Source: Aeromicrobium sp. Root344
GTDB taxonomy: Bacteria > Actinomycetota > Actinomycetes > Propionibacteriales > Nocardioidaceae
Assembly (NCBI RefSeq): GCF_001425755.1
Contig: NZ_LMDH01000001.1
Location: forward strand, 2,285,802 to 2,349,801
Length of the DNA: 64,000 bases
Reading direction: 5' to 3'
Below are positions 1 through 64,000 of this stretch, one piece after another. Numbering within the stretch: position 1 is the stretch's first letter; each line of letters starts with the position of its first letter. Both the position numbers and the translations under genes were made by a program. The notes beneath the pieces were generated by a model. That model was not told where the DNA came from. It was given only the letters and a program-made list of their open reading frames with translations, and ran no database searches.

Positions 1-361
1 GACGGTTGACCCGGACGTACGCGTCCCACCACTCGCGGTGGAACTCCGGCGGCGCGACGACGTCGTGGTAGAGAGGCCAGAGCGTCGAGTTGGAGAAGCC
101 CTCGTAGTACTCGGCGACCTCCTCCTCGCTCAGGTGGACCGGCACGAGGTGCAGGCCGTTGTGCTCGAACGGCTTGAGCTTCTCGTCGGCCGCACCGTGC
201 CAGCCGATCCACGCGCCACCGTTGCGACGCATCACGGGCTCGAGGGCGGTGACCAGGCCGCCGGGGGAGGTGCGCCACATCGTGCCGCCGTCGGGTGACG
301 TCACCCGGTCGACGGGCAGACGGTTGGCGATCACCACGAAGTCTGCGGTTCCCGTCACCAT
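1..361 (-). CDS. otsA: Trehalose-6-phosphate synthase, 5' part (runs off the left edge)
   Basis: GT20-family synthase that joins glucose from a nucleotide sugar to glucose-6-phosphate, giving trehalose-6-phosphate in the cytoplasm. Only the first 120 residues are in the window. Translating the minus strand gives [11 protein letters not shown] near the N-terminus, then [12 protein letters not shown] and GAWIGWHG, the OtsA nucleotide and sugar-phosphate binding start, and later [11 protein letters not shown], all hallmarks of OtsA. The start is the ATG at 361. A TAGGCT -10-like box (374-369) lies 7 nt upstream and there is no Shine-Dalgarno, so the mRNA is probably leaderless. A GTG at 358 is the alternative. 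The partner phosphatase gene otsB lies 2 kb away on the other strand. Confidence in the family is high. Confidence 0.93.
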
Positions 362-391
362 GTCCGGCAGCCTAGCGGTGTGTGTCGAGGC

Positions 392-1381
392 TCACCTGCC
401 GGCGACACCCAGCTGGTCGAGGATCGTTGCCATCTGACGCATGATCGAGACCGTCTCGTCGAGGGGGAGCAGGTCCGACTCGGTTGCTCCGGCGCGCAGG
501 CACGCGGCGACCTCCTCGATCTCATGCGCATACCCGTGACCGGTGACCGGCTCGCTGATCGTGTCGACCGTGCCGTCGTGCCAGTGCGTGAACGAGGTCG
601 CGGTGGGGAAGCGGGACGGCACCTCGATGAGCCCGGCGTCGCCGGCGATCGACGCGCGATTGTCGGTGTGGGCGACCTGGGTCCAGGAGATGCTCGCGAC
701 GGCTCCGCTGTCGTACGTGAGCGTGGCTCCGCCGCTGACGTCGATGCCCTCGTCCGACAGCGTCCCCGCAGCCACGATCCCAGCCGGCTCGCCGAGGATC
801 AGGTGCGCGAACGTCAGCGAGTAGACGCCGACGTCGAGCAGCGCGCTCGCCCCGAGCGCCGGGTCCCAGAGTCGTGCCGTCGTGGCCGGGCCGACGAATC
901 CGCGGGCGGCCCTGAGCTCGCCGAGCGTCCCGAGGGCTCCGCCGGTGGCCAGCTCGGCGACCCGGCGGATGTTGGGGTTGGCCCGCATCGCCATCGCCTC
1001 GGCGAAGAACAGCCCGCGCGTACGGGCCTCGGCCACGAGCGCCTCCGCGTCGGCGGGGTTCATCGTGAGCGCCTTCTCGCACAGCACCGCCTTGCCGCCC
1101 TCGAAGCACGTCATGACGTCCTCGGCGTGGCGGCTGTGCGGGGTCGCGACATAGATGACGTCGACGTCGGGGTCGGCGGCCAGCTCCTCGTACGACCCGT
1201 GTGCCCGCGCCGCGCCGAAGCGGTCGGCGAACCTGCGGGCGGCATCGAGCCGGCGCGAGCCCACCGCCGCGAGCTCGTTGCCCTCGACGAGGGCCAGCTC
1301 GCGCACGAACGACTCCGCGATGCGACCTGTGGCCAGGATCCCCCACCGGATGGACGTACGTGTCCCCGAATCGGTCGTCAT
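392..1381 (-). CDS. Gfo/Idh/MocA family NAD(P)-dependent oxidoreductase
   Basis: Cytoplasmic oxidoreductase of 329 residues acting on a sugar, polyol or dihydrodiol-like substrate that cannot be named from sequence. The N-terminal Rossmann fold is visible as GILATGRIA (residues 14-22), followed by VDVIYVATPHSRHAED. The family's usual EKP catalytic motif reads CEKALTMN (E102, K103), with Ala in place of Pro. I recall this variant in the dimeric dihydrodiol dehydrogenase-like branch. The C-terminal half has the alpha/beta dimerisation domain. The ATG at 1381 is chosen because a CAGGCT -10-like box lies 7 nt upstream. The longer frame reaching 1786 would overlap the divergent DUF3263 gene. It is transcribed toward otsA with a 30-bp gap. 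Confidence 0.88.
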   Translation of the reverse strand: MTTDSGTRTSIRWGILATGRIAESFVRELALVEGNELAAVGSRRLDAARRFADRFGAARAHGSYEELAADPDVDVIYVATPHSRHAEDVMTCFEGGKAVLCEKALTMNPADAEALVAEARTRGLFFAEAMAMRANPNIRRVAELATGGALGTLGELRAARGFVGPATTARLWDPALGASALLDVGVYSLTFAHLILGEPAGIVAAGTLSDEGIDVSGGATLTYDSGAVASISWTQVAHTDNRASIAGDAGLIEVPSRFPTATSFTHWHDGTVDTISEPVTGHGYAHEIEEVAACLRAGATESDLLPLDETVSIMRQMATILDQLGVAGR

Positions 1382-1410
1382 GAGACACAGCCTGCCATTC
1401 GGCGAAGCAA

Positions 1411-1440
1411 ATGACACCGGTGTGATTCGTGCCCTAGAAT
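1411..1440 (+). promoter_or_regulatory. Leaderless promoter with a spacer palindrome upstream of the DUF3263 gene
   Basis: ATGACA (1411-1416, five of six matches to TTGACA), an 18-bp spacer, then TAGAAT (1435-1440), 7 nt before the ATG at 1448. The spacer contains the perfect 10-bp palindrome ACACCGGTGT (1414-1423), which overlaps the -35 end and could be an operator. That a repressor binds here is inference. Confidence 0.6.
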
Positions 1441-1447
1441 CAATGGC

Positions 1448-1744
1448 ATGAGCGCCGTGGAGAAGTCGAACGCCGGAGCGCCGGCAGCCGCTGAATCGCT
1501 GTCGGAGCGCGACCGCGAGATCCTGGCGCTCGAGCGGCTGTGGTGGCAGTACGCGGGTGCCAAGGAGCAGGCGATCCGCGACAAGTTCGACATGTCGGCC
1601 ACGCGTTACTACCAGGTGCTCAACGCCCTGATCGACCGTGAGGACGCACTCGCGTACGATCCACTCCTGGTCAAGCGTCTTCGCCGCCTGCGCGCCCAGC
1701 GCCAGCGCAGCCGTTCGGCCAGGCGTCTCGGCATCGACCTCTGA
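1448..1744 (+). CDS. DUF3263 domain-containing protein
   Basis: Small conserved actinobacterial protein of 98 residues with no assigned biochemical role. After a low-complexity N-terminus (about 20 residues), the DUF3263 core reads LSERDREILALERLWW, followed by KEQAIRDKFDMSATRYYQVL. This looks like a helix-turn-helix with SATRYYQVLNAL as the recognition-helix-like part. The C-terminus is strongly basic (RRLRRLRAQRQRSRSARR), which would suit nucleic-acid binding. The ATG at 1448 sits 7 nt after TAGAAT. The following LytR_C gene starts 9 bp after the stop, so they are probably co-transcribed. This gene pair is common in actinobacteria, from memory. Confidence 0.9.
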   Translation: MSAVEKSNAGAPAAAESLSERDREILALERLWWQYAGAKEQAIRDKFDMSATRYYQVLNALIDREDALAYDPLLVKRLRRLRAQRQRSRSARRLGIDL

Positions 1745-1752
1745 AGGTTCCC

Positions 1753-2319
1753 ATGGACCACCGCAGGACCCCGACCGGCAAGGCATACGTACCCGCCAGC
1801 TGGTTCATCGTCCTGACGATCATGCTGTGCGTCGGCGCTGCGGGCTGGCTGGGATGGCTGTTCGTCGACGACGACCCGGAGACGGCGCCGACCACCGCCA
1901 CGTCGGCCCCGCCGGCGACCAAGACGACACCGGCTCCCTCGCCGAGCGCAACCACCAAGACGACACCGTCGCCCACGCCGACCCAGACCACCGACCAGCC
2001 CGAGGCCGAGCGCACGACGCCGGTCGCGGTGCTCAACAACACCACGATCCAAGGGCTCGCTGCGACCTACTCCGCCAAGGTGCGCTCGGCGGGCTGGGCC
2101 ACCGTGACGATCGGCAACTGGCGCGGGTCGATCGCCGGCAACACCGTCTACTTCCCGCCGCAGCTCGAGGAGCAGGCCAAGCTGCTCGCCGACGACCTCG
2201 ACATCAGCCGGGTCCTGCCGAGCGTGGCGCCGATGCGGACCGACCGGCTGACGATCATCCTGTCCGGCCCGCAACAATGGGCGGATGCCCGCTCCCGTCC
2301 GCGCCGCCGTGATCGCTGA
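1753..2319 (+). CDS. LytR C-terminal domain-containing membrane-anchored protein
   Basis: Protein of 188 residues. A cytoplasmic N-terminus of about 16 residues is followed by one transmembrane helix (WFIVLTIMLCVGAAGWLGWL), a Thr/Pro/Ser-rich extracytoplasmic linker (about residues 40-90) and a LytR_C-type domain beginning VAVLNNTTIQGLAATYSAKV. The domain is found free-standing and at the end of LytR-CpsA-Psr cell-wall ligases. Here the catalytic LCP domain is absent, so a cell-wall accessory or binding role is inferred. The last 35 bp overlap otsB in another frame. The basic tail RSRPRRRDR is encoded within that overlap. Confidence 0.82.
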   Translation: MDHRRTPTGKAYVPASWFIVLTIMLCVGAAGWLGWLFVDDDPETAPTTATSAPPATKTTPAPSPSATTKTTPSPTPTQTTDQPEAERTTPVAVLNNTTIQGLAATYSAKVRSAGWATVTIGNWRGSIAGNTVYFPPQLEEQAKLLADDLDISRVLPSVAPMRTDRLTIILSGPQQWADARSRPRRRDR

Positions 2320-3076
2320 TCCGGCCGGAACCCTGCTCGCCCTCGACTTCGACGGCACGCTGGCGCACATCGTCGACGACCCGACCCAGGCGTACGCCCA
2401 TGAGCGTTCGGTCGCTGCGCTGGCCCGGCTCGGCCACGTCCTCGGCCAGGTCGCGATCATCACCGGGCGTCCCGTCCGGCAAGCGCTCGAGCTCGGTGGC
2501 TTCGACGGCGTCGCGGGCCTCGAGCGGCTCGTGATCTGGGGCCAGTACGGCGCCGAGCAGTGGGACGCGTCGACGGCCGAGACGGTCGAGCCGGAACGTC
2601 CCGAGCCGATCAGCCGCCTGGCCGACGAGCTGCCCGGCTGGCTCGAGTCGCGCGGCGCCGGCCACGTACGCATCGAGGACAAGGGACTTGCGATCGCGGT
2701 GCACACCCGCGGCATCGACCCGGGCCTGCTCGACGAGCTGGCCCAGCCGCTGGCGGACCTCGCCGGTGACCTCGGCCTCGCGGTCGAGCCCGGCCGCCAG
2801 GTCATCGAGCTGCGCGCCCCGGGCATCGACAAGGGCGACGCCGTACGTGCCCTGGCGTCACGCCTCGGTGCCCGCCAGGTGATCTTCGCCGGCGACGACC
2901 TCGGCGACCTGCCTGCGTTCGCGGCGGTCGAGCAGCTCCGTGAGAACGGCGTCGGCGGGCTGCTGATCTGCTCGGCGTCCGCGGAGCAGGACGCCCTGGT
3001 GGCTCACGCCGACGTCGTCCTCGACGGGCCCGACGCCGTCGCCGACTGGCTGGAGGAGCTCGCGGATGAGTTCTGA
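2285..3076 (+). CDS. otsB: Trehalose-6-phosphate phosphatase
   Basis: HAD-superfamily phosphatase (263 residues) that removes phosphate from trehalose-6-phosphate, the second step of the OtsAB route. The catalytic motif LDFDGTLA gives the nucleophile and acid/base Asp21 and Asp23. IITGRPV is motif II-like, and FAGDDLGDLPAF near residue 200 is the Mg-binding HAD motif IV. EDKGLAIAVHTRG matches OtsB's conserved E-K-...-H segment. It starts inside the end of the LytR_C gene (35-bp overlap) and its end overlaps the next gene by 11 bp, so translation is coupled. otsA is nearby on the opposite strand. Confidence 0.93.
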   Translation: MPAPVRAAVIADPAGTLLALDFDGTLAHIVDDPTQAYAHERSVAALARLGHVLGQVAIITGRPVRQALELGGFDGVAGLERLVIWGQYGAEQWDASTAETVEPERPEPISRLADELPGWLESRGAGHVRIEDKGLAIAVHTRGIDPGLLDELAQPLADLAGDLGLAVEPGRQVIELRAPGIDKGDAVRALASRLGARQVIFAGDDLGDLPAFAAVEQLRENGVGGLLICSASAEQDALVAHADVVLDGPDAVADWLEELADEF

Positions 3077-3515
3077 TCCGGTGCTGCCGCACACGCGGTG
3101 GACTCGCGTGCGTACGGTGCTCAACTGGATCAACCTCAGCACGCCGCTCGGGCTGCTGATCGCACGGATCGGCGGTGCGACCATCACGCGGCGCGGGCGG
3201 GGCACCTACCTCGCGGGGGGCTACCGGTTCGGCTTCCCGGTCGCCAGCGCGTTCACGATCGGCAGCGTCATCACGAGCAAGCACGAGCTCGACTGGCTGC
3301 TCGAGCGGCCGGTGCTGCTGCAGCACGAGGACCGGCACTGCACGCAGTACGCGTTCGTCCTCGGCGTCGCGATGCTGCCGGTCTACTTCCTCTGTGTCGG
3401 CATCTCGTACGCGATCGCCGGCGACCACTCGTCGTACAACCCCTTCGAGCGTCTCGCCAACCTCGCCGACGGCAACTACCCGCCCCCGCGCACCCGCTTC
3501 TCCCGCAAGCACTGA
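3066..3515 (+). CDS. Conserved membrane-associated protein with an HExxH motif, function unknown
   Basis: Protein of 149 residues, not assigned to a named family here. It begins with a basic stretch, then a hydrophobic segment (INLSTPLGLLIARIGG), a Gly/Arg-rich loop (TRRGRGTYLAGGYRFGF), and a second strong hydrophobic helix (FVLGVAMLPVYFLCVGISYA). Just before that helix is LLQHEDRHCTQYA, where HEDRH fits the zinc-metalloprotease pattern HExxH. I do not see a clear third ligand, so protease activity is unproven. Similar small actinobacterial proteins exist in my memory with variable annotation. It overlaps otsB by 11 bp and ends before a palindromic element. Confidence 0.7.
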   Translation: MSSDPVLPHTRWTRVRTVLNWINLSTPLGLLIARIGGATITRRGRGTYLAGGYRFGFPVASAFTIGSVITSKHELDWLLERPVLLQHEDRHCTQYAFVLGVAMLPVYFLCVGISYAIAGDHSSYNPFERLANLADGNYPPPRTRFSRKH

Positions 3516-3524
3516 CCCGCCGCT

Positions 3525-3661
3525 GGGGTTGGCGGTTTACCAAGAGGGCAAGGGAAACTGCGCGATTGCTCCGACTCCGCACGGCAACCTGCCACTCCGC
3601 AAGGCGCGCGCACCCTGAGGAGTGGCGGTTTGCCCTGACCTCCTGGTAAACCGCCAACCCC
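3525..3661. repeat. 137-bp intergenic palindromic element with perfect 18-bp terminal inverted repeats
   Basis: Left arm GGGGTTGGCGGTTTACCA (3525-3542) and right arm TGGTAAACCGCCAACCCC (3644-3661) are exact reverse complements. Inside, GGCAACCTGCCACTCC (about 3583-3598) pairs imperfectly with GGAGTGGCGGTTTGCC (3619-3634), so the whole element can fold into one long, nearly continuous stem. It begins 10 bp after a stop codon and ends about 85 bp before the SAM riboswitch. I see no ORF in it and no convincing target-site duplication. It could be a REP/MITE-like element or a transcription end. Confidence 0.7.
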
Positions 3662-3744
3662 GGGGTGACCGAGGGGCGAACAGGCGCCGTCCAGCATCCG
3701 GACCGAGTGGACACATCGTGAGACGCGCCCGTAGGCTGAAACCA

Positions 3745-3856
3745 CTCATCACGAGGGGTACAGGGACACGGCCCTATGACGCCCCAGCAACCAGTCGCTC
3801 ATCGACCAGGTGCTCAATCCGTCCCGGACGACAGTCGATCCGGGAAAGATGAAAGG
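3745..3856 (+). ncRNA. SAM-I (S-box) riboswitch upstream of the threonine-synthase-like gene
   Basis: The stretch from 3745 follows the S-box consensus in order: the 5' strand of P1 (TCATC, 3746-3750), then GAGGGG, AGGGA, GGCCCTATGA, CCCCAGCAACC (3782-3792), AGGTGCTCAATCC (3808-3820), a variable P4 stem, and the P1 3' strand GATGA (3849-3853). The P1 3' strand runs directly into AAGG of the Shine-Dalgarno GAAAGG (3851-3856), 8 nt before the GTG start at 3865. SAM binding, which stabilises P1, would therefore mask ribosome binding. This suggests translational control. No terminator stem with a U-tract is present. A Rfam RF00162 covariance search would settle it. Confidence 0.85.
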
Positions 3857-3864
3857 TCACTTCT

Positions 3865-5136
3865 GTGAGTACATCCGCTCCAAGCCTCGCCGCACCCGCC
3901 CTCCGCGAAGGCGCCTTCGGCAACGCCGTCGAGCTCGTCTGCCGCGAGTGCGGCACGACGCGTGAGCTCGGCCCGCACTACGTGTGTGCCGAGTGTTTCG
4001 GCCCCCTGGAGATCCGGTACGACTTCCCGGCCATCACCCGCGAGCAGATCGCGGCCGGCCCCAACAACATCTGGCGCTACAAGGCACTGCTCCCCGTGCC
4101 CGACGACATCGAGCTCAGCCCCAACCTCGAGCCGGGCTTCACGCGACTCCTCAAGGCTGACAACCTCGCCGCCGAGCTGGGCCTCAAGAGCCTCTGGGTG
4201 AAGGACGACAGCACCAACCCGACCAACTCCTTCAAGGACCGCGTCGTCGCCTGCGCGCTGAGCGCCGCCCGCGAGTTCGGCAGCAAGGTGTTCGCCTGTC
4301 CCTCGACCGGCAACCTCGCCAATGCCGTCGCCGCCGCTGGTGCCCGCGCGGGCATCAAGACCGTCGTCTTCATCCCGAGCAACCTCGAGACGCCCAAGCA
4401 GGTCAACTCGGCGGTCTACACCGAGAACCTCGTCGCGGTCGACGGCAACTACGACGACGTCAACAAGCTCGCCTCCGAGATCGCCGGCGAGCAGGACGGC
4501 TGGGCGTTCGTCAACGTCAACGTCCGCCCGTTCTACGCCGAGGGCTCCAAGACGCTGGGCTACGAGATCGCCGAGCAGCTGGGCTGGCGCCTGCCCGACC
4601 AGATCGTCATCCCGGTCGCCTCCGGCTCGCAGCTGACCAAGGTGCACAAGTCGTTCAAGGAGCTCATCGCCCTCGGACTCGTGGAGGACAAGCCCTACAA
4701 GGTCTTCGGCGCCCAGGCCACCGGCTGCTCGCCGGTCTCGGAGGCGTTCCGCGAGGGCTGGGACGTCGTACGACCTGTCCGCCCCGACACGATCGCCAAG
4801 TCGCTCGCGATCGGCAACCCCGCCGACGGCGCGTACGTCCTCGACATCTGCCGTGAGACCGGCGGCGCGATCGCCGACATCTCCGACGACGAGGTCCGCG
4901 ACGCGATCGTCCTGCTGGCGCGCACCGAGGGCATCTTCACCGAGACGGCCGGCGGCACGACCGTCGGCGTCCTCAAGAAGCTCGTCGAGACCGGTCAGCT
5001 CGATCCCGAGCTCGAGACGGTCGTGATCAACACCGGCCACGGCCTCAAGACGCTCGACGCGGTCACCGAGCTGGTCGGCCCCGCAGCCACCATCGCCCCG
5101 ACGTACGAGGCCTTCGTCGCCGCCGGCATCGCCTGA
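3865..5136 (+). CDS. thrC: Threonine synthase family PLP enzyme; probably an O-phosphohomoserine-dependent homocysteine synthase (MetM type)
   Basis: Fold-type II PLP enzyme of 423 residues; automatic annotation would say threonine synthase. A four-Cys zinc ribbon opens it (C26, C29, C41, C44). The PLP lysine is K124 in NPTNSFKDR, and PSTGNLANAVAAAG is the phosphate-binding loop. Family substrate: O-phospho-L-homoserine. Two context facts argue against a plain threonine role: a SAM-I riboswitch directly upstream, and a CysO-like sulfur carrier gene 25 bp downstream. This fits donation of carrier thiocarboxylate sulfur to make homocysteine, the route I recall being reported in Streptomyces as MetM/MetO. 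hom and thrB, usual neighbours of canonical thrC, are absent. Start GTG at 3865, SD GAAAGG. The homocysteine assignment is inference. Confidence 0.85.
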   Translation: MSTSAPSLAAPALREGAFGNAVELVCRECGTTRELGPHYVCAECFGPLEIRYDFPAITREQIAAGPNNIWRYKALLPVPDDIELSPNLEPGFTRLLKADNLAAELGLKSLWVKDDSTNPTNSFKDRVVACALSAAREFGSKVFACPSTGNLANAVAAAGARAGIKTVVFIPSNLETPKQVNSAVYTENLVAVDGNYDDVNKLASEIAGEQDGWAFVNVNVRPFYAEGSKTLGYEIAEQLGWRLPDQIVIPVASGSQLTKVHKSFKELIALGLVEDKPYKVFGAQATGCSPVSEAFREGWDVVRPVRPDTIAKSLAIGNPADGAYVLDICRETGGAIADISDDEVRDAIVLLARTEGIFTETAGGTTVGVLKKLVETGQLDPELETVVINTGHGLKTLDAVTELVGPAATIAPTYEAFVAAGIA

Positions 5137-5161
5137 GTCCAGAGAACACCCAAGGAGCACT

Positions 5162-5440
5162 GTGAGCATCAACGTACGCATCCCGACGATCCTGCGCACC
5201 TACACGCAGGACCAGTCGCAGGTCACCGCCGAGGGCGAGACCCTGACCGAGGTCCTCGAGTCGCTCGAGGGCGCGTTCCCCGGCATCAAGGCGCGAGTCG
5301 TCGACGAGCAGGGCAAGCTGCGCCGCTTCGTCAACATCTACGTCGCCGAGGAGGACGTGCGCTTCGCCCAGGGCCTGGACACGCCGACCCCGGCCGGCAC
5401 GCAGGTCTCGATAATCCCTGCCGTCGCCGGGGGTTGCTGA
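5162..5440 (+). CDS. CysO/MoaD-ThiS family sulfur carrier protein ending Gly-Gly-Cys
   Basis: Ubiquitin-fold sulfur carrier of 92 residues. It strongly resembles mycobacterial CysO: VRIPTILRTYT at the start, LRRFVNIYVAEEDVRF in the middle and IIPAVAGGC at the end. The Gly-Gly tail is where a MoeB/MoeZ-type enzyme adenylates and thiocarboxylates such carriers. Here one extra Cys follows GG (codons GGG GGT TGC TGA), so a Mec/JAMM-type peptidase must expose the diglycine before loading. The gene follows the PLP enzyme by 25 bp with SD AAGGAG and a GTG start, within the SAM-controlled unit. It probably supplies sulfur for homocysteine; a cysteine-synthesis role is the alternative. No peptidase or activating enzyme is in the window. 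Confidence 0.88.
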   Translation: MSINVRIPTILRTYTQDQSQVTAEGETLTEVLESLEGAFPGIKARVVDEQGKLRRFVNIYVAEEDVRFAQGLDTPTPAGTQVSIIPAVAGGC

Positions 5441-5464
5441 ACTCGCGGCACAGCCTTGTAGGCT
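5434..5464 (+). promoter_or_regulatory. Possible separate promoter for the cold-shock gene
   Basis: TTGCTG (5434-5439), a 19-bp spacer and TAGGCT (5459-5464) would place transcription start near 5471, giving a 5' leader of about 50 nt before the csp ATG at 5523. The spacer is longer than usual, so this is tentative. Confidence 0.35.
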
Positions 5465-5522
5465 CTGCGCATGAAGGGGCTCCGGCAGGTGGGTTCCTCC
5501 AGAATCAGGTGGGAGTGGCGGC

Positions 5523-5723
5523 ATGGTGCAAGGCACCGTCAAGTGGTTCAACGCTGACAAGGGCTACGGCTTCATCGAGGTCGAGGGCCAGGACGATGTC
5601 TTCGTCCATTGGTCCAAGATCGCGTCAGACGGTTACAAGACTCTCGAGGACGGCCAGAAGGTCGAGTTCGAGGTCGTCGACGGCCCCAAGGGTCGCGAGG
5701 CCCACGAGGTCATCGGGCACTGA
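5523..5723 (+). CDS. CspA-family cold-shock protein
   Basis: Single cold-shock domain of 66 residues: an RNA/ssDNA-binding OB fold acting as an RNA chaperone. RNP1-like KGYGFIEV and RNP2-like VFVHWSKI are both present. RNP2 has Trp where CspA usually has Phe/His-Phe, and [11 protein letters not shown] is the usual N-terminal block. Length is normal. The gene sits between the sulfur carrier and a rho-independent terminator, and probably has its own promoter inside the preceding intergenic segment. The same neighbour (csp after a MoaD-like gene, groEL further on) is, from memory, seen in Streptomyces. Confidence 0.95.
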
Positions 5724-5735
5724 GCCCGTGAACGG

Positions 5736-5762
5736 ACCCGGTCCGGGGGGACCGGGTTTTTT
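5736..5762 (+). terminator. Rho-independent terminator after the cold-shock gene
   Basis: A 9-bp GC-rich stem ACCCGGTCC / GGACCGGGT (5736-5744 and 5749-5757) with a four-base GGGG loop is followed by a run of six T (5757-5762). It lies 12 bp after the csp stop and is one of the clearest intrinsic terminators in the window. Confidence 0.9.
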
Positions 5763-5785
5763 CATGCCCGAAACACCTGCGTGAC

Positions 5786-5835
5786 GTATGTGACACTTGC
5801 GATGTCACATACTCGCTGACATACTCCGAGTATGT
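5786..5835 (+). promoter_or_regulatory. Leaderless promoter embedded in inverted repeats (putative operator) of the cupredoxin membrane operon
   Basis: GTATGTGACA (5786-5795) and TGTCACATAC (5803-5812) form a perfect 10-bp inverted repeat. The seven bases between are cTTGCGA, and TTGCGA (5797-5802) is a good -35. It is followed at exactly 17 bp by CATACT (5820-5825), then 6 nt to the ATG at 5832. A second palindrome ACATACTC-C-GAGTATGT (5819-5835) covers the -10 and the start codon. Two dyads on a promoter strongly suggest a dimeric repressor. Which regulator binds is unknown. Confidence 0.65.
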
Positions 5836-7661
5836 TCATCTCTGCAGCCGACCCCGTCACCGCACCCGCCGGAGGCGCCGCGATCGGTCAGGTCATCGGC
5901 CTGTCGATCGCCGCGGGCATCGTCACGGCCATCCTGCTGGTCATCGCCTGGGCGCACCGCACGCACCGCATCGAGTGGATCCAGCGCGCGGGCGAGCGGC
6001 TCGGGGCGCGCACCGGCGAGCCCGGCTGGGCCGCGATCCCGACGCTGTTCGTCGCGAGCTCGCTGATCGTCGCGCTGCTCGGGTTCATGTGGGACGTCAG
6101 CCTGCACGCCGGCCGTGGCCGCGACGCCGGCCCGTTGGCCAACCCCGCGCACTACCTGATCCTCTACGGGCTCTTCGCGCTGTTCGTGGCCGGCATGTCA
6201 GCGGTCATCTACCCGCGCGACGGCGAGAAGCCCGGCATCGCCTCGGTCCGCATCACCCGCAACTGGTACGCCCCGGTCAGCGGCATCTTCATCGCCGCGT
6301 GTGGCCTGTACGCCCTGATCGGCTTCCCCCTCGACGACGTCTGGCACCGGATGTTCGGCCAGGACGTCACGCTCTGGGGACCGACCCACCTGATGCTGAT
6401 CGGCGGCGCCGGGCTGTCCACCGCCGGCATCATCCTGCTGCACCGTGAGGCCGACTTCGCGCTGCGCCAGAACGGCAAGGAGATGCCGACCTGGATGCGG
6501 ACCGCGACGCTGTCGATCAGCTTCGGCGCCCTGCTGATCGGGCTCTCGGTGTTCCAGGCCGAGTTCGACTTCGGCATCGCGCAGTTCCGCATGGTGTTCG
6601 CGCCGCTCATGATCGTGGCCGCCGCTGGCGTGACTCTCGTCGCCGCCCGCCTCTACGTCGGCCCGGGCGCCGCGATCGTCGCCGCGGTCTTCTTCCTGCT
6701 GATGCGCGGCATCATCTCGTTCATCGTCACCGACTTCTTCGGCGAGGCGCACCACGTGTTCCCGCTCTACCTCGGCAGCGCGGTGCTGATCGAGCTGCTG
6801 GCGTTCACCCAGCTGCGCCACAAACCCTTGTGGTTCGGCGCGATCGGCGGCCTCCTGATCGGCACGATCGGCCTGGTCATCGAGAAGTTCTGGAACGACC
6901 GCGTCTTCCAGTTCCCGTGGACCCAGGACATGTGGCTGGAGGGCCTGCTCATGGCCGTACCCGTCGCGATCGCGTCGGGCCTCTGCGGTGCACTGTTCGC
7001 ACTCGGCCTGCAGGGCCGGCTCCCGGCAGCGAAGATCAGCCGGGCGATCATCACGGTCTCGGTGCTCGTCATCGCGGCAGCCGTCGCCAACGGCCTGCAC
7101 GCGACGGTGCCCAAGAACGCCTCGGCGAGCTTCGCGCTGACCCAGGTCGGCACCACCGAGCACCCCGAGGTCACCGCCAAGATCACGGTCAAGCCCGCCG
7201 ACCTCATCGACGACCACCCGACGTGGGTCCAGATCACGGCGTGGCAGGGCGGTGGCGCCGGCGTCGTGACGGATCGCCTGCGGCGTACGGGCGACAACAC
7301 GTGGGAGTCGACCAAGCCCGTGCCGGTCGGCGGCAACTGGAAGACCCTGCTGCGCGTCCAGGACGGACGTACGCTCGCCGCCGTGCCGATCTTCATGCCG
7401 GCCGATGCGCCGCTGAGGGTCAAGGAGGTTCCCGCCTCTGCCGAGTTCACCCGCAAGTTCGTGCCGGAGATCGACATCCTCCAGCGCGAGCGCAAGGGTG
7501 ACACGTCGCCCTGGCTGTGGGGTGCGGCCAACATGGTCGTGCTGCTGTGCAGCCTCGCGATCATCATCGGCATCTCGGTGTCCGTCGCCCGCGTGGCGCG
7601 CCGCATCGAGGAGCACGAGGCCGACTCGTCGGGAGACCGTACGCCTACCCTGACGTCATGA
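5832..7661 (+). CDS. Polytopic membrane protein with conserved His/Asp sites and an extracytoplasmic C-terminal domain, function unknown
   Basis: Protein of 609 residues with about ten predicted membrane helices in residues 15-420, an extracytoplasmic beta-rich domain (about 425-560) and a final helix near the C-terminus (WGAANMVVLLCSLAIIIGIS). In or next to helices there are spaced ligands: D88/H92 (MWDVSLHAG), H107 (PAHYL), D168/H172 (LDDVWHRMFG) and H186 (LWGPTHLM), suggesting a metal or haem site. The outer domain (VPVGGNWKTLLRVQDG) resembles YtkA/FixH-like copper-associated domains by eye only. It leads a four-gene operon that includes a cupredoxin-like lipoprotein. It has a leaderless start at 5832 and overlaps the next gene by ATGA. 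No named family is recognised. Confidence 0.75.
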   Translation: MFISAADPVTAPAGGAAIGQVIGLSIAAGIVTAILLVIAWAHRTHRIEWIQRAGERLGARTGEPGWAAIPTLFVASSLIVALLGFMWDVSLHAGRGRDAGPLANPAHYLILYGLFALFVAGMSAVIYPRDGEKPGIASVRITRNWYAPVSGIFIAACGLYALIGFPLDDVWHRMFGQDVTLWGPTHLMLIGGAGLSTAGIILLHREADFALRQNGKEMPTWMRTATLSISFGALLIGLSVFQAEFDFGIAQFRMVFAPLMIVAAAGVTLVAARLYVGPGAAIVAAVFFLLMRGIISFIVTDFFGEAHHVFPLYLGSAVLIELLAFTQLRHKPLWFGAIGGLLIGTIGLVIEKFWNDRVFQFPWTQDMWLEGLLMAVPVAIASGLCGALFALGLQGRLPAAKISRAIITVSVLVIAAAVANGLHATVPKNASASFALTQVGTTEHPEVTAKITVKPADLIDDHPTWVQITAWQGGGAGVVTDRLRRTGDNTWESTKPVPVGGNWKTLLRVQDGRTLAAVPIFMPADAPLRVKEVPASAEFTRKFVPEIDILQRERKGDTSPWLWGAANMVVLLCSLAIIIGISVSVARVARRIEEHEADSSGDRTPTLTS

Positions 7662-7846
7662 CGCCGGGCGGAGACCAGATCCTTGCGCACCACGCTGCCC
7701 TGCTGGCGATCCCGGCCATCGTCCCGGCCCTCGTGGTCGTGGGCGTGATCCTCTACATCGCCCGCAAGGACCGGCGTGACGAGCGCGAGGAGCGCGAGAT
7801 CATCGAGCGGGCCTTCGAGCCCGACGACGACAAGGAGAACCCGTGA
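7658..7846 (+). CDS. Small single-helix membrane protein in the cupredoxin operon
   Basis: Protein of 62 residues, translated from the ATG at 7658, which overlaps the stop of the upstream gene (ATGA). Residues about 17-35 form one hydrophobic helix (AIPAIVPALVVVGVILYIA), followed by a very charged cytoplasmic tail (RKDRRDEREEREIIERA and an acidic end). This layout suits a small subunit or assembly partner of a membrane complex. No family recognised. Its end overlaps the lipoprotein gene by 4 bp (GTGA). A longer in-frame ORF beginning at 7517 lies inside the upstream gene and is not used. Confidence 0.7.
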   Translation: MTPGGDQILAHHAALLAIPAIVPALVVVGVILYIARKDRRDEREEREIIERAFEPDDDKENP

Positions 7847-8205
7847 GGATCGCTGCAGCGCTGCTGGCCTGTGCCCTCGTCCTGACCGGCTGCGGCGGCA
7901 GCTCCGACGGCTCCGACGGCGGCACGAGCGCCAAGGATGCCGTGACCGTCGACATCGTCATCAAGGACGGCAAGGTCACGCCTCAGGGCAAGCGGGTCAA
8001 GGTCGAGGCCGGCCGGTCCGTGACGCTGCACATCACCTCGGACGCTGACGAGGAGATCCACGTGCACTCCGACCCCGAGCACGAGTACGAGGTCAAGCCC
8101 GGTGACGATGTCACCGAGTCGTTCACGCTCAAGACCCCCGGCCAGGTCGCGGTCGAGGCGCACCACCTCGACGTCACGATCGTGCAGCTCGTCGTCGAGC
8201 CGTGA
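7843..8205 (+). CDS. Cupredoxin-like secreted lipoprotein
   Basis: Protein of 120 residues with a lipoprotein signal peptide: LVLTGC gives lipidated Cys17, followed by a Gly/Ser linker. The rest is a small beta-sandwich of cupredoxin type (VTVDIVIKDGKVTP ... GRSVTLHITSDADEEIH). Histidines cluster at H73, H75, H80, H107 and H108 (EIHVHSDPEH and VEAHHLD). No cysteine remains in the mature domain beyond the lipid anchor and no axial Met is visible, so a classic type-1 copper site is unlikely. A His-only copper (or other metal) site is more plausible. GTG start overlapping the previous stop. Probably periplasm-facing partner of the flanking membrane proteins. Confidence 0.78.
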   Translation: MRIAAALLACALVLTGCGGSSDGSDGGTSAKDAVTVDIVIKDGKVTPQGKRVKVEAGRSVTLHITSDADEEIHVHSDPEHEYEVKPGDDVTESFTLKTPGQVAVEAHHLDVTIVQLVVEP

Positions 8206-9449
8206 TCGCCACCGGGCTCCAGGCCCATGGTCTCGGTGGGTCGACCGACCTGCCGATCCCGTTCCTGTACGCGATGGTCGGCGCCTCGTGGGCGCTGACG
8301 ATCTCGTTCGCTGTGCTGGCGCTGGCGTGGAAGGAGCCGCAGTTCGCGGCCGAGCCCGACCCCGGTGATCTGCCGCCGCGGCGCCCGTGGCTCGCCGTGG
8401 TCGGCCTGCTGCTCACGGCGTGGTTGCTGGTCGCGCTCTACGCCGGCCCGTCCACCGCCGGCAACGGTGGCCTCGGCGGCTTCTACATCTTCGTCTGGGT
8501 CGGTCTGGTGCCGCTCGCCTTGGTCGCCGGCCACGTGTGGCGCGACCTCTCGCCGTGGCGCACGATCCAGTCGTTGCTGGGCCCGGGCCGGTGGACGTAC
8601 CCGAAGCGGCTCGGCTACTGGCCGGCCGTCGCGGGGTTGTTCGCGTTCGTCTGGCTCGAGCTGGCCTCGCCCGACCCGGGCTCGATCCACGCCGTACGCG
8701 TGTGGGTCGCGGTCTACGTCGTGGTCACGATCGCCGGCGGCATCGCGTTCGGACCGCGCTGGTACGACCGCGCGGACCCCTTCGACGTCTACAGCGCGAT
8801 CGTCGCGAAGCTCTCGCCGTTCGTCCGTGACGGCCGCTGGCGCCTGCACAACCCGCTCCGCTCCCTGCCCGGCGTGCCGGTCGACGCCGGCCTCGTCGCG
8901 GTGCTGGCGACGCTGCTGGGCTCCACGGCGTACGACAGCTTCTCGGCCTCCTCGTTCTGGCAGGGCAAGACCTTGTCGACGTGGCAGCACTCCCTGACCC
9001 TGCTGGGCTTCTGCACGGTCGTCGCCGTGCTGTTCGTCGCGGCGGCTCGAGCGACAGGCGGGGTCAGCGCGGGGGAGCGCCGGCTGCTGCCGGGCCGGCT
9101 CGCGCACTCGCTGGTCCCGATCGTGGTGGGCTACATCTTCGCCCACTACCTGACGTACCTCGTCGAGAAGGGGCAGGCGGTGTTCCTCGCCCTGCTCGAC
9201 CCGCTGGGCCGCGGCTGGCACCCGCTGGGTGATCACGACACGGCGTACGTGCTGTCGCAGCACACCTCGACCCTCGCAGCCCTCAAGGTCACGTTCGTGG
9301 TTGCCGGCCACGTGCTCGCTGTGGTCGCGGCGCACGACAAAGCGCTGGCGCTGCTGCCCAAGGGCCACCGGCTGAGCGGGCAGGTCGCGATGCTGCTGCT
9401 GATGGTGGCCTACACGTTCACCGGGCTGTTCCTGCTGTTCTCTGTCTGA
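8202..9449 (+). CDS. Polytopic membrane protein, last gene of the cupredoxin operon, function unknown
   Basis: Protein of 415 residues with roughly ten membrane helices. The N-terminal block AHGLGGSTDLPIPFLYAMVG is distinctive; I recall it from uncharacterised actinobacterial membrane proteins. Later segments include FVWVGLVPLALVAGHVWRDL and PIVVGYIFAHYLTYLVEKGQ. The latter places His and Tyr inside a helix, next to a loop with GDHDTAYVLSQHTS. The GTG start at 8202 overlaps the lipoprotein stop (GTGA), so all four genes of this operon are translationally coupled and likely make one complex. No transporter or enzyme family is recognised. Confidence 0.72.
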   Translation: MIATGLQAHGLGGSTDLPIPFLYAMVGASWALTISFAVLALAWKEPQFAAEPDPGDLPPRRPWLAVVGLLLTAWLLVALYAGPSTAGNGGLGGFYIFVWVGLVPLALVAGHVWRDLSPWRTIQSLLGPGRWTYPKRLGYWPAVAGLFAFVWLELASPDPGSIHAVRVWVAVYVVVTIAGGIAFGPRWYDRADPFDVYSAIVAKLSPFVRDGRWRLHNPLRSLPGVPVDAGLVAVLATLLGSTAYDSFSASSFWQGKTLSTWQHSLTLLGFCTVVAVLFVAAARATGGVSAGERRLLPGRLAHSLVPIVVGYIFAHYLTYLVEKGQAVFLALLDPLGRGWHPLGDHDTAYVLSQHTSTLAALKVTFVVAGHVLAVVAAHDKALALLPKGHRLSGQVAMLLLMVAYTFTGLFLLFSV

Positions 9450-9471
9450 CCCCGTGGGTAGCGTCGCGCGC

Positions 9472-10044
9472 ATGGCGACGATCTACTACACCGCAACGAC
9501 CCTGGACGGGTTCCTCGCGACCCCCGACAACTCCCTCGACTGGCTCTTCGCGGTGCCCGGTGCTGACGACGCCGAGTCGGGCATCGATGACCACTTCCTG
9601 CCTCGCATCGGGGCACTCGCGATGGGCTCCACGACGTACGAGTGGGTGCTCGAGCACGAGCAGATGCTGGACCACCCCGAGAAGTGGCGGGAGTGGTACG
9701 CCGAGCGTCCCACGTGGATCTTCACGCACCGCGACCTGCCACTGATCCCGGGTGCGGACCTGCGGCTGACCCACGACGACGTCCGCAGCGTCCACGCCGA
9801 GATGACGGCAGCCGCGGGCGAGCGCGACGTGTGGCTGATGGGCGGCGGTGACCTCGTGGGCCAGTTCGACGATGCCGGGCTGCTCGACCGCGTCACGGTC
9901 ACGATCGCACCGGTGACGCTCGGTGCCGGAGCGCCGCTGTTGCCTCGCGACATCCGTTCGGACCGGCTGACCCTCAACTCGGTGTCGCAGGTCGGCCAGT
10001 TCGCCGAGCTCTCCTACGACGTCCGACCCAATCCGTCCACCTGA
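9472..10044 (+). CDS. Dihydrofolate reductase family protein (RibD C-terminal fold)
   Basis: Protein of 190 residues of the DHFR/RibD-C superfamily, which binds NADPH. The true substrate of this branch is unknown. MATIYYTATTLDGFLATPDN is the typical beta1/loop start, IGALAMGSTTYEWV the nucleotide-binding region, and DVWLMGGGDLVGQF the conserved GGG loop that contacts the cofactor. ATG 9472 is chosen because TAGCGT (9459-9464) lies 7 nt upstream. The frame opens slightly earlier at 9454 but that part carries no homology. It stands alone between the membrane operon and groEL. Confidence 0.88.
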   Translation: MATIYYTATTLDGFLATPDNSLDWLFAVPGADDAESGIDDHFLPRIGALAMGSTTYEWVLEHEQMLDHPEKWREWYAERPTWIFTHRDLPLIPGADLRLTHDDVRSVHAEMTAAAGERDVWLMGGGDLVGQFDDAGLLDRVTVTIAPVTLGAGAPLLPRDIRSDRLTLNSVSQVGQFAELSYDVRPNPST

Positions 10045-10085
10045 TTGCGCGGCGTTGATTAGCACTCGTATGATGAGAGTGCTAA
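10045..10085 (+). promoter_or_regulatory. groEL promoter overlapped by a perfect CIRCE (HrcA) operator
   Basis: TTGCGC (10045-10050), an 18-bp spacer and TATGAT (10069-10074) form the promoter. The CIRCE operator TTAGCACTC-N9-GAGTGCTAA (10059-10085) matches the consensus on both 9-bp arms exactly. It covers the -10 and the expected start site, so HrcA would repress groEL until heat shock. The leader to the groEL start is about 120 nt. Confidence 0.93.
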
Positions 10086-10102
10086 CCGGATCAGACCGAT
10101 GA

Positions 10103-11836
<1,734 letters not shown>

Positions 11837-11898
11837 TCACCTAGCTAGGTCACGTCGCCTCGCGACGTGCCCCAGGTGAAAGAACGTCCAAGACAAGA

Positions 11899-11933
11899 CG
11901 AAGGCCCTCACCGCTCTGCGGTGGGGGCCTTCG
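11899..11933. terminator. Bidirectional terminator between groEL and helR
   Basis: CGAAGGCCCTCACCGC (11899-11914) pairs with GCGGTGGGGGCCTTCG (11918-11933), a 16-bp stem with one mismatch and a 3-nt loop. It lies between convergent genes. The 5' flank AAGACAAGA supplies a weak A/T side for the minus direction. Function in both directions is inferred. Confidence 0.75.
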
Positions 11934-11940
11934 TCATGCC

Positions 11941-14085
11941 TCAGGTCAGGACCACGAGCTCCTGGGTCGCGCGGGTCATCGCGACGTAGCGGTCGACCGC
12001 GCCCTCGACGCCGTCGCCGAACGTCTGGGGATCGAGCAGGACGACCAGGTCGAACTCGAGTCCCTTCGACAGCTCGGGGGACAGTGAGCGTACGCGTCGA
12101 CGCTCCTCGACCTCGTCGGTGCTGATGACGCAGGCGATGCCTTCGGCGTTCGCCGCGAGCCAGGCGTCGAGGACCCGGTCCAGCTCGGAGAGGGCGCCGT
12201 GCGTGACGGGGATGCCGCTGCGGCGGATCGACGTCGGCACGTTGGCGTCGGGCAGGGCCGCCCGGATGACCGGCTCGGCCTCGGCCATGACCTCCTCCGG
12301 CGTGCGGTAGTTGATGCTCAGCGCCTGCACCGTGACCTGGTCGAGTCCGGCCCGCGCGAGGCGTTCCGGCCAGGTCTCGGCAAACCCGTGGCGCGCCTGC
12401 GCGCGATCACCCACGACGGTGAAGCTGCGCGACGGGCAGCGCAGCAGCAGCATCTGCCACTCCGCGTCGGTCAGCTCCTGGGCCTCGTCGACCACGACGT
12501 GCGCGAACGGGCCGGTGAGCTCGTCGGGCTCCGGGGTCGGCAGGGCCGAGGTGTCGACCAGCGTCTCCTGCAGGTCCTCGTGGCGCAGCATCGTGACGAG
12601 CCCCTCGCCGTACTCGTCACCGTCGGCTGACGAGGCGATCAGGTCGTCGATGACCCGGCCCATCTGCTCACGCTCAGCGGCGACGGCTGCCACCCGTCGA
12701 CGCTTGTGACGGGACGCCTCGACGTCGCCCAGCCGTTGGCGTGCCGCGTCGAGCAAGGGCAGGTCGGAGACGGTCCACGCCTGAGGATCCGCGCGCTGCA
12801 GCAGCGTGACCTCGTCGGGACTGAGCCACGGGGCGCACATACGCAGGTATGCCGGCACGGACCAGAGGTCGCCGACCAGGTCTGCGGCGTCGACCAAGGG
12901 CCAGGCGCGGCCGAACGCGTCAGCCAGCTCCTCGTTCTGGGTCAGTGACCTGCGCAGCAGCTCCGGCGAGACGTCGCCGTCGTCATCGTGCTTGTCGATC
13001 AGGATCGTCAGCAGCTCCTCCCAGACCTGGTCGCGCGCCTCGTTGTGCGGCGTGCCGGGCTCGGCCGCGCCGAACGCCTCTGCCCAGTCGGCGGTGCTGA
13101 GCCAGATCTCCGACCAGTCGGTCTCGACGGTCATCGGCTTGGTGGGTGGCTCCTCGTAGAGCCGGACCGCCGGCTCGATGGCGCGCACCATGTCGGCCGT
13201 CGACTTCAGGCGAACCACCTCGGGATCGGCCTCGGGGCGAGCCCCGGCGCCGTCCGGCACGAGGTCACGCAGGGTGCACGTCTGCACGCCCTCCTCGCCG
13301 AGGCTCGGCAGGACGTCGGCGACGTAGCTGAGGTAGGGCTGGTGCGGGCCGACGAACAGCACGTCGCCGCGGCGATGTCCCAGACGAGGGTCGGCATAGA
13401 GCAGGTACGCCGCGCGGTGCAGGGCGACGACGGTCTTGCCGGTGCCGGGCCCGCCGTCGACGACCAGGGTCCCGCGGGACCCGGCCCGGATGATCGCGTC
13501 CTGGTCCGCCTGGATCGTGCCGAGCACGTCGCGCATACGCGGTGAGCGGCTGCCGGCGAGGCTGGCGATGAACGCGGACTGGTCGTCGAGTGCCGCATGA
13601 CCCTCCAGGCCGTCGGCGGTGAACACCTCGTCCCAGTAGTCGGTGATCCGGCCACGCGTCCAGCGGAACCTACGCCGGCTCGCCAGCCCCATCGGGTTGG
13701 CGTGGGTCGCGCCGAAGAACGGCTCGGCGGCGGGGGAGCGCCAGTCCAGCAGCAGGCGACGGCCGTCGTTGTCGGTGAGGCCGAGCCGGCCGACGTACGC
13801 CGGCTCGCCGTCGGCGCCGACGATGCGGCCGAGGCACAGGTCGAGGCCGAACCGTCGCAGGGTGCGCAGCCGGGCGGTGAGCCGGTGCACCTCCATGTCG
13901 CGGTCGAGGGCCTCCTGCCCGATGCCGCCGGGCGCCTTGCGCTCGGCATCGAGTCGTGCGGACAGCTCGGCGATCGACTGCTCGAGGGTGTCCTCGATCG
14001 CCGCGAAGTGCCGCTCGTCGGCGGCGATCAGTGCTGGATCTGCCTTGGTCGGGTGGTCGGTCAGGTTGAAGGCGCTTGCACGCAA
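11941..14085 (-). CDS. helR: HelR/HelD-type RNA polymerase recycling motor ATPase
   Basis: UvrD-like ATPase of 714 residues that displaces stalled RNA polymerase. HelR-branch members also protect it from rifamycins. The N-terminal coiled-coil arm (about residues 20-80) precedes the conserved block LDWRSPAAEPFF, Walker A GGPGTGKT (211-218), FVGPHQPYLSYVADVLPSLG, and the Walker B-like VVVDEAQELTDAEW. SINYRTPEEV and a C-terminal Arg-finger region (VAMTRATQELV) follow. Start: TTG at 14085 with SD CAGGGGAG 8 nt upstream. The longer frame to 14157 would begin inside the upstream palindrome. That palindrome matches what I recall of the rifamycin-associated element. Convergent with groEL. Confidence 0.88.
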   Translation of the reverse strand: MRASAFNLTDHPTKADPALIAADERHFAAIEDTLEQSIAELSARLDAERKAPGGIGQEALDRDMEVHRLTARLRTLRRFGLDLCLGRIVGADGEPAYVGRLGLTDNDGRRLLLDWRSPAAEPFFGATHANPMGLASRRRFRWTRGRITDYWDEVFTADGLEGHAALDDQSAFIASLAGSRSPRMRDVLGTIQADQDAIIRAGSRGTLVVDGGPGTGKTVVALHRAAYLLYADPRLGHRRGDVLFVGPHQPYLSYVADVLPSLGEEGVQTCTLRDLVPDGAGARPEADPEVVRLKSTADMVRAIEPAVRLYEEPPTKPMTVETDWSEIWLSTADWAEAFGAAEPGTPHNEARDQVWEELLTILIDKHDDDGDVSPELLRRSLTQNEELADAFGRAWPLVDAADLVGDLWSVPAYLRMCAPWLSPDEVTLLQRADPQAWTVSDLPLLDAARQRLGDVEASRHKRRRVAAVAAEREQMGRVIDDLIASSADGDEYGEGLVTMLRHEDLQETLVDTSALPTPEPDELTGPFAHVVVDEAQELTDAEWQMLLLRCPSRSFTVVGDRAQARHGFAETWPERLARAGLDQVTVQALSINYRTPEEVMAEAEPVIRAALPDANVPTSIRRSGIPVTHGALSELDRVLDAWLAANAEGIACVISTDEVEERRRVRSLSPELSKGLEFDLVVLLDPQTFGDGVEGAVDRYVAMTRATQELVVLT

Positions 14086-14143
14086 GATGGTGGCTCCCCT
14101 GTCGGTCGGTGTGGCTCCGGCCGGCCATTCTGGAGCACCACGG

Positions 14144-14162
14144 GGGTCTTGCGGCAAGCCCC
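14144..14162 (-). promoter_or_regulatory. Rifamycin-associated-element-like 19-bp palindrome upstream of helR
   Basis: On the minus strand the site reads GGGGCTTGCCGCAAGACCC, a 19-bp inverted repeat with eight of nine pairs matching around a central base. It lies 58 bp upstream of the helR start. From memory, the rifamycin-associated element (RAE) is a 19-bp inverted repeat with a GGGGCTTG...CAAGCCCC core that controls rifamycin-resistance genes including helR. The core TTGCCG may double as a -35. A TATAGC (14175-14170) lies just upstream. The match is by eye. Confidence 0.72.
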
Positions 14163-14185
14163 CTGGTCCGCTATAGATTGGTAGT

Positions 14186-14210
14186 AGAGGGGCGGTCCGC
14201 CCCTCTTTTT
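14186..14210 (+). terminator. GC-rich hairpin with T-run between kynA and helR
   Basis: GAGGGGCG (14187-14194) pairs with CGCCCCTC (14198-14205) through a 3-nt loop and is followed by five T (14206-14210) on the plus strand. Both neighbouring genes run on the minus strand, so the T-run faces the wrong way for kynA. Either it stops antisense transcription from helR, or the hairpin alone ends kynA. Direction is uncertain. Confidence 0.55.
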
Positions 14211-14229
14211 GCTGCCCTCGATCAGGCGC

Positions 14230-15084
14230 TCAGGGAGCGCCGATGTGCGTTCGCACATCCAGCAGCTCAGGGAAGAACGTGAGCTCGAGGGCCTTCTGCA
14301 GGAACGTCACGCCGGACGAGCCGCCGGTGCCGCGCTTGAACCCGATGATGCGCTCGACGGTCTTGAGGTGCCGGAACCGCCACAGCTGGAAGCTGCCCTC
14401 GACGTCGACGAGCTCCTCACACATCTCGTACGCCGCCCAGTACGCGTCCGGGTCGGCGTAGATGCGGCGCAGCACCTCGATCACGCCTGGATCGGCGACG
14501 TACGGCTGCGTGACGTCACGCTCGAGCACCGCGGTCGGCACCGCATGGCCCTGACGGGCGAGGAACCGCAGGAACTCGTCGTAGAGGCTCGGCGCCTCGA
14601 GGTCGGCCCGCAGCGCTGAACGCAGCGCCTCGTCGTGCTCGAAGACCTTGATCATCTGCGGATTCTTGTTGCCGAGCAGGAACTCGACGGTGCGGTACTG
14701 CGGCGACTGGAAGCCCGACGCCTTGCCGAGCGAGTCGCGGAACTGCGCGTACTCGATCGGCGTCAGGGTCTCCAGCACGGCCCACTGCTCGAACATCTGC
14801 CGCTGGATCGCCTTGACCCGCGCGAGGCGCTTGAGCGCGGGCGGCAGGTCGTCGGCGGCGATCAGGGCGATCGCGGACCGCAGCTCGTGGGTCAGCTGCT
14901 TGAGCCACAGCTCGGTGACCTGGTGCTGGATGATGAACAACATCTCGTCGTGATGGTCCGACACGGGGTGCTGCGCCGACAGCAGCGTCGGCAGCCGGAG
15001 ATAGCTCGCGTACGTCATCTCGCCGCGCAGGTCGGTCGCGACCCCGTCCTCGATCGGCCTGAAGGACTCGTTGCTGTCACTCAT
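14230..15084 (-). CDS. kynA: Tryptophan 2,3-dioxygenase
   Basis: Haem enzyme (284 residues) that opens the indole ring of L-tryptophan to N-formylkynurenine, first step of tryptophan breakdown. Diagnostic segments: [38 protein letters not shown] (substrate pocket), [18 protein letters not shown], and [19 protein letters not shown], which carries the haem-ligating His. The length is typical of bacterial TDO. The start at 15084 is supported by TACCGT (minus strand, 15096-15091) placed 6 nt upstream, i.e. a leaderless start. No kynurenine formamidase or kynureninase gene is next to it, so the rest of the pathway must lie elsewhere or be lacking. Confidence 0.95.
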
Positions 15085-15136
15085 ACGTGCACGGTATGCC
15101 GTCGGTGGCTCGGTCCGGCGTGACAGGGTGGTGCTC

Positions 15137-16054
15137 ATGGCACTGATCCAGGCGGTGGGACTCGGCAAGACGTACGGGTCCACGCGGGCCGTCAACGACC
15201 TGTCGTTCGAGGTGCATCCCGGCAGCGTCACGGGGTTCCTCGGCCCCAACGGATCCGGCAAGTCCACCACGATGCGGCTCATGCTGGGCCTCGACCGGGG
15301 CGACGGCGCCACGACGTACGACGGCCGGACCTTCGCCGAGCTCGACCACCCGATGCGGCACGTCGGCGCACTGCTCGAGGCCAAGCCGTTCCATCCGACC
15401 CGGCAGGCGCGCAACCACCTGCGGATGCTCGCGGCCGCCAACCGCATCCCCGACTCCCGCGTCGACCAGGTCATCGAGATGGTCGGGCTGTCGAGTGTCA
15501 GCAAGGGCAAGCCCAAGAAGTTCAGCCTCGGCATGGGCCAGCGTCTCGGCATCGCCGCAGCGCTGCTCGGCGACCCGGACACCTTGATCCTCGACGAGCC
15601 GAGCAACGGGCTCGACCCCCAGGGCATCACGTGGCTGCGTTCCCTGCTCAAACACCTGGCGGGGGAGGGGCGCTCGGTCTTCGTGTCGAGCCACCTCCTC
15701 CAGGAGATGGCGGTCCTGGCCGACGAGCTCGTGGTGATCGGCCGGGGCCAGATGCTGGCCAACGGTGCGGTCGCGGACTTCATCTCGCACAGTGGTCTGG
15801 GCACGGTCGAGGTGCGGACACCCGACGGGGCAGTCCTCGCCCCGGCGATCGAGGCGCTCGGCGCCGCGATCACCCGCGAGGGCGACAGCCTCGTGGTCAG
15901 CGGTGTCACGGCCGAGCAGATCGGAGAGGCGGCGCACTCCGCCGGGGCGAGGTTGCACCAGCTCGTGACGCGTCAGGCCACGCTGGAAGAGGCCTTCCTC
16001 GAGGCGACCGGCCTGTCCGAGGAGTTCCGCGGCTCGACGGGAGACGTCGCATGA
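15137..16054 (+). CDS. ABC transporter ATP-binding protein (ABC-2 exporter type)
   Basis: ATPase subunit (305 residues) of a two-gene exporter, cargo unknown. Walker A is [11 protein letters not shown], the signature LSGGQ position reads [10 protein letters not shown], Walker B is [14 protein letters not shown], and the H-loop is VFVSSHLL. The replacement of LSGGQ by SLGMGQ is common in the CcmA/BcrA branch. A C-terminal extension of about 80 residues follows, as in bacitracin/antibiotic exporters. The start is ATG 15137, with CAGGGT 7 nt upstream; the ORF extends back to 15071 without support. Its stop overlaps the permease start (ATGA). Confidence 0.9.
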
Positions 16055-16869
16055 TCGACGCCCTCCGCTACGAGTACGTGCGACTGCGCACACTTCGCTC
16101 GACCTATTGGCTGATCGGCATCGCGATGACGTTCCAGCTGATCATGTCGGTCGTCCTGGCCGCGGTCATCTCGCAGTCGAGCTCGTTCGACGGAGGCAAT
16201 GCCGCGTTCGACGTCATCGCGACGATCGGTGCCTCGAGCGGCTTCGCACCCCTGTTCATCGCGTACATCATCGGCCTGCTCGGGGTGTTCTCGACCGGCC
16301 ACGAATATCGCCACGGGATGATCCGGGCCACCCTCACGGCGATCCCCAACCGCACGCACGTGTTCGCGGCCAAGGTCATCTCGACGGTCGTGATCTCGGC
16401 GGCGGCCGCCCTGCTGTGCATCCTCATCGCCCTGCTCAGCATCGTCGCGTTCGGGCTCGACCTCCCGACCGCCAAGGGCCTGGTCAACATGACGTCGGGC
16501 ACGCTGATCTTCACAGCGCTCTTCTCGCTGTCGGGCCTGGCGTTCAGCGCCCTGACCCGCAACCAGACCGCTGCGGTCGCGCTGCTCATGCTGGTGCCCT
16601 CGGTCGTCGAACAGATCATCCGCGCGATCGTGATCGCCATCAAGAGCGCGTCGGACCACCCGAGCTCCGACGGCGGCATCATGAACATCCTCAAGTACCT
16701 CCCGTACGACGCCGGCGGCAAGCTCTACACGCGCGCGTCGCTGGACGACCTGTTGTCGTTCCTGGGCTTCATCCCGTTCGGCGCGGTGGGCGGCGGCATC
16801 GTCATGGCCGTCTTCGTCGGCGCGCTGCTGGCCGGCTCGTACGCGCTGTTCATCCGCCGCGACGCGTGA
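16051..16869 (+). CDS. ABC-2 type transporter permease
   Basis: Membrane subunit (272 residues) paired with the preceding ATPase through a 4-bp ATGA overlap. Six hydrophobic segments can be read: YWLIGIAMTFQLIMSVVLAAV, a helix near LFIAYIIGLLGVF, VISTVVISAAAALLCILIALL, TLIFTALFSLSGLAF, VALLMLVPSVVEQII and a last one ending GSYALFIRRDA. GHEYRHGMIRATLTAIPNR between helices 2 and 3 is the coupling-loop motif usual in this permease family. Substrate is unknown; no resistance or biosynthesis genes adjoin it. Confidence 0.87.
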   Translation: MIDALRYEYVRLRTLRSTYWLIGIAMTFQLIMSVVLAAVISQSSSFDGGNAAFDVIATIGASSGFAPLFIAYIIGLLGVFSTGHEYRHGMIRATLTAIPNRTHVFAAKVISTVVISAAAALLCILIALLSIVAFGLDLPTAKGLVNMTSGTLIFTALFSLSGLAFSALTRNQTAAVALLMLVPSVVEQIIRAIVIAIKSASDHPSSDGGIMNILKYLPYDAGGKLYTRASLDDLLSFLGFIPFGAVGGGIVMAVFVGALLAGSYALFIRRDA

Positions 16870-16897
16870 GTCCAGTGATCGTCGTCACACGGGGTCG

Positions 16898-16903
16898 TAC
16901 ACT
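16898..16903 (+). promoter_or_regulatory. -10 box of a leaderless promoter for the GAF regulator gene
   Basis: TACACT (16898-16903) ends 6 nt before the ATG at 16910. A poor -35 (GTGATC, 16875-16880) is at 17 bp. No Shine-Dalgarno precedes the ATG, so transcription and translation starts probably coincide. Confidence 0.5.
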
Positions 16904-16909
16904 CCGGGC

Positions 16910-18190
16910 ATGGCCCGCCACGATCTCGCGATGCCGCCGGGTGCCGATCCGGCGGCTCTGTCGCGTCACCTCGAGGAGGCGCACGACCAGTTCGTGAGCA
17001 CGGGCCAGGTCGATTCCGGCCTGCGCCAGCTGGTGTTCGAGTCGTGGCGGCGCAGTGTCGAGGGCGGGCTCGATCCCGAGCAGGCGCTCGCGGCCATCAG
17101 GCTCGACGAGGCGGCCCTCGCCGACATCCGTGACTCGCACCCGCTTGCGGCCGGGATGCCGGTGATCCGCCGTCTCCTCGTCGAGAGCGCCGCCGAGGCC
17201 GGCCTGCTCGTGGCGGTGAGCGATGCCGCAGGACAGCTGCTGTGGGTCGAGGGCGACTCGTCCCTGCGCACGCGTGCCGAGGACATGCACTTCCTGCCCG
17301 GGGCCGACTGGAGCGAGGCCAGCGTGGGCACCAACGCACCGGGCACCGCGCTTGCGCTCGACCGACCCGTCCAGATCTTCGGTGCCGAGCACCTGGCCCG
17401 GCAGGTCACCCCGTGGAGCTGCTCGGCGGCGCCCATCCACGATCCGGACACCGGCGCGATCCTCGGCGTGCTCGACCTGACCGGTGGCCCCGACGTCGCC
17501 ACCGCGCAGAGCCTGACCCTCGTACGTGCGACGGTCGCGGCCGTCGAGGCCGAGCTGCGCATCGAGCGGCTCAGCCCGGCCCCGACAGCGACCGCGAGCA
17601 GCGGCTGGTCGATGCCGGCGCTCGAGGTGCTCGGGAGTCGTGGCGCGACGCTGCGCCACGGGTCCACGACGACGCGGCTGAGCCTGCGCCACAGCGAGAT
17701 CATGCTGCTGCTCGCCGAGTCCCGCGACGGCATGACGACCGCTGAGCTGTCGGTCGCACTGAGCGACGACGAGCAGGCGCAGGTCACGATCCGAGCCGAG
17801 CTGTCGCGGCTGCGCGCGGTGCTGGGACCGATCGAGCTGTCGTCCCGGCCCTACCGGCTCGGCACCGCGATCGGCACCGACATCGACCGGGTGCGCGAGG
17901 ACCTCGCTGCCGGGCGCGTGCGGAGCGCCGTCGCGCACTATCGCGGTCCGCTCCTGCCCGCTTCGACCGCGCCGGCCATCGAGCAGCTGCGCGACGAGAT
18001 CCACATGTTCGTACGCTCGTGCCTGCTGAGCGCTGGCGATGCCGATGCGTTGCTCTCGTTCGCCGACACCGCGCACGGGCGCGACGACTTCGAGATCTGG
18101 CAGCGTGTCCTCCAGGTCCTGCCTCCCACGTCGCCCCGCCATGCGCAGGTCGCCGCACAGGTCGCGAAGCTCGACGCCGAGCTTGGCTGA
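16910..18190 (+). CDS. GAF-domain transcriptional regulator (aldehyde dehydrogenase locus)
   Basis: Regulator of 426 residues. An AcoR-like N-terminus (VDSGLRQLVFESWRRS) leads into a GAF sensor domain (about residues 70-210; DWSEASVGTNAPGTALAL is the typical motif). The C-terminal part has a winged-helix-like segment (LRHSEIMLLLAESRDGMTTAELSVAL) and a helical tail resembling BTAD-type domains. There is no sigma-54 AAA domain, in line with actinobacteria. It sits 71 bp upstream of exaC on the same strand, an arrangement I know from many actinobacteria, so it probably senses a small aldehyde/alcohol or ketone and controls that gene. Leaderless start at 16910. Confidence 0.86.
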   Translation: MARHDLAMPPGADPAALSRHLEEAHDQFVSTGQVDSGLRQLVFESWRRSVEGGLDPEQALAAIRLDEAALADIRDSHPLAAGMPVIRRLLVESAAEAGLLVAVSDAAGQLLWVEGDSSLRTRAEDMHFLPGADWSEASVGTNAPGTALALDRPVQIFGAEHLARQVTPWSCSAAPIHDPDTGAILGVLDLTGGPDVATAQSLTLVRATVAAVEAELRIERLSPAPTATASSGWSMPALEVLGSRGATLRHGSTTTRLSLRHSEIMLLLAESRDGMTTAELSVALSDDEQAQVTIRAELSRLRAVLGPIELSSRPYRLGTAIGTDIDRVREDLAAGRVRSAVAHYRGPLLPASTAPAIEQLRDEIHMFVRSCLLSAGDADALLSFADTAHGRDDFEIWQRVLQVLPPTSPRHAQVAAQVAKLDAELG

Positions 18191-18222
18191 GCCAGTCGCT
18201 GCAACGTTCGGGCAACGGTCGC

Positions 18223-18236
18223 GTGACTACGGTCAC
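18223..18236 (+). promoter_or_regulatory. Short palindrome in the exaC promoter region
   Basis: GTGAC-TACG-GTCAC (18223-18236) is a perfect 5-bp inverted repeat 26 bp before the exaC start. Just upstream GCAACG occurs twice (18201-18206 and 18212-18217), spaced 11 bp, about one helical turn. Either could bind the upstream GAF regulator. No experimental motif is known to me. Confidence 0.4.
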
Positions 18237-18261
18237 AGCAACCTCGACCTGAAGGAGCACC

Positions 18262-19785
<1,524 letters not shown>

Positions 19786-19810
19786 TGGACCACGGGACGG
19801 GAGACCCGTC

Positions 19811-20200
19811 GTGACGGTGGAACGCGTCGCGATCACCCCGGAGGCTGCGGCCCTGCTCCGCAGCCTCCGGGCGTCCCACGCCATGCCGTTGATGTTCCAC
19901 CAGTCCGGCGGCTGCTGCGACGGGTCGGCGCCGATGTGCTTCACGCAAGGCACGTTCCTGACCGGACCGCAGGACGTCCACCTCGGCGAGCTCGACTACG
20001 GCGGGCCCGAGCCGGCTCCGGTGTGGATCTCTCGCGAGCAGTTCGCCTACTGGTCGCACACGCACATCACGATCGATGTCGTGCCGGGCCGGGGAGCCGG
20101 GTTCTCGATCGAGGGCCCGACCGGCAACCGGTTCATCATCCGCTCGAGGATCTTCACCGAGGCGGAGACCGCCGAGCTGGCGACGTACGTCACGCCCTGA
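19811..20200 (+). CDS. DUF779 domain-containing protein
   Basis: Protein of 129 residues that is nearly always found next to ExaC-type aldehyde dehydrogenases. Its biochemical role is not established. The family hallmark FHQSGGCCDGSAPMCF (about residues 33-48) carries three cysteines that could bind metal or take part in redox chemistry. THITIDVVPGRGAGFSIEGP and FIIRSRIF form the second conserved block. It probably forms one operon with exaC (25-bp gap). GTG start at 19811. Confidence 0.93.
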   Translation: MTVERVAITPEAAALLRSLRASHAMPLMFHQSGGCCDGSAPMCFTQGTFLTGPQDVHLGELDYGGPEPAPVWISREQFAYWSHTHITIDVVPGRGAGFSIEGPTGNRFIIRSRIFTEAETAELATYVTP

Positions 20201-20204
20201 AACC

Positions 20205-20219
20205 GTAACTCGTTGTTAC
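20205..20219 (+). promoter_or_regulatory. Possible operator upstream of the acyl-CoA synthetase
   Basis: GTAAC-TCGTT-GTTAC (20205-20219) is a perfect 5-bp inverted repeat in the only A/T-rich stretch between DUF779 and the acyl-CoA synthetase gene. It resembles TetR-family operators in size. Assignment to a regulator is not possible here. Confidence 0.3.
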
Positions 20220-20277
20220 ACTTCGCAGGTTCGACCCCGGCGCAGTAGCGTCAGAGGGGAACGCACCAAGGAGTTGC

Positions 20278-20364
20278 ATGAGCGAGCGACAGCGAGCGAA
20301 CAATCAGGCAGGGCTCATGCCGTCGCCTCCATATCGTGGGTTGTCTGAGGAGGCGGTGGCATGA
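20278..20364 (+). CDS. Putative 28-residue leader peptide upstream of the acyl-CoA synthetase
   Basis: ATG at 20278 follows a strong SD AAGGAG (20269-20274) by 3 nt. The 28-codon frame ends in TGA (20362-20364), overlapping the ATG of the acyl-CoA synthetase (ATGA). The peptide begins MSERQRANNQAGLM and ends GLSEEAVA. It repeats the first codons of the next gene (ATG AGC GAG). The peptide shows no hydrophobic or regulatory amino-acid run, so translational coupling, or a relic of a duplicated start region, is more likely than attenuation. The downstream gene also has its own SD (GAGGAGGCGG). Confidence 0.4.
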   Translation: MSERQRANNQAGLMPSPPYRGLSEEAVA

Positions 20365-21956
20365 GCGAGCTGGGCTACACGCTGAAGGTCTTCAGGCAGA
20401 TCGGGATGTTGAAGCCGGTCCTGCCGCACCGGCTGATCGGTGCCGGGCTGCAGCTCGTCAAGTGGGGCCCGGGGCTGCCATCCGGTGTCAACGCCGCGGC
20501 CAAGCGTTTCCCCAACCAGCTCGCGATCATCGACGACGCCGGCCAGATCACCTGGACCGAGCTCGCCGAGCAGATCAACCAGTTCACCCAGGCCCTCAAG
20601 GACCGGGGCATCGAGGCGGGCGACTCCGTGGCGGTGCTGTCGCGCAACCACCGCTACATGATCATCGCGCTCATTGCGGTGATGCAGGCCGGCGGCCGGG
20701 TGCTGCTGCTCAACACGATGGCGAGCCGCTCGCAGCTCGGTGAGCTGGCCAAGCGCGAGGGCGCCAAGCTCGTGATCCTCGACCAGGAGTTCCTCGAGGT
20801 CGGCGCCGACGTCGAGGACGAGTCGATCATCCTGTGCTGGGCCGACGACGACGCCCCGGCGCGCTACCCGACGGTCGCCGGACTGCTGGCCGGTCAGCCG
20901 ACCAAGGCGCACCCGAAGCCCGCCCGCCACGGCCAGATCATCATCTTCACCTCCGGCACCACGGGGCTGCCCAAGGGCGCCAAGCGCGAGGAGCCTGCGG
21001 ATCTCAAGCCGCTCATCGCGTTCTTCGGCGCGATTCCCTATCGGGGCAACTCGACGGTGGTGCTCGCCGCCCCGCTGTTCCACTCGTGGGGCCTGATCAA
21101 CTTCGGGTTCGGCCTGTCGACCGCGCCGACGTACGTCCTGCGCCGCCGGTTCTCCGCTGAGCAGGTGCTGCGCGACATCGACGAGCACAAGGCCAAGGTC
21201 CTGGTCGTCGTGCCGCTCATGATGCAGCGCCTCGTCGATGCCGACCCGGTCATGATCGAGAAGACCGATGTCTCGTCGCTCGAGGTCACCGCGAGCAGCG
21301 GCTCGGCGCTCGCCGGCGACCTCGCCAACCGGTTCATGGACCTGTTCACCGACTCGGTCTACAACTTCTACGGCGCGACGGAGACCGGCTGGGTCACGAT
21401 CGCCAGCCCCAAGGACCTGCGCGAGGCACCCGGCACCGCAGGCAAGCCGCCGTTCCGTACGTTCGTCAAGATCCTCGACGCCGACGGCCGTGAGGTGCCG
21501 CAGGGGGAGACCGGCGTCATCCACGTCGGCAACGACATGCCGTTCGGCGGCTACACCGACGGCAACACCAAGGCGTTCGCCGACGGGCTCATGAACACCG
21601 GCGACCTCGGCTTCTTCGACGAGAACGGCCGGCTGTTCGTGTCGGGCCGCGACGACGACATGATCATCTCCGGCGGCGAGAACGTCTTCCCGCGCGAGCT
21701 CGAGGACGCCCTCATCGAGCACCCCGACATCTCCGACGTCGTGGTCACCGGCGTGGAGGACCCGGCATTTGGCCAGGCCCTCGCCGCGTACGTCGTGGTC
21801 AAGGACGGCGCGTCGCTCACCGAGCAGGACCTCGTGGCGTACGCCAAGGAGCACGTCGCCCGGTTCGCGGTGCCGCGCCGGACGATGTTCCTCGACGAGC
21901 TGCCCCGCAACCCCACCGGCAAGGTCATGAAGCGCGAGCTGCCCGAATTCGACTGA
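20361..21956 (+). CDS. Acyl-CoA synthetase (AMP-binding family)
   Basis: ANL-superfamily ligase of 531 residues that activates a carboxylic acid, probably a fatty acid, to its CoA thioester through an acyl-AMP. The AMP-binding P-loop reads IIFTSGTTGLPKGAKR. Further motifs are YNFYGATETGWVTIA (A5), MNTGDLGFFDENGRLFVSGR (A7/A8 hinge), and NPTGKVMKRELP with the C-terminal catalytic Lys. Length is normal for FadD-like enzymes. Substrate chain length cannot be judged. It is preceded by a coupled short ORF and followed after 63 bp by a MazF-like gene. Confidence 0.92.
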   Translation: MSELGYTLKVFRQIGMLKPVLPHRLIGAGLQLVKWGPGLPSGVNAAAKRFPNQLAIIDDAGQITWTELAEQINQFTQALKDRGIEAGDSVAVLSRNHRYMIIALIAVMQAGGRVLLLNTMASRSQLGELAKREGAKLVILDQEFLEVGADVEDESIILCWADDDAPARYPTVAGLLAGQPTKAHPKPARHGQIIIFTSGTTGLPKGAKREEPADLKPLIAFFGAIPYRGNSTVVLAAPLFHSWGLINFGFGLSTAPTYVLRRRFSAEQVLRDIDEHKAKVLVVVPLMMQRLVDADPVMIEKTDVSSLEVTASSGSALAGDLANRFMDLFTDSVYNFYGATETGWVTIASPKDLREAPGTAGKPPFRTFVKILDADGREVPQGETGVIHVGNDMPFGGYTDGNTKAFADGLMNTGDLGFFDENGRLFVSGRDDDMIISGGENVFPRELEDALIEHPDISDVVVTGVEDPAFGQALAAYVVVKDGASLTEQDLVAYAKEHVARFAVPRRTMFLDELPRNPTGKVMKRELPEFD

Positions 21957-22019
21957 CCCGCGCGGGCGTCCTGCGACGATCAGCGGGCTCTGCGGCGACC
22001 GCTGTGGCAGGCTGACCGC

Positions 22020-22397
22020 GTGGACATCGCGTACGACCCGCACCCGGACGGGCGGCCAGACCCGGGTGAGGTCGTGTGGACGTGGGTGCCCTACGAGGAC
22101 GACCCGACGCAGGGCAAGGACCGCCCCGTCCTCATCGTGGCCCGCCAAGGAGACAGTCTTGTCGCGATCCCCATGACCTCGAAGGACCACGACCGCGATC
22201 TGACCCAGGAAGCCGCTGAGGGCCGCTACTGGTTCGACATCGGCGCGGGGCCGTGGGACCCCGCGGGCCGGCCCAGCGAGGTCCGGCTCAACCGGCTCCT
22301 GACGGTCGACCCTGCCGACGTACGCCGTGAAGGTGCGGTCCTCGACCAGGCGCGCTTCGACGCGGTCGCTGCGGCGCTGGAACCGTACGTGCCATGA
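22020..22397 (+). CDS. PemK/MazF family protein without a visible antitoxin
   Basis: Protein of 125 residues with the PemK/MazF-like SH3-type fold: DPGEVVWTWVPYEDDPTQGKDRPVLIV is the conserved N-terminal block, then VAIPMTSKDHD and SEVRLNRLLTVDP. Classic MazF toxins are mRNA interferases encoded after a MazE antitoxin. Here no small gene precedes it, and its stop overlaps the start of the BrkB-like gene (ATGA). A housekeeping role or an orphan toxin-like protein is therefore as likely as a toxin. The GTG start at 22020 follows CAGGCT by 6 nt (leaderless type). Confidence 0.82.
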   Translation: MDIAYDPHPDGRPDPGEVVWTWVPYEDDPTQGKDRPVLIVARQGDSLVAIPMTSKDHDRDLTQEAAEGRYWFDIGAGPWDPAGRPSEVRLNRLLTVDPADVRREGAVLDQARFDAVAAALEPYVP

Positions 22398-23413
22398 CCC
22401 CGCACATCGGCCCGGTCGACGCCTTCCAGCGCAAGCACCGGGTGGTCAGCTTCCCGATCGCGGTCGTCTACAAGTACTTCGACGACCAGGGCCCCTATCT
22501 CGCGGCGATCATCGCCTACTACGCGTTCATCGCGATCTTCCCGCTGCTGCTCCTGGGTTCGTCGATCCTCGGGTTCGTGCTGCAGGACAACGCCGACCTG
22601 CGAGACCGGCTGCTCGACTCGGCGCTCAGCCAGTTCCCCATCATCGGCACGCAGCTCGGCCGACCAGAGGGCATCAAGGGCAGCACGACGACGATCGTGA
22701 TCGGCTCGATCGTGGCCCTCTACGGTGCCATGGGACTCGGCCAGGCGGTCCAGAACGCCGCCAACATCGCCTGGTCCGTGCCCCGCAACAGCCGGGCCAA
22801 TCCCATCATCCTGCGCCTGCGCAGCATCCTGTTCCTGGCGATCAGCGGGGCCGGCATCCTCGCGCTGGCGATCGCGACGTCGGTCTTCGCCAATCCCGGT
22901 GCCGTCGGCGCCAACCTCGAGACGACCCTGCGATGGATCATCCGTCTGGTGGGCTTCGTCCTGACGATCGCGATCTTCGTCAGCGTCTACCGGCTGATCA
23001 GCCACGGGCGCGCAGGCTGGCGCTCGGTGCTGCCGGGCGCGGTGGTGACGGCGATGCTCTGGCAGGGCCTGCAGTGGATCGGCAACACGTACGTCCGCGA
23101 GGTCATCCTCAAGGCCGACGACAACCAGATGAACAAGACGTTCGCGCTGGTCCTCGGCCTGATCGCCTTCATCTTCATCGCCGCGATCATGGTGGTGCTC
23201 GGACTGGAGGTCAACGTCGTGCTGCGGCGGCACCTCTACCCGCGTGCGCTGCTGACCCCGTTCACCGACAACGTGATCCTGACCAAGGCCGACCAGAAGG
23301 CGTACGCGGCCTACGCCAAGTCACAGCGCCACAAGGGCTTCCAGTCCGTCGAGGTGACGTTCGAGGACCGGACCCCGAAGCCGCCCCCGCCCGAGCCGAA
23401 GCCGTCAGACTAG
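22394..23413 (+). CDS. YihY/BrkB family inner membrane protein
   Basis: Polytopic protein of 339 residues with six predicted helices: AAIIAYYAFIAIFPLLLLGSS is helix 1 with the family's FxxFPLLL pattern, then segments near TTTIVIGSIVALYGAMGLG, SILFLAISGAGILALAIA, IIRLVGFVLTIAIFVSVYRL, GAVVTAMLWQGLQW and LVLGLIAFIFIAAIMVVLGLEV. Once annotated ribonuclease BN, this family is now regarded as a transporter-like or envelope protein of unknown substrate. The C-terminal tail is Pro/Lys-rich and cytoplasmic. Coupled to the MazF-like gene by a 4-bp overlap. Confidence 0.9.
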   Translation: MTPHIGPVDAFQRKHRVVSFPIAVVYKYFDDQGPYLAAIIAYYAFIAIFPLLLLGSSILGFVLQDNADLRDRLLDSALSQFPIIGTQLGRPEGIKGSTTTIVIGSIVALYGAMGLGQAVQNAANIAWSVPRNSRANPIILRLRSILFLAISGAGILALAIATSVFANPGAVGANLETTLRWIIRLVGFVLTIAIFVSVYRLISHGRAGWRSVLPGAVVTAMLWQGLQWIGNTYVREVILKADDNQMNKTFALVLGLIAFIFIAAIMVVLGLEVNVVLRRHLYPRALLTPFTDNVILTKADQKAYAAYAKSQRHKGFQSVEVTFEDRTPKPPPPEPKPSD

Positions 23414-23456
23414 GCTGGACACAGCAGCAGAGCACCGACGACCAGAGGACATCGCC

Positions 23457-23852
23457 ATGCCCACGGGCAAAGTGAAGTGGTACGACGCGGACAAGGGCTT
23501 CGGCTTCCTGACGCAGGAGGACGGCCCTGACGTCCACGTGCGCTCCGACGCGCTGCCCGACGGCGTCACGACGCTCAAGGCCGGCACGCGCGTCGAGTTC
23601 GGCATCGTGCAGGGCAGCCGCGGCGACCAGGCCCTCCAGGTGCGCGTCCTCGACCCGGTCACCTCGGTGTCGCGGGCGCAGTCGCACGCGCGCCGCAAGG
23701 ACCCCGAGACCATGGCCGTCATCGTCGAGGACCTCATCCGCCTGCTCGACACCATCGGTGAGGGCTACCGCCACGGCCGACACCCCGACGCCAAGAAGGC
23801 CAAGTCGGCGGCCCAGGTGCTCCGGGCCGTCGCGAGCGAGCTCGAGCTCTGA
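23457..23852 (+). CDS. cspB: Cold-shock-domain protein with C-terminal helical extension (CspB, Rv0871-like)
   Basis: Protein of 131 residues. An N-terminal cold-shock domain (residues 1-65: GKVKWYDADKGFGFLTQED, with the RNP2-like part reading PDVHVRSDAL) is followed by a helical extension of about 60 residues (MAVIVEDLIRLLDTIGEGYR). This long form is known from Mycobacterium (Rv0871, cspB), as is the later MFS/DUF3027 neighbourhood, from memory. The RNP2 region lacks the usual aromatic pair, so nucleic-acid binding may differ. Its stop overlaps the likely start of the AEC transporter. Confidence 0.9.
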   Translation: MPTGKVKWYDADKGFGFLTQEDGPDVHVRSDALPDGVTTLKAGTRVEFGIVQGSRGDQALQVRVLDPVTSVSRAQSHARRKDPETMAVIVEDLIRLLDTIGEGYRHGRHPDAKKAKSAAQVLRAVASELEL

Positions 23853-24766
23853 CAGGCGTCATCCAGGGATTCGGGGTCATCGGGATCCTGATCGCCCTGG
23901 GGCTCGGCCTGGCTCATGCCGGGGTGCTCGACCGCGACTCCCAACGGGTGCTGTCGCGCCTCGTCTACTTCGTCGCGACGCCGTCGCTCCTGGTCGACCT
24001 GTTGGCGCGCACCGACGTCTCGGACGTGCTGGGCGTCGGCTTCGCGATCGCGGGGCTCAGCGTGCTCGCCGTGCTGGTCGTCTACGTGCCGGTCGCCCGC
24101 CGCCGGGGCCGGTCGATGTCGCACATCGTGATCGGTGCGCTGTCCGCCTCGTACGCCAACGGGGGATACCTCGGCTTGCCGATCGCCGTGTACGTGCTGG
24201 GCGACGCGGCGTTCGCGGTGCCGGTCATGGTGCTGCAGCTCATCGTCTATGCGCCCCTGGCCCTCTCGATGCTCGACCTCGAGGCGACAGGACGTCGGCC
24301 GACGCTCGGCGCCCTGGCCCTGTCGGGCGTACGCAACCCGGTGTCGGTCGCGGCTGTGTGCGGCGTGCTGATCTCGGTGCTGGGGATCCACCTGCCCGAC
24401 CTCGTCGGTGAGCCGATCAAGCTGCTCGGTGGGATGGCGGTGCCCGGAGCGCTCCTGGCGTACGGCGTCTCGCTGCGGTTCGGCGGCGCCATCGGCACGG
24501 CGCATCGCCGGGAGATCGCGGTGATCGCGCTGCTCAAGCTGGTCTGGATGCCCGCCGTCGCGTACGTCCTGGCGCGCTTCGCGTTCGGGCTCGAGTCGCA
24601 CCAGGTGTTCGGCTTGACGGTCATGGCGGCGCTGCCGACCGCCCAGAACGTGTTCGTGTACGCGTCGAGGTTCCAGCGGTCGGAGCTACTGGCCCGGGAC
24701 AGTGTCGCGGTCACCACGCTGCTCTCGATACCCGTGCTGTTCGGTCTGGCGGCCGTCCTCGCCTGA
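23849..24766 (+). CDS. AEC family (auxin efflux carrier-type) transporter, probable CTG start
   Basis: Membrane transporter of 305 residues with ten helices in two inverted halves, family role efflux of small organic acids. The first usual start codon in frame is GTG 23924, but it would cut off helix 1. In frame upstream the sequence encodes TGVIQGFGVIGILIALGLGL, a perfect AEC helix 1, and the only start-like codon is CTG at 23849, overlapping the CspB stop as CTGA. I therefore extend the gene to 23849. SASYANGGYLGLPIAVYVLG is the AEC half-repeat motif. The last 81 bp overlap the convergent MFS gene. Confidence 0.8.
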   Translation: MTGVIQGFGVIGILIALGLGLAHAGVLDRDSQRVLSRLVYFVATPSLLVDLLARTDVSDVLGVGFAIAGLSVLAVLVVYVPVARRRGRSMSHIVIGALSASYANGGYLGLPIAVYVLGDAAFAVPVMVLQLIVYAPLALSMLDLEATGRRPTLGALALSGVRNPVSVAAVCGVLISVLGIHLPDLVGEPIKLLGGMAVPGALLAYGVSLRFGGAIGTAHRREIAVIALLKLVWMPAVAYVLARFAFGLESHQVFGLTVMAALPTAQNVFVYASRFQRSELLARDSVAVTTLLSIPVLFGLAAVLA

Positions 24767-26161
24767 CTTGCCCTTGGCGCGGTTGAGCACGAAGGCAAGC
24801 CACGCGACGAGGATGACGGCTGTGACGAGCAGGCCGATGCGCGGCGTCGCGTCGACCGTGAACAGGCCGATGCCGATCAGGCCGCCGATGACCCATGACA
24901 GCTGCAGGAGCGTCTCGGACCGCGCGAACATGCTCGTGCGCACGCGCTCGGCGACATCGCGTTGGATCAGTGCGTCGAGGCTCAGCTTGCCGAGCGACTG
25001 GCACAGGCCGACCGTCAGGCCGAGGATCACAGCCGTCCACCAGGTGAAGAACACCGCGACCGTGACGACGACCGCGACGTCGAGCACGAGGACCGCGATG
25101 ACGACGCGTTCGGGCCGTCGGGACTTGGTCAGCGACGCGATCAGCGTGCCGATCGTGTTGCCGGCACCGGCGCCGCCGATCACCAGGCCGAGCAGCACCG
25201 TTGCGTTGCCGTGCCAGCCCATCGAGTCCGGCGGGTCGCGCAGCGTGAACGCCATGAAGATCGTGAGGAAGCCCGAGAGCAGCCGCAGGCCCGAGTTGCT
25301 GCGCAGGGCGTTGACGACGTCGCGGGAGATGCTGATGCCCTTCTTGGCCGCACCCGTGGCGATCTTGGAGAGGTCGACCTGCTCCTCACCCTCGCTGGAG
25401 TCGACCCGGGCGGGCAGCAGGATCGCGAGGATCGTGCCGACGACGAACAGCAGGGCGGCGTAGCGGACCGCCCATTCGGCGCCGATCGCCGCAGCGCCGC
25501 CGGCCAGCGGGGCCGAGATGGCCGCGGCGCCGGTGCCGGTCAGCGAGATCCGCGAGTTGGCCTTGACCAGCGTGAACTCCGCGGGCAGCAGGCGCGGCAC
25601 CGCGGAGGCGCGGGTCACACCGTACGCCTTGGAGGCGACGAGACAGCCGAGCGCGGCGAAGTAGAACGACGGGGGAGGGTTGTCGGACGAGATGGCGCCG
25701 GCGAGGACCCAGCAGCAGAACGCGCGGATCGCCAGGGTCGCGCCGATGGCCCAGCGACGCCCGCGACGGAAGCGGTCGAGGAACGGCCCGATGAGCGGCG
25801 CGACGACCGCGAAGGGCAGCATCGTCAGGACGAGGAACAGCGTCACCTGGCCGGTGGCCTCGCCGGTCGGCACGGTGAAGAACAGGGTCCCGGCCAGCGA
25901 GATCGCGAAGGCCGCGTCGCCGGCGGTGTTGAACGCGTGCAGCTCGAGGAGTCGTGACAGTCCGCTCTCGCCGGCGCCGCCGGAGTGGGTGAACCGCCGC
26001 GATGCGGTGAAGGCCGACGTGCTGCCCTTGGCCACGAGGCGAGCCGTGCCGGACGAGACCCGGCCGGCGATCTGCGCGGAGCGGCTCAGGCGCGACTGCT
26101 CGGGCGGCTCGACACGCGTCGGATCGAGCCCGCGGTCGTCCTCGTCTCCGTACCCGTCCAC
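24686..26161 (-). CDS. MFS transporter (Rv0876c-like)
   Basis: Major facilitator of 491 residues with a long cytoplasmic N-terminus (about 70 residues) before the first helix. MLPFAVVAPLIGPFLDRFRRGRRWAIGA includes the MFS motif A-like loop (GPFLDRFRRGRR). Helices continue to VILVAWLAFVLNRAKG, then a hydrophilic tail. Substrate is unknown. The GTG start at 26161 has CAGGAT 7 nt upstream. Its last 81 bp overlap the end of the convergent AEC gene, long for actinobacteria: residues of the hydrophilic tail lie there. It is divergent from DUF3027 over a 61-bp gap. Confidence 0.88.
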   Translation of the reverse strand: MDGYGDEDDRGLDPTRVEPPEQSRLSRSAQIAGRVSSGTARLVAKGSTSAFTASRRFTHSGGAGESGLSRLLELHAFNTAGDAAFAISLAGTLFFTVPTGEATGQVTLFLVLTMLPFAVVAPLIGPFLDRFRRGRRWAIGATLAIRAFCCWVLAGAISSDNPPPSFYFAALGCLVASKAYGVTRASAVPRLLPAEFTLVKANSRISLTGTGAAAISAPLAGGAAAIGAEWAVRYAALLFVVGTILAILLPARVDSSEGEEQVDLSKIATGAAKKGISISRDVVNALRSNSGLRLLSGFLTIFMAFTLRDPPDSMGWHGNATVLLGLVIGGAGAGNTIGTLIASLTKSRRPERVVIAVLVLDVAVVVTVAVFFTWWTAVILGLTVGLCQSLGKLSLDALIQRDVAERVRTSMFARSETLLQLSWVIGGLIGIGLFTVDATPRIGLLVTAVILVAWLAFVLNRAKGKSGEDGRQTEQHGYREQRGDRDTVPGQ

Positions 26162-26222
26162 GCCGTCTATCCTGCCTCACCCCGCGAGCCGCGGCCGTCC
26201 GGACATGGGCGACAATGGAGGA

Positions 26223-26969
26223 ATGCCGATCGATGAGCAGCTTGCCGCCGCAGTCGACGTCGCCCGTGCGGCCGTCGACGAGGCCGCTGACGCCGGAACC
26301 GTCGGCGATCACGTGCGCGCCGTCGAGGACGGCGACCGGCTCGTCTCCCACCACTTCACGTGCCTCAAGGCCGGCTACGAGGGTTGGTACTGGTCGGTCA
26401 GCGTCTCGCGCGCACCCGACAGCGACCGGGTCACGATCAACGACGTCGTCCTGCTGCCCGGCGACGAGGCGATCGTCGCCCCGGCGTGGACGCCCTACAA
26501 GGAGCGCATTCGTCCGGGCGACCTCAGCCCCGGTGACGTGCTGCCGCCCGACGAGGACGACATCCGGCTCGTGCCCTCGTGGTCTGCCGGCGACGGTGAC
26601 GAGCAGGCTCCCGATCGGTTCTTCGCCCGCGAGGTCGGCCTGGGCCGCGAGTGGGTGCTGTCGTTCGAGGGCCGTGAGCTGGCCGCCGACCGCTGGCAGG
26701 AGGGCGAGCAGGGACCCGACGCCGCGATCGCCCAGCAGGCCTCGGGCGTGTGCCACTCATGCGGCTTCATGGTGAGCCTCGCCGGTCCGTTGTCCGAGCG
26801 GTTCGGGGTCTGCGCCAACGGCATGGCCAACGATGACGGCAAGGTCGTCTCGTTCGACCACGGCTGCGGAGCGCACTCGGGCGCTCGCCTGAGCCGTTCG
26901 GCCAGCGCCCAGGCGCTGCCCCCGCCGGTGTTCGACACCGTCGGCGTCGACGAGGTCGAGCACTTCTAG
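26223..26969 (+). CDS. DUF3027 domain-containing protein
   Basis: Conserved actinobacterial protein of 248 residues, function unknown. Core: VSHHFTCLKAGYEGWYWSVSVSRAP, then VVLLPGDEAIVAPAWTPYKER and DLSPGDVLPP. The C-terminal part has four cysteines (C177, C180, C197 and C215) in CHSCGFMV, FGVCANGM and DHGCGAHSG, a possible zinc site. The start ATG 26223 is chosen over the long upstream frame because GACAAT lies 6 nt before it and homology begins there. It sits 5 bp from the end of the convergent DUF2530 gene. Confidence 0.9.
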   Translation: MPIDEQLAAAVDVARAAVDEAADAGTVGDHVRAVEDGDRLVSHHFTCLKAGYEGWYWSVSVSRAPDSDRVTINDVVLLPGDEAIVAPAWTPYKERIRPGDLSPGDVLPPDEDDIRLVPSWSAGDGDEQAPDRFFAREVGLGREWVLSFEGRELAADRWQEGEQGPDAAIAQQASGVCHSCGFMVSLAGPLSERFGVCANGMANDDGKVVSFDHGCGAHSGARLSRSASAQALPPPVFDTVGVDEVEHF

Positions 26970-26973
26970 CGGG

Positions 26974-27381
26974 CTAGTCCAGACGGCGGCGACGACCGGG
27001 CTGCATACGCAGCGCGTTGCGGCGCCGGCGGCAGTACTCGATGCCGATCAGGCCCAGCCCGAAACCGGCGAGCGCGGTCCACAGCCACCACGTGCGGCCG
27101 TTCTCGTCGAGCGTGCCGAGGAACGGCAGCAGCGCGATCGCGATGACGCCCCAGACGATCGTGCCGACCGTCATGGTGCGGACGCCGTCGACATCCATGG
27201 GCTCGACCTCGGCGACGCGGTGGGTCTTGCTGCCGATCTCGAGCTCGGTGAGCTCTGGCCGGCCGAACTCGTGACGACGCGCGGCGCGCTCGAGCCGGGC
27301 GATCTCACGATGCCCCATCTTGCGCTCGATCGTCTCGGGTCCGTCGCCCTGACGGATGACCCACTCGTCGTCACTGCTCAC
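26974..27381 (-). CDS. DUF2530 domain-containing membrane protein
   Basis: Protein of 135 residues, function unknown. An N-terminal charged region of about 55 residues precedes the DUF2530 core VEPMDVDGVRTMTVGTIVWG, with two transmembrane helices (VGTIVWGVIAIALLPFL and WWLWTALAGFGLGLIGI) and a basic cytoplasmic end (CRRRRNALRMQPGRRRRLD). The GTG start at 27381 has TAGGGT 6 nt upstream (leaderless type). Many actinobacterial DUF2530 proteins lack the long N-terminal part seen here. Confidence 0.87.
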   Translation of the reverse strand: MSSDDEWVIRQGDGPETIERKMGHREIARLERAARRHEFGRPELTELEIGSKTHRVAEVEPMDVDGVRTMTVGTIVWGVIAIALLPFLGTLDENGRTWWLWTALAGFGLGLIGIEYCRRRRNALRMQPGRRRRLD

Positions 27382-27440
27382 CCGCCCACCCTACCGCCGC
27401 GGGCTCTTCGCGTTTCGGGTGCTGTCATGCTGAACCTGCC

Positions 27441-28448
27441 ATGAATCCGCGTCACCGTCGCCTGCTGATACCGGGCCTGCTCGTCGCTCTGCTGGTCGTC
27501 GTGCTCGTGAGCTCGGTCGCTCGCCGGGCCGACGGCGCCGAGGCGGGCCCTGACGTCGTCAGCCGGATGTCCGACACCAGGATCACGGAGTCCAGCGGGC
27601 TGGCGATCAGCGTCAAGCACGACGACCTGGCATACACGATCAACGACTCGGGCAACGCGCCGATCGTGTTCGCGATCAAGATCTCCACCGGAGCGGTCGT
27701 CGGAACGACCACGATCACCGAGAACACCCCGATCGACACCGAGGCCATCGCGATCGACGGCGACGGCGTCCTGTGGGTCGCGGACACCGGGGACAACCAG
27801 GAGCGGCGCACCGACGTCGCGCTGTATGCCCTGCCGGAACCGGGAACGGGCGACCACTCGGTCGCCGCGACCCGCTACCCGCTGACCTACCCGGGCGGCC
27901 CCGCCGACGTCGAGACGTTGCTGATCAACCCCCGCACGGGCGCCAAGGGGGTCGTCACCAAGGGGCTGTTCGCCGGTGAGCTGCTCGCGCTGCCCAGCAA
28001 GCTCGTGGCAGATCGGCCCAACCTGGCCAAGGACACGGGTCACGAGATGCCGGCGGTCGTGACGGACGGGGTGATGTCGGCGAACGGCCGCTACGCGCTG
28101 CTGCGGACCTACAGCAACGTCCACCTGTACGACGCGAAGACCTGGAAGTCGATCCGGTCCGCCGAGACACCGCCGCAGCCGCAGGGCGAGTCGATCGCGA
28201 TCGAGCCCAACCAGAAGTCGTTCCTGATCGGCAGCGAAGGCGCTGACTCGGCGCTGATCCGCATCCCCTTGACGCTGCCGAAGACGGCGGACGACGAGCC
28301 GACCACCAAGCCCTCGCCGACCAAGACCGCGGCCGAGAAGCCGGCGGACGACGCGGGCAACGGGTTCGCCGGCAGCATCTGGCTCTGGGCGATCGGCGGG
28401 GTCGCGCTGCTGGCCGCCATCGCGTCGGCAACCACCAACCGGACGTAG
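27441..28448 (+). CDS. Secreted/membrane-anchored beta-propeller-like protein, function unknown
   Basis: Protein of 335 residues. An N-terminal signal anchor (LLIPGLLVALLVVVLVSSVA), an extracytoplasmic domain of about 240 residues with propeller-like repeats (ESSGLAISVKHDDLAYTIND, IAIDGDGVLWVADTGDNQE, GVMSANGRYALLRTYSN, GESIAIEPNQKSFLIGSEG), a Lys/Pro/Thr linker and a C-terminal helix (IWLWAIGGVALLAAIASA). It thus appears tethered at both ends. I do not recognise a catalytic motif. The gene stands alone between DUF2530 and the purine permease. Confidence 0.72.
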   Translation: MNPRHRRLLIPGLLVALLVVVLVSSVARRADGAEAGPDVVSRMSDTRITESSGLAISVKHDDLAYTINDSGNAPIVFAIKISTGAVVGTTTITENTPIDTEAIAIDGDGVLWVADTGDNQERRTDVALYALPEPGTGDHSVAATRYPLTYPGGPADVETLLINPRTGAKGVVTKGLFAGELLALPSKLVADRPNLAKDTGHEMPAVVTDGVMSANGRYALLRTYSNVHLYDAKTWKSIRSAETPPQPQGESIAIEPNQKSFLIGSEGADSALIRIPLTLPKTADDEPTTKPSPTKTAAEKPADDAGNGFAGSIWLWAIGGVALLAAIASATTNRT

Positions 28449-28518
28449 CCTTCCCGCCGCACGAACGCGTCTGGCATGCTCCCTTGCGACCGACGTGTCC
28501 ACCTCGACCAGGAGTGCC

Positions 28519-29958
28519 ATGACCAGCACGCTCGAGCAGTACTTCAAGATCAGCCAGCGCGGCTCCTCGATCGGGCAGGAGGTACGCGGAGGCGTCGTCA
28601 CGTTCCTGACCATGGCCTACATCGTCGTGCTCAACCCGATCATCTTGGCCGGCGTCGCTGACGAGGACGGCAAGTTCCTCGGCGGTGGCTCGACGCCGGG
28701 CTCGGGCTTCGCCACGATCGCCGCGGTGACGGCACTCGTCGCGGGCGTGCTGACGATCCTCATGGGTGTCGTCGCCAACTTCCCCCTGGCGCTGGCGACC
28801 GGGCTCGGCCTCAACGCGTTCGTGGCGTTCTCGGTCGCGTCGCAGATGACCTGGGCCGACGCGATGGGACTGGTGGTCCTCGAGGGCCTCATCATCCTGC
28901 TGCTGGTGCTCACTGGGTTCCGAAAAGCGGTGTTCGACGCCGTGCCGCGGCAGCTCAAGACCGCGATTGCGGTCGGCATCGGCTTGTTCATCACCCTGAT
29001 CGGCCTGGTCGACGCCGGCTTCGTGCGGACGACCGGCATCAGCGCCCCGCCGATCCAGCTCGGCATCGGTGGTCACCTCGAGGGCTGGCCCGTGCTGGTG
29101 TTCATCGCCGGGCTGCTGCTGATGATCGCCCTGCACGCGCGCGGGGTCCCCGGCGCGATCCTGATCGGCATCGTCGCCACCACGATCCTCGCGGTCATCG
29201 TGCAGGCCATCGCCGACCTGCCGGCCAGCGGCGGCAAGGCCACCTCCAAGGGCTGGAACCTGAACGTGCCGGAGTGGCCGAAGAAGGTGTTCGCCAAGCC
29301 TGACTTCTCGCTCCTCGGCGACTTCAACCTGTTCAACGGCTTCGAGCGCGCCGGTGTCGTGACCGCAGCGCTGCTCGTCTTCACCCTCCTGCTCGCCGAC
29401 TTCTTCGACACGATGGGCACGATGACCGCGATCGGCGCCGAGGCCGGGCTCAACGACGACGACGGCACGCCGGTCGGCGCGCAGAAGATCCTCGTCGTCG
29501 ACTCGATCGCCGCCGCGGCGGGCGGCGCGGCCGGCATCTCGAGCAACACGTCCTACATCGAGTCGGCCTCCGGTGTCGGCGACGGTGCGCGTACGGGCCT
29601 GGCGTCGGTCGTCACGGGCGTGCTGTTCCTGCTGTCGACGCTTGCCGTGCCGCTCGTCGAGCACATCCCCAACGAGGCGGCCGTGCCCGCGCTCGTGCTC
29701 GTGGGCTTCCTCATGATGAGCCAGGTCAAGGACATCGCCTGGGACGACTCGGAGATCGCCATCCCGGCGTTCCTCACGATCGTGCTGATGCCGTTCACGT
29801 ACTCGATCACCGCAGGAATCGGCGCGGGCTTCATCGCCTACGTCGTGATCAAGCTCGTCAAGGGCAAGGTCGCCGCGATCCACCCGTTGATGTGGCTCAT
29901 CGGGATCCTGTTCGTGATCTACTTCGCGATCGACCCGATCACCAGCTGGGTGGGCTGA
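28519..29958 (+). CDS. NCS2 family purine permease (AzgA/guanine-hypoxanthine type)
   Basis: Membrane transporter of 479 residues, likely a proton-coupled importer of guanine, hypoxanthine or adenine. The AzgA-branch motifs are clear: FLTMAYIVVLNPIILA in helix 1, LADFFDTMGTMTAIGAEAGL in helix 8, and SNTSYIESASGVGDGARTGL after it. The ATG at 28519 is chosen because SD AGGAG lies just upstream; the frame also opens at GTG 28495 with no supporting SD. The gamma-carbonic anhydrase gene follows 22 bp later but has its own leaderless start. Confidence 0.92.
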   Translation: MTSTLEQYFKISQRGSSIGQEVRGGVVTFLTMAYIVVLNPIILAGVADEDGKFLGGGSTPGSGFATIAAVTALVAGVLTILMGVVANFPLALATGLGLNAFVAFSVASQMTWADAMGLVVLEGLIILLLVLTGFRKAVFDAVPRQLKTAIAVGIGLFITLIGLVDAGFVRTTGISAPPIQLGIGGHLEGWPVLVFIAGLLLMIALHARGVPGAILIGIVATTILAVIVQAIADLPASGGKATSKGWNLNVPEWPKKVFAKPDFSLLGDFNLFNGFERAGVVTAALLVFTLLLADFFDTMGTMTAIGAEAGLNDDDGTPVGAQKILVVDSIAAAAGGAAGISSNTSYIESASGVGDGARTGLASVVTGVLFLLSTLAVPLVEHIPNEAAVPALVLVGFLMMSQVKDIAWDDSEIAIPAFLTIVLMPFTYSITAGIGAGFIAYVVIKLVKGKVAAIHPLMWLIGILFVIYFAIDPITSWVG

Positions 29959-29980
29959 GCCGCCGGGATACCTTGAGCGC

Positions 29981-31650
<1,670 letters not shown>

Positions 31651-31705
31651 TCACATATGTCACATTGAGTGGCTGGTATCACCGTCAATTCGTACGATGC
31701 CCCGT

Positions 31706-33511
31706 ATGGCCTCTGACGGATCGGTCGATGTTCCCCTGTCCAAGGGGCTCGAGCACACGCAGGACGAGTGGGAATCGGCGACCGCGGCCGTGCTCCGCAA
31801 GGCGCGCAGGCTCGCTGACGACGCACCCGACAGCGACGTCTGGGGCAAGCTCGCGACGACGACCCTCGACGGCATCACCGTCACGCCGCTCGGCACGCCG
31901 TCCCTGACCCGTGAGCTCCCGGACGGCGGCCTGCCCGGCCAGGCGCCGTTCACCCGCGGAAGCGCCGCCACGAGCGAGCTCGAGGGCTGGGACGTACGCG
32001 CGTGGTTCGCCGACCCCGACGCCGAGCGCACCGCCAAGGACGTCGTCACGGATCTCGAGAACGGCGTCAACTCGCTGTGGCTCTCGGTCGGTGGCGGAGC
32101 GATCCCGTCCGACGCCCTGGCGTCAGTCCTCGAGCCGGTGTTCCTCGACCTCGCGGCGGTCGTCCTCGACGCCCCCGCCGAGCCCGTCGAGGCGGCGCGC
32201 GCCCTCGCAGCAGTGCTCGCCGACAAGGGCGTCGTCGCAGCACCCGGTACGTCCTTCGGTGCCGACCCGCTCGGCGCGACGATCCGCGGCCAGGGCGTCA
32301 CGGACCTCGGGATCGTGGCCGAGATCGCCGCGTTGGCGCAGACCCACGACGTACGCGCCGTCACGGTCGATGCGACGGCGGTGCACGACGCCGGTGCCTC
32401 CGACGTCCAGGAGCTGGCCTACTCGCTCGCCGCCGGTGCCGCCTACCTCCGCACCCTCGTCGCGGCCGGCATCGAGGTCGACGCCGCAGCCGCACTCATC
32501 GACTTCCGCTACGCCGCCACCGACGAGCAGTTCCCGACGATCGCCAAGCTTCGCGCGGCCCGCCGCCTGTGGAACCGGGTCGCCGAGCTCAGCGGCGTCA
32601 CCAGCGCCGCCGCGGGTCAGCTGCAGCACGCCGTCACGTCGCGGCCGATGATGGCGAAGTACGACCCCTACGTGAACATGCTCCGCACGACCGTCGCGGC
32701 GTTCGCCGCCGGTGTCGGGGGAGCGGCGTCCGTCACGGTGCTGCCGTTCGACGAGCCGCTGGGCCTGCCGGAGGCGTTCAGCCGCCGCATCGCGCGCAAC
32801 ACGTCGAGCCTGCTGATCAGCGAGTCCCACGTCGCTGCGGTCGCCGATCCGGCCGGTGGCGCGCACGCGGTCGAGAAGCTGACGGACGACCTCGCCCGTG
32901 CCGCATGGGCGCTGTTCGGCGAGATCGAGGAGCGCGGCGGGCTCGTCGAGGCACTCGACTTCCTGCGCGAGGGCGTGGCGGGGACGGTCTCGGCACGCGC
33001 GCTCGACATCGCCAAGCGCAAGCGACCGATCACCGGCGTCTCGGAGTTCCCCAACCTGCACGAGGAGCTGCCCGAGCGCCGGCCGTACGGTCACCCGCTC
33101 GAGGTGCACCGCTATGCCGGAGAGTACGAGGCGCTGCGCGACGACCCGGCGTCGAAGCCGGTGTTCCTGGCGTCGATGGGCACGGTGGCGGCCTACACCG
33201 CTCGAGGCACGTTCGCGGCCAACCTGCTCGCCGCCGGCGGCATCGACACCGTCGTCGCCGGACCCACCGAGGGCGTCGACGACGTCCGCACGGCGTACGA
33301 CGACGCGGGACGGCCCACGACGGTCTGCCTGGTCGGCAACGACAAGGCGTACGAGGCGTGGGGTGCCGATCTGGTCGCCGCCCTGCGTCAGGCCGGGGCG
33401 ACGTACGTCGTGGTGGCCGGCAGGGCCGACATCGGCGCCGACACCCACGTCGCGGCCGGGCTGGACGCCCTCGCCTTCCTCCGCTCGATCCGACAGGAGC
33501 TTGAGAAGTGA
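31706..33511 (+). CDS. mutA: Methylmalonyl-CoA mutase small subunit
   Basis: Beta subunit (601 residues) of adenosylcobalamin-dependent methylmalonyl-CoA mutase, which interconverts methylmalonyl-CoA and succinyl-CoA. It keeps the TIM-barrel substrate domain ([23 protein letters not shown]) and a degenerate B12-fold at the C-terminus, but lacks the cobalamin-binding DxHxxG motif, as expected for the non-catalytic subunit. I prefer ATG 31706: TACGAT lies 7 nt upstream. ATG 31697 overlaps that -10 and is the alternative. Its stop overlaps mutB by GTGA. Confidence 0.94.
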
Positions 33512-35691
33512 GCATTCCCGAGAGCTTCGCCGGGCTGCCGCTCGATCCCGAGCAGCCGTACGAGCCGGACGCCGACACGTACGCCCGTGCCACCGACGGC
33601 GCCGAGCCGTGGACCGCGCCCGAAGGCATCGACATCGAGGGGCTCTACACCGCCGCCGACCTCGAGGACGTGGACGCGCTCGACACCTATCCGGGCCTCG
33701 CGCCGTTCCTGCGCGGCCCCTACCCGGCGATGTACACGACGCAGCCGTGGACGATCCGGCAGTACGCCGGGTTCTCGACCGCCGAGGAGTCCAACGCGTT
33801 CTACCGCCGCAACCTCGCCGCCGGGCAGAAGGGGCTCAGCGTCGCGTTCGACCTGGCGACCCACCGCGGCTACGACTCCGACAACCCCCGGGTCGTCGGC
33901 GACGTCGGCATGGCCGGCGTGGCGATCGACTCGATCTATGACACGCGCAAGCTGTTCGAGGGCATCCCGCTCGACGAGATGAGCGTGTCGATGACGATGA
34001 ACGGCGCGGTGCTGCCGGTGCTGGCGCTCTACATCGTCGCCGCGGAGGAGCAGGGCGTGCCGCCCGAGAAGCTCTCCGGGACCATCCAGAACGACATCCT
34101 CAAGGAGTTCATGGTCCGCAACACCTACATCTATCCGCCGGCACCCTCGATGCGGATCATCTCGGACATCTTCGCCTACACCGCGCAGAAGATGCCGCGC
34201 TTCAACTCGATCTCGATCTCCGGCTATCACATCCAGGAGGCCGGGGCGACGAACGACCTCGAGCTCGCCTACACGCTGGCCGACGGTGTCGAATACATCC
34301 GTGCGGGCCTCGACGTGGGCCTCGACATCGACGCGTTCGCGCCGCGGCTGAGCTTCTTCTGGGCGATCGGCATGAACTTCTACATGGAGATCGCCAAGCT
34401 CCGGGCAGCCCGGGCCCTGTGGGCGCAGCTGGTCGCCGACTTCAACCCCCAGAACCCCAAGTCACTGAGCCTGCGTACGCACAGCCAGACGTCGGGCTGG
34501 TCGCTGACCGCACAGGACGTGTTCAACAACGTCGGGCGCACCGCGATCGAGGCGATGGCCGCGACCCAGGGCCACACGCAGTCGCTGCACACCAACGCCC
34601 TCGACGAGGCGATCGCCCTGCCGACCGACTTCAGCGCCCGCATCGCCCGCAACACCCAGCTCCTGCTCCAGCAGGAGTCCGGCACGACCGACATCATCGA
34701 CCCGTGGGGTGGCTCCTACTACGTCGAGCGGCTGACGCACGACCTCGCCAACCGCGCCTGGGCGCACATCCAGGAGGTCGAGAAGGCCGGGGGCATGTCC
34801 AAGGCGATCGAGGCCGGCATCCCCAAGATGCGCATCGAGGAGGCCGCCGCCCGGACGCAGGCGCGCATCGACTCCGGCCAGCAGGCCGTCATCGGCGTCA
34901 ACACCTACCGGCTGGCCGACGAGGACCCGCTCGACGTGCTCAAGGTCGACAACAAGGCGGTGTACGCCTCGCAGATCGCCAAGCTCGAGCGGCTGCGCGC
35001 CGAGCGCAACCAGGACGACGTCGACGCCGCGCTCGCGGCGCTCACCAAGAGTGCCGAGCGAGGCTCCGCAAGCGACGGCTCGCTCGACGACAACCTGCTG
35101 ACCCTCGCGGTCAACGCGGCGCGTGCCAAGGCGACGGTCGGAGAGATCTCCGACGCGCTCGAGAAGGTCTACGGGCGCCACCAGGCCGTGATCCGTACGA
35201 TCTCAGGTGTGTACCGCACCGAAGCCGGCCAGGGTGGCAACATCCAGAAGGTCATCGACGCCACCGCGGCGTTCGAGCAGGCCGAGGGCCGACGCCCGCG
35301 CATCCTCGTCGCCAAGATGGGCCAGGACGGCCACGACCGCGGCCAGAAGGTCATCGTGACGGCGTTCGCCGACATGGGCTTCGACGTCGACGTCGGCCCG
35401 CTGTTCTCCACGCCGGAGGAGGTCGCCCAGCAGGCGGTCGACGCCGACGTGCACATCGTCGGGGTCTCCTCGCTGGCTGCCGGCCACCTGACCCTGCTGC
35501 CGGCACTCAAGACGGCGCTCGCCGAGATGGGCCGGCCGGACATCATGGTCGTCATCGGCGGCGTCATCCCGCCCGACGACGTCCCGACGCTCAAGGAGAT
35601 GGGTGCAGCCGCGGTGTTCCTGCCCGGAACGGTCATCGCCGACTCCGCGCTCGACCTGCTCGACAAGCTCCAGACGACGCACCGGGCCTGA
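33508..35691 (+). CDS. mutB: Methylmalonyl-CoA mutase large (catalytic) subunit
   Basis: Catalytic alpha subunit of 727 residues. The N-terminal TIM barrel includes [20 protein letters not shown] and [15 protein letters not shown]. The C-terminal cobalamin domain carries [14 protein letters not shown] with D607, H609 and G612, the base-off lower-ligand motif, and later GGVIPPDDV. Links propionate/odd-chain and branched amino-acid breakdown to the TCA cycle. It is translationally coupled to mutA (GTGA) and meaB (TGATG). Confidence 0.97.
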
Positions 35692-36662
35692 TGGTCGACG
35701 TCGCTGACCTCGCCGACGACGTCCGCGTCGGCAAGCGCGCGGCGATCTCGCGGGCGATCACGCTGATCGAGTCGAGTCGTGCCGATCACCGGGCCGAGGC
35801 GCGAGAGCTGCTCGGCCTGCTGACCCCAGACGCCGGGGGAGCCGTTCGCGTCGGGGTCTCCGGCGTGCCGGGCGTCGGCAAGTCGACGTTCATCGAGGCG
35901 CTCGGCATGCACCTCGTCGAGGAGGGGCACCGCGTCGGCGTGCTCGCGGTCGACCCGTCGAGCGTACGCACGGGCGGCTCCGTCCTCGGCGACAAGACCC
36001 GCATGTCGAGGCTCGCGGTGAGCCCTGACGCCTACATCCGGCCCTCGCCCAGCGCCGGCACCCTCGGTGGTGTCGCCCGAGCCACGAGCCAGGCCATGAC
36101 GGTGCTCGAGGCCGCCGGGTTCGACGTCGTGCTGATCGAGACGGTCGGTGTCGGCCAGTCCGAGATCACGGTCGCCGGCATGGTCGACACGTTCCTGTTC
36201 CTGACCATCGCGCGTACGGGTGACCAGCTCCAGGGCATCAAGAAGGGCATCCTCGAGATCTCCGACGTCGTCGCGGTCAACAAGGCCGACGGCGAGCGCG
36301 TGCAGGAGGCCGAGGCGACGTCGAAGGACCTCGCCGGCGCTCTGCGCATGGTCTATGCCGGCGGCACCGGGTGGGTCCCGCCCGTCCTGACATGCTCGGC
36401 GCTCGAGGGCACCGGCATCGACACGGTGTGGAGCCGGATCATCCGGCACCGCGAGTTCCTCGGCAGCAAGGGGCTGCGCGAGAAGCGGGCGCAGCAGCAG
36501 CTCGACTTCACCTGGGCCCTGGTCCGCGACGAGCTCGACCAGCGGCTGCGCACCGACCCGCGCGTTGCCGCGATGCGCGAGGAGATCCGCGAAGCCGTGC
36601 TGTCGGGCGAGATGCCGGCCGCCACCGCCGCTGACCGCATCCTCGAGGCGTACGACTCCTAG
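35691..36662 (+). CDS. meaB: Methylmalonyl-CoA mutase-associated GTPase MeaB (ArgK-like)
   Basis: G3E-family GTPase (323 residues) that guards methylmalonyl-CoA mutase against inactivation and gates cobalamin loading. G1 is GVPGVGKST (about residues 57-65), ETVGVGQSE is the G3 region and VVAVNKADG the G4 base-specificity motif. A C-terminal dimerisation segment (REEIREAVLSGEMPAATAAD) is present. ATG 35691 shares its A with the last base of the mutB stop. The very long in-frame ORF beginning at 34419 lies inside mutB and is ignored. Confidence 0.95.
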   Translation: MVDVADLADDVRVGKRAAISRAITLIESSRADHRAEARELLGLLTPDAGGAVRVGVSGVPGVGKSTFIEALGMHLVEEGHRVGVLAVDPSSVRTGGSVLGDKTRMSRLAVSPDAYIRPSPSAGTLGGVARATSQAMTVLEAAGFDVVLIETVGVGQSEITVAGMVDTFLFLTIARTGDQLQGIKKGILEISDVVAVNKADGERVQEAEATSKDLAGALRMVYAGGTGWVPPVLTCSALEGTGIDTVWSRIIRHREFLGSKGLREKRAQQQLDFTWALVRDELDQRLRTDPRVAAMREEIREAVLSGEMPAATAADRILEAYDS

Positions 36663-36696
36663 CTCGGGCTCACCGGGCGTGTGAAACGATCGGGCG

Positions 36697-37488
36697 GTGA
36701 AGCGATCCGTCTCGGCCCACCTGCAGCTCCATCTTCACGACCACGCCGACCTGATCTTCTCGATCGCGGTGGCCGAGGGGCACGCCACGACCGAGACGTT
36801 CTCGATCCAGTCCGGCGGCGTCGAGCTCGAGGCGCACGAGATCGCCGGACGCCACGGCACCCGCCTGCACCGCCTGACCGGACCGCCGGGCCACATGACG
36901 ATCAACTATGCGGCCGAGGTCGTCGGCCAGTCGGAGCCGGCCGCGGTCGAGGAGCTCGACCTCATCGAGTACCGCCGGCCGAGCCGCTACTGCGAGTCCG
37001 ACACGTTGTTCTCCACGGCCAACTCCGAGTTCGCGGGTGTGCACGGCAAGGAGCTGCTCGACGCGGTCAGCTCATGGGTCGGCGCGCACCTGTCGTACGT
37101 GCCGGGCGCGAGCCAGCCGACGGATGGCGCGGTCGCCACGATGCTGGCCCGCGAGGGAGTCTGCCGCGACTACGCGCACCTCGTCGTGGCGCTGCTGCGG
37201 GCGCTCGACGTGCCCGCGCGGCTCGCGTCGGTCTATGCGCCCGGGCTCTATCCGATGGACTTCCACGCGGTCGCCGAGGCCTACATCGAGGATGCGTGGC
37301 AGGTCGTCGACGCGACGACACTGGCGCCTCGCGGCAGTCTGCTGCGCATCGCCACGGGGCAGGACGCCTCCGAGACGGCTTTCCTGTCGCAGCACTGGGC
37401 GCGGGTCGACCTGCTGTCGATGAACGTCACGGCGGTCGTGGACTCGTTGCCGACCGACGACCTCGCCCAGCTGACTCAGCTGCGCTGA
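36697..37488 (+). CDS. Transglutaminase-like family protein
   Basis: Protein of 263 residues with an N-terminal beta domain (about 100 residues) and a transglutaminase core. The catalytic triad is visible: Cys in AREGVCRDYAHL, His in YPMDFHAVAEAY, Asp in WQVVDATT. The family includes cysteine proteases and amide-processing enzymes; substrate unknown. No signal peptide, so cytoplasmic. GTG 36697 follows AACGAT by 6 nt. Its end overlaps the convergent F420-reductase-like gene by 13 bp. Confidence 0.88.
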   Translation: MKRSVSAHLQLHLHDHADLIFSIAVAEGHATTETFSIQSGGVELEAHEIAGRHGTRLHRLTGPPGHMTINYAAEVVGQSEPAAVEELDLIEYRRPSRYCESDTLFSTANSEFAGVHGKELLDAVSSWVGAHLSYVPGASQPTDGAVATMLAREGVCRDYAHLVVALLRALDVPARLASVYAPGLYPMDFHAVAEAYIEDAWQVVDATTLAPRGSLLRIATGQDASETAFLSQHWARVDLLSMNVTAVVDSLPTDDLAQLTQLR

Positions 37489-38123
37489 GGCGGGGTGGCC
37501 GCCTGGGCCGCGGCGCGCAGCTCGTCAGCCGTGAGCCGGGGACCGTAGCCGGGGGTGTCGGGCTGGACCCGCCAGCCCTCGGCCAGGGGTCCGAGGTCGA
37601 CGACGTCGAACCCGATCTCGTCGATGAACGCCGCGACGGCCGCTTTGGCCGCCTCGTCGTCGGAGGCGACGGCGAGCGCGCGACGGTCGGACGTACCGGC
37701 TTCCTGTGCCTCGGCCGTGATGGCCGCTGCCTGGATGTGGTTGAACGCCTTGACCACGCGGGCGCCAGTGAGGTGCTTCTGCAGGAGCTCCGAGCTCGTC
37801 AGGGTGCCGTCCTGCAGCTCGGCGATGTCACCGTCGCGCTGGGCGTAGTAGTTGTTGGTGTCGATCACGGGCTTGCCCGCCAGCGGCGCGGCCGGCACCG
37901 AGCCGATCGCGTGCACCGGCGTCGTGACGACGGCGATGTCGGCGGCTTCGGCAGCCTCGGCAGGGGTGCCGGCCCGGGCTGATGGCCCGAGCTCGCTCAC
38001 GAGGTCGACGAGGGTCTCCGGTCCGCGGGAGTTGCTCACGACGACGTCGTGTCCGTGGGCGATGGCGGCGCGGGCGAGCTGGCTGCCGATGTGTCCGGCG
38101 CCGATGAGTCCGATGGTGGTCAT
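37476..38123 (-). CDS. NADPH-dependent F420 reductase-like NAD(P)-binding oxidoreductase
   Basis: Protein of 215 residues. The N-terminal Rossmann motif TIGLIGAGHIGSQLARAA and SNSRGPETL place it with the F420-dependent NADP reductase/YedE-like family; GKPVIDTNNYYAQRDG and GARVVKAFNHI match that family too. It could pass electrons between NADPH and F420, which fits the F420 genes later in the window, but plain NADP-dependent relatives exist. ATG 38123. Downstream of it a long non-coding stretch with stem-loops separates it from the next minus-strand gene. Confidence 0.83.
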   Translation of the reverse strand: MTTIGLIGAGHIGSQLARAAIAHGHDVVVSNSRGPETLVDLVSELGPSARAGTPAEAAEAADIAVVTTPVHAIGSVPAAPLAGKPVIDTNNYYAQRDGDIAELQDGTLTSSELLQKHLTGARVVKAFNHIQAAAITAEAQEAGTSDRRALAVASDDEAAKAAVAAFIDEIGFDVVDLGPLAEGWRVQPDTPGYGPRLTADELRAAAQAATPPQRS

Positions 38124-38438
38124 GCAGGTGACAACCGCCGCGGCGGCGTACGTATTTCCGACAGCCTGGTGCAGAGAGTGCGACGCGGAGGCAGGGAGGC
38201 CTCCGCGTCGATCGGACCAGCTTCGAGGGAGTAACTCTGAAGGACTAGTTCCGAATAGCCCTAACTAACTACATTCTGCGCTAATGTCAAGACTGCACAT
38301 GACGCCCCGTCTCGGATAGCGTCTATGTCACAGGTTGTCAGGTCCGACCCATTCGGGGGGATGGTCGGACCGTCGTATGACCCGGCGCAGGGGCGCCGAT
38401 GGGCCGGCCATCTCGGGGGGATGGCCGGCCTCGGGCGT
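38124..38438. other. 315-bp non-coding region with a tandem stem-loop array
   Basis: No convincing gene on either strand; the plus-strand frame at 38325 is a shadow of the neighbouring gene. The middle (about 38230-38310) is A/T-richer than its surroundings (CTAACTAACTACATTC). The right side, directly after the stop of the 38439-39350 gene, holds three hairpins, reported separately. Confidence 0.6.
38341..38430 (-). repeat. Three consecutive stem-loops downstream of the secreted hypothetical gene
   Basis: Hairpin A (38341-38371): GGTCCGACC / GGTCGGACC. Hairpin B (38383-38398): CGGCGC / GCGCCG. Hairpin C (38402-38430): GGCCGGCCATC / GATGGCCGGCC, a perfect 11-bp stem. A and C share the loop core TCGGGGGGATGG, so one probably arose from the other. 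Hairpin C starts 9 bp past the stop of the minus-strand gene. Likely terminator or mRNA 3' stabiliser; no T-run follows. Confidence 0.65.
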
Positions 38439-39350
38439 TCAGCGCACCGCGAGCTTCGCGTACTCGTACGTGCCGCTGGTGAGCTGCCAGCCGCCGACCT
38501 TCCAGCTCGAGCCTTCCTTGCGCAGGAAGAACATCGCGTGCGTCGGGACCGTCAGCATGTCGTCGCGTCGTTCGGCCGGGTTGAAGACCGGCACCGCCGC
38601 GGACGCGTCGAGGACGGCCACGATGCGCGGCTCGGCCTTCGAGCGGTCGACGCTGATCGCGACCTTCGACCACGTCGGGTTGACCCACACCGCGCGGTCG
38701 CGGTAGCCGTCGGCCGAGTAGGCCGAGCCGTAGAACACCCGGCCGCTGCCGGCCGCGGTGTGCTTGGCACCGGCCTCGGTCCCCTCGCCGCGGAACACGA
38801 CGAGTCCCAGCTCTTCGCGGACGTCGACGCTGTCGGGTTGGGCGACGAACGCGTTGACGCGTGGGCGGAATACCTCTGTCGTCGAGGTCGCGAGCGCCGG
38901 GAGCACGAAGTCGAGGTCCTGCACGTCGTACGAGTCCCGGGGGATCGCGAGGCGCGAGTAGCGCTTGCCGAAGATGAATCGCACGGCCGCGCAGGCCGCG
39001 TCGTCGACTGCCGCCTTGCCGAAGACCGCCACGGCCCCGGCGGCGCCCGTCGTGCGCACGGCGGGGCACCAGTCGACACTGTTGCCGGTGACCGTGACGG
39101 AGTCCGGATGACCGGGCCACGGCCCTCGTACGCTCACCGGTGCGCGCCCGGCCGTGGGTCTCGCGGGCGTCGCAGACGGGCTGGGTGTGGTCGCCGTCGG
39201 CGTCGGACTGGGAGTCGTCGCAGTGGCTGACGGCTTCGCCGTGTCGCTGTCCTTGAGGCTTCCGTCGGGGGTGTTCAGCCCGATCGCGACGCTGACGAGC
39301 ACCATGGCGGCGATCAGCCCCGCGAGCACCGTGATCCACTTGGACCTCAC
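38439..39350 (-). CDS. Membrane-anchored secreted protein, function unknown
   Basis: Protein of 303 residues. From GTG 39350: a short basic start, one signal-anchor helix (ITVLAGLIAAMVLVSVAIGL), a Ser/Thr/Pro linker of about 45 residues, then an extracytoplasmic domain with SVDWCPAVRTTG, RFIFGKRYSRLAIPRDS and GYRDRAVWVNPTWSKVAISVD. Two cysteines (in DWCPA and DDAACAAV) may form a disulfide. I do not recognise the domain. I choose GTG because TATGCT lies 7 nt before it; ATG 39362 overlaps that -10. Downstream are three stem-loops. Confidence 0.72.
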   Translation of the reverse strand: MRSKWITVLAGLIAAMVLVSVAIGLNTPDGSLKDSDTAKPSATATTPSPTPTATTPSPSATPARPTAGRAPVSVRGPWPGHPDSVTVTGNSVDWCPAVRTTGAAGAVAVFGKAAVDDAACAAVRFIFGKRYSRLAIPRDSYDVQDLDFVLPALATSTTEVFRPRVNAFVAQPDSVDVREELGLVVFRGEGTEAGAKHTAAGSGRVFYGSAYSADGYRDRAVWVNPTWSKVAISVDRSKAEPRIVAVLDASAAVPVFNPAERRDDMLTVPTHAMFFLRKEGSSWKVGGWQLTSGTYEYAKLAVR

Positions 39351-39374
39351 GCGGGCCAGCATAGGCGCCCGACG

Positions 39375-39659
39375 TCAGGGTCGCGTGTCCTTGCCGTCGA
39401 GCCACAGCGTGTCGGACTCGTCGCGGTGGGTGCCGGTCGAGCCGACGTGCTTGCTGCTGATCCTCGGCCCGTTCTTGATGACGTGCACCAGGGCCATGGC
39501 GTGACCCCGGCCGAGGTTGTGGTCGGTCTTGAGCCAGTCGATGATGGCACCGGCCTTGGTCGTGGCGTCGTAGCCGCGGTCGTGTGCCTGCGCGATGAGC
39601 TCGCGCGGGGTGAGTCCGGTCTTGGTCTCGATCGTGTCGAGGTAGGCCTGGAACGTCAT
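39375..39659 (-). CDS. DUF4287 domain-containing protein
   Basis: Small protein of 94 residues, function unknown. The DUF4287 core is FQAYLDTIETKTGLTPRELI followed by KAGAIIDWLKTDHNLGRGHAMALVHVI, a helical fold that includes GRGHAMA. Often found in actinobacteria as a stand-alone stress or regulatory protein of unknown role. ATG 39659 has SD AAGGAG. The frame continues upstream to 39722 but without homology. Confidence 0.88.
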   Translation of the reverse strand: MTFQAYLDTIETKTGLTPRELIAQAHDRGYDATTKAGAIIDWLKTDHNLGRGHAMALVHVIKNGPRISSKHVGSTGTHRDESDTLWLDGKDTRP

Positions 39660-39741
39660 GGTGCACTCCTTCGTCGAGGTGGTCTCACCTGTACGTCGAG
39701 TGGCGGGGACCGATTTCGACACGGGCGACCAAGAGATCCGG

Positions 39742-40530
39742 CTAGCTGTTCGACGGTGCCAGCTTCTCGATCAGCAGCTCGACGCCGTCGAGCAGGCGAG
39801 CGAGCCCGAACTCGATCTCGTCACCTGCGGAGCGCTCGAACGCTCCGGACTCCCAGATCGCGGTCATGGTGGGGAACCGCTCACGCGAGTAGTAGGTGCC
39901 CCAGAAGCTGCTGCGGGAGTCCCAGTACTCGTCGGCCGTGACGCCGGTGTTGGACGACATGCTCGTGTCGGTGATGAGGCTGCGAGCCACCCCGAAGACG
40001 TGTGACTCGACCAGGCCCGCCACCCGGGCGACCTCCTCATAGGGGAGTCCGGTCAGCAGGACCGCGCGATAGAGGTCCTCCTGCGCGTCGAGCACGTGAG
40101 GGCCCAGGGGCATCCGCCACAGGTTGGCCCGGATCAGCCACGGATACAGCTGGTACATCGACCACGCCTCGCGAGCGTGCAGCTCGACCTGGTCACGCCA
40201 GGGCAGTGACCTGTCCGGAAGCCTGCGGGCGGCCCAGGCCCGGTCGACCATCAGCTCGAACAGCTCGTCGCGCCCGGGGACGTACGTGTAGAGGCTCATC
40301 GCGCCGACCCCGAGGTGTGCTGCGACGTTGCGCATCGAGAGCTTGTCGACCCCGTCGGCAGCTGCGACGGCCATGCCGGCCTCGATGACCTGGTCGAGGG
40401 TCAGCTTCTGCTTGGGGCCGCGGCCGGCGGGCGCAGGCGGGTCCCACAACAGCCTGATCATGTGCCGCCCCTCGGGGGTGCCCCAGGTCAGCGGGTCGGT
40501 GTCGGGGACCGTCGGTCGTTCGTCGTTCAT
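39742..40530 (-). CDS. TetR/AcrR family transcriptional regulator
   Basis: Repressor of 262 residues, divergent from a DrrAB-type ABC exporter that it probably controls. The N-terminal helix-turn-helix reads KLTLDQVIEAGMAVAAADGVDKLSMRNVAAHLGVG... with MSLYTYVPGRDELFELMVD ending the DNA-binding domain, and the ligand domain follows (TetR_C-type; residues ETWGT-like aromatic-rich region WGTYYSRERFP). ATG 40530 with SD AAGGAC. The very long frame to 41619 on this strand is a shadow of the exporter genes. Confidence 0.9.
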   Translation of the reverse strand: MNDERPTVPDTDPLTWGTPEGRHMIRLLWDPPAPAGRGPKQKLTLDQVIEAGMAVAAADGVDKLSMRNVAAHLGVGAMSLYTYVPGRDELFELMVDRAWAARRLPDRSLPWRDQVELHAREAWSMYQLYPWLIRANLWRMPLGPHVLDAQEDLYRAVLLTGLPYEEVARVAGLVESHVFGVARSLITDTSMSSNTGVTADEYWDSRSSFWGTYYSRERFPTMTAIWESGAFERSAGDEIEFGLARLLDGVELLIEKLAPSNS

Positions 40531-40566
40531 GGATGTCCTTCTGCGGGTCACGTTCTTGTCACACCG

Positions 40567-40582
40567 TACACCGTATGATGTA
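40567..40582. promoter_or_regulatory. Candidate TetR operator in the divergent regulator/exporter region
   Basis: TACA-CCGTATGA-TGTA (40567-40582) is an inverted repeat at the centre of the 93-bp gap. ACACCGT occurs twice in a row (40561-40567 and 40568-40574). A second dyad CGTACGACGTACG (about 40598-40610) lies closer to the exporter. One of these should be the operator; which one is not decided by sequence. Confidence 0.4.
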
Positions 40583-40623
40583 ATGGTCAGGAACTCAGTA
40601 CGACGTACGGAAAAGGGACCCAC

Positions 40624-41586
40624 ATGATTCACACACAACAGCTCACCCGGACCTTCGAGTCCGGCAAGGAGACGGTCGAGGCGGTGCGCGGGATCGACCT
40701 GGACGTCGCCGAGGGCGAGCTCGTCGCCTTCCTCGGCCCCAACGGCGCTGGCAAGTCGACGACGCTGCGCATGCTCACGAGCCTGCTGCCGCCCACCTCC
40801 GGCACGGCGACGGTCGCAGGTGTCGATGTCACGGCCGACCCGGCGGGCGTACGCAGCCGCATCGGCTACATCGGGCAGAAGGACGGCGCCGGGCACAACT
40901 ACCGCGTGTGGGACGAGCTGCTGATGCAGGGCCGCTTCTACGGGCTCGACAAGCAGCGAGCCACGGCGCGGGCCGACGAGCTGCTCGGCACGCTGGACCT
41001 CGAGGGCATGAAGATGCGCAAGGTCAGCACCCTGTCGGGCGGCCAGAAGCGGCGGCTCGACATCGCGCTCGGGCTGATCCACGAGCCCGCCCTGCTGTTC
41101 CTCGACGAGCCGTCGACCGGCATGGACCCGCAGAACCGGGCCAACCTCTGGGACCACATCCTGCGCCTGCGCGAGGAGTTCGGCACCACGATCGTGCTGA
41201 CGACGCACTACCTCGAGGAGGCCGACACGATGGCCGAGCGAGTCGTGGTGATCGACCACGGCAGGATCATCGCCGACGACACGGCCCAGTCGCTCAAGGC
41301 CGAGCAGGCCGGCGACCGGATCACCGTGACGGTCGGTGCCGACGACCTGCCGACGGCCCGTGAGGTCGTCGCCCAGGCCGGCACGGAGGTCCAGGAGGTG
41401 TCGGCCGACGGTGGCACGGCGATCTCGTTCCGTGTCGATGCCGGTCCGGTCGCCCTGCCGCGGGTCCTGCACACCCTCGGCGACAAGGGCGTGGCCGTCA
41501 ACGCGGCGACGCTCAAGCAGCCCACCCTCGACGACGTCTTCCTCAACCTCACCGGACGCAGCCTGCGCGAAGGAGCAGAAGCATGA
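40624..41586 (+). CDS. Daunorubicin-resistance-type (DrrA) ABC transporter ATP-binding protein
   Basis: ATPase of 320 residues for a small-molecule exporter. Walker A FLGPNGAGKSTT, signature TLSGGQKRRLDIALGL, Walker B LLFLDEPSTGMDP, H-loop TTHYLEEADTMAERV. The C-terminal domain (ITVTVGADDLPTAREVV... LDDVFLNLTGRSLRE) is the DrrA type. Product exported is unknown; drug or lipid export is usual for the family. ATG 40624 with SD AAGGG. Coupled to the permease (ATGA) and divergent from its likely TetR repressor. Confidence 0.92.
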   Translation: MIHTQQLTRTFESGKETVEAVRGIDLDVAEGELVAFLGPNGAGKSTTLRMLTSLLPPTSGTATVAGVDVTADPAGVRSRIGYIGQKDGAGHNYRVWDELLMQGRFYGLDKQRATARADELLGTLDLEGMKMRKVSTLSGGQKRRLDIALGLIHEPALLFLDEPSTGMDPQNRANLWDHILRLREEFGTTIVLTTHYLEEADTMAERVVVIDHGRIIADDTAQSLKAEQAGDRITVTVGADDLPTAREVVAQAGTEVQEVSADGGTAISFRVDAGPVALPRVLHTLGDKGVAVNAATLKQPTLDDVFLNLTGRSLREGAEA

Positions 41587-42392
41587 GCACCATCCTCGAT
41601 TCCGCCGCCACCTCGGCACGCATCGCCCACCGTTCCGTCCTGGGCGACATCAAGGCCGTCTGGACGCGTGAGACGCTCACGATCCTGCGCGACCCGTTCT
41701 CGCTGGTCTTCTCGCTGATCCAGCCGTTGGTGTTCCTCGGCCTGTTCGCACCGCTGCTGGCCGGCGTGGCCGACGACGGTCTGGGCTTCGGCTCGACACT
41801 GCAGTTCTTCCTGCCCGGTGTCGTCGTGATGATCACGATGTTCGGCACGTCGATGACCGGCGCCAACCTGCAGTTCGAGATCATGACTGGAGCGTTCGAG
41901 CGGATCCTCGCGACGCCGCTCGCCCGTCAGGCGCTGCTGATCGGCCGGGCACTCAAGGAGCTGACTCCGCTCGTCGTGCAGGCCCTGATCATCACGCTGG
42001 TCGCGGTGCCGTTCGGCTTCGACCTCCACCCGGCGCACATCGTCGTCGGCCTGCTGATCCTCGGGGTGTTCGGCGTCGGCGTCGGTGCCCTCTCGTACGC
42101 CCTCGCGATCGCGACTCGCAAGAACGAGTGGGCGTTCTGGGCGGTGCAGCAGTCGTTGCTGTTCCCGCTGCTGATCCTTTCGGGCATGATGCTCCCGCTC
42201 GAGACCGGGCCGGACTGGATGCAGGCCCTGTCGAAGGTCAACCCGCTGACCTACATCGTGGACGCCGAGCGCGTGCTGTTCGCCGGGACGTTCGACGACA
42301 GCGCGGTGGTCTACGGGATCGTCGCGGCGATGGTGACCTGCGCAGCCGGCCTCTGGGTCGGCGTCCGCACCGTCACCAAGAGCATCCTGTAG
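41583..42392 (+). CDS. DrrB-type ABC-2 transporter permease
   Basis: Permease of 269 residues. The N-terminal cytoplasmic part (GDIKAVWTRETLTILRDPFSL) is typical of DrrB, followed by six helices: SLIQPLVFLGLFAPLLAG, FFLPGVVVMITMFGTSM, a loop with EIMTGAFERILATPLAR (the coupling helix), VQALIITLVAVPFGF, LLFPLLILSGMMLPLETGP and VVYGIVAAMVTCAAGLWVG. Functions with the preceding ATPase. It is followed by an inverted-repeat element and the convergent citrate synthase gene. Confidence 0.9.
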   Translation: MSTILDSAATSARIAHRSVLGDIKAVWTRETLTILRDPFSLVFSLIQPLVFLGLFAPLLAGVADDGLGFGSTLQFFLPGVVVMITMFGTSMTGANLQFEIMTGAFERILATPLARQALLIGRALKELTPLVVQALIITLVAVPFGFDLHPAHIVVGLLILGVFGVGVGALSYALAIATRKNEWAFWAVQQSLLFPLLILSGMMLPLETGPDWMQALSKVNPLTYIVDAERVLFAGTFDDSAVVYGIVAAMVTCAAGLWVGVRTVTKSIL

Positions 42393-42401
42393 TCAGGCGC
42401 T

Positions 42402-42467
42402 GCCAGTGGCGGTGCGTGAGTTGGCTTTCCGGAGGTTGGAAGGGCGACTCGCGCACCGCTCGCTGGC
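42402..42467. repeat. Imperfect inverted repeat between convergent exporter and citrate synthase genes
   Basis: GCCAGTGGCGGTGCGTGAG (42402-42420) pairs with CTCGCGCACCGCTCGCTGGC (42448-42467) with one bulge and two or three mismatches, loop 27 nt. AGTGGCGGT is shared with the 3525-3661 element, a hint (no more) of a common repeat family. Probable terminator function by position. The remaining sequence to 42513 shows nothing else I can name. Confidence 0.5.
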
Positions 42468-42513
42468 GGGATGGGCGATCAAGTCACCGCCCCAAATCGG
42501 CCTTGCAGGCGCG

Positions 42514-43617
42514 TCACTGCGCCCAAGCGCTGTCCCAACCTTCTACCTCGTCGGCGCGGCGTGAGGCCGGGCCGGTGTAGATCGCGGAGGGCCGGATCAG
42601 GCGGCCGGTGCGCTTCTGCTCCAGGATGTGCGCGCTCCAGCCGGCCGTGCGGGCCGACGTGAACATCGCGGTGAACATGTGCGGGGGGACCTCGGCGTAG
42701 TCGAGGACGATCGCGGCCCAGAACTCGACGTTGGTCTCGAGCACACGGTCGGGGCGACGCTCGCGGAGCTCCTTGAGCGCGGCCTCCTCGAGCGCGACGG
42801 CCACCTCGGCGCGAGGCGCGTTGAGCTCCTTGGCCGTCCGTCGCAACGTGCGTGCACGCGGGTCCTCGGCACGGTAGACGCGGTGGCCGAAGCCCATGAG
42901 CCGCTCACCGCTGTCGAGCAGCCCCTTGACGTACGCCGTGGCGTCGCCGGACTTCTCGACCTCTTCGATCATCGTCAGCACGCGGGCCGGGGCACCGCCG
43001 TGCAGCGGACCGGACATCGCGCCGACGGCACCCGACAGGGCGGCGGCGGCATCGGCGCCGGTGGAGGCGATGACGCGTGCGGTGAACGTCGAGGCGTTCA
43101 TGCCGTGCTCAGCGGCGGACACCCAGTAGGCGTCGATGGCCTTGGCGTGGTTGGGGTTGACCTCGCCGCGCCAGCGGGTCAGGAAGCGCTCGGTGATCGT
43201 GGAGCACTTGTCGATCTCGGACTGCGACACCATCGGCTGGCCGACGCCGCGCGCGGCCTGGGCGACATAGGAAAGGACCATGACCGCAGCGCGGGCAAGG
43301 TCCTCTCGAGCCTGGACATCGTCGATGTCATAGAGCTGCTTCATGCCCCACGCGGGAGCGGTCAGCGCGATCGCGCTCTGTACGTCGGCGCGGATGTCGC
43401 CGGAGTGGACGGGGATCGGGAACGGCTCGGCCGGCGGGAGGCCGGGTTCGTAGGCGCCGTCGACCAGCAGTCCCCAGATCTTCTCGAACGGCACGCGGCC
43501 GACGAGGTCGTCGATGTCGACACCGCGATAGCGCAGTGCGGACCCTTCTTTGTCGGGTTCGGCGATCTCGCTCTCGAACGCTACGACGCCTTCAAGTCCG
43601 TGGTGCACTTCAGTCAT
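42514..43617 (-). CDS. citA: Citrate synthase (citrate synthase 2 type)
   Basis: Enzyme of 367 residues joining oxaloacetate and acetyl-CoA. Catalytic His residues lie in MSGPLHGGAPARV and MGFGHRVYRAEDPRAR. The usual catalytic Asp position (NVDFYSG in other synthases) reads NVEFWAAIVLD, Glu for Asp, a change I recall across this actinobacterial subfamily. KRTGRLIRPSA is the C-terminal Arg site. The start at 43617 has CAGAAT 7 nt upstream (leaderless). Divergent from pdxH across 36 bp. 2-methylcitrate synthase activity cannot be excluded. Confidence 0.9.
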   Translation of the reverse strand: MTEVHHGLEGVVAFESEIAEPDKEGSALRYRGVDIDDLVGRVPFEKIWGLLVDGAYEPGLPPAEPFPIPVHSGDIRADVQSAIALTAPAWGMKQLYDIDDVQAREDLARAAVMVLSYVAQAARGVGQPMVSQSEIDKCSTITERFLTRWRGEVNPNHAKAIDAYWVSAAEHGMNASTFTARVIASTGADAAAALSGAVGAMSGPLHGGAPARVLTMIEEVEKSGDATAYVKGLLDSGERLMGFGHRVYRAEDPRARTLRRTAKELNAPRAEVAVALEEAALKELRERRPDRVLETNVEFWAAIVLDYAEVPPHMFTAMFTSARTAGWSAHILEQKRTGRLIRPSAIYTGPASRRADEVEGWDSAWAQ

Positions 43618-43653
43618 ACCTTGCATTCTGCCTTGCGTCGTTACCGTGGAGTC

Positions 43654-44298
43654 ATGGAGACCCCTGATTTGGCGCGGATGCGTGAGGAGTACGCCCGCGA
43701 AGGCCTCGACGAGGCGGCCTCCGGCGATGATCCGCTGGCATTGCTGGGTCGGTGGCTCAACGAGGCCATCGACGCCGGCCTGCACGAGCCCAACGCCATG
43801 GCGCTCGCGACCGCGACGACTGATGGCCGTCCGTCGGTGCGCATCGTGCTGCTCAAGGGTCTGGACGATCGGGGGCTGACGTTCTTCACGGGCTACGAGT
43901 CGCGCAAGGGCGTCGAGCTCGAGGTCAACCCTCGTGCGGCAGCGGTGATGCTGTGGCATCCGTTGCAGCGACAGGTGCGCGTCGAGGGCCGGGTGACCCG
44001 CATCGACGAGGCCGAGTCGGACGCCTACTTCCTGTCCAGGCCGCGCGGCTCGCAGGTCGGCGCCGTCGCCTCGCCGCAGTCCCGCACGATCCCGAATCGC
44101 GAGGTGCTGGAGCGGCGGGTCGCCGAGGTCGAGCGGGTCTTCGAGGGCCAGGAGGTCGTACGCCCGCCGGTCTGGGGCGGCTATCGGATCGCGCTCGACT
44201 CGGTGGAGTTCTGGCAGGGCCGGCAGAGCCGTCTGCACGACCGCCTGCGCTACCTCCGCCAGGGCGACGGCTGGCGGCGGGACCGCCTGGCGCCTTAG
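43654..44298 (+). CDS. pdxH: Pyridoxamine/pyridoxine 5'-phosphate oxidase
   Basis: FMN enzyme (214 residues) making pyridoxal 5'-phosphate from PNP or PMP with oxygen. MREEYAREGLDEA is the N-terminal substrate segment, PSVRIVLLKGLDDRGLTFFT the FMN-binding strand, SRKGVELEVNPRAAAVMLWH follows, and the C-terminal WGGYRIALDSVEFWQGRQSRLHDR is the family signature. Leaderless start at 43654 (TACCGT 6 nt upstream). Its stop overlaps the end of the rmlC-rmlD gene by 4 bp on opposite strands. Confidence 0.95.
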   Translation: METPDLARMREEYAREGLDEAASGDDPLALLGRWLNEAIDAGLHEPNAMALATATTDGRPSVRIVLLKGLDDRGLTFFTGYESRKGVELEVNPRAAAVMLWHPLQRQVRVEGRVTRIDEAESDAYFLSRPRGSQVGAVASPQSRTIPNREVLERRVAEVERVFEGQEVVRPPVWGGYRIALDSVEFWQGRQSRLHDRLRYLRQGDGWRRDRLAP

Positions 44299-45598
44299 GG
44301 GGTGCGGGGGGCGAGCGTGCTGTGCCTCGGGCGAGGAGCCAGCTGCTTGTCGGCGCCGTAGGACTCGGTCGACACCCCGATGACGTCGTCGGCGCTGCGG
44401 CCCTCGGCGACGAACACCTCGCGGGCGATGTCGGCCCACGACCGGGGCTCGCCGCCGCCGGTGATGTGGTGGATGCCGTACGGGGCTCCGGACGACAGCA
44501 GCCCGGCGATCCCGTCTGCCAGCTCGCGGGCTGTCGTGAGCCGGCCGAGCTGGTCGTCGACGACCTGGGGGCGTACGCCGTCGCGGGCGAGCCGCTGCAT
44601 CGTGGCGACGAAGTTGGCACCGTCGCCGACGACCCAGCTCGTCCGCACGACGTAGTGCTGGGGCACCGTCGAGGTCACCGCCTCGCCGGCCGCCTTGGTC
44701 TGCCCGTAGACACCGAGCGGGGAGACCGGCTCGTCGACGGTGTGCTCTGCCTCGGTGCCGTCGAAGACGTAGTCGGACGAGATCGTCACGAGCGTGAGCC
44801 GGTGCTGGATCGCGATCCTTGCGAGCGCGGCGACAGCGGTGACGTTCACAGCCCACGCCTCGCGACGTCCCTCGGGTGTCTCCGCGGCGTCGACCGCCGT
44901 GTAGGCCGCCGCGTTGATGATCGTGTCGACGTCGTCCCAGCGCACGCGGTCGTACGTCGAGGGGTCCGCCAGATCGAGGTCCGTACGCGTCAGGGCGAGC
45001 GCGTCGGGCAGGACTTCGCGGAGTGCGCGGCCCAGCTGGCCGTCGGCGCCGAGGATCACCGTGCGGCGCGGCGGCACCGGGACGACGTCGGCGAGGCGTG
45101 GGTGGTCGCGATCCTTCTCGGAGATCTCGACGAGCGGCAGGGGCCACGGGATGTTGACGGTCTCGTCGGCGAGGTTGAGGTTGGCGTACTCGGCGTCGGC
45201 GCTCCAGTGCGCGTTGACGAGGTAGGAGTAGGCCGTGCCGTCCTCGAGCGTCTGATAGCTGTTGGCCACGCCACGAGGCACGAAGACTGCCGTGCCGGGG
45301 TCGAGCTCCGCCGTGTGGGTGGCGCCGAACGACTCGCCGGCCCGCAGGTCGACCCAGGCGGCGAACACGCGACCCGTGGCGACCGACACCAGCTTGTCCC
45401 ACGGCTCGGCGTGGATGCCGCGCGTGGTGCCGGCCGCGGTGTTGAACGCGACGTTGTGCTGCACCGGGCCGAAGTCGGGCAGCCCGGCCTCGACCATCCT
45501 GGCGCGCTGCCAGTTCTCCTTGAACCAGCCCCGGCCGTCGGCGTGCACCGTGAGGCGTACGACCAGCAGCCCCGGGATCGGGGTGAGCTCCACCCCGC

Positions 45599-45602
<4 letters not shown>
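44295..45602 (-). CDS. Fused dTDP-4-keto-6-deoxyglucose 3,5-epimerase / dTDP-4-dehydrorhamnose reductase (RmlC-RmlD)
   Basis: Bifunctional protein of 435 residues for the last two steps of dTDP-L-rhamnose synthesis. Residues 1-about 170 are an RmlC cupin: GRGWFKENWQRARM, TRGIHAEPWDKLVSVATG with the catalytic His, VFVPRGVANSYQTL, and NIPWPLP. Residues about 180-435 are RmlD: VILGADGQLGRAL (GxxGxxG), INAAAYTAVDAAET, YVFDG and the YGQTK active-site Tyr/Lys. GTG 45602 overlaps the stop of the cytidylyltransferase gene (GTGA). In most bacteria the two enzymes are separate. Confidence 0.88.
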
Positions 45603-47983
<2,381 letters not shown>

Positions 47984-48053
47984 ACGCTCGCTGTTCATCC
48001 GGCAGCCACCTGCTCGCAGCCACCGAGTCATGCCGCCCCGTCATCGTGAAGGC

Positions 48054-48719
48054 ATGACAGCAATCGCGCTGACCCTTGCGCTCGGCCTCGGCCTGGCGTT
48101 CGCCGAGTCCGGACTCGGCCTCGGCATCGTGCTGCCCGGCGAGACGGCGATCGTGGTCCTGGCTGCCACGATGGGCTCGCCCGTGGAGATGGTTGCGCTC
48201 GGGATCGTCGTGATGGTCGGCGCCACGTGTGGCGATCACGTCGGCTACCTCCTGGGTCGTCGCTATGGCGACGCACTGCGTGAGACGAAGGCAGTCAAGC
48301 GCCTCGGCGTACGCCACTACGATCGCGCGACCGACTTGCTGCGGCGTCGCGGCGGGCTCGCGGTGTTCGCCACCCGGCTCGTGCCGATCGTCCGTACCCT
48401 CACGCCTGCAGCTGCTGGCGCGTCGGGCCTGGAGTACCGCAGGTTCGCGCCCGCGTCGCTCGCGGGTTCTGCCACGTGGTCCGCGGCCTACGTCGGCGGC
48501 GGCTCGACCGTGGCCGCGGTGACCGCGATGGCGACCGACGCGTTCGGGCGGGCCACCTGGCTGTTGCTGGTGCTGCTCGCAGTGGGCCTGATCCCGGTGC
48601 TGATCGTTCGCACCGTCGCGGGCGTACGCCCGGTGTCTGCCGCACCGGACGTGGCGTCCCTCGAGCTCGCTGCCCGGCGGTCGAGGTTCTCGCCGCTGGT
48701 CAGCGACCTCCAGCACTAG
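48054..48719 (+). CDS. DedA family membrane protein
   Basis: DedA/SNARE-associated family protein of 221 residues, thought to act as a lipid-carrier or flippase (undecaprenyl-phosphate or phospholipid) using the proton gradient. GIVLPGETAIVVLAATMGS carries the conserved acidic residue after the re-entrant loop, GDHVGYLLGRRYG matches the GxxxGYxxGR motif, and FATRLVPIVRTLTPAAAG the F-x-R-x-x-P-x-x-R motif. The ATG at 48054 follows GTGAAGGC; the ORF extends back to 47970 without homology. Placed next to rhamnose genes, so envelope work is consistent. Confidence 0.9.
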   Translation: MTAIALTLALGLGLAFAESGLGLGIVLPGETAIVVLAATMGSPVEMVALGIVVMVGATCGDHVGYLLGRRYGDALRETKAVKRLGVRHYDRATDLLRRRGGLAVFATRLVPIVRTLTPAAAGASGLEYRRFAPASLAGSATWSAAYVGGGSTVAAVTAMATDAFGRATWLLLVLLAVGLIPVLIVRTVAGVRPVSAAPDVASLELAARRSRFSPLVSDLQH

Positions 48720-49009
48720 AGAATCAGCAGACCGGCCACGACCGCGGGGATCGCGCCGAGCAGGATCCACGGTGCGAACGCCGGTCGACGGTGGACCAGC
48801 CGGATCGCACCGAGCGCCACGATCCCGATGATCGCCATGACGACGAGCAGGATCGTGCCGTCGCTCCGGCGGCCGTCGTCCACGATGCTGCGGATCACGG
48901 CGATCAGCGCGCCGATGGGGAACGACGAGACGGCGAGGATCAGGAACGACACGACCCACCGCTGCACCTGCTCGGTCGTGAGCTCGCGGCGTACGCGCGT
49001 CCGGGACAT
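48716..49009 (-). CDS. Small membrane protein, function unknown
   Basis: Protein of 97 residues with three hydrophobic helices (WVVSFLILAVSSFPIGALIAVI, ILLVVMAIIGIVALGAIRLV, and FAPWILLGAIPAVVAGLLIL) after a basic N-terminus. No family recognised. CATACT 6 nt before ATG 49009 gives a leaderless start. Its stop overlaps the DedA stop on the opposite strand. The in-frame ORF reaching 50005 is a shadow of the MFS gene. Confidence 0.7.
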   Translation of the reverse strand: MSRTRVRRELTTEQVQRWVVSFLILAVSSFPIGALIAVIRSIVDDGRRSDGTILLVVMAIIGIVALGAIRLVHRRPAFAPWILLGAIPAVVAGLLIL

Positions 49010-49053
49010 GAGCACAGTATGTTGCCGGCCGTCCGTGGCCGGTGCGGTGGTCG

Positions 49054-50340
49054 TCAGTCGCGTACGGGTCGGCTGATGCGGTAGCGGACGAACGAGGGCA
49101 CCGCGAGCGAGGCGACCACGACGCCGACGACGACGAGGACCCCGCCACCGGCCGATGCCGCCGCCGTGCCGACCGCGGCAGCGGTGGCCCCGTGCAGGGT
49201 GTCGGCGATGCGCGGACCGCCGGCGACGACGACGATGAAGACTCCTTGCAGGCGGCCCCGCACGGCATCGTCCGCGGCAGACTGGAGCATGCTGCTCCGG
49301 AACGCCGCCGAAGCGGTGTCGGCGGCGCCACCGATCACGAGCATCAGGAGCGCGACGACCAGCATGGGGGTGCGCCAGTGGTCGGCGAGGCCCACGCCGG
49401 TGCCGAAGCCGACCATCGCCAGGCCCCAGATGAGGATGCAGACGACGACGGCCCGACCCTGCCGCTCGACACGGGAGACCCACCCGCTGAAGATGCCGCC
49501 GATGACGGCTCCGGCAGGGATCGCGGCGAACAGCAGGGCGAAGACCAGGCCGCCGCTGTCGGGTCCGCCGAAGTCGAGGTGGGCGATCTCGGGAAACAGC
49601 GCCCGCGGCATGCCGAAGACCATCGCGATGAGGTCGACGACGAACGACATCAGCAGCACGGGCTGCGTGCGCAGATAGGTGAAGCCCTCGATGACGGCCT
49701 TGATCCCCGGCACCCCGGCCGCCGCGTCGAGCACCGGAAGGCGCGGCAGCCGGACGACGGCGCTGAGCGTGGCGAACAGCGTGAACGTGTCGATCAGGTA
49801 CATCCACTCGAACCCGATGACCGGGATCAGGACACCGGCGACCAGCGGCCCCGCGATGGCGCCGGCCATCATGACCGTGGTGTTGAGCGAGTTGGCGGCG
49901 GGCAGCAGGGTCAGGTCGAGCAGCTTGGGCAGGACCGCGCTGCGGGTCGGCTGGTTGACGGCGAAGAACGCCTGCTGGACCGAGAACAGCGCGAGCAGGA
50001 GCCACACGTTGGTGTTGCCGGCGGCGGCCTGCAGCCAGAACAGCGCACTGGTGACGATCAGGCCGATCGTCGTGAAGATGAGGATGGTCCGGCGGTCGAA
50101 CACGTCCGCGAGCGCACCACCGTAGAGGCCGAACACGATCAGGGGCACGAGCCCGAAGACGCCGGCGAGCCCGACATAGGCCGAGGAGCCGGTGTCGGCA
50201 TAGATCTGCGCGGGGACCGCGACGACGGTCAGCTGGGCGCCGACGACCGTGATGATGTTGGCGGTCCAGAGCCTGCGGAAGTGCTGGTTGCGCAGCGGCC
50301 GGGTGTCGGCGAAGAAGTGGGAGAAGGATCGCCGTGCCAC
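49054..50340 (-). CDS. MFS transporter (EntS-like)
   Basis: Twelve-helix major facilitator of 428 residues in the EntS/enterobactin-exporter-like group by overall pattern: FRRLWTANIITVVGAQLTVVAVP begins helix 1, FGLYGGALADVFDRRTILIF is the motif A loop, and QQAFFAVNQPTRSAVLPKLL is the motif usual in this group. Substrate unknown. GTG 50340 with TAGATT 8 nt upstream. Located among genes without a shared pathway. Confidence 0.9.
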   Translation of the reverse strand: MARRSFSHFFADTRPLRNQHFRRLWTANIITVVGAQLTVVAVPAQIYADTGSSAYVGLAGVFGLVPLIVFGLYGGALADVFDRRTILIFTTIGLIVTSALFWLQAAAGNTNVWLLLALFSVQQAFFAVNQPTRSAVLPKLLDLTLLPAANSLNTTVMMAGAIAGPLVAGVLIPVIGFEWMYLIDTFTLFATLSAVVRLPRLPVLDAAAGVPGIKAVIEGFTYLRTQPVLLMSFVVDLIAMVFGMPRALFPEIAHLDFGGPDSGGLVFALLFAAIPAGAVIGGIFSGWVSRVERQGRAVVVCILIWGLAMVGFGTGVGLADHWRTPMLVVALLMLVIGGAADTASAAFRSSMLQSAADDAVRGRLQGVFIVVVAGGPRIADTLHGATAAAVGTAAASAGGGVLVVVGVVVASLAVPSFVRYRISRPVRD

Positions 50341-50379
50341 GTCAGGACAATCTACGGCACGCTCCCAGCGCGCCTCGGG

Positions 50380-51093
50380 TCAGGAGAAGGCAGCGATGTC
50401 GATCAGGATCCACGTCTGCTCGGCGCGGCCCAGCAGCTCGCCGTCGGCGGTGTAGAGCGCGGTGTCGGCCAGGAACTTGCGCCCCTCCTGGGACTCGAGG
50501 TGGCCGACCGCGAGGCACGGCTCGCCAGCGCGGGGCCGGCGCTCGACCTGCGCCGTCATCCGGCCGAGCACCATGGTGTTGCGGCTGAAGTCGGCCGCCC
50601 AGCCGCCGGGGCAGTCCAGCGCGGCCCAGGTGACCGGCAGGTCGAGGCCGTCCTCGCCGTCGAACGCCTCGTGCGGCGTCCAGGGCGCGGCGGTCAGGCC
50701 GGGCTCGGCGGGGTCGACCGGGCCCGCGAACAGGCGCAGGCCGTCGCCCTCGTCGCGCGCCGTGCCGCACGTGAAGCAGTGGTCGAACGGGTGGTGGGTG
50801 AAGCCCGGGTAGTGCGCCACGCCGGCGGCGGCCTCCTCGGGCGTCGGGCAGGCCGCCACATCACGCGAGAACGCCCCGGGTGCCGCATCGCCGATCACGG
50901 CGCCGCCCGCGGTCAGCAGCCGGACCTGGTCGCCGTCGCGCTCCCAGCTGAGCGGTACGTCCAGCGGCGGCGGGATGCGCAGGGTCGAGGTGACCGGTCC
51001 GTCGCTGTCGACCTCCTGGCCCAGCAGGCCGGCGACATAGCCGCCGTTGCCGGAGTGGAGGGGACCGTTGAACTGCCCGGGAATCGTGACCAC
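50380..51093 (-). CDS. Thioesterase-like (hotdog-fold) protein
   Basis: Protein of 237 residues. FNGPLHSGNGGYVAGLLGQ at the start and a central FDHCFTCGTARDEGDGLRLF (Cys-x-x-Cys-Gly) recall PaaI/acyl-CoA thioesterase-like proteins with two hotdog halves; PGGWAADFSRNTMVLGRMTAQV and GHLESQEGRKFLADTALY look like the second half. Acyl-CoA hydrolysis is a guess from the fold. GTG 51093 has TAGGGT 6 nt upstream. Next to photolyase with a 9-bp gap, but its own -10 suggests independent expression. Confidence 0.75.
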   Translation of the reverse strand: MVTIPGQFNGPLHSGNGGYVAGLLGQEVDSDGPVTSTLRIPPPLDVPLSWERDGDQVRLLTAGGAVIGDAAPGAFSRDVAACPTPEEAAAGVAHYPGFTHHPFDHCFTCGTARDEGDGLRLFAGPVDPAEPGLTAAPWTPHEAFDGEDGLDLPVTWAALDCPGGWAADFSRNTMVLGRMTAQVERRPRAGEPCLAVGHLESQEGRKFLADTALYTADGELLGRAEQTWILIDIAAFS

Positions 51094-51102
51094 CCGACCA
51101 CC

Positions 51103-52452
51103 CTAGGTCGTGATCGCCGCGTAGCGACGCAGTGACTCCCGGCGCTCCGCCGCGTGGTCGACCATCGGGGGCGGGTAGTCCGCCGGCGGCTCGTCCAGCT
51201 CCCACGGCGTGTGCACGTGGCGGGCGTCGACGTCGGCGAGCTCGGGCACCCAGCGGCGTACGTAGGCGCCGTCGGGGTCGAACTTCTTGCCTTGAGTCAT
51301 CGGGTTGAACACCCGGAAGTACGGCGCCGCGTCCGTGCCGCAGCCGGCGACCCACTGCCAGCCGTGCTGGTTGGAGGCGAGGTCGGCGTCGACCAGCAGC
51401 TCGAGGAAGTGCCGGGCGCCGTGCTGCCACTCGATGTGGAGGTCCTTGACGAGGAAGCTCGCGACGATCATGCGTACGCGGTTGTGCATCCAGCCCTCGC
51501 CCTTGAGCTGCCGCATGCCGGCGTCGACGATCGGGATGCCGGTGAGGCCGGCCTTCCACACCTCCAGGGCCTCACCCGGCTCGTCGTGATCCATCGCGGC
51601 GAACGCGGGGTTGTAGTAGCCGAACGCCGAGTCGGGGCGTTGGTGCAGCACATCGGCGTAGAACTCGCGGAACGCGAGCTCCCGGACGTACGCCGCGGCG
51701 CCCTGCGAGCGAAGCGGCGCGAGGTCGGCCAGCATCGTGCGCGGGTGGATCGTGCCCCACTTGAGGTGCACCGACATGCGGGACGTCCGGTCGTCACCGG
51801 GCAGGTCGCGGGCCCCGGCGTAGTCGGCGACGTCGTCGGCGAGGAACGCCTGCCAGCGGTCCGCGGCGGCCTGCTCGCCGAGGGGCGGCAGCGTCATCCC
51901 GGCCGGCACAGCGACGGCGGGGACCTGGTGCGTACGCCCGTCGGGCCGGATCCACGGCACGTCGGTCACCTCCGGCGCGGGCCCGCGCCAGCCGTGCTCG
52001 CGCCACGCCCGCGCGTACGGCGTGAAGACCCGGTAGCCCGAGCCATCGGCCTTCGTGACGCGCCCCGGTGCCACGGCGTACGGCGAACCGGTCCTGACGA
52101 GAAGGATGTCGTGCCGGGCGAGCGCCTCCTCGACGCGGCGATCGCGACGGGCGCCGTACGGGGCGAAGTCGCCCGCGACGTGCACGCTCGTGGCGCCAGC
52201 GGCACGAGCGACGCGGACGACCTCGTCGACCGGATCGCCGTGCACGACGTGCAGGCCGCCGAGGCGTTCGGAGAGGCCGGCCAGGAGCCGCGACAGCGCG
52301 GCCGTGCGGGCCCGGGCCGCGGTCGTCCACAGCTGGTCGTCGAGCACGAACAGCGGCACCACGCCATCCGCCCCGCAGGCGAGCGCTTCGTGGATCGCCG
52401 GATTGTCACGCAGCCGCAGGTCCCGTCTGAACCACATCACCGAGGTCGTCAC
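51103..52452 (-). CDS. phr: Deoxyribodipyrimidine photo-lyase
   Basis: FAD-dependent enzyme (449 residues) that reverses UV pyrimidine dimers with blue light. VMWFRRDLRLRDNPAI starts the antenna-binding alpha/beta domain; the FAD domain includes RELAFREFYADVLHQRPD, GIPIVDAGMRQLKGEGWMHNR and WQHGARHFLELLVDADLASN, with NQHGWQWVAGCGTDAAPYFR the family signature. GTG 52452 is preferred because GACAAT lies 7 nt upstream; an ATG at 52461 overlaps that box. Divergent from ideR. Confidence 0.95.
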   Translation of the reverse strand: MTTSVMWFRRDLRLRDNPAIHEALACGADGVVPLFVLDDQLWTTAARARTAALSRLLAGLSERLGGLHVVHGDPVDEVVRVARAAGATSVHVAGDFAPYGARRDRRVEEALARHDILLVRTGSPYAVAPGRVTKADGSGYRVFTPYARAWREHGWRGPAPEVTDVPWIRPDGRTHQVPAVAVPAGMTLPPLGEQAAADRWQAFLADDVADYAGARDLPGDDRTSRMSVHLKWGTIHPRTMLADLAPLRSQGAAAYVRELAFREFYADVLHQRPDSAFGYYNPAFAAMDHDEPGEALEVWKAGLTGIPIVDAGMRQLKGEGWMHNRVRMIVASFLVKDLHIEWQHGARHFLELLVDADLASNQHGWQWVAGCGTDAAPYFRVFNPMTQGKKFDPDGAYVRRWVPELADVDARHVHTPWELDEPPADYPPPMVDHAAERRESLRRYAAITT

Positions 52453-52507
52453 GTGTCCCATTGTCCGGTGGGGACGGCGAGGCCGCAGGACGTGGAACAA
52501 TGGCCTG

Positions 52508-53197
52508 GTGAGCGAGCTGATCGACACCACCGAGATGTACCTCCGCACGGTCTACGAGCTGGAAGAGGAGGGCATCACGCCGTTGCGCGCGCGCATCGCC
52601 GAGCGCCTCCACCAGAGCGGCCCGACCGTCAGCCAGACCGTGGCCCGCATGGAACGCGACGGGCTGCTCACGGTCGAGGGTGACCGGCACCTCGAGCTGT
52701 CGCCCAAGGGCCGCCAGCTCGCGACCCGCGTGATGCGCAAGCACCGGCTCGCGGAGCGGCTGCTGACCGACATCATCGGCCTCGAGATCGAGTACGTCCA
52801 CGAAGAGGCCTGCCGCTGGGAGCACGTGATGTCCGAGCAGGTCGAGCGCCGGCTCGTCGAACTGCTCGAGCACCCGACGGAGTCGCCCTACGGCAACCCG
52901 ATCCCCGGGCTGGCCGAGCTGGGCGAGCTGGGCGAGGACGCCGACTTCCTCGAAGGCGTCCAGCCGATGACCAAGGCGGTCAGCGGAGCCGTCGAGCCGA
53001 TCCGTCTCGTGGTGCGCCGCATCGCCGAGGAGCTGCAGAAGGACACCGAGGTCATGTCGGTGCTCCGCAGGGTCGGGGCGCTGCCCGGCAACGACATCTT
53101 GGTGTCGCAAGGGCACGACGGCCTGGTCGTCGCACGGCAGGGCGAGACCGCCGAGATCGACGCCGAGGCAGCCGTCCACGTCTTCGTGTCGCTCTGA
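52508..53197 (+). CDS. ideR: Iron-dependent repressor IdeR (DtxR family)
   Basis: Metal-activated repressor of 229 residues that controls iron uptake and storage genes. The N-terminal winged helix (GITPLRARIAERLHQSGPTVSQTVARMERDGL) is followed by the metal/dimer domain with EEACRWEHVMSEQVERRL, whose Cys, Glu and His are primary metal ligands in IdeR. YGNPIPGL is also diagnostic, and a C-terminal SH3-like domain (NDILVSQGHDGLVVAR) ends it. Complete three-domain architecture favours IdeR over MntR. GTG 52508 has AACAAT 6 nt upstream. Confidence 0.92.
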   Translation: MSELIDTTEMYLRTVYELEEEGITPLRARIAERLHQSGPTVSQTVARMERDGLLTVEGDRHLELSPKGRQLATRVMRKHRLAERLLTDIIGLEIEYVHEEACRWEHVMSEQVERRLVELLEHPTESPYGNPIPGLAELGELGEDADFLEGVQPMTKAVSGAVEPIRLVVRRIAEELQKDTEVMSVLRRVGALPGNDILVSQGHDGLVVARQGETAEIDAEAAVHVFVSL

Positions 53198-53311
53198 TCG
53201 TCGGGGTCGCCCCGTAGGCCCTCCCGGTTCTTCGTGGGGGATGCCCCTGGTTCTCGCCCTTCTCGCCGGGTTGTGGCCCTTCTGTGGTGGACCGGCTGGC
53301 AGAATTGACCC

Positions 53312-53794
53312 ATGACCGTCGGGACCGCCTTCAAGAGCTGGTTCCGACGCACGGGCAGCGAGATCCTCGGCTGGATCCTGACGGTCGCCGGCATCATCCT
53401 CATCCCGGCACCGGGCCCCGGCACCTTGGTTCTCGTCGCCGGCATCTCGTTGCTGTCGCGCAACTACGTCTGGGCGCAGAAGCTGCTCGGCCCGCTCGAG
53501 CGCAGGGCGATCGAGGCCGCCAAGTTCGGCGTCGCGACGTGGCCGCGGATCTTCCTCAGCTTCCTGGGCGGGGTGTGGCTCGTGGCGCTGGGCGTCGTGT
53601 GGTTCATCAGCCCGGAGATCCCCGAGTTCTCGATCCTCAGCGTGGGCTTCGGGCCGCAGCTCCCGGCTCATGGCTGGGGCACGGCGATCGGGCTGTGGAC
53701 GTCGGCGATCGCCGCCTGGGGCCTGCTGGCCTACAGCGTCGTGCGCTGGCACGAGCCCCGCAGGCCCAAGGCCGAGACTCACTCGAACGCGTAG
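53312..53794 (+). CDS. TIGR02611/PGPGW family transmembrane protein
   Basis: Protein of 160 residues with four hydrophobic segments. EILGWILTVAGIILIPAPGPGTLVLVAGI carries the PGPG motif between the first two helices; FLGGVWLVALGVVWFI and GTAIGLWTSAIAAWGLLAY follow. Family function unknown. CAGAAT (53300-53305) is 6 nt before the ATG. Its end overlaps the DUF1707 gene on the opposite strand by 16 bp. The 114-bp gap before it (53198-53311) holds no other feature I can support. Confidence 0.87.
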   Translation: MTVGTAFKSWFRRTGSEILGWILTVAGIILIPAPGPGTLVLVAGISLLSRNYVWAQKLLGPLERRAIEAAKFGVATWPRIFLSFLGGVWLVALGVVWFISPEIPEFSILSVGFGPQLPAHGWGTAIGLWTSAIAAWGLLAYSVVRWHEPRRPKAETHSNA

Positions 53795-54603
53795 CGGGCC
53801 AGCTCCTTGCCGTCCAGGCTGAACGTCCAGTAACCGTTCTCGCTGTACTCGTTCGACACGTAGACCGAGAACGTCGGCTCCGCACCGGAGCTGCGGATCA
53901 CGACGTACGTCGACGAGACGTCCTCGACCCCCAGCACCGAGGGCGAGCGCTTGACCGCCCGCGCGTACGCCGCAGGGTCGACCGCTGCCAGGTCGATCGA
54001 GACGGCGCCGGCCGGCCGGCTGCCCTTGCTCGGCTCACCCTCGAAGCCCTTGGCGAAGTACCAGTTCTCCACGCGGCGCTCGTCGTCCTTCATGACGACC
54101 TCGATGCTGGCGTAGTCCGGATAGATCGCGGCCGAGTCCACGATCGTCGTGCCGAACTTCGCCTTGGTCAGCGCCACGAGCTGCTCGAACCCCTCCGCCG
54201 TGTGGAGCTCGAGCTTCTCCTTGGGGTTCGGCGCCTGGGCGGTCGAACCCGGGGTCGTCGGCTCGTCGCTGTCGCCACCGGCGCTGGAGACCCACACCAC
54301 GACCGCGATCGCGGCGGGAACCAGCAGCGCGAGGAGCAGGCGAAGCAGGAAGCGACGCGACAGCCGTGTCGTGGAGGCGTCGCTGGAGGACGTCGTGAAG
54401 GCGGCGGCGACCTTCGACGGGAGCTTGGCGGCAGGTCCGAGGTCCGCGACGAGGTCGGCGAGCTCCTGCAGCGTCGTGGCCTGCAGCGCTGCCTGCGTAC
54501 GCGCTTCGCGCTCCGCGTCGTTGATGCGGCCGTCCGCGTAGGCGGCTTCGATGTCCTCCAGGCAGCTGTCGCGGTCAGCATCGCTCGCTCGGGTGGACAC
54601 CAT
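53779..54603 (-). CDS. DUF1707 domain-containing membrane-anchored protein (copy 1)
   Basis: Protein of 274 residues. DUF1707 (residues about 5-60: ASDADRDSCLEDIEAAYADGR, then INDAEREARTQAAL) is cytoplasmic and followed by one helix (LLRLLLALLVPAAIAVVVWV) and an extracytoplasmic domain with IYPDYASIEVVMKDD and YVSNEYSENGYWTFSLDG. The same two motifs recur in the protein at 55892, so the two are paralogues on either side of a subtilisin-like protease. ATG 54603, with TATCGT 7 nt upstream. Role unknown. Confidence 0.8.
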   Translation of the reverse strand: MVSTRASDADRDSCLEDIEAAYADGRINDAEREARTQAALQATTLQELADLVADLGPAAKLPSKVAAAFTTSSSDASTTRLSRRFLLRLLLALLVPAAIAVVVWVSSAGGDSDEPTTPGSTAQAPNPKEKLELHTAEGFEQLVALTKAKFGTTIVDSAAIYPDYASIEVVMKDDERRVENWYFAKGFEGEPSKGSRPAGAVSIDLAAVDPAAYARAVKRSPSVLGVEDVSSTYVVIRSSGAEPTFSVYVSNEYSENGYWTFSLDGKELARYAFE

Positions 54604-54694
54604 GCCGAGCACGATATCGGGACTCGCGCATCCGGCGGGTCGTAACCGCTGACCTCGGCGGGCGTTGTTCACCAGGGGACGAAAGGTGACCGAA

Positions 54695-55885
54695 GTGCGC
54701 ATGCGGATCGGACGAACGGCCGGAGCCATCGGGCTCGTCGCGACCATGATCGCCGCGGGCTCGTCCGGAGCCACTGCTGCCGATGACGGCGGACTGCGGC
54801 GCACGGCCACGGAGATCCTCGCGACCGCCACGCCGGGCGACCCGCTCAAGGTCGTGACCACGACCCGCACCTCGGGTGCGCCCAGGATCACCACGACCGT
54901 CGCGTCCAGCCGCGCCAACGCTCTCGACCTCATCCTCGCCGGGCTCAAGAAGCGGACCACCGTGGGCGTCGACATCGCGCACGAGGTGCACATCGACCTC
55001 TCCGACGACCCGCTGCGGGCCAAGCAGTGGGCGCTCACCAGGCTCGGCGCCGAGACGGCCTGGAAGACCTCGACGGGCCGCGGCGTCGTCGTCGCGGTCA
55101 TCGACACCGGGGTGCGGGCCGGCCACGTCGACCTCCGGGGCCACATCCTCACGGGCTACGACTTCATCGCGCCGGGCACCCCGCCGACCGACGAGAACGG
55201 CCACGGCACGCACGTTGCCGGCATCATCACGGCGATCGCCAACAACGGGCGCGGCATCGCGGGCCTCGCGCCCAACACGCGGGTGCTGCCCGTACGCGTC
55301 CTGGACCACGCCGGGGTGGGCGACTCCGCCACGGTGGCCAAGGGGATCGTGTGGGCGGTCGACCACGGTGCCAAGGTCATCAACCTGTCCCTGTCGTCGA
55401 CCCGCAGCGACACCGCCGGCCGTGCCGCCGTCGCGTACGCGCTCTCCCGGAACGTCGTGGTGGTGGCCGCGGCAGGCAACAACGGATGCGGCCTGTTCGG
55501 GTCGCCGCGCACCTATCCGGCCAGCTATGACGGCGTGTTGGGGGTCGGCGCCATCCAGTCCAACGGGGCGGTCGCGTCCTTCTCGAGCTGTGGCAGCTGG
55601 GTCGACGTCGCCGCACCCGGCAGCGGCATCCTGTCGACCACGTCCGCCACCCCGGATCCCTCGCTCGGCTGCCCCCCGCACTACTGCACGCTGTCGGGGA
55701 CGTCGATGGCCTCGCCCTACGCGGCGGCCGCAGCGGCGCTCGAGATCGCCAAGGTCGGCTCCGGGGTGAGCCAGGCGACGATCCGCTCGCTCATCCAGTC
55801 GACCGCCGACGATGCGGGATCCCGGGGCTACGACACGCGAACGGGCTACGGCGTCATCAACCCGCTCCGGATGCTCAGCCGTTGA
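54695..55885 (+). CDS. Secreted subtilisin-like serine protease (S8 family)
   Basis: Protein of 396 residues, exported. Signal peptide: basic start, hydrophobic core (GAIGLVATMIAAGSSGA), cut near ATAAD. A propeptide-like region of about 80 residues precedes the catalytic domain. Triad: D137 in VVVAVIDTGV, H170 in ENGHGTHVAGI, Ser about residue 336 in LSGTSMASPYAA; the oxyanion Asn is in AAGNNGCGLFG. Cys pairs near the Ser (LGCPPHYC) suggest disulfides. Start GTG 54695: SD GAAAGG lies 8 nt upstream. Flanked by two DUF1707 membrane proteins. Confidence 0.92.
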   Translation: MRMRIGRTAGAIGLVATMIAAGSSGATAADDGGLRRTATEILATATPGDPLKVVTTTRTSGAPRITTTVASSRANALDLILAGLKKRTTVGVDIAHEVHIDLSDDPLRAKQWALTRLGAETAWKTSTGRGVVVAVIDTGVRAGHVDLRGHILTGYDFIAPGTPPTDENGHGTHVAGIITAIANNGRGIAGLAPNTRVLPVRVLDHAGVGDSATVAKGIVWAVDHGAKVINLSLSSTRSDTAGRAAVAYALSRNVVVVAAAGNNGCGLFGSPRTYPASYDGVLGVGAIQSNGAVASFSSCGSWVDVAAPGSGILSTTSATPDPSLGCPPHYCTLSGTSMASPYAAAAAALEIAKVGSGVSQATIRSLIQSTADDAGSRGYDTRTGYGVINPLRMLSR

Positions 55886-55891
55886 GCCTGC

Positions 55892-56761
55892 TCAGGGCGC
55901 CCTGTACTCCGTGACCGTCGCGCCGGTGAGGCGCATCGTCCAGTAGCCGGTGTCGTTCGAGGCATTGGTGACGTAGACCGACATGACCGCGCGCCCCGAG
56001 CGGCTGTCGAAGATGAGATAGGTCCGGTCGGCGTCGCGGACGTTGAGCTGGGCGGGTGCGCGCCGGATCGCGCTGGTCAACGCCGTGACGCGTACGTCGC
56101 GCAGGTCCGACGACTTCGAGCCGGGCCGACGCGGGCTCGCGGTCGGGTTGTAGGGGAAGCTGCCGTTGTAGTACCAGCGCTGCGAGTGGTCGGGGTCGCC
56201 GGAGATCGGCACCTCGATCGTCGCGTAGTCGGGATAGATCACGGCGCTGAGGTAGCGCGTGCTGCCGAGCTTGGCGCGCATGTCGTCACGGAGCTTGACG
56301 AAGCCGTTGCGGGTCAGCAGATCGGGGTGAGGCGCCGCCGTCGCGGTCGGCCGGGTGATGCCCGGGATGGCCGGGCCCGTCGGGGAGCTGTCGGTCGTGC
56401 TGTCGAACAGCGAGGTGGCGAACGCTGCGCCAAGGGCGAGGCCCCCGATGACCAGGGCCCAGAGCAGCACGCGGCGCAATTCGCTGCCTGCCGCGAACCG
56501 TCCCACCGTACGTCCGAGCCGCGGGCTCGTGAGGGCGTCGCCGACGACGGTGCCGAACGACTCCTTCGACGCGGGTGCAGCCGCCGGCGCCCGGCCGTGG
56601 TCGGTCACCAGTGCGGCGAGCTCCGACAGGGTCGTCGCACCGGCGACCTTGGATGACCGGGTCGCGAACTCGGCGGCGTCGATCCGGCCGCTGGACAACA
56701 GCCCCTTGAGCTCGTCGAACGCCCCGCGTCGATCCTCGTCAGTCGCCGGCACGCCCTCCAT
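55892..56761 (-). CDS. DUF1707-like membrane-anchored protein (copy 2)
   Basis: Protein of 289 residues, paralogous to the protein at 53779. The N-terminal DUF1707-like segment (DEDRRGAFDELKGLLSSGRI) is followed by one membrane helix (VLLWALVIGGLALGAAFA), a Pro/Thr linker and an extracytoplasmic domain with VIYPDYATIEVPISGD and YVTNASNDTGYWTMRLTG, matching copy 1. Start ATG 56761: TACGCT (56774-56769) is 7 nt upstream; the frame also opens at 56779. Ends 6 bp from the convergent protease gene. Confidence 0.78.
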   Translation of the reverse strand: MEGVPATDEDRRGAFDELKGLLSSGRIDAAEFATRSSKVAGATTLSELAALVTDHGRAPAAAPASKESFGTVVGDALTSPRLGRTVGRFAAGSELRRVLLWALVIGGLALGAAFATSLFDSTTDSSPTGPAIPGITRPTATAAPHPDLLTRNGFVKLRDDMRAKLGSTRYLSAVIYPDYATIEVPISGDPDHSQRWYYNGSFPYNPTASPRRPGSKSSDLRDVRVTALTSAIRRAPAQLNVRDADRTYLIFDSRSGRAVMSVYVTNASNDTGYWTMRLTGATVTEYRAP

Positions 56762-56856
56762 GCAGCGCAGCGTAGCCACGCAGCGGCCCTCCCGGAGGTG
56801 AAATCACCTCACGGGTCCTCTGGCTCCCGACCGTGCGCATGGCAGAGGATGGGTGC

Positions 56857-58218
56857 ATGAGTGCTCACGAGTGTGATGTCGTCGTTGTCGGTCTCGGGCC
56901 GGGAGGTGAAGCGCTCGTCGCGCGACTGGCCAAGGCCGGGCTCGCCGTGGTGGCGGTCGAGGCCGAGCTCGTGGGCGGTGAGTGTCCCTACTGGGGCTGC
57001 ATCCCGTCCAAGATGTTCATCCGTGCCGGCAACCTCCTCGCCGAGGCCCGCCGGATCGCGCGGCTGTCGGGCGCCGCGACGGTGACCCCTGACTTCTCCC
57101 TCGTCGCCAAGCGGATCCGCGACGAGGCCACCGACAACTGGGACGACACCGTCGCGGCCGACCGGATCACCGCAGCCGGGGCGACGCTCGTACGCGGGCA
57201 CGGCCGGCTGGCCGGCGATCGTACGGTCGAGGTCAACCCGTCGACAGGCTCAGGACAAGCCGAGACGTACGTGGCGGCCAAGGGCGTCGTGCTCAACACC
57301 GGCACGACCGCAGCGGTGCCGCCGATCCCGGGGCTCGCCGAGACGCCGTTCTGGACCAACCGCGAGGCGCTCAAGGCCGAGCAGGCTCCCGCCTCGCTGA
57401 TCGTGATCGGCGGCGGAGCGATCGGCCTCGAGCTCGCCCAGGCCTACTCACGCTTCGACACCGAGGTCACGGTGCTCGAGGTCGCGCCGCGCATCCTCGC
57501 CCCCGAGGAGCCCGAGTCGTCCGAGCTGCTGGCCACGGTGTTCGAGTCCGAGGGCATCGGCGTCCATGCCGGCATCACGATCGACCGGGTCGACCACGAC
57601 GGCAGCCGGTTCACGGTGACGTGCGGCGGCACGACGTACGAGGCCGAGCAGCTGCTCGTGGCAGCCGGCCGCAGGTCGCGGGTCGACGACATCGGGCTCG
57701 AGACGGTCGGCGTCGAGGCCGGCAAGTTCCTCACGGTGGGCGACGACATGCAGGTGACGGATGGCCTCTGGGCGATCGGTGACATCGTCGGCCGCGGCGC
57801 GTTCACGCACCTGTCGATGTATCACGCGGAGCGCGCCGCCAAGGCGATCCTCGACGAGCCCTTGGGGGCGTACGACGACAGCTTCCCGCGCGTCACGTTC
57901 ACGGACCCGGAGGTCGGCGGCGTCGGCCTCACCGAGGCGCAGGCCCGCGACAAGGGCATCGACGTACGCGTCGGGCTGACCGACGTCGCGGCGAGCAGCC
58001 GGGGCTTCGTCCACGGCGTCGGCAACGCAGGGTTGATCAAGGTCATCATCGACACCGATCGCGACATCATCGTCGGCGCGACCAGCGCCGGGCCGACGGG
58101 CGGCGAGACGCTCTCGGCGCTGGCGTTCGCCGTACGCGCGGAGATCCCGCTCGAGACGCTGCGCAACACGGTCTACGCCTACCCGACGTTCTGGCGGGCG
58201 ATCGAGTCGGCGCTCTGA
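56857..58218 (+). CDS. FAD/NAD(P)-dependent pyridine nucleotide-disulfide oxidoreductase (Lpd-like)
   Basis: Class I flavin disulfide reductase of 453 residues. DVVVVGLGPGGEALVARL binds FAD, and GGECPYWGCIPSK is the redox disulfide (CxxxxC as in dihydrolipoamide dehydrogenase). LIVIGGGAIGLELAQAY binds NAD(P)H; LWAIGDIVGRGAFTH is the second FAD contact. The usual C-terminal His-Glu pair (HAHPTLSE in Lpd) reads VYAYPTFWRAIE, lacking that His, so it is not a standard Lpd; mycothione-reductase or mercuric-reductase-like roles are possible. An odd NPSTGSGQAE stretch is described separately. ATG 56857, GAGGAT 6 nt upstream. Confidence 0.88.
   Translation: MSAHECDVVVVGLGPGGEALVARLAKAGLAVVAVEAELVGGECPYWGCIPSKMFIRAGNLLAEARRIARLSGAATVTPDFSLVAKRIRDEATDNWDDTVAADRITAAGATLVRGHGRLAGDRTVEVNPSTGSGQAETYVAAKGVVLNTGTTAAVPPIPGLAETPFWTNREALKAEQAPASLIVIGGGAIGLELAQAYSRFDTEVTVLEVAPRILAPEEPESSELLATVFESEGIGVHAGITIDRVDHDGSRFTVTCGGTTYEAEQLLVAAGRRSRVDDIGLETVGVEAGKFLTVGDDMQVTDGLWAIGDIVGRGAFTHLSMYHAERAAKAILDEPLGAYDDSFPRVTFTDPEVGGVGLTEAQARDKGIDVRVGLTDVAASSRGFVHGVGNAGLIKVIIDTDRDIIVGATSAGPTGGETLSALAFAVRAEIPLETLRNTVYAYPTFWRAIESAL
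57241..57260 (+). repeat. Small dispersed repeat inserted in frame in the oxidoreductase gene
   Basis: The 20 bases from 57241 read TCGACAGGCTCAGGACAAGC, matching what I know as a widespread short bacterial repeat (reverse complement ...TTGTCCTGAGCCTGTCGA). It encodes STGSGQA within a surface loop of the oxidoreductase and keeps the frame. Recognition is from memory; only one copy was noticed in the window. Confidence 0.55.
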
Positions 58219-58247
58219 CCCTGCGGGCGCTCGGGCAGACTGGGCCC

Positions 58248-59225
58248 ATGCGGATCACGGTGCTGTCGGGTGGGGTCGGTGGGGCCAACTTCCTCAAGGG
58301 GCTGCTGGCCGCGGTGGGACCCGACGACGAGGTCACGGTCATCGGCAACACCGCCGACGACATCTGGTTGTTCGGCCTGCGGGTGTGCCCCGACCTCGAC
58401 ACGGTGATGTACACCCTCGGCGGCGGCATCGACCCCGAGCGCAAGTGGGGCCGCACCGACGAGACGTGGAACGCCAAGGAGGAGCTGACGGCCTACGGCG
58501 TCGACAAGACCTGGTTCGGGCTCGGCGACCGCGATCTCGCGACGCACCTCATCCGCACGCAGATGTGGCACGAGGGCGTCGGCCTCGCCGCGATCACCGA
58601 GCGGCTCTGCGAGCGCTGGCAGCCCGGCGTGCGCCTGCTCCCGATGACCGAGGACCAGGTCGAGACCCACATCGGGATCGACGGCGCCGACGGGATCGAC
58701 ACGATCCACTTCCAGGAGTACTGGATCCGGCTCGGCGCTCGCGTCCCGGTGCGTGAGGTCACCTTCAAGGGCGCCGACGAGGCCACGGCAGGTCCGGGTG
58801 TCGTCGAGGCGATCCTCAGCGCCGACCGGGTGATCCTCCCGCCGTCCAACCCGATCGTGTCGATCGGTGCGATCCTGTCGGTCGCCCAGGTCGCCACCGC
58901 ACTGCGTACGACCTCGGCTCCGGTCGTCGGCGTCTCGCCGATCATCGGTGGCGCCGCGGTGCGGGGCATGGCCGATCAGCTGCTGACCGGCCTCGGCATC
59001 CAGATCAGCGCCGCCGGGGTGGCTCGCCATCACGGTGCGCGCCCCTCCGGTGGGGTGCTCGACGGCTGGCTCGTCGACAGCGCCGACGCAGAAGAGCTGG
59101 GCTCGATCGAGGCTGCGGGCATCACCGCCAGGGCAGTGCCGCTCTACATGACGGACACGGCGGCCACGGCCCAGCTGGCCCGTGACACGCTCGCCCTCGC
59201 CGACTCGTTGGCCGACGGGCGCTGA
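58248..59225 (+). CDS. fbiA: 2-phospho-L-lactate transferase (FbiA/CofD)
   Basis: Coenzyme F420 enzyme (325 residues) that moves phosphoenolpyruvate or phospholactate from its GDP-activated form to FO, giving (dehydro-)F420-0. VLSGGVGGANFLKGLLAAV is the N-terminal GDP site, VIGNTADDIWLFGLRVCPD follows, then GGGIDPERKWGRTDETWNA and LPPSNPIVSIGAILSV. CAGACT (58236-58241) is 6 nt before ATG 58248, a leaderless start. fbiB starts 1 bp after its stop, so they form one operon. Confidence 0.95.
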   Translation: MRITVLSGGVGGANFLKGLLAAVGPDDEVTVIGNTADDIWLFGLRVCPDLDTVMYTLGGGIDPERKWGRTDETWNAKEELTAYGVDKTWFGLGDRDLATHLIRTQMWHEGVGLAAITERLCERWQPGVRLLPMTEDQVETHIGIDGADGIDTIHFQEYWIRLGARVPVREVTFKGADEATAGPGVVEAILSADRVILPPSNPIVSIGAILSVAQVATALRTTSAPVVGVSPIIGGAAVRGMADQLLTGLGIQISAAGVARHHGARPSGGVLDGWLVDSADAEELGSIEAAGITARAVPLYMTDTAATAQLARDTLALADSLADGR

Positions 59226-59226
59226 C

Positions 59227-60192
59227 ATGGTGCTGCGCGCGTGGCCGCTGGAGGGCATCGGCGAGATCCGGCCCGGCGACGACCTCGCCGCGATCATCGT
59301 GGATCACCTGACCGAGCCCCTCGAGGCCGGCGACGTGGTCGTCGTGACCAGCAAGGTCGTCAGCAAGGCGGCTGGGCTGGCGACGGCCGGTGACCGGGAC
59401 TCGCTGATCGACGCCGAGACCGACCGGGTCGTCGCTCGCCGCGGCCAGACGCGCATCGTCCGTACGCACTCCGGGCTGACCCTCGCGGCGGCCGGGATCG
59501 ACGCGTCCAACCTCGAAGCCGGCTCCGTCATCCCGCTGCCCCGAGACCCGGACGGCGCGGCTCGCGACCTGCGGGGCCGCCTCGAGGACCTGGCGGGCGT
59601 ACGCCTCGGGGTCATCGTGAGCGACACCGCCGGACGCGCGTGGCGCATCGGACAGACCGACATCGCGATCGGCGCGTCTGGCGTGGCGCCCTACCTGTCA
59701 TTCGCCGGGGTCGAGGACGCGTACGGCAACCTCCTCGCGGTCACCTCGCCCGCGATCGCCGACGAGATCGCCGGCACGGCCGAGCTGGTGGCGGGCAAGC
59801 TCGACGGACAGCCCGTCGTCGTGGTGCGCGGACTGCCGGCGGCGTGGCTCGACTCCGACGAAGGCGCCGCGGCGCTCATCCGCGACGACGACGGCGACCT
59901 GTTCGGTCTCGGCGCCCGCGACGCCGTGCTGGCAGCGGTGTCGCGGGGTGAGCTGCCGCGGGGCTTCCCGGTCGCCGACGAGGGCGACGACCTGCTGGCT
60001 CTCGCGCGGGCCGGCACGGACCTCTCGCTGGCTGACGTGACCGTCGCGGCCGACGGTTCGCTGGAGGTGCGTGCCCTGAGCGAGGACGGTGCGCCCGAGG
60101 CGCACGTCGAGGCCGGTGCGCTGGCCGAGCGGCTGCGGATCCTCGCCCGCGCCCTGCGCCGCGAGATCGTGATCGCCGTCGTCAGCGACTGA
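59227..60192 (+). CDS. fbiB: Coenzyme F420-0:L-glutamate ligase, CofE domain only (short FbiB)
   Basis: Ligase of 321 residues adding glutamates to F420-0 with GTP. EGIGEIRPGDDLAAII opens the CofE fold, VVVVTSKVVSKAAGL and VIVSDTAGRAWRIGQTDIAIG are conserved core motifs, and GKLDGQPVVVVRGL ends it. Mycobacterial FbiB is about 450 residues because a C-terminal FMN/nitroreductase domain reduces dehydro-F420-0. Here only about 65 residues follow the core, with no nitroreductase signature. Another reductase must do that step, or the precursor is made saturated. The last 11 bp overlap fbiD. Confidence 0.93.
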   Translation: MVLRAWPLEGIGEIRPGDDLAAIIVDHLTEPLEAGDVVVVTSKVVSKAAGLATAGDRDSLIDAETDRVVARRGQTRIVRTHSGLTLAAAGIDASNLEAGSVIPLPRDPDGAARDLRGRLEDLAGVRLGVIVSDTAGRAWRIGQTDIAIGASGVAPYLSFAGVEDAYGNLLAVTSPAIADEIAGTAELVAGKLDGQPVVVVRGLPAAWLDSDEGAAALIRDDDGDLFGLGARDAVLAAVSRGELPRGFPVADEGDDLLALARAGTDLSLADVTVAADGSLEVRALSEDGAPEAHVEAGALAERLRILARALRREIVIAVVSD

Positions 60193-60832
60193 GTGCTGAG
60201 GCCTCGTCGGCCGTGAGGTCGGCGTACGCCTGGCGGGTGTGCGGGCCGAGCCCGAGGCGTTCGGCCGCGGCGAGATCGGCCAGCACGTCGACGTCCTGAC
60301 GCAGTGCGCTCGGTGCCGGCAGCTCGTAGGCGCCGAAGCCGCGATGGCGCTCCGCCGAGCCCGGACCGTAGCCGGGGCGCATCATCCCGGCCGAGAGACT
60401 CGTCAGGATCGTGGTGCCGTCACCGTTGGCGTCCGCGACGAACGCGAACGGGTGAGCCGTCGCCTGACCCAGCAGCTCGCCGAGGCCGACGGGTGTCAGG
60501 GCCGGCAGGTCCGACGGGACGACGGCGACCGGGCCGTCCGGCCGGTGCTTGCCGGCCCACGCGATGCCGTGCCGGATCGCCGAGCCCAGGGTGTCGAGCG
60601 ACCGGTCAGCGGGCTCCTGGATGACGTGGGCACCGGCGGCGCGGACGTGGTCGACGACCAGGTCGCCCTGCGTCACGACCACGACGTCACGGACCTCCGG
60701 GCAGGCGAGCACGGCGGTGAGCGTGTCGCGGGCGAACGCCTCGGCCAGTGCGCGGCGTACGTCCGGATCGGCGTGCAGGCGCGACTTGGCCCGGTCCCAG
60801 GCCTTCATCGGCACGATGGCGGTGTACGTCAT
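60182..60832 (-). CDS. fbiD: 2-phospho-L-lactate/phosphoenolpyruvate guanylyltransferase (FbiD/CofC)
   Basis: Nucleotidyltransferase of 216 residues that activates phosphoenolpyruvate (FbiD, actinobacteria) or 2-phospholactate (CofC, archaea) with GTP for F420 assembly. [16 protein letters not shown] is the N-terminal GTP site, [14 protein letters not shown] follows, [13 protein letters not shown] has the metal-binding Asp region and [16 protein letters not shown] comes next. ATG 60832 overlaps the fbiC stop (ATGA), so the two are coupled. Convergent 11-bp overlap with fbiB. Confidence 0.93.
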
Positions 60833-63348
60833 CCGGCCGCCTTGACGGGGGACAGCCGGCCGTACGTCGTGGTGCGCTGGACGGCGGGTCGCCCGGCCAG
60901 GGCCGCCATCGTCTCGAGCTCCTCGATCGACTTGCGGGAGCCGTTCGTCGAGCCGGCCATGCGGCTGATGGTCTCCTCCATGAGGGTGCCGCCGAGGTCG
61001 TTGACGCCACCCTGCAGGATCTGCGTGCAGGTGTCGGGGCCGAGCTTGACCCACGAGCACTGGATGTTGTCGATCAGGCCGTGCAGCATGATCCGCGCCA
61101 GGGCGTGCACGGCGCGGTTGTCCCGCACCGACGGCCCGGGCCGGGCGACGCCGGCGAGGTAGATCGGCGACGACTGGTGCACGAACGGCAGCGGCACGAA
61201 CTCGGTGAAGCCGCCGGTCTCGCGCTGCAGGTCGCCGATCGTGCGCAGGTGACCGACCCAGTGACCGGGGTGGTCGACGTGGCCGTACATCATCGTCGAG
61301 GTCGTGGGCAGGCCGACGTCGTGGGCCGTGCGAATGACGTCGAGCCACTCCGACGTCGGCAGCTTGCCCTTGGTCAGCACCCACCGCACGTCGTCGTCGA
61401 GGATCTCCGCGGCCGTGCCGGGCAGCGAGTCGACGCCGGACTCCTTGGCCTGCACGAGGAAGTCGCGCACCGACATGCCGGTGCGCGTCACGCCGTTCAT
61501 GACCTCCATGGGGCTGAACGCGTGGACGTGCAGGCCGGGCTCGCGCTGCTTGACCGCGGCGGCGATGTCGAAGTAGGCGGTGCCGGGCAGCTCGGGATCG
61601 ATCCCGCCCTGCATGCAGACCTCGGTGGCGCCGAACGCCACGGCCTCGGTGGCCCGGTCGCCGATCTCGTCGAGCGACAGCGTGTAGGCGTCGGCGTCCG
61701 TGCGCCGTTGGGCGAACGCGCAGAAGCGGCAGCCCGTGTAGCAGACGTTGGTGAAGTTGATGTTGCGGTTGACGATGTAGGTCACCTCGTCGCCGACCGC
61801 CTGCCGGCGCAGGTCGTCCGCCAGTGCCGTGACCGCGTCGAGCTGGGCGCCCTCCGCGGTCATCAGGGTCAGCGCGTCCGCGTCCGACAGCCCCGAGGGG
61901 TCGCGCTCGGCCGCCCGCATCGCCGCGGCGAACCCGCCGTCGCCGACACCGACGAGCGCTGCGTCGCGCCCGGGCTGGCTGTCGCGCAGCACCGACCAGT
62001 CGCCGTAGACGTCCTCGAAGTCGCTGCGCCGGTCGGTCGTACGCCCGACCGTGTCGATCTCGGTGTGCAGGTCGGTGCGGCCCTTCGAGAGCCAGCCGGT
62101 GGTGGACCAGCCGCCGTCGGGCTCCTGCCAGGGCAGTCCCTCCGGGATCGCGTCGGCGCGGGCGAGCCCGTCGTCGGCGACGAGGGCGTCGACGTGCGGC
62201 CGCAGGCGCGGGTCGAGCCACGGCTCGGACAGGAACTGCGGGTGCGCCGTGAGCCGCTCGGTCAGCGTGAACCCGCGCTCGGCGGCCAGCTCGGCCAGCG
62301 CCGTGATCTGCGGCCACGGCTTCTCGGGGTTGACGTGGTCGGGGGTCAGCGGACTGATGCCGCCGAAGTCGTCGACGCCGGCGTCCAGCAGCGCGCGGCA
62401 GTCGTCGAGCCCCACGAGGTTGGGCGGCGCCTGGACCCGCATCGCGGGCCCCATCAGGACGCGCGTCGTGGCGATCGCGGCGAGGTACTCCTCGACCTCG
62501 AGGTCCGGGGTCAGCCGCATGGCGGTGTCATCCTTGGACACGAAGTTCTGGATGATGACTTCCTGGATCGAGCCGTACGTCCGGGCGATCCGACGCAGCT
62601 CGAAGATGCTCTCGACGCGGTCCTCGATCGTCTCGCCGATGCCGATCAGGAGCCCGGTCGTGAAGGGGATGTTGAGCCGGCCGGCATCCTCGAGCACCCT
62701 CAGGCGTACGGTCGGGTCCTTGTCGGGGCTGGCGTAGTGGGCCTCGCCCTTCTCCTCGTACAGGCGACGGCTCGTCGTCTCGAGCATCATGCCCATTGAC
62801 GGGGCGGTCGGCTTGAGCCGCGACATCTCCTTCCAGCTCATGACGCCGGGGTTGAGGTGCGGCAGCAGCCCGGTCTCCTCGAGCACCCGGATCGCCATCG
62901 CGCGTACGTACTCCAGCGTGCTGTCGTAGCCGGCGGCCTCGAGCCACTCCTTGGCGTCGTCCCAGCGGTCCTCGGGCCGGTCGCCGAGCGTGAACAGCGC
63001 CTCCTTGCAGCCCATCGCGGCACCCTTGCGGGCGATGTCGAGCACCTCGTCGGGCGACAGGAACGGGGCGGGCAGGCGGTTCGGGGTCGTCGCGAACGTG
63101 CAGTAGTGGCAGCGATCGCGGCAGAGCCGGGTCAACGGGATGAAGACCTTCTTGCTGTACGTCACGACGCCCGGCCGGCCGGCCGCCTCGAGACCCGCGT
63201 CTCGGACCCGCGCCGCCGCCGCCATGAGCCGCCGCAGCTCGTCACCTCGGGCGCTCAGCAGTCCGGCGGCTTCGCGTGCGTCGATCGTCTTGCCCGCGAC
63301 CGCCCGGGTCACTGCCCGGGTGATCTCGCGGTCGCTCGGTGCGCTCAT
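60829..63348 (-). CDS. fbiC: FO synthase, two-domain (FbiC; CofG-CofH)
   Basis: Bifunctional radical-SAM enzyme of 839 residues making the F420 chromophore FO from tyrosine and the ribityl-diaminouracil of flavin synthesis. Two [4Fe-4S] motifs: [11 protein letters not shown] (C76, C80, C83) in the CofG half and [11 protein letters not shown] near residue 550 in the CofH half. Other hallmarks: [14 protein letters not shown]-like ([14 protein letters not shown]) and [19 protein letters not shown]. Full length for actinobacterial FbiC. ATG 63348 has CACAAT 6 nt upstream (leaderless). Confidence 0.97.
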
Positions 63349-63406
63349 TCAGCAATTGTGGTCCCCGCCTCCACGCGCGGAGTCGCCGACCCGCTCAGTG
63401 GACGCT

Positions 63407-64000
63407 TCAGGCTCGCCGCAGGATGCGCAGGACCTGGCGTTCGAGGGTGCGGCTCATGGGAGACCCGGGCGCGACGCGGCGATGGTCGGCCCGCACCGTG
63501 ATGCCATCCTCGAACAGGTCGATGATGCGCGGATCGACGTACGACGTCCGGGCGATCGCCGGCGTGTTGCCGAGGTGCTCCGACACCTCGCGCATCGCCG
63601 CGGCGACGGACTTCTTGCGCCGGGTCGGCGTGCTGCGGTCGCTGCGCGCCAGGGCGAGCGCGGCGATCGAGGTGCCGCGCCACGTCCGGAAGTCCTTGGC
63701 CGTGTAGTGCTCGCCGATGATCTCCTTGACGTACGCGTTGACGTCGTCGGCGGTGAGGCCGTGCCACTGGCCAGCCTGCCGGTACGCCAGCAGGCGATCA
63801 CCGCCGCCGCGGCGCCGGCGCAGCACCTCGATGACCTCCCGCACGCGCTGGTCGCGCACCGTGACCTCGACGAGCTGGCCGGACTTGGCCGGGTAGGAGA
63901 ACGTCATGCCGCTCCCGGCGCCGTGGACGTGTCGCTTCTCCAGCGTCGTGAGCCCGTAGCTGCCGTTCTCCTCGACGTACCGCTCCGAACCGATGCGGAA
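63407..64000 (-). CDS. DNA topoisomerase IB, C-terminal part (runs off the right edge)
   Basis: Partial type IB (eukaryotic/poxvirus-like) topoisomerase; 197 C-terminal residues are in the window. GSERYVEENGSYGLTTLEKRH at the edge continues into TFSYPAKSGQ. YTAKDFRTWRGT holds the catalytic Arg, and NTPAIARTSYVDPRIIDLF the nucleophilic Tyr. The ATG at 63907 lies within the domain and is not the true start. The enzyme relaxes supercoils by cutting one strand and rotating the other. The stop is 58 bp upstream of the fbiC start on the same strand. Confidence 0.92.
   Translation of the reverse strand, partial: FRIGSERYVEENGSYGLTTLEKRHVHGAGSGMTFSYPAKSGQLVEVTVRDQRVREVIEVLRRRRGGGDRLLAYRQAGQWHGLTADDVNAYVKEIIGEHYTAKDFRTWRGTSIAALALARSDRSTPTRRKKSVAAAMREVSEHLGNTPAIARTSYVDPRIIDLFEDGITVRADHRRVAPGSPMSRTLERQVLRILRRA

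Follow-up and report, generated by a model that had tools for sequence, protein, structure and literature searches.

The window analysed here, a stretch of 64,000 nucleotides from Aeromicrobium sp. Root344, contains a SAM-I riboswitch followed on the same strand by a gene for a threonine-synthase-like enzyme and a gene for a small sulfur carrier, here called metM and metO. The features of the locus are:

3732-3737, + strand: possible -10 element TAGGCT, just 5' of P1 (weak; read from the sequence)
3741-3743, + strand: ACC, 5' side of the P1 extension, partner GGU at 3855-3857 (minimum-free-energy fold, computed only)
3743-3855, + strand: SAM-I (S-box) riboswitch aptamer (RF00162 covariance match)
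3852-3856, + strand: Shine-Dalgarno AAAGG of metM, within the 3' side of P1 (sequence and predicted fold)
3865-5136, + strand: metM, fold-type II PLP enzyme, threonine-synthase-like, putative O-phosphohomoserine-dependent homocysteine synthase (sequence, profile and fold comparisons)
5162-5440, + strand: metO, ThiS/CysO-like sulfur carrier with the C-terminus ...AVAGG plus one encoded Cys (sequence and profile)

The neighbours of metM are trehalose-phosphatase-like and cold-shock-like genes, and it does not share an operon with hom or thrB. The cold-shock-like gene after metO (5524-5724) was named by eye, the submitted frame having no Pfam or NCBIfam match, and has a terminator-like hairpin behind it at 5740-5758. 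The interval from the upstream gene to the riboswitch contains a long inverted repeat (3525-3661) with 37-nt arms, 63 nt apart, that are 86% complementary overall and perfect over the outer 18 nt; no second copy was found in the window (at up to two mismatches) or in the other loci compared.

As originally predicted, a fold-type II PLP gene is followed after 25 nt by a carrier gene: metM starts with GTG and encodes 423 amino acids matching PALP (Pfam, E 2.4e-69), and metO encodes 92 amino acids matching ThiS (Pfam, E 2.4e-14). MetM scores 265.3 bits against the NCBIfam threonine synthase equivalog TIGR00260, above the cut-off of 167.1, so its standard name would be ThrC; the model fails to separate the MetM group from the canonical ThrC group. 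A structure predicted from 38 aligned sequences (mean pLDDT 93.1, pTM 0.91) retrieved threonine synthases at all of ranks 1-21 in a fold search. With canonical threonine synthases (PDB 2zsj, 2d1f, 1uim and others) MetM shares the fold and the PLP site motif SFKDR, but it has other residues on the phosphate side and an additional N-terminal Cys4 ribbon.

The residue differences are systematic. At 24 positions MetM is invariant (at least 95% of the 38 sequences) while a different residue is invariant in four ThrCs, namely that of this genome and three from other loci; relative to these four, MetM is not ThrC-type at the positions concerned. R221 and Y224 of MetM replace N and R of ThrC, and S253-G254 replace N-A; three PDB ThrC chains agree with the ThrC motif S-V-N-P-x-R. 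Among 221 homologous loci, 216 retain R221 and 217 retain Y224, the remainder being mostly gaps. This set comprises the present locus, 140 others and 80 with named records; six MetM genomes among the 147 of the phylum sample described below are not in it, and it includes one identical pair (L091 of G275 and L283), five further loci having been grouped in the duplicate check solely through the shortness of their extracted proteins. Among named records, the ten closest relatives of MetM are Nocardioidaceae-titled, with 75-85% identity.

The ribbon cysteines (C26, C29, C41 and C44) are nearly invariant in the 38 sequences, and the ribbon is missing from this genome's canonical ThrC. Three loci from Prauserella and Amycolatopsis (L256, L262 and L292) have S, E, S and D at these positions and no metO found adjacent. 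Among 213 of the 221 loci, 8 having been dropped for gaps or short contigs, an adjacent metO was lacking in 3 of 4 ribbon-less loci versus 33 of 209 others (p 0.016). We considered the ribbon as a docking site and draw nothing from this association, because the three cases represent one lineage.

The predicted SAM-I riboswitch upstream of the PLP gene is borne out by a strong, full-length match to RF00162 at 3743-3855 on the + strand (72.5 bits against a gathering score of 44.4, E 4.9e-15, model positions 1-108 of 108), the only such match in a search of the whole 3,874,254-base genome. The minimum-free-energy fold of 3740-3880 is that of a SAM-I aptamer, in which the predicted P1 closing stem comprises UCAUC/GAUGA (3746-3750/3848-3852), a 2 by 2 mismatch and ACC/GGU (3741-3743/3855-3857). 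Fold energy is by itself weak evidence (z -1.45, 15 of 200 shuffles equally good), and the aptamer assignment is carried by the covariance score. P1 had been described as abutting the Shine-Dalgarno; the adjacency holds, but AAAGG lies inside the closed stem and not merely beside it. In 81 of the 97 homologous loci with a recognised aptamer end, the end of P1 and the start of a Shine-Dalgarno-like motif are no more than 2 nt apart, the pattern used having missed the other 124 of the 221. A consensus scan found no intrinsic terminator between the aptamer and metM. This arrangement suggests that SAM would shut off metM-metO translation with no separate expression platform. According to the available text of PMC1262725, the base stems of actinobacterial riboswitches overlap the translation start directly, with no further hairpins, which is the layout upstream of metM; the same text of this 2005 paper, in which metM is not among the genes considered, reports no RNA element on methionine operons. 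As to transcription, 14 of 106 loci have TANNNT in the 16 nt before P1, where 6.7 would be expected; the excess is weak, and a promoter at this place was set aside; no sigma-70-type promoter was found in 3500-5900 by consensus scan.

MetO is 55% identical to this genome's own CysO. A metO-type gene adjoins metM in 181 of the 221 loci, in 180 of them within 250 nt, and none was found beside metM in 40. The original description of the locus stands in that aptamer and carrier are both present, and is amended in that the aptamer starts at 3743 and the carrier ends ...AVAGGC, one residue past GG. Over the 181 loci, 121 MetO C-termini are exactly GG (a 122nd was misparsed) and 22 are GGC, the rest having other tails or being unparsed. 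Counted from the sequence contexts, 19 of the 22 GGC tails are encoded TGC TGA, and the single Cys is probably mutational, a product of codon slippage, as a triplet duplication in GGCTGA would fit. E1 enzymes require a free C-terminal GG, so a MetO ending GGC would need trimming before activation. The CysO of this genome (L022 7092-7379) ends GGSASGF and likewise needs trimming after GG. We considered whether a tailed MetO predicts the peptidase Mec; Mec is found in 33 of 36 genomes with a tailed MetO and 76 of 79 with an untailed one (four loci could not be assigned), and this equal frequency means that co-occurrence gives a link between tail and Mec no support. At E 1e-6, three tailed-MetO genomes (G293, G010 and G276) gave no match to Prok-JAB.

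The genome is well equipped with other sulfur and threonine genes. A canonical thrC lies in a hom-thrC-thrB operon (L018 6268-9520), and metM is thus not the sole thrC, in keeping with the original prediction. MetX and MetY are both encoded, metY adjoining metX, and no carrier gene was found near them among the genes called in L019. Homocysteine in this genome therefore does not depend on the MetM route alone, which, as far as the genes show, would not be needed for viability. A cystathionine gamma-synthase-like (MetB-like) gene follows a CBS-like gene. Mec, CysO and CysM are encoded together at L022 6631-8338, far from metM, and MetM itself is not CysM-like. The genome has a single Prok-JAB match, within Mec-CysO-CysM, and a single ThiF match over the cut-off, which carries a rhodanese domain.

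The MetM/MetO system was reportedly described in Streptomyces albulus by Hasebe, Adachi, Maruyama and Hamano in 2024 (doi 10.1128/aem.01247-24), the pair being said to form homocysteine from O-phosphohomoserine and the carrier thiocarboxylate. A Streptomyces report of this kind had been mentioned in the original prediction, and its existence (Hasebe et al. 2024) is confirmed by the available text of PMC12172450, which describes S. albulus MetM as a homocysteine synthase and MetO as a neighbouring sulfur carrier, with a SAM riboswitch upstream that is absent in Microcystis. The riboswitch had been offered as independent support, a standing it loses because S. albulus metM bears one too (PMC12172450, available text). 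Four sequence-level features of the system are present in our genome, namely a ThrC-like enzyme distinct from the genome's ThrC, an adjacent GG-bearing carrier, a SAM riboswitch and an E1; the ThrC-like enzyme, adjacent carrier and riboswitch are as the available text describes for S. albulus, and Streptomyces loci in our set are 62-67% identical to this MetM. A difference from the S. albulus system as described is that the present genome also has MetX and MetY; the MetO encoded here ends GGC. The system itself is already known and this locus is a further example; what it adds to the known pair is the coexistence with the classical route, the switch on the ribosome site and Mec as a probable partner. 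In the table of PMC2267785, as far as available, SCO4293 (putative thrC) and SCO4294 appear with sulfate assimilation genes and SCO2910-2912, and we infer that these two genes are metM and metO of S. coelicolor.

Two further pathways invite comparison. The CysM/CysO/Mec/MoeZ pathway of Mycobacterium tuberculosis, in the available text of PMC3227635, has in common with the present system an O-phospho amino acid substrate class, a carrier thiocarboxylate and a rhodanese E1. It differs in that MetM is ThrC-like and not CysM-like, and our genome has its own Mec-CysO-CysM elsewhere. Wolinella succinogenes, with HcyS, HcyD, HcyF and MetY, is said to make homocysteine from a carrier thiocarboxylate (work credited to Krishnamoorthy and Begley in 2011), and a metalloprotease reportedly removes the residue after GG of the carrier and also frees homocysteine. 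The carrier thiocarboxylate as sulfur source and the residue after GG reported there are as we propose here, but in Wolinella MetY acts with O-acetylhomoserine, in contrast to a ThrC-like enzyme with O-phosphohomoserine; a Wolinella-type layout, with carrier and dedicated protease beside metY, was not encountered among the genes called in L019.

We consider it very probable that a SAM-I riboswitch here controls a MetM/MetO module for homocysteine synthesis, the catalysis being predicted by comparison with these systems. We predict that MetM receives O-phosphohomoserine from the products of hom and thrB and eliminates phosphate on PLP, as threonine synthase does, and that the sulfur of the MetO C-terminal thiocarboxylate, instead of water, is then added at the gamma carbon to give homocysteine. 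The one ThiF-type E1 of the genome, which carries a rhodanese domain, would activate MetO, and Mec would trim the Cys after GG in new MetO and release homocysteine from the MetO adduct. When SAM is plentiful, the anatomy of the leader suggests that the aptamer closes, P1 holds the metM Shine-Dalgarno and metM-metO translation falls. Counting against this interpretation, a cyanobacterial homologue sharing 51.6% identity with S. albulus MetM acted in vitro as a threonine synthase and as a threonine deaminase and brought no methionine rise in cells, according to the available text of PMC12172450.

In a phylum sample of 396 genomes, MetM, called at 270 bits or more, is present in 147; this count excludes six weaker matches (E 1e-60 to 1e-77). 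A SAM-I match, at any place in the genome, occurs in 128 of the 147 MetM genomes versus 88 of the 249 others, counts that ignore shared ancestry. Among the matches listed, the SAM-I end lies -24 to 174 nt from the MetM match start in 75 of 78 MetM genomes, the exceptions being G130, G152 and G248. The association of riboswitch and metM is thus seen in the phylum sample at large. Of the 147 MetM genomes 44 have MetX, versus 118 of the 249 others (odds ratio 0.47, p 0.0007, ancestry ignored). In the host's family (149 genomes), MetM occurs in 134 and MetX in 69, with both in 63, MetM without MetX in 71, MetX alone in 6 and neither in 9 (p 0.79, ancestry ignored). The anti-correlation of the phylum sample is not seen within the family, and so mirrors lineage to the same degree as function. 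All 37 genomes of the host's genus have MetM and 35 of the 37 have MetX, and MetA was found in none of 112 family genomes sampled. By the family and genus counts, MetM is standard in the family, with MetX/MetY as an addition kept by this genus.

Mec is a probable missing partner of MetM-MetO. Prok-JAB (Mec-type JAMM) matches occur in 140 of the 147 MetM genomes versus 101 of the 249 others (odds ratio 29, p 3e-31, ancestry ignored), a co-occurrence that may instead reflect CysO-CysM. In one locus of a distant genome (L306, genome G213) a single strand encodes a PAPS reductase domain, ATP-sulfurylase, a permease (by eye), Prok-JAB, a ThiS-CysM fusion, MetM, MetO, ThiF, NIL and, as the last gene, a PP-loop protein that is LarE-like by eye; the fusion, a CysM-like enzyme joined to a ThiS domain, occupies 2804-3955. 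In G248 a stretch of 4.3 kb carries, all on the same strand, metM, a Prok-JAB match and a gene that is ThiF-like by eye. Our model for the role of Mec is the Wolinella route, in which a single metalloprotease reportedly does both jobs, trimming of the carrier and release of homocysteine. The available text of PMC3227635 states that Mec hydrolyses the CysO-cysteine adduct; Mec may also free homocysteine from the MetO adduct.

In deep-branching loci, metO is immediately followed by a small NIL-domain gene: in L300, L301, L304 and L306, and with a weaker match in L147. The first three are records titled Nitrospirae or Thermodesulfovibrio-type and have, further downstream, a canonical thrC whose product shares 58-59% identity with the ThrC of this genome, with hom and E1 also present in L301. 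In the available text of PMC12068725, methionine is bound by the NIL domain of a methanogen homocysteine enzyme, which suggests a methionine-sensing role beside MetM; that the NIL protein there senses methionine is a fair guess. More tentatively, and with somewhat less than even confidence, we propose that one thiocarboxylate cycle of MetM, MetO, a MoeZ-type E1 and Mec serves homocysteine synthesis in Actinomycetota, with NIL as a methionine-sensing partner in deeper lineages. MetO would often be a pro-protein with residues after GG, the Cys found here mimicking the CysO-Cys amide cut by Mec; Mec would expose GG, the E1 load sulfur and MetM make the MetO-homocysteine adduct, which Mec would cut again. 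If true, a single peptidase would serve both cysteine and methionine synthesis, and NIL beside metO would unexpectedly match the methanogen homocysteine enzyme, which has a NIL subunit.

Other explanations of the locus can be weighed against the same data. The threonine synthases at fold-search ranks 1-21, the TIGR00260 score above cut-off and the threonine made in vitro by the cyanobacterial homologue (PMC12172450, available text) would all suit a second threonine synthase that, with expression following SAM, draws O-phosphohomoserine off to threonine at low or high methionine, MetO serving as a carrier for some other purpose. SAM control and the adjacent sulfur carrier speak against this, and in three Nitrospirota-titled loci metM-metO and a canonical thrC lie a few hundred nt apart, an arrangement left unexplained by a duplicate threonine synthase. 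Because the genome has a separate canonical thrC, already placed in an operon with hom and thrB, and because its product differs from MetM in the residues described, a threonine-only role is rejected as the main reading and a second threonine synthase is highly improbable. It is also improbable that the family's homocysteine is made in the plant-like manner by cystathionine gamma-synthase acting on O-phosphohomoserine, with MetM as a side route: metM carries the one SAM-I riboswitch detected in the genome, and S. albulus is reported to need MetM for methionine prototrophy (PMC12172450, available text), points to be set against the cystathionine gamma-synthase-like gene after the CBS-like gene and the 71 of 149 family genomes with MetM but without MetX.

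The question of the sulfur donor is closer. MetM might use free sulfide with O-phosphohomoserine, MetO being a helper or belonging to another enzyme and the presence of Mec being due to CysO-CysM. The 40 of 221 MetM loci without an adjacent metO found, including the three ribbon-less Prauserella and Amycolatopsis loci, are consistent with this, as are the position of Mec beside CysO-CysM in our genome and its similar frequency with tailed (33/36) and untailed (76/79) MetO. We nevertheless regard free sulfide as unlikely, given a carrier within 250 nt of metM in 180 of the 221 loci and the retention of a distinct MetO despite a 55% identical CysO in the same genome.

Recognition of the MetM/MetO module bears on how genomes are read. 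Those with MetM but without MetX, the pattern of 71 of the 149 host-family genomes, can be misread as methionine auxotrophs because the standard model names MetM genes threonine synthase. According to the available text of PMC5764234 (2018), Acidimicrobium ferrooxidans and others are without a known homocysteine route, and MetM loci in Acidimicrobiia-titled MAGs (L286, L288, L296 and L297) make a gap of this type testable. The link to Mec would supply a concrete missing step, the release of homocysteine from the carrier. Methionine feedback has been sought in Streptomyces, the available text of PMC4365011 noting no SAM riboswitch on metE, metH or metK, and control of the first committed step by a SAM switch is consistent with that account. 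Among the SAM-I places listed for the phylum sample, 75 of 150 are not upstream of MetM, and several of these immediately precede MetX matches in family f20.
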